DNA of 20,647 bases from a virus: IMG/VR virus record IMGVR_UViG_3300020193_000174, positions 1 to 20,647 of that record; one strand, given 5' to 3'. Positions 1 through 20,647 of the stretch are shown one piece after another. Made by a program: the position numbers and the translations under genes. Under the pieces are notes generated by a model. The model made no database searches, was not told the origin of the DNA, and saw nothing but the letters and a program-made list of their open reading frames with translations. The first letter of the stretch is position 1, and each line of letters opens with the position of its first letter.

Positions 1-1
1 G

Positions 2-25
2 TTTGAGCAAAAAAAAAGGAACTAA
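2..25 (+). CDS. 3' end of an upstream gene (partial)
   Basis: Frame 2 is open from the window edge and ends at a TAA at 23-25, giving a C-terminal tail FEQKKRN. Only seven codons are visible, so no function can be assigned. It is listed because the next reading frame is open from position 7 onward and a run of nine A residues (9-17) joins the two. This may therefore be the unshifted short product of a frameshifting gene. It could also be coincidental. Confidence 0.3.
   Translation, partial: FEQKKRN
8..25 (+). other. Possible -1 programmed frameshift site
   Basis: In the upstream frame the codons are CAA AAA AAA AGG AAC TAA. This places a classic slippery heptamer (A_AAA_AAA, 10-16) three codons before the stop. 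The purine-rich AAGGA directly after it could act as an internal Shine-Dalgarno-like stimulator. A -1 slip would enter the frame that is open to 318 and add about 100 residues. A homopolymer sequencing error, or two independent genes, are the alternatives. Confidence 0.35.
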
Positions 26-72
26 CTGGTAGCGTTTTTTCGCCTAATCCCTTTGTTTTCGAGGAAGCAGAA

Positions 73-318
73 TTGCAAGAGGCACCCCCCGTAAGAGTAA
101 GGGTTCTTCCTAATAGAGAGCGAGCACTAATTCCACCTGGAGAAGGACCACGAGTGCAAAGACCAATGTGGGCAATACCAGAAGCAGTGAGAGACGAAAG
201 GGCAGACGAAAGGGAAGCAGACAGAATGGCTACTTACTTTGATCAAATAAACCAGCAAATTCAACACACGGATACTCATGTTGATATTACAGACTTACCT
301 CCCGATAGAAGAGAATAA
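73..318 (+). CDS. Unknown proline/charged-rich protein or frameshift extension
   Basis: This frame is open from position 7. The first usable start is TTG at 73, preceded at seven bases by GAGGA, so an 81-residue protein is possible. Alternatively the frame is the C-terminal extension of the upstream gene, reached by a -1 slip in the A9 run. The translated region is hydrophilic. It has a proline- and arginine-rich first half (APPVRVRVLPNRERALIPP) and a charged second half ending in DRRE. It has no membrane segment and no domain I recognise. It lies two bases upstream of the ATP-grasp gene, so the two are co-transcribed. Its glutamate C-terminus makes it a candidate substrate of that ligase, which is inference only. 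The coding call is moderate and the start is uncertain. Confidence 0.5.
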   Translation: MQEAPPVRVRVLPNRERALIPPGEGPRVQRPMWAIPEAVRDERADEREADRMATYFDQINQQIQHTDTHVDITDLPPDRRE

Positions 319-320
319 AA

Positions 321-1055
321 ATGTACATCTACTCTTACAAATATAGCGAAGGTGCAAAGGCCTTGGCTAAGGTTTTAGGGGCCAAGATGATTAAGCATCG
401 TGGTAGTAGGTTCAAAGGAAATAGTGAAAAGACACTAATTAATTGGGGAGCTTTCAGCTTAAGTAAAGAACTTCTTAAATGTAATGTTCTGAATTATCCA
501 GACAGCATCAGAGAAGCAAGCGGAAAGCTCTCTTTCTTTAGAACATTAAAAGAAACAGACCTCACCCCTAAGTTTACAGAGAGTATGCAAACGGCTATTG
601 AATGGCAAGAAAAAGGAATGGATGTTGTATGTCGGACAATGCTTAATGCCAGTGGTGGCAAGGGTATTGTAATAGGGAAAATTGTAAAGGCCCCTCTGTA
701 TGTACAATATATCCCTAAGAAAAGTGAATATCGCGTACACTTCTTGGATGATGAAGTAATTGATATACAAAGAAAAGCTAAGCTTAATAATGTTGATGAA
801 CCTAATTGGCAAGTTAGAAATCTAGAAGGTGGCTTCATCTATGCACGAAACAATATTGAAGTACCGAACGCTGTATTGATTTGTGCTAACGCTGTAATTA
901 GATCGTTCAACCTAGACTTTGGAGCAATAGATATTATCTATAACGAGAAGCATGATAGGGCATATGCTCTAGAGATTAACACTGCCCCAGGTTTAGAGGG
1001 TCAAACCGTTGAAATATATAGCAATGCTTTCAAGGAATTTTTAGGAGAAGAATAG
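321..1055 (+). CDS. ATP-grasp ligase (RimK-like)
   Basis: This 244-residue protein has the ATP-grasp layout. An N-terminal pre-ATP-grasp part contains INWG (about 41-44). A glycine-rich loop ASGGKGIVI follows at 110-118, then a strand YVQYIPKKSEYRVHF with basic residues near 128-142. The metal-binding core is FGAIDIIY (200-207) and EINTAPGLEG (218-227). Such enzymes make an acyl-phosphate from a carboxylate and ATP and join it to an amine. RimK relatives add glutamate to protein C-termini. The family is known from other phages, where amidoligase and ATP-grasp genes can cluster and are thought to modify peptides or virion proteins. No amidotransferase partner is in view. The start lies two bases after the preceding stop and the end overlaps the next start (taGTG). 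The substrate cannot be read from sequence. Confidence 0.85.
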   Translation: MYIYSYKYSEGAKALAKVLGAKMIKHRGSRFKGNSEKTLINWGAFSLSKELLKCNVLNYPDSIREASGKLSFFRTLKETDLTPKFTESMQTAIEWQEKGMDVVCRTMLNASGGKGIVIGKIVKAPLYVQYIPKKSEYRVHFLDDEVIDIQRKAKLNNVDEPNWQVRNLEGGFIYARNNIEVPNAVLICANAVIRSFNLDFGAIDIIYNEKHDRAYALEINTAPGLEGQTVEIYSNAFKEFLGEE

Positions 1056-1267
1056 TGGAGAAAGAAAAAGTAATTGCCTTCTTTGATTTAGGTCGCCCAG
1101 GTAAGAACCTCAATCCTGAAATAGGAATAAATAGCACCTTTAAAGTGTATGTCTATCCAAGTAGAGTTGAAATAGTTGAGCATAATCCTGGGTTATTATC
1201 ACCTGTTGTTCTTACATTAGAAGGTAATAATGTAAAGGTGAATGATTGGTGGGGATGGGCCATTTAG
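1055..1267 (+). CDS. Small unknown phage protein
   Basis: This 70-residue protein starts with GTG, overlapping the TAG of the ATP-grasp gene, which argues for translational coupling. It opens with a charged MEKEKVIAFFDLGRPGK. Alternating hydrophobic stretches (FKVYVYP, RVEIVEHNP, VVLTLEGNNVKV) follow, suggesting a small beta-rich fold, and it ends in NDWWGWAI. It has no signal peptide, cysteine cluster or membrane helix. I do not recognise a family. Its place directly after the ligase makes an accessory role possible, but nothing in the sequence shows one. Confidence 0.6.
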   Translation: MEKEKVIAFFDLGRPGKNLNPEIGINSTFKVYVYPSRVEIVEHNPGLLSPVVLTLEGNNVKVNDWWGWAI

Positions 1268-1269
1268 CT

Positions 1270-1512
1270 ATGAAAGTATTAATGTGTGATCCTCCTTCAG
1301 GATGGCAGTATGGCTTTCCTAAACCGTGTCCTCGTAATTTAATAGGCGACAAAGAATTTCAGAATTGGTTAGTTAAGAATGGTTATCCACAACATCTAGT
1401 AGATAAAGGGTTAACTAAATACACTAGATGGTGGGAGGCTGATATAAGTGAAGCCGAATATAAAGATTGGTTAGCAAACGAAACAAAGGAGAAAGAAAAT
1501 GTACAGGATTAG
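1270..1512 (+). CDS. Small phage protein with CDPPSGWxYGFPKP motif
   Basis: The protein is 80 residues if started at ATG 1270, two bases after the previous stop. A TTG at 1246 would add eight residues but lies inside the upstream gene. The N-terminal MCDPPSGWQYGFPKPCP resembles a short conserved protein found in many tailed phages, whose function I do not know. The middle is WLVKNGYPQHLVDKG and the end is acidic/lysine-rich (ANETKEKENVQD). There are two cysteines but no zinc-finger spacing. Its end overlaps the next gene by 14 bases, within a run of small unknown early genes. Confidence 0.65.
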   Translation: MKVLMCDPPSGWQYGFPKPCPRNLIGDKEFQNWLVKNGYPQHLVDKGLTKYTRWWEADISEAEYKDWLANETKEKENVQD

Positions 1513-1759
1513 AATTGCAGGAAACACCATTATCCCCGGTCCCTATCCCTATAAGATTGTTTACCAACCACCTGTAGGCCAAGGTCTTGAACAAGAATAC
1601 GAAACAAGTACACTGAGTTGGCACTTACTTCATATCATTTATGCTAGTGTAGTAAAAGAGCCGATGATGTATAATAATAATATATTAGTACAAAGACTTC
1701 TCAACTACATCTTCCTACATAATACAGTAGATACAGTACAACCTCCTCACCCCTCCTGA
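1499..1759 (+). CDS. Small unknown protein
   Basis: This 86-residue protein has an ATG at 1499 preceded by a strong AAGGAG about eight bases upstream, the best ribosome site of this group. The first third (MYRIRIAGNTIIPGPYPYKIVYQPPVG) is rich in proline and tyrosine. The middle contains a hydrophobic segment, WHLLHIIYASVV, too short and polar-flanked for a confident membrane helix. The end is VDTVQPPHPS. No family is recognised. The last codons lie within the first pyrimidine arm of the structured region at 1742-1805, so that RNA structure may affect the end of this message. It is the last gene before the promoter-bearing gap. Confidence 0.6.
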   Translation: MYRIRIAGNTIIPGPYPYKIVYQPPVGQGLEQEYETSTLSWHLLHIIYASVVKEPMMYNNNILVQRLLNYIFLHNTVDTVQPPHPS

Positions 1760-1805
1760 CACATACTATGTCGCACGCGAGGAGGGAGTATATCACCCCC
1801 GGAGG
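1742..1805 (+). other. Nested hairpin region (CCTCC/GGAGG arms)
   Basis: Two pyrimidine arms (CCTCC 1742-1746, CCCTCCT 1751-1757) face two purine arms (AGGAGGG 1780-1786, GGAGG 1800-1804). The inner pair is a perfect 7-bp stem. Within it GACA (1758-1761) can pair with TGTC (1769-1772). There is no U-run after the stem, so it is not a classic intrinsic terminator. It may mark the end of the preceding transcript, an RNase processing site or mRNA protection. No function can be shown from sequence. Confidence 0.4.
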
Positions 1806-1837
1806 GAACACCTAATATATAAAAAAAGAGGGCCTTG

Positions 1838-1871
1838 TGTGACAAACTTTTCAATATTTATTTTTGTCACA
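1838..1871. repeat. 9-bp inverted repeat TGTGACAAA/TTTGTCACA
   Basis: TGTGACAAA (1838-1846) and TTTGTCACA (1863-1871) are perfect inverted copies separated by 16 AT-rich bases. The right arm contains the -35-like TTGTCA of the promoter at 1864-1897. On the other strand the left arm is followed at a similar distance by TATATTAG. The dyad could therefore be an operator overlapping the promoter, or a pair of back-to-back promoters. Half-sites resemble CRP half-sites (TGTGA/TCACA) but the spacing is far too wide for CRP. Confidence 0.5.
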
Positions 1872-1897
1872 GCCTTCGTAAAATAGAATATATATAC
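1864..1897 (+). promoter_or_regulatory. Promoter for replication genes (copy 1)
   Basis: TTGTCACA (1864-1871) is followed by TATATATAC ending at 1897. The same two blocks recur at 7188-7221 with exactly the same distance (26 bases from the end of the first block to the final C). TTGTCA resembles a sigma-70 -35 box and the TATA run supplies a -10 at roughly 17-19 bases spacing. It lies just upstream of the primase-helicase start at 1924, in the largest gap of the rightward block. Recognition by host sigma-70 or by the phage sigma-like protein is undecided. Confidence 0.6.
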
Positions 1898-1923
1898 TAA
1901 GAACAGAATTTTGGCAGGTCATA

Positions 1924-3582
1924 TTGTCTAGTCATTGTATCGAAAAACTCCCCCACAGTTGCGGATCATCCGACGCTCTTCAAGTATTTCAAGAAGATAG
2001 GTCTGGTAAGTTTACCGGATATTGTTTTTCTTGTGATACGTTTGTTCCCAATCCCTATGAAGGAAAGGAAACTGAACCTAAGAAAGCTATCAAGGTAAAG
2101 ACCCCAGAAGAAATTGAAACTACTCTTAAAGAAATCAGTGAGTTAAAAACATTCCCGTTAGAAGAAAGGAAACTTACAAGTGAAGCCCTAGCAGCTTTCG
2201 GTATTAAGATTGAAGTGAGTGAAAAAGATGGCACCACCCCCATCCTTCACTATTATCCCTACTATAATAGGGGAGAATTGGTAGCCTATAAGGCCCGTCT
2301 TATTGCTAATAAGCAGTTCTGGTCTATTGGTAATATTAAGGAAGCCGACCTATTCGGGTGGCAAAAGGCGCTAGAAGCGGGGGCCAAGACCCTCTACATC
2401 ACCGAGGGAGAGCTTGATGCGGTTGCCCTATACCAGGCTCTTAAGCATAAGAACAAGGGTACGCAGTACGAGAAGTATGACCCTGCTGTGGTTAGTTTAG
2501 TTAATGGTGCTAGTGCAGCTAAGAGGGATATTGGTAAGCACATCCCCATAATCAATAGGAATTTCAAAGAGGTAGTCTTAGTATTTGACCAAGACGACCA
2601 GGGTAGGAAGGCAGTAGAAGAAGTAATACAGATAATTCCACATGCGGTTAGTGTAGAATTACCTGCTAAAGATGCTAATGAGTGTTTGATTAAGGGGTTT
2701 GAAACAGCCCTTTGTAACGCAGCTATGTTTAAACGGGCAAAACCGAAGAATACGAGGGTTTTGCGAGGGTCGTCCCTTATCCCCCTGGCTAGGCAAGAGA
2801 CGCATATGGGCTTATCCTGGCCGTGGGAAGGGCTAACCAAATTGACCCGTGGCCTACGGTTTGGAGAAACCATCTACCTAGGGGCAGGGGTTAAGATGGG
2901 TAAGTCTACTATGGTTTCCACCTTGGTTGCCCATCTTATAAAGACACATGGACTAAAGGTTTTTGTAGTACAACCAGAAGAAGTACCGGCTACAACGTTT
3001 AAACTAGTGGTAGGAAAGGTGGCTAAACGGGTTTTCACTGACCCAGAAATCCCCTTTGATTACGATGCTTTTGATGCGAGCGCGCCCTTTGTCGGCGAAA
3101 ATGTACATATCTTGGATTTGTATCAGAGCCTTGATTGGAATACTTTACGAGTTGATATTACAACCGCTGTTGAAGAGGGATGCAAAGCAGTATTCATTGA
3201 CCCTATCACCAACCTCACTAATGGTATCGACGCCGCACAAGCAAATACAGTATTGCAGGAGTTCGCACAAGAACTTGCTTACCTAGCTAAAGATTTGAAT
3301 ATCCTCATTTTCCTATTCTGCCATTTAAAAGCTCCCGAGTCCGGTCCTCCACATGAACGCGGTGGGAAAGTATTCTCTTCCCAGTTTGCAGGGAGCCGGG
3401 CCATGATGCGTTCATGCCACACCATGTTAGGTCTTGAGGGTAATAAAGACCCAGACCTCCCCGAAGAAGAGCGTAATACACGTAGGCTTGTTGTATTGGA
3501 GGACAGAGCGTTCGGTGCAACCGGATATGTCAACCTATATTTCGATATTAATACAGGTATTTATCACGAAATTCCTAAATAG
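1924..3582 (+). CDS. Primase-helicase (T7 gp4-like)
   Basis: This 552-residue protein is close to T7 gp4 in length (566). It has an N-terminal zinc-binding primase part (H11/C13, C34xxC37), a TOPRIM core with TEGELD at 160-165 and FDQDDQG at 221-227, and a C-terminal RecA-type helicase. The helicase has Walker A GAGVKMGKST (320-329), Walker B FID (424-426), a histidine strand LFCH (464-467) and a late DRAFGATG. It would unwind DNA ahead of the polymerase and make RNA primers. The start is a TTG at 1924, because the next in-frame ATG is deep in the protein. An AGGT lies just upstream. The promoter at 1864-1897 lies directly before it. In T7 gp4 the first zinc pair is CxxC. Here the first cysteine is missing at the expected place and H11 or C5 may substitute. 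Sigma-like and polymerase genes follow. Confidence 0.93.
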   Translation: MSSHCIEKLPHSCGSSDALQVFQEDRSGKFTGYCFSCDTFVPNPYEGKETEPKKAIKVKTPEEIETTLKEISELKTFPLEERKLTSEALAAFGIKIEVSEKDGTTPILHYYPYYNRGELVAYKARLIANKQFWSIGNIKEADLFGWQKALEAGAKTLYITEGELDAVALYQALKHKNKGTQYEKYDPAVVSLVNGASAAKRDIGKHIPIINRNFKEVVLVFDQDDQGRKAVEEVIQIIPHAVSVELPAKDANECLIKGFETALCNAAMFKRAKPKNTRVLRGSSLIPLARQETHMGLSWPWEGLTKLTRGLRFGETIYLGAGVKMGKSTMVSTLVAHLIKTHGLKVFVVQPEEVPATTFKLVVGKVAKRVFTDPEIPFDYDAFDASAPFVGENVHILDLYQSLDWNTLRVDITTAVEEGCKAVFIDPITNLTNGIDAAQANTVLQEFAQELAYLAKDLNILIFLFCHLKAPESGPPHERGGKVFSSQFAGSRAMMRSCHTMLGLEGNKDPDLPEEERNTRRLVVLEDRAFGATGYVNLYFDINTGIYHEIPK

Positions 3583-3595
3583 AAAGTAATTAAAA

Positions 3596-4111
3596 ATGTC
3601 CTTTAAAGACCCTGAACGACAACAGTTTTATGACATTGTTGAGGAACATTATAAGTCTAACTTCGAGAAGGGTGTTAAGAAGCTCTCTCGTTATTTAGGT
3701 AGCAGGTATGCAGCCGAAGATATTCTACAAACTGCATACACTAATGCGTTAAGCTATTGGAATACATACGATAAGACAAAACCATTCGATAATTGGTTTC
3801 GCATTGTAATTAACAATGCTATCAGAGCACACTTCAAAACAGAGATTATGCACGGCATGATTGACGGGGATGTGTTCATTCAAGAAGAGACTGAAGAAAG
3901 GATGTTAAAGCCTTTTTTTAAGAACCTTGAACTTAAGCCACTACTCGCATACATTGAGAAGCAAGCTGACAATATTAAACACATTCTGAAACTATACCTA
4001 GTAGAAGGGTACAACTCGAGAGAGATTGAAAAGGTTGTACCAGAGAGTGCGACTAATATTCGCAAGATTGTTCAAAGATTTAGAGACGAAGTTAAACTTA
4101 GATATTCATGA
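3596..4111 (+). CDS. ECF-like sigma factor
   Basis: This 171-residue protein resembles small ECF-type sigma factors. A region 2-like segment, AAEDILQTAYTNALSYW with KPFDNWFRIVINNAIRAHFK (about 38-80), matches the pattern of acidic residue, DxxQ, and WLFRIARN-type helices. The C-terminal part has a region 4-like helix-turn-helix, EGYNSREIEKVVPESATNIR (about 139-158), followed by a basic helix. It would bind host RNA polymerase and direct it to phage promoters. phiEco32-type podoviruses are a known precedent for phage ECF-like sigma factors. The gene sits 13 bases after the primase-helicase and its TGA overlaps the polymerase ATG, so it is made with the replication proteins. It could instead be a sigma-like regulator without promoter selectivity. 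The two repeated promoter elements are candidate targets. Confidence 0.7.
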   Translation: MSFKDPERQQFYDIVEEHYKSNFEKGVKKLSRYLGSRYAAEDILQTAYTNALSYWNTYDKTKPFDNWFRIVINNAIRAHFKTEIMHGMIDGDVFIQEETEERMLKPFFKNLELKPLLAYIEKQADNIKHILKLYLVEGYNSREIEKVVPESATNIRKIVQRFRDEVKLRYS

Positions 4112-5988
4112 AAATAGCAACATTCGATTTAGAATGTGACGGCTTTTTAGAAACCGCAAAAACAATTTGGTGTGCTGTTGTTAAAGACCATGACACGGGG
4201 TCTAGGCATACTTTTAATCCCAATAATATTGACAAGCTTGTTGATTTTCTCAGTACGTATGAGTGTCTCATTGGGCATAATTGTATCCAGTATGACTTCC
4301 CGATTTTAAAGAAACTTTATAATTGGCAATACTCGGGACAAATTAAAGATACCCTCCTGATGTCCCGACTACAAAATCCACAACGTCCACTACCTCCTGG
4401 CTACATGGGAAAGAACTCCCATAGTGTTGAAGCTTGGGGCTACCGCGTAGGTATCTCAAAGATTGAACACAATGACTGGACTAAATACACACCGGAAATG
4501 CTAGAAAGGTGTGAACAAGATGTTGAAATACAATACCTTATCTATCAAAAACTCTTAAAAGAGGGAGGCGATAGATGGGATAGGGCGCATAAACTTAATG
4601 CGAAAATCTTTTCGTATCTTCAACAACAAGAACAATACGGTTGGCTAATTGATGAAGTGCATTTAGATAATTGCATAAGAACACTGGATAGGTGGATAGC
4701 AAAAATTGACAAGGCTGTTATCCCTCACCTACCTGTTGTTTGTGAAAAACTTGAAAGTAAAGCCGGAGAAGAATACAACTATGTTAAAAGACCATTCAAG
4801 AAAGACGGATCGTATAGCGAGATTTGTTTACGCTTTCTCTCTCAACTTAACGATCCTAGTGTGGTTGTTTCTGGGCCTTTTAGTCGTCTTACGTTTCGCA
4901 AGATTGATTTAAATAGTGTCGATGAAGTAAAAGACTTTTTAATTTCACAAGGTTGGAGACCGGAGAAATGGAATACAAACGATGAAGGACAGAAAACATC
5001 TGCCAAGTTCTCTAAAGACGATCCATTCCAAGGCATTGAAAGCAAAATTGGTAAGGTTATTGCGAGACGTATTCAATGCAGACAAAGGCGTTCCACGCTT
5101 GACGGATGGCGACAAGGACTACGACAAGATGGTAGACTTTGTACAAGGACAGCAGGTATTGCGACTACTGGAAGATTACGACATTCTGTGGTTGTCAACA
5201 TCCCAAGTCCGCACAGTAAAGCATTTTTTGCAAAGCAAATGCGACAATGCTTCATTACGAAAAGAGATTGGAAACTTGTTGGAGTAGATAGTAAGGGTAA
5301 CCAGATGCGGCAACTAGCCGCACGAATGAATGATGAAGAGTTTACTAATGCTGTTTTATTCGGTAAGTCAGAGGATGGTACAGACTTACATTCATTAAAT
5401 CAAAAGAAAACGGGGGCTAAAAGTAGAAGCCTTGCCAAAAACTTTTTCTATGGTTGTATTCTATTTGGTGCTGGTGATAGTAAAACTGCAAAGCTTCTCG
5501 ATACAACGGTTGACAAAGCTAGGGAAATCAAGAAAGAATACCTAACTAATATGCCTAAGTTAAAGGCTGTTATTGATGGCCTAGCAAGGGAATGGCGTAT
5601 CACTGCCAAGCGCCGTTTCAATCATAAGTGGAATAGAATTGAATACTACGATGGTTACATAACTGGATTGGATGGTCGTCCCATCTTAGTTGCTTTTGAG
5701 AAAGATCTTCTTTGCTATGCCCTTCAGTCTGATGAGGCAATACACATGGGGGTAGCCTATGTGATGATACATAAGTGGGCAGAACAAAGAGGGTGGGTGG
5801 TAGGTAGAGATTGGGGTATGTTGATATGGATGCACGATGAATACCAAATGGAAGCACGAACTGAAATAGCTGAAGAACTTGCCTTGCTTGCTTGTAAGGC
5901 TATTCAATGGGCAGGTAGATTTCTAAACATTAAGTGTCCGCATGATGGAGACTATAAAATTGGAAACAACTGGTACGAAACACATTAG
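4108..5988 (+). CDS. Family A DNA polymerase (T7-like)
   Basis: This replicative polymerase has 626 residues, shorter than T7 gp5 (704). The 3'-5' exonuclease domain has D7/E9 (FDLECDGF), HNCIQYDF (57-64) and D138 (CEQDVE). Polymerase motif A is VGVDSKGNQMR (393-401, catalytic D394). Motif B is SRSLAKNFFYG (439-449; R440, K444, Y448 at the position of E. coli Phe762/T7 Tyr526). Motif C is MHDEYQ (575-580). The C-terminus GNNWYETH is T7-like. Motif A has Gln399 where E. coli Pol I and T7 have the steric-gate glutamate (E710/E480). The thumb insertion is short, so thioredoxin use as in T7 is uncertain. ATGA coupling joins it to the sigma-like gene, and the MazG-like gene overlaps its end by 47 bases. 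Confidence 0.95.
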   Translation: MKIATFDLECDGFLETAKTIWCAVVKDHDTGSRHTFNPNNIDKLVDFLSTYECLIGHNCIQYDFPILKKLYNWQYSGQIKDTLLMSRLQNPQRPLPPGYMGKNSHSVEAWGYRVGISKIEHNDWTKYTPEMLERCEQDVEIQYLIYQKLLKEGGDRWDRAHKLNAKIFSYLQQQEQYGWLIDEVHLDNCIRTLDRWIAKIDKAVIPHLPVVCEKLESKAGEEYNYVKRPFKKDGSYSEICLRFLSQLNDPSVVVSGPFSRLTFRKIDLNSVDEVKDFLISQGWRPEKWNTNDEGQKTSAKFSKDDPFQGIESKIGKVIARRIQCRQRRSTLDGWRQGLRQDGRLCTRTAGIATTGRLRHSVVVNIPSPHSKAFFAKQMRQCFITKRDWKLVGVDSKGNQMRQLAARMNDEEFTNAVLFGKSEDGTDLHSLNQKKTGAKSRSLAKNFFYGCILFGAGDSKTAKLLDTTVDKAREIKKEYLTNMPKLKAVIDGLAREWRITAKRRFNHKWNRIEYYDGYITGLDGRPILVAFEKDLLCYALQSDEAIHMGVAYVMIHKWAEQRGWVVGRDWGMLIWMHDEYQMEARTEIAEELALLACKAIQWAGRFLNIKCPHDGDYKIGNNWYETH

Positions 5989-6283
5989 TAATAAAGATTT
6001 TCAAGAGTATACAGTTAAATGGACGGAACGGTATACTAAAGATTTAGATAAACAATTGTTTATTATAACTACTGGATTAGCCGGAGAAGCAGGTGAAGTA
6101 GTTGATCTAATAAAGAAATCCGTTAGAGATGATAAAGAAGTTGATAGAGAAAATTTACTTCTAGAATTAGGAGATGTTTTGCACTATCTCACAATAATGG
6201 CCATTAGATTTGGTTTTGATTTAGAACAAATAATGCAAGCTAACATAGAAAAACTTGAAAAAAGAAAGAAAAATAATGTTTAA
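5942..6283 (+). CDS. MazG-like nucleotide pyrophosphohydrolase
   Basis: This all-alpha NTP-PPase of 113 residues carries the MazG signature. GEAGEVVD (E49, E52) and ELGDVLHY (E75, D78) form the ExxE...ExxD metal site. The enzyme hydrolyses nucleoside triphosphates to monophosphate and pyrophosphate. In phages it is proposed to adjust nucleotide pools or lower (p)ppGpp. The start is uncertain. ATGs at 5942 and 5945 lie inside the polymerase gene with poor ribosome sites, while a TTG at 5960 follows GGAG by ten bases. Either choice leaves the domain complete. The gene is visibly more AT-rich than the polymerase and is followed by overlapping dCMP deaminase, so both act in nucleotide supply. Confidence 0.85.
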   Translation: MMETIKLETTGTKHISNKDFQEYTVKWTERYTKDLDKQLFIITTGLAGEAGEVVDLIKKSVRDDKEVDRENLLLELGDVLHYLTIMAIRFGFDLEQIMQANIEKLEKRKKNNV

Positions 6284-6713
6284 TGAGAAATGGAACCTAC
6301 GGTTCTTGCATTTAGCACAGACAATTGCTCTATGGAGTAAAGACCCTTCTACTAAAGTGGGGGCTGTCATTGTCAGGCCAGATAAGACTATCGCATCAGT
6401 AGGTTATAACGGTTTCCCTAGAGGGATGGATGATGATGGTAGCTTATACTTGGATAGGGAAGAGAAGTATGATCGCATCATTCACGGTGAAATCAATGCC
6501 ATCCTAAATGCGAAGGAACCCCTTAACGGCTATTGCTTATACACCTATCCACTTGCTCCGTGCAATAGGTGTGCGGTGCAGGTTATTCAAGCGGGTATAA
6601 CCAAGGTGGTCTTTCCTAAACTCGAGGAAGATTTGAGAGAACGATGGGGTGCAAGTGTAGCGAGAACAAAAGAATATCTTGATGAAGTTGGAGTTGAGTG
6701 GGAAGAAATATAG
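6276..6713 (+). CDS. Deoxycytidylate deaminase
   Basis: The protein has 145 residues from ATG 6276, which overlaps the end of the MazG-like gene. An upstream TTG at 6255 is less likely. The zinc-dependent deaminase signature is complete: HGE at 70-72, with H70 as ligand and E72 as proton shuttle, and PLAPCNRC at 92-99, with C96 and C99 as ligands. STKVGAVIVRPD and GYNGFPRGM (43-51) are typical of the dCMP deaminase group. It would convert dCMP to dUMP, the precursor of dTMP, favouring thymidylate supply for this AT-leaning genome. No thymidylate synthase lies in the window. A more general cytidine/deoxycytidylate deaminase activity is possible. Confidence 0.9.
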   Translation: MFNEKWNLRFLHLAQTIALWSKDPSTKVGAVIVRPDKTIASVGYNGFPRGMDDDGSLYLDREEKYDRIIHGEINAILNAKEPLNGYCLYTYPLAPCNRCAVQVIQAGITKVVFPKLEEDLRERWGASVARTKEYLDEVGVEWEEI

Positions 6714-6722
6714 GAGATAGTT

Positions 6723-6941
6723 ATGGCTGACTTCTGTAATCAATGTGCACAAGATCATGGTTTTCCTATTGGTGATTTAGCTCGGCTGACAAAAGAAGAA
6801 GATTGGGCTAAAGGAATGTCAGTAGTTGTTATTTGTGAGGGGTGCGGTATAACACAAGTTGATCCAGAAGGTTATTGTATTGGTGGGTGTGAGCCCCATC
6901 AAACAACGGCTGCTCACTATTCTCCTAGGTCTTTGTCATAA
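6723..6941 (+). CDS. Small putative zinc-binding protein
   Basis: This 72-residue protein starts at an ATG with a good AGGAGA site seven bases upstream. It has two cysteine pairs, CNQC (5-8) near the N-terminus and CEGCG (about 38-42) in the middle, which probably form one zinc ribbon/knuckle. Further Cys residues lie in YCIGGCEPH. The context ICEGCGITQVDPEGYCIGGC resembles short zinc-binding proteins common in phages with no assigned function. There is no helix-turn-helix or catalytic motif. It follows dCMP deaminase by nine bases. A nucleic-acid-binding or accessory role is plausible but not shown. Confidence 0.65.
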   Translation: MADFCNQCAQDHGFPIGDLARLTKEEDWAKGMSVVVICEGCGITQVDPEGYCIGGCEPHQTTAAHYSPRSLS

Positions 6942-6950
6942 GGAATTGAT

Positions 6951-7187
6951 ATGGCTGGATATTATTTAAAAGCTGCTACTACTCTAGGGGGGCCAGGGTA
7001 TTATTATGAAGTAGAAGCCTGTGTTGGCTATTATAAAACTTTAGAAGAAGCTAAAATACAAAAAGATATTGAAGAAATGTGTTGGTCTGATGAAGGAATA
7101 AATTATTATATTCAAGAAGGTCCATACCCATATTGGGAAGTGGATAATGCAGAATACGATGACTTAATACAGAGAGTGATGAAGTAA
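6951..7187 (+). CDS. Small acidic, tyrosine-rich unknown protein
   Basis: This 78-residue protein has an ATG preceded by AAGGA at a short distance. It is acidic and unusually rich in tyrosine and tryptophan (GYYLK, GYYYEVEACVGYYKT, INYYIQ, YPYWEVDNAEYDD). A central KTLEEAKIQKDIEEM helix follows a beta-like start, a layout reminiscent of small phage proteins, but I recognise no family. The stop is immediately upstream of the second promoter element, so it ends one transcription unit or lies inside a longer one. Base composition is AT-rich, like the other small accessory genes. Confidence 0.6.
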   Translation: MAGYYLKAATTLGGPGYYYEVEACVGYYKTLEEAKIQKDIEEMCWSDEGINYYIQEGPYPYWEVDNAEYDDLIQRVMK

Positions 7188-7221
7188 TTGTCACACTTTT
7201 AATAATTAGGTATATATATAC
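7188..7221 (+). promoter_or_regulatory. Promoter for SSB/exonuclease genes (copy 2)
   Basis: TTGTCACA (7188-7195) and TATATATATAC (7211-7221) repeat the promoter at 1864-1897 with identical spacing. Here TTGTCA is followed at 17 bases by TATATA, an almost ideal sigma-70-type arrangement. It lies in the 55-base gap between 7187 and 7243, just upstream of the recombination and nucleotide genes. The inverted partner arm seen at copy 1 is absent here, which suggests that arm is a separate control element. Confidence 0.65.
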
Positions 7222-7242
7222 ATAGAATGAATAGGAGTAGAT

Positions 7243-7431
7243 ATGACACTTGAGTTAAGAAGTCCTAAGCACCCTTTCTATACAGGGCAACGTAAACCCA
7301 ACCGGAAATCTAAGGATGATCCTGATTGTTGGGAACTATACCGATTAAAACATCCTGAGTATAGTGTTGATAAAGAAGAAAGTTTAACTGATATTCCTAA
7401 TTTTTTAGATAAAACAAAAGAGGCAAAGTAA
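7243..7431 (+). CDS. Small basic/acidic unknown protein
   Basis: This 62-residue hydrophilic protein is the first gene after the promoter at 7188-7221, with AGGAG nine bases before its ATG. The N-terminal half is basic (RSPKHPFYTGQRKPNRKSK) and the C-terminal half acidic (DKEESLTDIPNFLDKTKEAK). No domain, membrane segment or cysteine is present. Its TAA shares a base with the ATG of the SSB gene (TAATG), so the two are translationally coupled. A role alongside SSB is only positional inference. Confidence 0.6.
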   Translation: MTLELRSPKHPFYTGQRKPNRKSKDDPDCWELYRLKHPEYSVDKEESLTDIPNFLDKTKEAK

Positions 7432-8108
7432 TGGCTTTAAATTCTAATAAGCTTCCGTCTAGTAGTGGTAATCTGAAGATTGAACCGATGCCCGCTGCTA
7501 CCTATCCAGCACGTATTGTTGGTATTGTTGATTTGGGTTTGCAAGCGCAGTCTCCGTTCCAAGGAAAGGACAAACCACCGACTTATAAGTTTGCTTTTAC
7601 TTATGAGTTTGTCGATGAGTTTCTGAAGGATGCTGACGGGAAGGATATGAAAGATAAGCCCCGCTGGCTGACTGAAGTGATGCCTATTCATAACCTCTCT
7701 GCTGAAAAGGCTAAGAGTACTATTCGCTATAAGGCTATCGATCCTGAAAATAAACACAAGGGTGATTTCAGTAAACTCATTGATATTCCGGTTATGGTAA
7801 CTGTTGTTCATAATCCGAATAAGAAAGTAACAGGAGCGGTATGGGAGAACATTGGGGGCGTAGCCGCAATGCGAGCGAAGGATGCAGAGAAGTGTCCTAA
7901 GCTTGTCAACAAACCCTTTGTATTTGACTTGGATACTCCCGATGTTGAAGTGTTTAATGCAGTGCCTAAGTTCCTGAAAAAGCTTATTACCTCTGGCTTA
8001 GAGTTTGAGGGCTCAAAGTTAGAAACCCTCTTAACTAAGTCTGGTTATAAGGCTGAAGAAAAAGAGGCCCCTGAAGAAGAGGCAGCCAGTGAAGAAAGTC
8101 CCTACTAA
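7431..8108 (+). CDS. Single-stranded DNA-binding protein (gp2.5-like)
   Basis: This 225-residue protein has a beta-rich body and a long acidic tail ending in an aromatic residue (KEAPEEEAASEESPY). That is the hallmark by which T7 gp2.5 and bacterial SSBs contact polymerase and helicase. The body begins with a flexible NSNKLPSSSGNLK, followed by TYPARIVGIVDLG and TYKFAFTYEFVDE, strands compatible with an OB fold. It would coat ssDNA at the fork and during recombination. The exonuclease gene overlaps its end by 20 bases, the order seen in T7-like recombination modules. Assignment rests on tail, length and neighbours more than on a specific motif, so another replication accessory protein cannot be excluded. 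Confidence 0.75.
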   Translation: MALNSNKLPSSSGNLKIEPMPAATYPARIVGIVDLGLQAQSPFQGKDKPPTYKFAFTYEFVDEFLKDADGKDMKDKPRWLTEVMPIHNLSAEKAKSTIRYKAIDPENKHKGDFSKLIDIPVMVTVVHNPNKKVTGAVWENIGGVAAMRAKDAEKCPKLVNKPFVFDLDTPDVEVFNAVPKFLKKLITSGLEFEGSKLETLLTKSGYKAEEKEAPEEEAASEESPY

Positions 8109-8889
8109 TTTACAACCGCTCTTGGATGGGGACATACTCCGCTACGAAATAGGCTTCGCAGCGGAAACAGGTTGGCACGCTATTACAGAAGGAAGGGAAA
8201 GTGTGCCACCTTTTGATTATGTCGAGCATCTTCTTCTCTCTCGTATTGATATAATTAAGGAAGCCTGTAATACGAGTTTGTTCCCTAAGATATTCATCAC
8301 CGAAGGTAAGACGTTTAGGTATGATATTGCTAAAACAAAACCCTATAAGGGAACACGGGTTGATAAGAAACCTTGGCACTACCGAAATCTAACAGTGTAT
8401 TTAACAGATGTTTTAGGTGCTGAAGTTGTTAGGTATATAGAAGCTGACGATAGAATTGCGATCTTACAAAGTCAATCGCCTGATACGTACATTATCTGTT
8501 CCAGGGACAAGGATTTAAAGCAAGTCCCTGGTTGGTTCTATAGTTGGGAGCTAGGGAAGCAACCGTCTTTTGGTCCCTATTTAATTGACCAAAAGGGTAC
8601 GCTCGAGATTTCGGGGGATAGGAAGAAACTAGTTTCTACTGGATTAGCTGCCTTTTATGGACAAGTGCTTACCGGCGACAGGGTGGACAATATTCCCGGC
8701 ATGGTGAAGTGCGGTCCAGTAGAAGCTTTTCGTATCCTATCTGAAAGTCCCGATCATATGTATGCCGCTGTTCGAGACGCTTTCAATGACGATGAAATGT
8801 TGCTTGAACAGGGGCAACTTTGTTGGTTAGTAAGACGAATGAACACAGATGGCAGTCCTGAAATATGGAGGTTAGGACAAGAACAATGA
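8089..8889 (+). CDS. 5'-3' exonuclease (T7 gp6-like, FEN family)
   Basis: The protein has 266 residues from GTG 8089, with AGAGG a short distance upstream inside the SSB gene. FEN-type metal residues are visible: LLDGD (11-15), EADD (118-121), CSRDKD (137-142) and TGDRVDNIPG (195-204), the last being the helix-3-turn-helix entry. YKGTRVDKKP resembles the T7 gp6 YKANR...KKP segment. It would remove RNA primers, resect ends for recombination and degrade host DNA. The C-terminus EIWRLGQEQ follows a gp6-like QGQLCWLVRRMN. Overlap with SSB on one side and an ATGA junction on the other show tight co-expression. Confidence 0.9.
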   Translation: MKKVPTNLQPLLDGDILRYEIGFAAETGWHAITEGRESVPPFDYVEHLLLSRIDIIKEACNTSLFPKIFITEGKTFRYDIAKTKPYKGTRVDKKPWHYRNLTVYLTDVLGAEVVRYIEADDRIAILQSQSPDTYIICSRDKDLKQVPGWFYSWELGKQPSFGPYLIDQKGTLEISGDRKKLVSTGLAAFYGQVLTGDRVDNIPGMVKCGPVEAFRILSESPDHMYAAVRDAFNDDEMLLEQGQLCWLVRRMNTDGSPEIWRLGQEQ

Positions 8890-9050
8890 GTTTACGTGAT
8901 ACCAAGTTTGACCATAAGTGGGTGTATAAAGCGGCTACGGAGATTGCAAAACGCTATGCTTCTGATCCTTGGGCATCTGCTATCGCCCCTATTCAAATCA
9001 TTATCATGCAAGAATATGTGAACTATCTCAATGAAACCGAAGAAGTATAA
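8886..9050 (+). CDS. Small unknown protein
   Basis: This is a 54-residue protein with its ATG overlapping the exonuclease TGA (ATGA). The sequence is mostly helical: KWVYKAATEIAKRYASDPW followed by an amphipathic IAPIQIIIMQEYVNYLNE. There is no membrane helix of convincing length, no cysteine and no known motif. It is coupled to the exonuclease and overlaps the next small frame by 20 bases. A small regulatory or DNA-metabolism accessory is possible. Confidence 0.55.
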   Translation: MSLRDTKFDHKWVYKAATEIAKRYASDPWASAIAPIQIIIMQEYVNYLNETEEV

Positions 9051-9180
9051 AGAGACTTATGAAGAAGATGCAGATGAACATTTAGGTTGTCCATCCTATC
9101 CTAATTGTGATATTGATCCGTTAGGTTGTTTATCTCGAACAGATAAAGATGATATTGATTGGTATGGACAAAAAGAATAA
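9031..9180 (+). CDS. Very small acidic, cysteine-containing protein
   Basis: This 49-residue frame runs from ATG 9031 to TAA 9178-9180: MKPKKYKETYEEDADEHLGC and on to DDIDWYGQKE. Three cysteines (GCPSYPNC, LGC) and many acidic residues are present. There is no clear ribosome site, but it begins inside the preceding gene and fills the gap that would otherwise separate it from the HNH gene, consistent with coupled translation. Composition matches its neighbours. No family is recognised and the coding call is tentative. Confidence 0.45.
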   Translation: MKPKKYKETYEEDADEHLGCPSYPNCDIDPLGCLSRTDKDDIDWYGQKE

Positions 9181-9562
9181 ACCATATAATTCTAATAAAT
9201 GGACTGTTGCCCGATTTAATTCCTTTATCAAATCGGGCTTGCGTATTCTTTCTAACAAGTGGCCTCCTAAATATGAAATCCGAAAGGCCGCTTGGTTAGA
9301 ACGTGGATTTTATAAATGTGCAGGTTATCTGAAGAAAGCACATAAGGTTCCTGCTTCAATTGTAATAAAGGGAGTACGAAAGAACAATGTTTTTGTAGAC
9401 CATATTGTTCCCATCATTGATCCTAAAGTAGGGTTTGTAGATTGGAATACAGTGATCGAAAGAATGTTTTGTGAAAAAGAAAATTTACAAGTATTGTGCA
9501 AAAGTTGCCATGAAAGAAAAAGCAATGACGAACGAGCCATCGCTAGAACAACAAGTAGATAG
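9164..9562 (+). CDS. HNH endonuclease
   Basis: The protein has 132 residues if started at ATG 9164, or 137 from 9149. The C-terminal half holds an HNH/beta-beta-alpha-metal nuclease. A first cysteine sits in YKCAGYL, then VDHIVPI (D79, H80), ENLQVLC (N107, C112) and KSCHERK (C115, H116). Cysteine pairs would bind a structural zinc and H80 would activate water. The N-terminus is basic (KSGLRILSNKWPPKYEIRK). It lies between the exonuclease and a DnaQ-like nuclease, where T7 carries its junction-resolving endonuclease, so a role in recombination or DNA processing is plausible. A free-standing homing endonuclease is the alternative. Confidence 0.8.
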   Translation: MDKKNKPYNSNKWTVARFNSFIKSGLRILSNKWPPKYEIRKAAWLERGFYKCAGYLKKAHKVPASIVIKGVRKNNVFVDHIVPIIDPKVGFVDWNTVIERMFCEKENLQVLCKSCHERKSNDERAIARTTSR

Positions 9563-9791
9563 TGATGCTACACAACTATTTAATCTATTTGAACAACATG
9601 CAAACAAGGTCGATAAAGAAAGCGTTAGAGTGAGTGAACCTGGATTGAAAGAAATGTCCTTGTTCTTTGCTGCTGTTCCCCGTGAGAATAGGGGGTATGT
9701 ATTCTTGAATTTCTTAAATAAGCTGTACATTAACAATTATAGTTATGACCTGTTACAGTTTATGGATATGGAAAAGGTAGATGAAGCATAA
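9525..9791 (+). CDS. Small acidic unknown protein
   Basis: The protein has 88 residues from ATG 9525. An ATG at 9510 and a GTG at 9471 are in frame but lie deeper in the HNH gene. It begins MTNEPSLEQQVDSDATQLF and appears helical, with RVSEPGLKEMSLFFAAVPR and GYVFLNFLNKLYINNYSY. No catalytic motif or membrane helix is evident. Its TAA shares a base with the following ATG (TAATG). It is probably an accessory to the surrounding DNA-processing enzymes. Function is unknown and the start uncertain. Confidence 0.55.
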   Translation: MTNEPSLEQQVDSDATQLFNLFEQHANKVDKESVRVSEPGLKEMSLFFAAVPRENRGYVFLNFLNKLYINNYSYDLLQFMDMEKVDEA

Positions 9792-10549
9792 TGAAAATAC
9801 TGCTGTTAGACATAGAAACAGCGCCACACAAGGTATATGCTTGGGGATTGTTTGACCAGAATATCTCTACCCATCAGATACAAGAACCCGGCTATACCTT
9901 ATGTTGGACTGCAAAATGGTTAGGTGAAAAAGAAATCATCTTTTCATCTATCTATAAAGATGGCAGGAAGCGTATGATAAATCGTGTTCATAAACTAATG
10001 AACGAAGCTGATGCTATTATTCACTATAATGGGACACGTTTTGATATTCCTACCCTCAATCAAGAAATGGTGTTAATTGGCCTCACCCCTCCTGCTCCGT
10101 ATAAGCAGATTGATTTGCTTAAAACGGTTAAGAGGCAGTTTAAACTTCCAAGTAATAAACTTGCTTATGTTACTAAGCACTTAGGTGTAAGCGGTAAGCT
10201 GGTAAATAAGGGCATGGATTTATGGAAAGGTTGTATGGTGAATAATGCCCAATCTTGGAAAGAAATGGAGGAATACAACATCCAAGATGTTAAGTGTTTA
10301 GAAGAGGTTTATGTTAAGTTAAGACCTTGGATTGTCAACCACCCAAATCAAAATCTCTACAATGAGTTTGAGAATATTCGCTGTCATGTATGCGGTGGGA
10401 GTCATTTACAAAAGCGTGGATATGCGAGGACAGCCGCTATGGTTTATCAGCGTTATCAGTGTAAAGATTGTGGAGCCTGGAATAGAGAGCGTGTTCAGGC
10501 AGCTACAAAAGCTGAAAGAGATATTGTTCTTTTTGAGGATAAGGGATAG
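9791..10549 (+). CDS. DnaQ-like 3'-5' exonuclease with C-terminal zinc ribbon
   Basis: The protein has 252 residues. The first ~180 form an RNase H-fold exonuclease with D7/E9 (LLLDIETAP), HYNGTRFDIP (78-87, D85) and YNIQDVKCLEEVY (D166), the DEDD metal residues. The C-terminus is a zinc ribbon, CHVC (198-201) and CKDC (224-227), around a basic GGSHLQKRGYARTAAMVYQRY of the type found in DNA-binding ribbons of transposases. The polymerase already has its own proofreading domain, so this is a second exonuclease, probably for recombination, repair or nucleotide recycling from host DNA. TAATG coupling ties it to the gene before. Confidence 0.8.
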   Translation: MKILLLDIETAPHKVYAWGLFDQNISTHQIQEPGYTLCWTAKWLGEKEIIFSSIYKDGRKRMINRVHKLMNEADAIIHYNGTRFDIPTLNQEMVLIGLTPPAPYKQIDLLKTVKRQFKLPSNKLAYVTKHLGVSGKLVNKGMDLWKGCMVNNAQSWKEMEEYNIQDVKCLEEVYVKLRPWIVNHPNQNLYNEFENIRCHVCGGSHLQKRGYARTAAMVYQRYQCKDCGAWNRERVQAATKAERDIVLFEDKG

Positions 10550-10550
10550 G

Positions 10551-10712
10551 ATGAAAACATATTCTGTAAAGATTTTTGATACAGATAATAAGGAAATTTT
10601 TAGATTTGAAATAGATAGAGTTTTAGTAGAAGAAGAAGAGCGAACGGTCGAGGAAAAAGTAGATTATATTATAGCATCATTTCCAAGACATCTTGCAGAA
10701 GATTTGGATTAG
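10551..10712 (+). CDS. Small acidic unknown protein
   Basis: This 53-residue protein starts at ATG 10551, one base after the previous stop, with AAGGG just upstream. The N-terminal KTYSVKIFDTDNKEIFRFEIDRV looks like paired beta strands and the remainder is acidic and helical (EEEERTVEEKVDYIIASF). There are no cysteines or membrane segments. AT-rich composition resembles the other small accessory genes here. No function can be assigned. Confidence 0.55.
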   Translation: MKTYSVKIFDTDNKEIFRFEIDRVLVEEEERTVEEKVDYIIASFPRHLAEDLD

Positions 10713-10736
10713 TTTTACGTAAAAGAATGGTATAAA

Positions 10737-11558
10737 ATGAAACTAATTTATCTAATCAGCAGCCTTCGCAATCCCAATGTTCCTTTGCTCGCAAATGAAC
10801 TGCGTAAAGAGGGGTTTGAAGTGTTTGATAGTTGGTTTGCGCCGGGGCCACAGGCTGATGATTACTGGCGAGATTATACAAAACAGCGGGGTCTATCTTA
10901 TAAAGAAGCATTGAATGATTGGTCTGCCAAGCATGTTTTTGAATTTGATAAGTTTCATATTGATCGAAGTGACATTGCTGTTTTAGCCATGCCAGCGGGG
11001 AAATCTGGTTTTCTAGAATTAGGTTATATGTTAGGTAGTGGTAAACCAGGAATTATTTATTTCCCTGATTTAAAAACACTAGAACAGTTACCTGAAGATT
11101 GGAAATGGTTAACCGGTTTATATGAAGGTGAGGGTTCTATATCTTGTGGTAAAAATCGAAAAGGGGTATATTCACAATTTGTATTATCAATTACTTCTAC
11201 TGATTTTGATATAATTCAACGACTTTATCGTGTTTCAAAAGTAGGAAGGGTACAAGGTCCATATTTAAATCTGGGTAATAATTTAATTAAAAAACCTAAA
11301 AATTTAAAACCACAGTGGCTCTGGTCTGTTTATAAGTATGAAGATATATTATATGTCTTAAACGGTATGTGGAAAGATTTAGGTGAAAGAAGGAAAGCAC
11401 AAATCATTTCTGCTTTTAATAAGGTTGGTTTATCTGAAAAAGAAATTTTTGAGAAAGGAGAAAGTCCTTGGGAGTTACGTTATGATGTAATGCTCCAATT
11501 TGCTCAAACAGCTTTCTCTTATGACGACTTAATTAAAGAACTAGATAAGGTGAAATAG
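10737..11558 (+). CDS. Nucleoside 2-deoxyribosyltransferase interrupted by a LAGLIDADG domain
   Basis: The protein has 273 residues. Residues 1-111 are a nucleoside 2-deoxyribosyltransferase: YLISSLRNP start, GFEVFDSWFAPGPQADDYW, then HVFEFDKFHIDRSDIAVLAM and PAGKSGFLELGYMLGSGKPG with the conserved glutamate. The family's last segment appears only at 244-268 (PWELRYDVMLQFAQTAF). Between them lie about 130 residues with the single LAGLIDADG motif WLTGLYEGEGSI (124-135) and the family's ERRKAQI near 217-223. No intein splice residues (N-terminal Cys/Ser, C-terminal HN) are seen and the frame is continuous. Without the insert the enzyme would be about 145 residues, normal for the family. It would exchange bases between deoxynucleosides. 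Whether it is active with the insert is unknown. The insert is AT-rich. Confidence 0.85.
   Translation: MKLIYLISSLRNPNVPLLANELRKEGFEVFDSWFAPGPQADDYWRDYTKQRGLSYKEALNDWSAKHVFEFDKFHIDRSDIAVLAMPAGKSGFLELGYMLGSGKPGIIYFPDLKTLEQLPEDWKWLTGLYEGEGSISCGKNRKGVYSQFVLSITSTDFDIIQRLYRVSKVGRVQGPYLNLGNNLIKKPKNLKPQWLWSVYKYEDILYVLNGMWKDLGERRKAQIISAFNKVGLSEKEIFEKGESPWELRYDVMLQFAQTAFSYDDLIKELDKVK
11070..11459 (+). mobile_element. LAGLIDADG homing-endonuclease domain inserted in frame
   Basis: This covers residues ~112-241 of the host protein. WLTGLYEGEGSI is a LAGLIDADG helix, with the second E of EGE as a candidate metal ligand. It is followed by strands (QFVLSITSTDFDIIQRLYRV) and the QWLWSVYKYEDILYVL and LGERRKAQI helices typical of single-motif, dimer-forming members. 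A hand count of 11281-11340 gives 16 G/C in 60 bases, lower than the flanking enzyme parts. Borders are approximate. Confidence 0.75.
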
Positions 11559-11908
11559 TGGACACTCAAGATAAAAAGGCAGACAAGGGCAAGCCCATTG
11601 TTATTAATGGGGTGCTGTTGAAATTTCCACGGGCTATGATTGAAGTGGCAAAAGCTTCAGAAATTGGTTTGATTAAGTATGACGTACCGTTAGATGATAG
11701 GAACTATCAAGGTAGTAGCTATCTACGCTATCTTGATCCGATTGGTAGGCATTTGATTGGGCACACTTTCGATCCTGTCAACATCGAGAAGGGTGGTAAA
11801 CTTCCACCAGAGGGGGTGAAAGTATTGCACTTGGCACAAGCAGCTTGGTGTGCCTTGGCTGCTCTCGAAAATTATTTAATTGAACAGGAGAAAAATGTTA
11901 ATCCCTGA
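11558..11908 (+). CDS. dATP/dGTP diphosphohydrolase N-terminal-type protein
   Basis: The protein has 116 residues. The GTG start overlaps the previous TAG. The pattern KGKPIVINGVLLKFPRAM, EVAKASEIGLIKYDVP, NYQGSSYLRYLDPIGRHLIGH and LHLAQAAWCALAALENYL matches the short helical domain found in phages and named dATP/dGTP diphosphohydrolase N-terminal. That domain is fused to a MazG-type enzyme in phage MazZ. It would act on purine deoxynucleoside triphosphates, lowering dGTP or dATP. It occurs here alone, and a separate MazG-like protein is encoded at 5942-6283. Standalone copies are of uncertain activity. Its neighbours, deoxyribosyltransferase and GMP reductase, support a role in purine pool control. 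Confidence 0.7.
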   Translation: MDTQDKKADKGKPIVINGVLLKFPRAMIEVAKASEIGLIKYDVPLDDRNYQGSSYLRYLDPIGRHLIGHTFDPVNIEKGGKLPPEGVKVLHLAQAAWCALAALENYLIEQEKNVNP

Positions 11909-12170
11909 TTTAATTAACAGTTTATTTGAATTTTGTGGTGGTTTGTTTTTAGCATTTAATGTTTTTAAACTGTATAGGGACAAGAAAGTTCGTGGTGTTC
12001 ATTGGTTACCTACTTTGTTTTTTACAAGTTGGGGATTTTGGAATTTATTCTATTATCCACATCTTAACCAATGGTTAAGCTTCTTTGGTGGTATTTTTCT
12101 TGTTACTGTAAATGCTATTTGGTTAATGCAAATGATATATTATAGAGATAGAAATGGAAAAGAAGCTTGA
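11895..12170 (+). CDS. Three-helix membrane protein, SemiSWEET/PQ-loop-like
   Basis: The protein has 91 residues from ATG 11895, chosen for the AGGAG five bases upstream. It overlaps the previous gene by 14 bases. Three hydrophobic helices are visible: about 9-25 (SLFEFCGGLFLAFNVFKLY), 36-55 (HWLPTLFFTSWGFWNLFYY) and 62-82 (SFFGGIFLVTVNAIWLMQMIYY). A basic RDKKVRG loop follows the first helix. This layout, with a tryptophan-rich second helix and an Asn in the third, resembles SemiSWEET/PQ-loop small transporters. The proline-glutamine signature itself is replaced by FNVFK. It may move a small metabolite or be a generic membrane protein. GMP reductase overlaps its end by 17 bases. Confidence 0.6.
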   Translation: MLIPDLINSLFEFCGGLFLAFNVFKLYRDKKVRGVHWLPTLFFTSWGFWNLFYYPHLNQWLSFFGGIFLVTVNAIWLMQMIYYRDRNGKEA

Positions 12171-13032
12171 TTTTGATGACGTTCTAATTGTACCTCGTAT
12201 TTCAAATGTTTCTTCTAGAGCCGAAGTTGATGTAACATTAGGAAATCGAGACGGTGCACCAATCGTTCCTATTATTGCTGCTAATATGTATCATATCGGT
12301 ACGTTGAATGTAGCTAGTATTCTTTCAAAGTATGGTATATTAACAGCCCTGGTAAAGGGAGTTAAGACAACGCCTGAATTGTACGATTGGACCTTTGAAA
12401 CATTTGGAATGGATGAACCCTTGCTATCGAATAAGTTTATTTGTTTAGATGTAGCAAACGGTTATTTGACAAAGTTTCACGATAGGGTGAAAAGATGCCG
12501 TGATCTCTATCCTACTAGTGTCATCATGGCAGGTAATGTAGTTACACCAGAGGGAGTAGAGTGTCTTGTTAAAGCAGGTGCAGATATTATTAAAGTTGGT
12601 TTGGGAAGTGGCGGCGCGTGTACCACACGACTTAAATCGGGTGTGGGATACCCTCAACTTTCCGCAATTCTTGAGTGTTCCAAAGTCGCTAGAAGGTATG
12701 GGGCATTTATTTGCTCAGATGGTGGGCATCGTACTCCTGGCGATATTGTTAAATCTTTTGTTGGTGGGGCTGATTTTGTTATGCTTGGGGGTATGTTTGC
12801 TGGCACTGATGAAACCGGTACTACCTTTTATGGCAATGCTTCAAAACAGGCTCAAGGAACTTTGGAGAAATATCGTGCGGAGGAAGGACGAATACTTCAA
12901 GTCCCGTATCGAGGAAAGCTTGAAGATGTAGTGCAGGATATTCTAGGTGGTATTAGGTCAGCCTGTACCTATGTCGGGGCAAAAGACCTTTATGAGTTAA
13001 AGGAAAAAGCTACATTTGTGAGAGTTCAGTAG
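12154..13032 (+). CDS. guaC: GMP reductase (IMPDH/GMPR family)
   Basis: This 292-residue TIM-barrel enzyme is shorter than bacterial GuaC (about 346). DFDDVLIVP opens the protein. The catalytic loop is GSGGACTTRLKSGVGYPQ with C156. The phosphate-binding SDGGHRTPGD (188-197) and MLGGMFAGTDETG (210-222) follow, then YRAEEGR (240-246) and DILGGIRSACTYVGA. The glutamate of YRxxEG and the absence of CBS domains favour GMP reductase over IMP dehydrogenase. It would convert GMP with NADPH to IMP and ammonia, moving guanine into the adenine branch. Activity on dGMP is possible but unproven. It is the last gene of the rightward block, followed by the terminator at 13110-13136. Confidence 0.88.
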   Translation: MEKKLDFDDVLIVPRISNVSSRAEVDVTLGNRDGAPIVPIIAANMYHIGTLNVASILSKYGILTALVKGVKTTPELYDWTFETFGMDEPLLSNKFICLDVANGYLTKFHDRVKRCRDLYPTSVIMAGNVVTPEGVECLVKAGADIIKVGLGSGGACTTRLKSGVGYPQLSAILECSKVARRYGAFICSDGGHRTPGDIVKSFVGGADFVMLGGMFAGTDETGTTFYGNASKQAQGTLEKYRAEEGRILQVPYRGKLEDVVQDILGGIRSACTYVGAKDLYELKEKATFVRVQ

Positions 13033-13109
13033 TTATTGCTATTAATAATCATAATATTACCGGATAATTGCTAAATTAATGCTATTAATATACTTTTATC
13101 CAAAAAATT
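13033..13109. repeat. AT-rich spacer with short direct repeats
   Basis: The gap between GMP reductase and the terminator is very AT-rich. It holds GCTATTAATA twice (13038-13047 and 13081-13090) plus a related GCTAAATTAAT (about 13069-13079). No open frame or convincing promoter is seen. The repeats may be nothing more than composition, or a binding site near the convergent end of the two transcription blocks. Confidence 0.35.
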
Positions 13110-13136
13110 AGGGGCCAGAGCGGCCCCTTTCTTTTT
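13110..13136. terminator. Bidirectional intrinsic terminator
   Basis: GGGGCC (13111-13116), loop AGAGC, GGCCCC (13122-13127), extended by an A-T pair, is followed on the + strand by TTTCTTTTT. On the - strand the same stem is followed by TAATTTTTTGG. Both directions therefore have a stem plus U-run, as expected where the rightward replication block meets the leftward virion/lysis block. Confidence 0.9.
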
Positions 13137-13154
13137 GCCTAGTTTGTCCCAGGT

Positions 13155-13352
13155 TTACTTGTTTCGCTTATCCTGACGCATCCTAGAGGCTTGGTAACGC
13201 TTATACAGCCCATAAACGCCCACAATACCGATAATAGCACCTGTAAATACCGCTATAAAGCTTAATACGTCGTGTACAACCGAAAACCATGTTGCCCAAA
13301 TAGGGGTGGTGCCGATAATTGTACCTTTTACAATTTCAATTTTGTCGTTCAT
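13155..13352 (-). CDS. Small single-helix membrane protein (holin-like)
   Basis: The protein has 65 residues from ATG 13352. A GTG at 13385 would add eleven residues. An N-terminal polar stretch MNDKIEIVKGTIIGTTP is followed by a hydrophobic region about 18-50 (WATWFSVVHDVLSFIAVFTGAIIGIVGVYGLY), enough for one long or two short helices, and a basic tail KRYQASRMRQDKRNK. This is the charge layout of small phage holins. It is the last gene of the leftward block. It has ordinary phage base composition, unlike the GC-rich lysis genes just upstream of it, so it may be the phage's original holin or lysis-timing protein. TAGG nine bases upstream is a weak ribosome site. Confidence 0.65.
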   Translation of the reverse strand: MNDKIEIVKGTIIGTTPIWATWFSVVHDVLSFIAVFTGAIIGIVGVYGLYKRYQASRMRQDKRNK

Positions 13353-13388
13353 TATATACAGCCTATTCCCCTTGAGGCAACCCACTTG

Positions 13389-13472
13389 CTCAAGCTGCGG
13401 AGTAGTTTATCGGGCAGTAGCGTCTACATCGTGGACGCGAACGGTCGGAATATCGCGAGCGTGTGGGGCCCC
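13389..13472 (+). pseudogene. Possible fragment of a small bacterial gene
   Basis: On the strand opposite the lysis genes, this stretch translates to LKLRSSLSGSS followed by VYIVDANGRNIASVWG. The phrase VxDANGRxxAxVxG resembles the start of short hypothetical proteins common in alphaproteobacterial genomes and prophages. It has no proper start, and the similarity stops where the lysozyme gene ends. It may be a remnant carried in at the edge of the GC-rich cassette. Confidence is low because only about 16 residues look meaningful. Confidence 0.3.
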
Positions 13473-13931
13473 TCAGACCGGGCCCGCGCGTCCCCAAAAT
13501 AACTGGGCCTCCTCGGCCCTCCGCACCACCAGCCCGGGCAGCACCCGGCCGCCGGCCCGCACCCAGCGCCCGAACTCTCGCGCCGCCTCCGGATCTCCCC
13601 GGTTGATCCTCGCTCTGAGGGTGGACGCCGCAAGGGCGCCGGCGCCAAGGTTGAAGGCGAAGTCGATCAGAGCCCCCTCCTGCCCCTCGGACAGGGGCGC
13701 GAATATCAGCCTTTTGACCGCCCCCTGCTTCTCCACCAGCTCCTCGAGCAGCAGCGCGTCCGCCTCCTGGCGGGTGACGCTGGGGTAGCAGTCCAGGGGC
13801 GCGTGCTTGACCCGGGAAAGCAGGGTGCCGTACCCAACGGTCGGGAACCCCGCCGGGCAATGGTAGGGCTGTAGGCGCAAGCCCTCGAAGCGCCGGCACA
13901 GGTCGGCCGCCAGGGACAGGGCCGTCGTCAT
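13473..13931 (-). CDS. Endolysin, GH24 lysozyme
   Basis: This 152-residue muramidase of the T4-lysozyme family cleaves the peptidoglycan glycan strand. The active-site segment FEGLRLQPYHCPAGFPTVGYG gives E16, then C25 at the place of T4 Asp20, then T31. This E-8-C-5-T version is a known variant among lambdoid endolysins. The C-terminal part, LSEGQEGALIDFAFNLGAG, is typical of the family. There is no signal peptide or signal-anchor helix, so release should depend on a holin. The ATG overlaps the TGA of the holin gene (ATGA). It is strongly GC-rich, as part of the imported cassette. Confidence 0.9.
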   Translation of the reverse strand: MTTALSLAADLCRRFEGLRLQPYHCPAGFPTVGYGTLLSRVKHAPLDCYPSVTRQEADALLLEELVEKQGAVKRLIFAPLSEGQEGALIDFAFNLGAGALAASTLRARINRGDPEAAREFGRWVRAGGRVLPGLVVRRAEEAQLFWGRAGPV

Positions 13932-14461
13932 AGCCGGGAGGTCAGTTCCTTAACCTTCAAGCCGCCCCTATACCCGAATAGGTAGCCCCACACGGCCTGG
14001 ATGAACTCGCCGAGAACTCCGCCGAGGATGATGGCTCCGGCCTCGGAAGGATCTATGGTCCCACGGCTGAACGCCTGGAGGGTGCCGTAGAGGATCAGCA
14101 GGGCGCCGGCCATGAAGATCAAAAACGTGCCCGTCACGGCCATGGGGCGCAGGAGGGCGTTCCAGCCGTCGACGAACCGGTTGCCGATTGGCTTTTGCGC
14201 GGCGTAGATCGCCTTCATCTGCTCACCCTCGGACTGGATCGCGGCCCGCACCGCATCCAGGATCCCGCCCATCTTCACCTCTTCGATCTTGAGTGTGGCG
14301 GTCCTCTCCGCGACCTCGACCTGCTTATCGAGCATCAGCAGTTCGTGGGCGCGATCAGCCGCGCGCTCGGTCGCCTCCTGCCTCCGCTTGAAAAACCCGA
14401 ACAAGTCCGGGAGGAAGGCGTTCGCCAAGCCAAAAAGGCCAGAAACGAGAGCGGTAATCAT
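13928..14461 (-). CDS. 3-TM holin of gene-transfer-agent type
   Basis: The protein has 177 residues. An N-terminal hydrophobic segment (MITALVSGLFGLANAFLPDLFGFF) is followed by a charged helical stretch (RRQEATERAADRAHELLMLD to about 75). Then come NRFVDGWNALLRPMAVTGTF with a helix near 108-126 (FLIFMAGALLILYGTLQAF) and a further weakly hydrophobic helix near 143-165. The pattern WNALLRP plus C-terminal helices fits the 3-TM holin family linked to gene-transfer-agent release in alphaproteobacteria. It would permeabilise the inner membrane for the neighbouring endolysin. It overlaps both neighbours by ATGA junctions. A spanin-like or superinfection role is less likely. Confidence 0.75.
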   Translation of the reverse strand: MITALVSGLFGLANAFLPDLFGFFKRRQEATERAADRAHELLMLDKQVEVAERTATLKIEEVKMGGILDAVRAAIQSEGEQMKAIYAAQKPIGNRFVDGWNALLRPMAVTGTFLIFMAGALLILYGTLQAFSRGTIDPSEAGAIILGGVLGEFIQAVWGYLFGYRGGLKVKELTSRL

Positions 14462-14556
14462 TTGTTCTTCTCCTCGGTCCAGACCAGGAACGCGGCGCCA
14501 ATGATGATGATCGCAAAGAGAACGCCTAGCCCTATGAAGGGATCGTACTTCGTCAT
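14458..14556 (-). CDS. 32-residue single-helix membrane peptide
   Basis: The frame starts at ATG 14556, preceded by a strong GGGAGGA seven bases away, and ends in a TGA overlapping the holin ATG. The peptide starts MTKYDPFIGLGVLFAIIII and continues to VWTEEKNK. It has a short polar head, one hydrophobic helix (about 8-26) and a charged tail. The ribosome site, coupling and clean membrane pattern support expression. It may assist or antagonise the holin. No family is recognised. Confidence 0.65.
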   Translation of the reverse strand: MTKYDPFIGLGVLFAIIIIGAAFLVWTEEKNK

Positions 14557-14557
14557 G

Positions 14558-14659
14558 TCAAATTCCTCCCATCCAGATGGCCATTTTCAGCATGGTTTCC
14601 GTCGTGATCGTCGTTGACCAGACGCAGTCGCCGACGAAATAAACCAGCAGCACGGTCAT
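14558..14659 (-). CDS. 33-residue hydrophobic peptide
   Basis: The ATG at 14659 overlaps the TGA of the upstream virion-type gene (ATGA) and its own stop is one base before the next small gene. The sequence MTVLLVYFVGDCVWSTTITT then ETMLKMAIWMGGI is hydrophobic but lacks a long uninterrupted helix. The ribosome site is weak (GGGGTTGG), so translation would rely on coupling. The last codons contain the GGGAGGA that serves the following peptide, so the frame may exist mainly to carry that site. Confidence 0.45.
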   Translation of the reverse strand: MTVLLVYFVGDCVWSTTITTETMLKMAIWMGGI

Positions 14660-15339
14660 GCCAACCCCCAAGACGCCAACGCCATCGCGTTGTCCGAACC
14701 GACTGCGCTCGGATCACAAGTTATCGTCAACCCAGTCTGTGCATACGCGAAAGCATCAGAAGCGCCCGTATGATTGCCGGGGGCTAGCGCCTCATATAGT
14801 TCGTCGTATTTTTCGGTTAGATTCGTCCACGCGAAGGTTCCGCCATTTGCGTTTACGCCGACCCCGATCAAGATGCCGCCAGCCGGAACGTCTATGCTTG
14901 CGCTCATTGGATCGGCGTTCGATCCGTCGGTGTCGTATGCAGCGGAAGCGGCACCGTAAACCGCATAAACACCGATACCCGCGCCTCGCATCCCCGCATC
15001 GAAAGTAACAACGATGTTCGCCGTCGTCCCGGTGGGAACGTCTGCTTGCCATATCTCAGCAGTTTGCCGGTCGGAATGCGAAACGTTCTGTTGCTTCACC
15101 AACGTCGCCGCGATGCCACCGATGGTCATGGTCGCCACCGTATGAGTCCCCGCAGCGGCGCGTGTACCGACAACACCCACGACGACCTTCCGGTCAGCGG
15201 CGGCGGTGCCGATGGACGCACCCGAGAATGTATAGGTGGTGGCGGAGCTTGAGTCCGTGTAACTCGCTTGAAATGAAACGGTCACGGACGGATCGCTGCC
15301 GCCAACCCCAAAGCCGTTCAGGTGGTTGACCATGAACAT
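14656..15339 (-). CDS. Beta-rich virion-associated protein (cassette)
   Basis: The protein has 227 residues from ATG 15339, chosen because it shares a base with the TAA of the gene before (TAATG). It is low in charge and rich in Ala, Gly, Thr, Ser and Val: SVTVSFQASYTDSSSATTYT, TVATMTIGGIAATLVKQ and IDVPAGGILIGVGVNANGG. This alternation is typical of beta-sandwich tail or capsid decoration proteins. There is no signal peptide. Positioned after the tail fibre and its small partner, it is probably a tail-tip or receptor-contact component. It is GC-rich like its neighbours and I recognise no exact family. Confidence 0.65.
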   Translation of the reverse strand: MFMVNHLNGFGVGGSDPSVTVSFQASYTDSSSATTYTFSGASIGTAAADRKVVVGVVGTRAAAGTHTVATMTIGGIAATLVKQQNVSHSDRQTAEIWQADVPTGTTANIVVTFDAGMRGAGIGVYAVYGAASAAYDTDGSNADPMSASIDVPAGGILIGVGVNANGGTFAWTNLTEKYDELYEALAPGNHTGASDAFAYAQTGLTITCDPSAVGSDNAMALASWGLA

Positions 15340-15743
15340 TAGACAGGCCCCTTGCCGCGCTTGGCCAATCGCTTGTTGATCTTCGCCCACACCTCTGGGG
15401 CAAAAGTATCGCGTGTGAGATGCTGGCCGGTTGCGATGGCGACCATCACATCTTCAATTACTCGGCCCATGTTCTTGCGGTCATCGTTCGCTAACCAATC
15501 AGCTTTTCTATCAGCGAGTTCCTTCGGACTAAGCTCGACGGCCTGGCATGATTCGACCACGGTGCCGTTGCTGACGGCTTTCGACCACGGCCCGAGCTTG
15601 TGTGTGTCTGGATCGAAGGCTGGGTCCGCGTTCTTGACATACGGAAGCCACTCGACGCCTTTGTGTGGAATGGCGGGCGGCTGGACATCGAACTCTTGAA
15701 CCCGGTCGATGACGCCGTTGAGAACGAGACAGAATTTGCTCAT
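15339..15743 (-). CDS. Small fibre-associated protein (possible assembly factor)
   Basis: The protein has 134 residues. Its ATG overlaps the TGA of the tail-fibre gene (ATGA) and GGAGG lies a few bases upstream. The N-terminal half is beta-like (MSKFCLVLNGVIDRVQEFDV), with several prolines and tryptophans. The C-terminal half is helical and charged (SPKELADRKADWLANDDRKN to INKRLAKRGKGPV). Genes of this size right after a tail fibre are often assembly chaperones, and SPKELADRKADWL resembles helices in such proteins. This is inference from position and shape. It belongs to the GC-rich cassette. Confidence 0.55.
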   Translation of the reverse strand: MSKFCLVLNGVIDRVQEFDVQPPAIPHKGVEWLPYVKNADPAFDPDTHKLGPWSKAVSNGTVVESCQAVELSPKELADRKADWLANDDRKNMGRVIEDVMVAIATGQHLTRDTFAPEVWAKINKRLAKRGKGPV

Positions 15744-17359
15744 GTGTCCTCCGATGAGTTGGTGGTGAAGAAAATAACGACGCCCATCAGGAGCGCGTCA
15801 ACGCCAAGGGTGTCGGAACCGTCCGAGACATTCCGCTTGATCTGGAACGAAACCCAATCCCCAACAGCGGGGGTGCCGCCGATGGTAATGGCTGAAGAAG
15901 TCGGCCCAACGTGAACGTCCAGCGCCGTAATCAGCGTGTCGGTCGAGGTCTGTTCCGTCCCGTAAGCCGTATCGAGCGCGTCATCGTCGGATAGCGCGAT
16001 ACCCTGCAAGGCCCAGACAACACCGCCCGAACCGGACGCCGCCGTCCAGATGGGCGCGAATGTCACGGTGCCCTCATTCCATGATTTCGGGAACCGCACC
16101 ATGAATTGCGCGAACTCCTGCGTGGAGGTGTCAAAGTCGAGCGTTTTCTTCATGACCCTGTTGGTGGTCGATTCACTTGATCCCGAGGCGGCTCCGTTGG
16201 TCGTGCGGGTCGTCATAGCCCCCGCAGGAATCCAGATGGTTTCAAGGCCCTGTTTTCGTATGCCCGTCAAAGACGAGCCAGAACCGGCGGGGGCAAGAAC
16301 GTCCGTTCCGATGACAAGGCCCAAGTTGGTTCTGGATGTAGCCGCACTGGCGACATCAGAGAGGTTGTTGGCGGGGGCAAGAACGTCCGTTCCGATGACA
16401 AGACCTAAAGCAGTTCTTTCAGCAGCCGCAGTGGCATGAACATAAGACAACACTCTAACGGTATTAGCTGCTTCCGCAAAACCAATTAGCCTATCACCAG
16501 CTTGTGTAGTTTGATTGGCCGCATAAGGAAGAATAAGAGAAGCACCGTGAGTAAGCGCAACAGCCCCGTCAAATTGTAACATAAACAGTGTACCAGCAGT
16601 ACAAGTAATCTGGCTGAAACCTGTTGATCCGGTAACATCGAAGAAGTTTCCATCCGACCCTAACACTAAGGGAGAAGCACTTGCAATATCCGCACCTTTA
16701 GTCCAGCGGACCTGCTTGTTATTCACCATGATGTCGCCATCACTGATGGTGATACCGCTGTTTTGAAAAGCCTTCCCGGTAGTACCATCAAAACGAACAA
16801 TAGCATTATCAGTTGAAGAACTGGGGGCAGTTACATATGCTGAACTATTAGGAGTCACATATGAGAAACCGGTTTTACCAGAGTTTAATGCCAATACGTC
16901 GCCAGCCGTCGCAGAAACAGCATTAGGCAATTCTTCATCGGTTAGGGTGGTATCGCCCTTTTTACGCTTAATAGTACGGTCAAGTTCTTCTTGTTGTTGT
17001 AAGTCAATCATAACCAGCTTATCAAGCTGTTGTTCCAAAGTATCTGGGAAGAACCCACCTTGGTTTTCAAGGTCTGTAGTTTGCTCTAGCGTTAAGAGCC
17101 GTTTCATTACCAATGACTCTCCGGCTGGTAAGGCACTACCCGCAAGCGGATAGGTAATAGAACCAGTACCGGGATAGGCAGTGACACTAACCGAATAGTC
17201 AACATCTATAGTTTTGACAGTTTCAACACCAGTAGCTACAACTAAGTGTGTTACCTGTAGCTCACTAGCGGCATTGATAACCATCGGGCTAAATGAAAAG
17301 GAGGTAGCTGCTCCGTTTCCATTAGCTGTGACGCTTTTTACTTGTGTTTCGACAGTCAT
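15740..17359 (-). CDS. Chimeric tail fibre with T7-type N-terminus
   Basis: The protein has 539 residues. The start follows GAGG by six bases. Residues 1-~145 match the T7 tail-fibre N-terminal domain that anchors the fibre to the tail: VTANGNGAATSFSFSPMVIN, the YPLAGSALPAGESLVMKR segment, and LEQQLDKLVMIDLQQQEELD, a helical stretch. A middle region (GDTTLTDEELPNAVSATAGD, then NNKQVRWTKGADI) leads to two 13-residue repeats LGLVIGTDVLAPA around 318-330 and 346-358. The rest is a beta-rich distal domain ending FTTNSSEDT. The distal part after residue ~320 is GC-rich while the proximal part has ordinary phage composition, so the receptor-binding end was probably swapped. It acts in adsorption. 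Confidence 0.85.
   Translation of the reverse strand: MTVETQVKSVTANGNGAATSFSFSPMVINAASELQVTHLVVATGVETVKTIDVDYSVSVTAYPGTGSITYPLAGSALPAGESLVMKRLLTLEQTTDLENQGGFFPDTLEQQLDKLVMIDLQQQEELDRTIKRKKGDTTLTDEELPNAVSATAGDVLALNSGKTGFSYVTPNSSAYVTAPSSSTDNAIVRFDGTTGKAFQNSGITISDGDIMVNNKQVRWTKGADIASASPLVLGSDGNFFDVTGSTGFSQITCTAGTLFMLQFDGAVALTHGASLILPYAANQTTQAGDRLIGFAEAANTVRVLSYVHATAAAERTALGLVIGTDVLAPANNLSDVASAATSRTNLGLVIGTDVLAPAGSGSSLTGIRKQGLETIWIPAGAMTTRTTNGAASGSSESTTNRVMKKTLDFDTSTQEFAQFMVRFPKSWNEGTVTFAPIWTAASGSGGVVWALQGIALSDDDALDTAYGTEQTSTDTLITALDVHVGPTSSAITIGGTPAVGDWVSFQIKRNVSDGSDTLGVDALLMGVVIFFTTNSSEDT
16286..16318. repeat. 33-bp direct repeat, copy 1
   Basis: This copy is identical over 33 bases to 16370-16402, starting GGCGGGGGCAAGAACGTCC and ending GATGACAAG. 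The period is 84 bases, exactly 28 codons, so the fibre frame is kept. It encodes most of the second LGLVIGTDVLAPA in the protein. Confidence 0.9.
16370..16402. repeat. 33-bp direct repeat, copy 2 at composition border
   Basis: This is the second perfect copy. Immediately to its right (from 16403) the sequence turns AT-leaning, and to its left it is GC-rich. This copy therefore marks the junction of phage backbone and imported fibre tip. It is a likely recombination point. Confidence 0.85.
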
Positions 17360-17361
17360 AT

Positions 17362-20300
17362 TTACCTCTTATGCTCAAAGTTCGGGCCAAACATAAACTC
17401 ACCAACGCTCATGTCATGCCCCTCTTCTGCCCTAAGTGAAGTTGTAAATGATTTATTAATCTGTGCGGCAGGTAATCGGGTGAAAATACCTAATACATTA
17501 ATAATCGTTTTCGTCAGTTTTTCATTTAAGTCAAATTGTCCATTATCTATATATTCTTTTAGGACTTTACCTGTTTGTTCCATTAAAGCTGGAATATCTC
17601 TGAAAACGAATTGCGCTCCTGAACCACCACCACGAAATCCTCTTATTTCTGAAAAAACATCTCTTGCTACAGGTAAACCAGCAAAAGCAGCACCTTTTAT
17701 TTCCTCCCATAAGGCGGGTAAAAATTCGTCATCCTCACTATCTGGTAGTTTTCCGGTTAAGAAAGCAGCAAGATATGTGTCTAAAACAATTAGAACAAAG
17801 ACATTAAGGGCATACCCTGGAAGCATAGCCAACCCTTTTAACTTACTTTCTCTGGTTGTTTTAGCCAGTTTCCCGCTTTCAGCTATAATAAGGTTTGTTT
17901 TCGCCGCAAAGAAGCTCATAAACTGAGCCATAGCGCGAATACCTTCTGATTGAGGTACATTCTTATGAAAAGACCCACGTTCAAATGGAGTACGCGCGCC
18001 GAACACATTTGAACCCTGTGACTCAATTACTGCTTTTTCCGCAAATGTAATAGCATCTTTTTCATTTCCAAAGACTTCTAATCCTTGCTTTTTAGCAGCT
18101 AAAAAGATAACTACATCGGTAATATTTTGAGTAAACAAGAGAAGCCAAAAGCCACTTCGTCTTACTACTTCAGCGGTATTACCAGGAAGCATTTTATCTA
18201 AAACCGTAGTATGAAAGAATTTCTGGGCTTCGACAATTTCATTATTACTATTTTCAAAACGACTATCCATAAAGCCAGATTGCTTCCTAACATATTCCCA
18301 CATATTATATTTACCAGCATTATCACTTTGAGCAATAGTGTATATCGCATACATAATACTATCTTTTGACAGCTTTGTGGCAGAAGCTAATACCCTACCC
18401 GCCCCCTTTATAAAGTTTCCTTGTCCAACCTTAACAGCCCCTTGAAGTATACCTAATATCTGTAGAGCCTGTACCGCAACATTGTATAAAAGTTTAGAGA
18501 ACGTATAACCAGTTCTAATATGCCGCATGGCATTCTCAAAAATATTATCCATAAAGAACTTTTCTGTAACAACGTCTCTAAACCAAAGTTCTAGATAGTC
18601 ATGGTAATGTTTATAACCCTTATTATAAAAAGCTTGTGCAACTTCAGGAGAAAGTAATACTTTACGAACATCATTAAGAGCATCACCCACTTCTAAGTCA
18701 TATATCACTCCATGTAAGTGTTGCCTGAGTGTAAAAATATCTAGTAAAATCGGTAATCCAACATTCTCTTTTCGTGCAATAGTATGGTCACGTTTTGTAT
18801 GTTTAGCAATGTGCCCGCCATGTAAAGCCCTTTCATATGCGTCTTTTAGTTCATCATTATCAGAGTATTCTTTCTTGACTTGATCGAACTTACCGAGCTT
18901 AATAGCCATATGTTTATCATACTTAAGGTGATAGAAACCACCCTTATAAGTACCATACGCTGTCTCAATTGGTTGGGCTTCAACCTTCTCGGGAGTATAG
19001 TTTCTACGACGCTCTTCAGCCTTCTTTACAGCGGGCCAGAAACTTTCATTATAGTCTAATACTTCCTGTACAAAGTCCCAATGACGCTTAGGAATTTCTT
19101 TAGTATTGTTTTTAATAGCGTTTAGTTCAGCTTCAGTAAAACCGTTTCCATCAATTAAAGACTGATAACCCTCTTTATTTCCCATATTCAACATTGCTGT
19201 AATTAACTTATTCAATGTTAACGGTTTCGTCACACCGGGGATGTTTAGTGGCTTATTAAAATCAATGCGCTCTTTCTTAGTAAATGCCTTTTTAAACATC
19301 CGAATTAAGTCTTGATTTAATTTCTCATTCTCTCGTAAATAGCCTCTTTGTCCAGGCTGATACCCATGTGACATAGCTTTCATGTACGGATCGAGAATTG
19401 TACGATAGACAACACCAAGTTCTTTAAAACCATCAAGCTTAGTCATTAAAGTGTGTATATTAAAAGCTAATACAGCATATTGACGGCCAAACTGTCTCGC
19501 ATGTAAAAAGTCATTGACTTCAGTCAAATCTGGCTTGGTTATTAAGTTTTCTCCAATTGCCTTAATAACAATGGTTTTTTTCTCATTAACGTCTTTTTGC
19601 TCGGTCTCTAACCTAAACTTATTCTCTTCCAAACCCCTCTTTTGAATATCCCTTACAGTGATAAAAATATCTGTAAACTCCGAAAGGGTCATATCCTTAT
19701 AATACGGTTTTGTATAGCCCTGTAATAGCGCTTCTGAAATCTGCGGCCTATCTACATTCTTTTCTGAAAGTGTTTTTAATGCATCAGTAGTGGGAATAGA
19801 AATGCGATTTAAAAGATTAACCCTATCCAATACTTCATTTATTGCCTTTTGGTATAAGACAGGGAGTTTCTCACCACGCGGTTTAAAGTCGGCAATTCGC
19901 TTTAATTCAGCTACTCTTGTTTCAACAAGGTCACGTACTTTATACGCCTCGACAGCCATATAATAGTTAAGAAGCTGTTTAAACTTAAACTCTTCAGCCG
20001 CCTTTATATCACCCTTTCTCAGAGCAATCCCGGCCTTTTTACCATTCTGCCGTTCAGCCGTAAGGAACTTATCCACACGAATATTCTTAATAACATAAGA
20101 ATATATTTTCGCCTTGGCAGCCTTCCGTAAAATACTTGGCGTCAATTTTCTCTGCTTCATCAAGGCACGCATAGAATTAAGTTCAGTCTCAAGAACACTT
20201 GAATACTTCGTATCATGCAGAATACGGCGGGCTTCAATTACTGCCTGACTGCGATTTTTTAGATCGCCATGCCGTTCATTCATAACCGCATTAGTAGTGC

Positions 20301-20647
20301 TATCGACAGCTTCATTAAATGGCTTGCTTGTCACCATATCGAGCAGCATGTCAGTTGCGCTAGAATAGCCGTATAAATGAGCATGGGTTTCTACATCAAC
20401 ACCTTGTTCGTTCTTTTCAGTCGTGAAGATTGCACGCTGCTTAGACTGTGTTGGTAAATCTTCTATCTTAAAACCCTGTTCTTTAGCAATCTGCTCAACT
20501 TGTGTTCTATTCAGCCTATCACGTTGGATGCCATGAAATGCAGAATAGACTTGAACACCGTTTAAATGTTCAATTACTTCCGTACGTACTTCTTGTTCCT
20601 CAGCCTTCCATTCTCTTGTAAGCTTTCGCTGCTCTCTAGCAAGACGA
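17362..20647 (-). CDS. Very large virion protein, probably internal/ejection protein (partial)
   Basis: The frame stays open from the stop at 17362 to the right edge of the window, so the N-terminus is missing. At least 1094 residues are visible. An internal ATG at 20349 is not needed as a start. Much of the chain is charged and helical (TETEQKDVN-type stretches, KKAEERRRNYTPEKVEAQPI). The C-terminal third has hydrophobic segments, including YTFSKLLYNVAVQALQILGI, FWLLLFTQNITDVVIFLAA and YALNVFVLIVLDTYLAAFL. This mix of long helical body and membrane-seeking segments fits the giant internal virion proteins that podoviruses inject to build a channel across the cell envelope. Its position just before the tail fibre supports a virion role. 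No peptidase or transglycosylase motif was seen in the visible part. Confidence 0.7.
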   Translation of the reverse strand, partial: RLAREQRKLTREWKAEEQEVRTEVIEHLNGVQVYSAFHGIQRDRLNRTQVEQIAKEQGFKIEDLPTQSKQRAIFTTEKNEQGVDVETHAHLYGYSSATDMLLDMVTSKPFNEAVDSTTNAVMNERHGDLKNRSQAVIEARRILHDTKYSSVLETELNSMRALMKQRKLTPSILRKAAKAKIYSYVIKNIRVDKFLTAERQNGKKAGIALRKGDIKAAEEFKFKQLLNYYMAVEAYKVRDLVETRVAELKRIADFKPRGEKLPVLYQKAINEVLDRVNLLNRISIPTTDALKTLSEKNVDRPQISEALLQGYTKPYYKDMTLSEFTDIFITVRDIQKRGLEENKFRLETEQKDVNEKKTIVIKAIGENLITKPDLTEVNDFLHARQFGRQYAVLAFNIHTLMTKLDGFKELGVVYRTILDPYMKAMSHGYQPGQRGYLRENEKLNQDLIRMFKKAFTKKERIDFNKPLNIPGVTKPLTLNKLITAMLNMGNKEGYQSLIDGNGFTEAELNAIKNNTKEIPKRHWDFVQEVLDYNESFWPAVKKAEERRRNYTPEKVEAQPIETAYGTYKGGFYHLKYDKHMAIKLGKFDQVKKEYSDNDELKDAYERALHGGHIAKHTKRDHTIARKENVGLPILLDIFTLRQHLHGVIYDLEVGDALNDVRKVLLSPEVAQAFYNKGYKHYHDYLELWFRDVVTEKFFMDNIFENAMRHIRTGYTFSKLLYNVAVQALQILGILQGAVKVGQGNFIKGAGRVLASATKLSKDSIMYAIYTIAQSDNAGKYNMWEYVRKQSGFMDSRFENSNNEIVEAQKFFHTTVLDKMLPGNTAEVVRRSGFWLLLFTQNITDVVIFLAAKKQGLEVFGNEKDAITFAEKAVIESQGSNVFGARTPFERGSFHKNVPQSEGIRAMAQFMSFFAAKTNLIIAESGKLAKTTRESKLKGLAMLPGYALNVFVLIVLDTYLAAFLTGKLPDSEDDEFLPALWEEIKGAAFAGLPVARDVFSEIRGFRGGGSGAQFVFRDIPALMEQTGKVLKEYIDNGQFDLNEKLTKTIINVLGIFTRLPAAQINKSFTTSLRAEEGHDMSVGEFMFGPNFEHKR

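Follow-up and report, generated by a model that had tools for sequence, protein, structure and literature searches.

The usual view is that a homing endonuclease (HE) gene has to reside in a self-splicing intron or an intein, or sit between genes, if the gene it targets is to be spared. In nine mycobacteriophage methylases of the Taj_79 and Akhila_67 type, an unspliced LAGLIDADG domain lies in frame outside the intein and is referred to as a 'second homing endonuclease' (Gosselin et al. 2023, PMC9957025). When Taj_79 was checked, it was found to be one continuous ORF in which N6_N4_Mtase is combined with an internal, in-frame Pfam LAGLIDADG_1 match at residues 63-160. ShiLan elements carry an HNH nuclease that is read in a different frame from that of the host gene (Arsenault et al. 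2025, PMC11855218). In phage Aeh1, the nrdA/mobE genes-in-pieces arrangement places a homing gene within a phage nucleotide-metabolism gene with no splicing element and with a functional host enzyme (reviewed in PMC2988022), and in the rps3-LAGLIDADG fusions of fungal mitochondria a LAGLIDADG sequence is in frame with the host protein gene (PMC7902536). A preliminary description of the locus analysed here regarded the in-frame insertion of a homing nuclease without splicing as an unusual mobile strategy; with the Taj_79-type methylases and the out-of-frame ShiLan equivalents on record (PMC9957025, PMC11855218), such a strategy is uncommon but not unprecedented. A literature search found no earlier report of an in-frame, unspliced LAGLIDADG domain in an enzyme of the nucleoside deoxyribosyltransferase (NDT) class.

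Results

Organisation of the fusion gene

The window (the whole 20,647-nt stretch of viral DNA that was analysed) contains a plus-strand ORF at 10737-11558 that is a phage nucleoside deoxyribosyltransferase/N-glycosidase-like protein, here termed NDT, with an internal single-motif LAGLIDADG HE. ORF reading confirmed a single uninterrupted frame of 273 aa, continuous at both joins, as had been stated in the preliminary description. The features of this ORF and of the gene that follows it are:

10737..11069, plus strand: NDT/N-glycosidase-like N-terminal part, residues 1-111, containing Y5, S9-N12, D71 and the ELGY motif (E94); phrog_12607 E 2e-13, 46-65% identity to uninterrupted homologues, AlphaFold2 pLDDT 89-98
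11070..11477, plus strand: in-frame LAGLIDADG HE insert, residues 112-247 at most; phrog_5046, Pfam, AlphaFold2, Foldseek and homologue loop lengths
11106..11135, plus strand: LAGLIDADG motif WLTGLYEGEG, residues 124-133, including the acidic residue at the catalytic position; family conservation
11478..11555, plus strand: NDT C-terminal part (RYDVMLQFAQTAF...), residues 248-273; aligns in 39/39 homologues tested, match in contig L204, AlphaFold2 pLDDT 80-96
11556..11560, plus strand: TAG stop codon of the fusion overlapping the GTG start codon of the next gene (TAGTG); ORF reading
11558..11908, plus strand: next gene, a dATP/dGTP diphosphohydrolase N-terminal-like protein; Pfam PF18909 E 5.6e-10

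The TAGTG overlap suggests that translation of the fusion and of the next gene is coupled, and such coupling would be expected to select for an open frame across the insert. The GC content of the insert (0.297) is below that of the flanking NDT parts (0.399 and 0.362), so the dip reported previously is real, but it is not specific to the insert, since the upstream coding stretch at 10551-10709 is equally low (0.289); low GC was consequently dropped as proof of a recent arrival. Elsewhere in the window, an HNH endonuclease-like ORF of 137 aa at 9149-9562 (phrog_3106, E 6e-18), located about 1.2 kb upstream of the NDT gene, is probably a second, freestanding homing-type gene, and an IMP dehydrogenase/GMP reductase family gene at 12154-13032 (Pfam, E 2.8e-59) lies in a common nucleotide-metabolism cluster with the NDT.

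The host enzyme and the insertion site

The identification of residues 1-111 as a phage NDT was borne out by the match to family phrog_12607 (E 2e-13) and by an identity of 46-65% to uninterrupted viral homologues, including those of phages NMeng1 and ParKuw1. Profile matches of this family to MilB and to the L. leichmannii-type NDT were weak, and the Foldseek matches (7m5h, MilB, BcmB and DNPH1) included none below E 0.001. The family is weakly predicted to lie near the MilB/BcmB-type CMP N-glycosidases, DNPH1 and the L. leichmannii-type NDT, and 'NDT' is used here as a label for the predicted superfamily. At the other end of the ORF, the C-terminal NDT helices (RYDVMLQFA) are recognisable in residues 248-273; the C-terminal half first placed at about residues 244-273 is therefore present, although it begins at about residue 248 rather than 244.

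The proposed comparison with uninterrupted phage homologues was extended to about 85 NDT relatives from viral contigs and phages. This HE was found in none of them. The homologues have 20-24 residues (18 in a single outlier) between the catalytic-type Glu and R(W/Y)DVM, compared with 154 in the fusion, giving a net insert of 130-134 aa, in agreement with the approximately 130 residues estimated earlier. The insertion site is the loop that leads into the conserved R(W/Y)DVM helix, and its length varies by several residues among homologues (for example, ILLEDPDRWDVM, ILFDEEPERWDVM, LMPQVVESELRWDVM and LFPEVSEEDQRWDVM). The join can be drawn between FPD and RYDVM, or with a few host residues remaining (e.g., SPWEL), and its ends are uncertain by a few codons because there is no closer insert-free relative. 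As the default MAFFT alignment misplaces the NDT C-terminus, a generalized-affine alignment or a chosen subset was used instead.

The fusion is a single sequence: no second NDT with an insert was found among the loci examined, and a DNA-level search for the insert in phages gave no match. As the 20.6-kb record is one contig from an uncultivated virus, with the locus represented once, an HE gene could have been joined chimerically into an NDT gene during metagenomic assembly. However, both joins are in frame, the AT-rich insert contains no stop codon, and the gene cluster of a related virus (contig L204, described below) contains the HE family too, making an artefact of this kind highly improbable.

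The N-terminal part of the fusion NDT keeps 41 of the 47 positions that are conserved in at least 80% of homologues (homologue median 0.94, lowest 0.83), and the C-terminal part keeps 9 of 11 strongly conserved positions, with E94, D71, D250 and M252 all retained. Y249 and L253, which were scored as changes in the fusion, are also present in the intact NDT of L204. Near the catalytic Glu, the residues that are otherwise invariant in the phage subfamily are not all kept: residue 92 (window 11010-11012), two residues before the catalytic-type Glu94, is Phe in the fusion and His in every other inspected homologue with the motif. G8, which is 97% conserved among homologues, is lost as well. Both the NDT and the HE part appear to be under constraint, and the H92F change casts doubt on NDT catalysis, which may be impaired. 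The loss of His92 and G8 would fit an NDT that is inactivated or decaying, in which case the fusion would be kept only to express the nuclease and to carry ribosomes as far as the TAGTG shared with the diphosphohydrolase gene, an overlap that would favour an open frame regardless of NDT activity. Such decay was judged unlikely, since the NDT parts contain neither a stop codon nor a frameshift, most strongly conserved positions (including the four residues named above) are kept, the residues Y249 and L253 are shared with an intact enzyme and hence are not signs of decay, and the C-terminal helices are well preserved although they would be dispensable in a dead enzyme.

The inserted endonuclease

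Residues ~112-247 match single-motif LAGLIDADG nucleases (phrog_5046, E 3.5e-8), and Pfam LAGLIDADG_1 matched the insert alone at E 6e-4, just under its curated cut-off. Residues W124, G127, L128, E130, G131, E132 and G133 are conserved in 99-100% of the 71 HE family members, and the insert also retains D156, D158, R218 and R219. A single-motif LAGLIDADG domain normally acts as a homodimer. In other loci, tandem single-motif LAGLIDADG copies were seen within one ORF (L160:2072-2962, L189:2000-2992 and L191:2429-3174), an arrangement that resembles the step from a homodimeric to a monomeric two-motif enzyme.

Structure prediction had been suggested as a check. With the whole fusion, AlphaFold2 gave pLDDT values of 89-98 in blocks over residues 1-110 and of 80-96 in blocks over residues 251-270; the insert itself was modelled with low confidence, since few HE sequences entered the joint alignment. 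Modelled alone (68 sequences), the insert reached a pLDDT of 88 and showed the helix-strand-strand-helix-strand-strand-helix order of LAGLIDADG enzymes, so that the motif helix and the alpha-beta-beta-alpha-beta-beta-alpha fold are both present in the model. The top Foldseek matches of this model were I-OnuI variants and other LAGLIDADG nucleases, including the shorter I-MsoI and I-CvuI (E ~1e-5 to 1e-4). AlphaFold2 thus predicted, in each case with confidence, an NDT fold on either side and a LAGLIDADG fold for the insert when modelled by itself, corroborating the earlier assignment of the middle residues to a single-motif LAGLIDADG nuclease, and the host fold is predicted to be intact with the HE as a separate domain (of high confidence alone and of low confidence in the joint model).

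The nearest relatives of the HE are encoded by freestanding genes and span 110-150 aa, and the relatives found were mostly freestanding ORFs, among them those of cyanophage NATL2A-133, Rhizobium phage RHph_N3_13 and L204. These three belong to the HE family of the insert and have an equal domain length; unlike the insert, they possess their own start and stop codons and are intergenic. In NATL2A-133 the freestanding HE opens with MQTLEP..., aligned with LKTLEQ... at the start of the insert, and this one alignment suggests that a freestanding HE gene may have lost its start codon upon capture. A scan of viral contigs for the HE using the single insert sequence gave no match, whereas alignment-based scans of viral contigs recovered relatives. 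A genome scan for the HE yielded five MAG loci, none of which (0/5) read as an enzyme fusion. With tblastn, related sequences were found in Rhodobacter phages that are DNA methylases by annotation, irrespective of frame. Two viral m5C-type methylase genes (L113:2002-3399 and L120:1975-3498) carry a LAGLIDADG of the insert family in an alternate frame with the methylase frame open, a ShiLan-like arrangement with LAGLIDADG in place of HNH; they had been considered as in-frame methylase insertions and were rejected as such once all frames were read.

Tests for splicing elements

No Hint/intein domain was found in Pfam scans. The insert has neither Cys, Ser nor Thr at its start nor HN at its end, in keeping with the preliminary description, in which the intein-type Cys/Ser start, the HN end and a splicing domain had all been noted as absent. 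Inteins nonetheless resemble the insert in lying in frame within an enzyme and in carrying a LAGLIDADG nuclease, and a highly reduced or unrecognised intein, or another protein-splicing element, might excise the insert after translation. Given the missing Hint match and terminal residues, the Arg at the +1 position where a nucleophile is required, and an HE domain that fills the insert (about 110-120 of 130-136 aa), this is hardly credible.

Group I introns also house HE genes of this general kind, and some of their ORFs are known to read in frame from the upstream exon. The insert might then be a small intron, of group I or another class, with an ORF that reads through into the exon on either side, and RNA splicing would restore the NDT. 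A group I core takes up 200 nt or more. The NDT halves are about 400 nt apart (390-402 nt net), of which about 330 nt code for conserved HE residues, leaving too little space for such a core. The covariance search for a group I core that had been proposed gave no Rfam intron match across 10700-11950 even at E 10, but the same search missed known phage introns, as in Rfam 15 controls at the gathering threshold T4 td/nrdB (L186, T4 134000-150000) and the LittleE capsid intron (L012) were not detected. The Rfam negative is consequently weak here and the weight is carried by the length argument, on which an intron is very unlikely. Rfam negatives for ORF-carrying phage introns, to judge from td/nrdB and LittleE, mean little in general.

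A related virus with separate genes

Contig L204, from a related virus, was located via the exonuclease gene of the window. In one gene cluster it carries an intact NDT, a dATP/dGTP diphosphohydrolase of the window's family and a freestanding HE of the insert's family. The GTG start codon of this HE overlaps the diphosphohydrolase stop codon and its end adjoins the exonuclease gene, while the NDT has RYDVMLQFA without an insert. Counterparts of the cluster neighbours are present in the window, where the HE is located inside the NDT. Local capture of the HE from such a gene cluster is plausible, with L204 itself not the direct donor, since the two HEs share 28% identity. The intact NDT of L204 (L204:1615-2445) has at its N-terminus, in frame, a domain of the Endonuclease VII type (Pfam, E 2.7e-21), which makes two kinds of nuclease joined to this enzyme.

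Discussion

Three options had been put forward at the outset, namely a two-in-one protein with a looped-out nuclease, an RNA intron and an inactivated gene. The two-in-one protein fits best, as both NDT halves are conserved and confidently predicted and the loop is variable in length; the intron is disfavoured for lack of space for a group I core, and inactivation was kept as an option in view of the lost His92. The preferred explanation, to which a probability of about 0.6 is assigned, is that a freestanding HE gene was captured in frame by the variable NDT loop, is translated through and has been retained as a second, unspliced domain. A formerly freestanding single-motif LAGLIDADG homing gene, minus its start and stop codons, would now occupy the length-variable loop, with ribosomes starting at the NDT start codon, passing through the nuclease and finishing at the end of the NDT. 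The nuclease would remain unspliced and form a domain of its own that stands out from the NDT fold. The homing domain would borrow the promoter and ribosome-binding site of the host gene and, if the nuclease is active, may spread when co-infecting phages bring in NDT alleles that lack the insert: these would be cut, and repair would copy the insert into them.

On a wider view, LAGLIDADG nucleases may home without splicing, spreading as permanent, tolerated domains of still-active phage nucleotide enzymes, and may have done so in no fewer than two enzyme classes, methylases and NDTs, through separate events; this generalisation is offered tentatively, at somewhat less than even odds. If it is true, homing genes can lodge in frame in loops and thereby need neither introns nor inteins, and a nuclease carried openly within its host enzyme would be a further solution to the sparing of the target gene. 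Two observations, the unrelated host enzyme and the freestanding member of the HE family in the matching gene cluster of the related virus L204, suggest a repeatable route by which tolerant loops capture freestanding genes.

Among the described systems, the rps3 fusions of fungal mitochondria differ in that the host gene lies in a group I intron of rnl, the HE is of a different lineage and the arrangement is described as fused rather than inserted into an internal loop. Aeh1 nrdA shares with the window the placement of a homing gene in a nucleotide-metabolism gene without a splicing element, but is split into separate polypeptides, whereas the fusion is one continuous polypeptide. ShiLan elements likewise combine a homing-type insertion with an open host frame, no intein or intron signature and a host protein predicted to be tolerant; their nuclease frame differs from that of the host, whereas the LAGLIDADG of the window is in the NDT frame. 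The Taj_79 type shares with the fusion a single-motif LAGLIDADG (~100-139 aa) that is read in the frame of its phage host enzyme, lies apart from any intein and is missing from some homologues, and its HE forms a domain of its own in the published AlphaFold model (PMC9957025). A shared frame, the lack of a protein-splicing domain, the existence of insert-free homologues and a host fold predicted to be intact are features of the Taj_79 type that are found in the fusion. The two differ in the host, an N6/N4 DNA methylase in one case and an NDT in the other, in HEs that are only distantly related (24% over 63 aa) and in number, with nine sequences of the Taj_79 type and one NDT fusion. The arrangement is therefore known already in one phage methylase family, the new element being an unrelated nucleotide-metabolism enzyme as the host, and the window presents a thinly documented arrangement of a known kind in an NDT.
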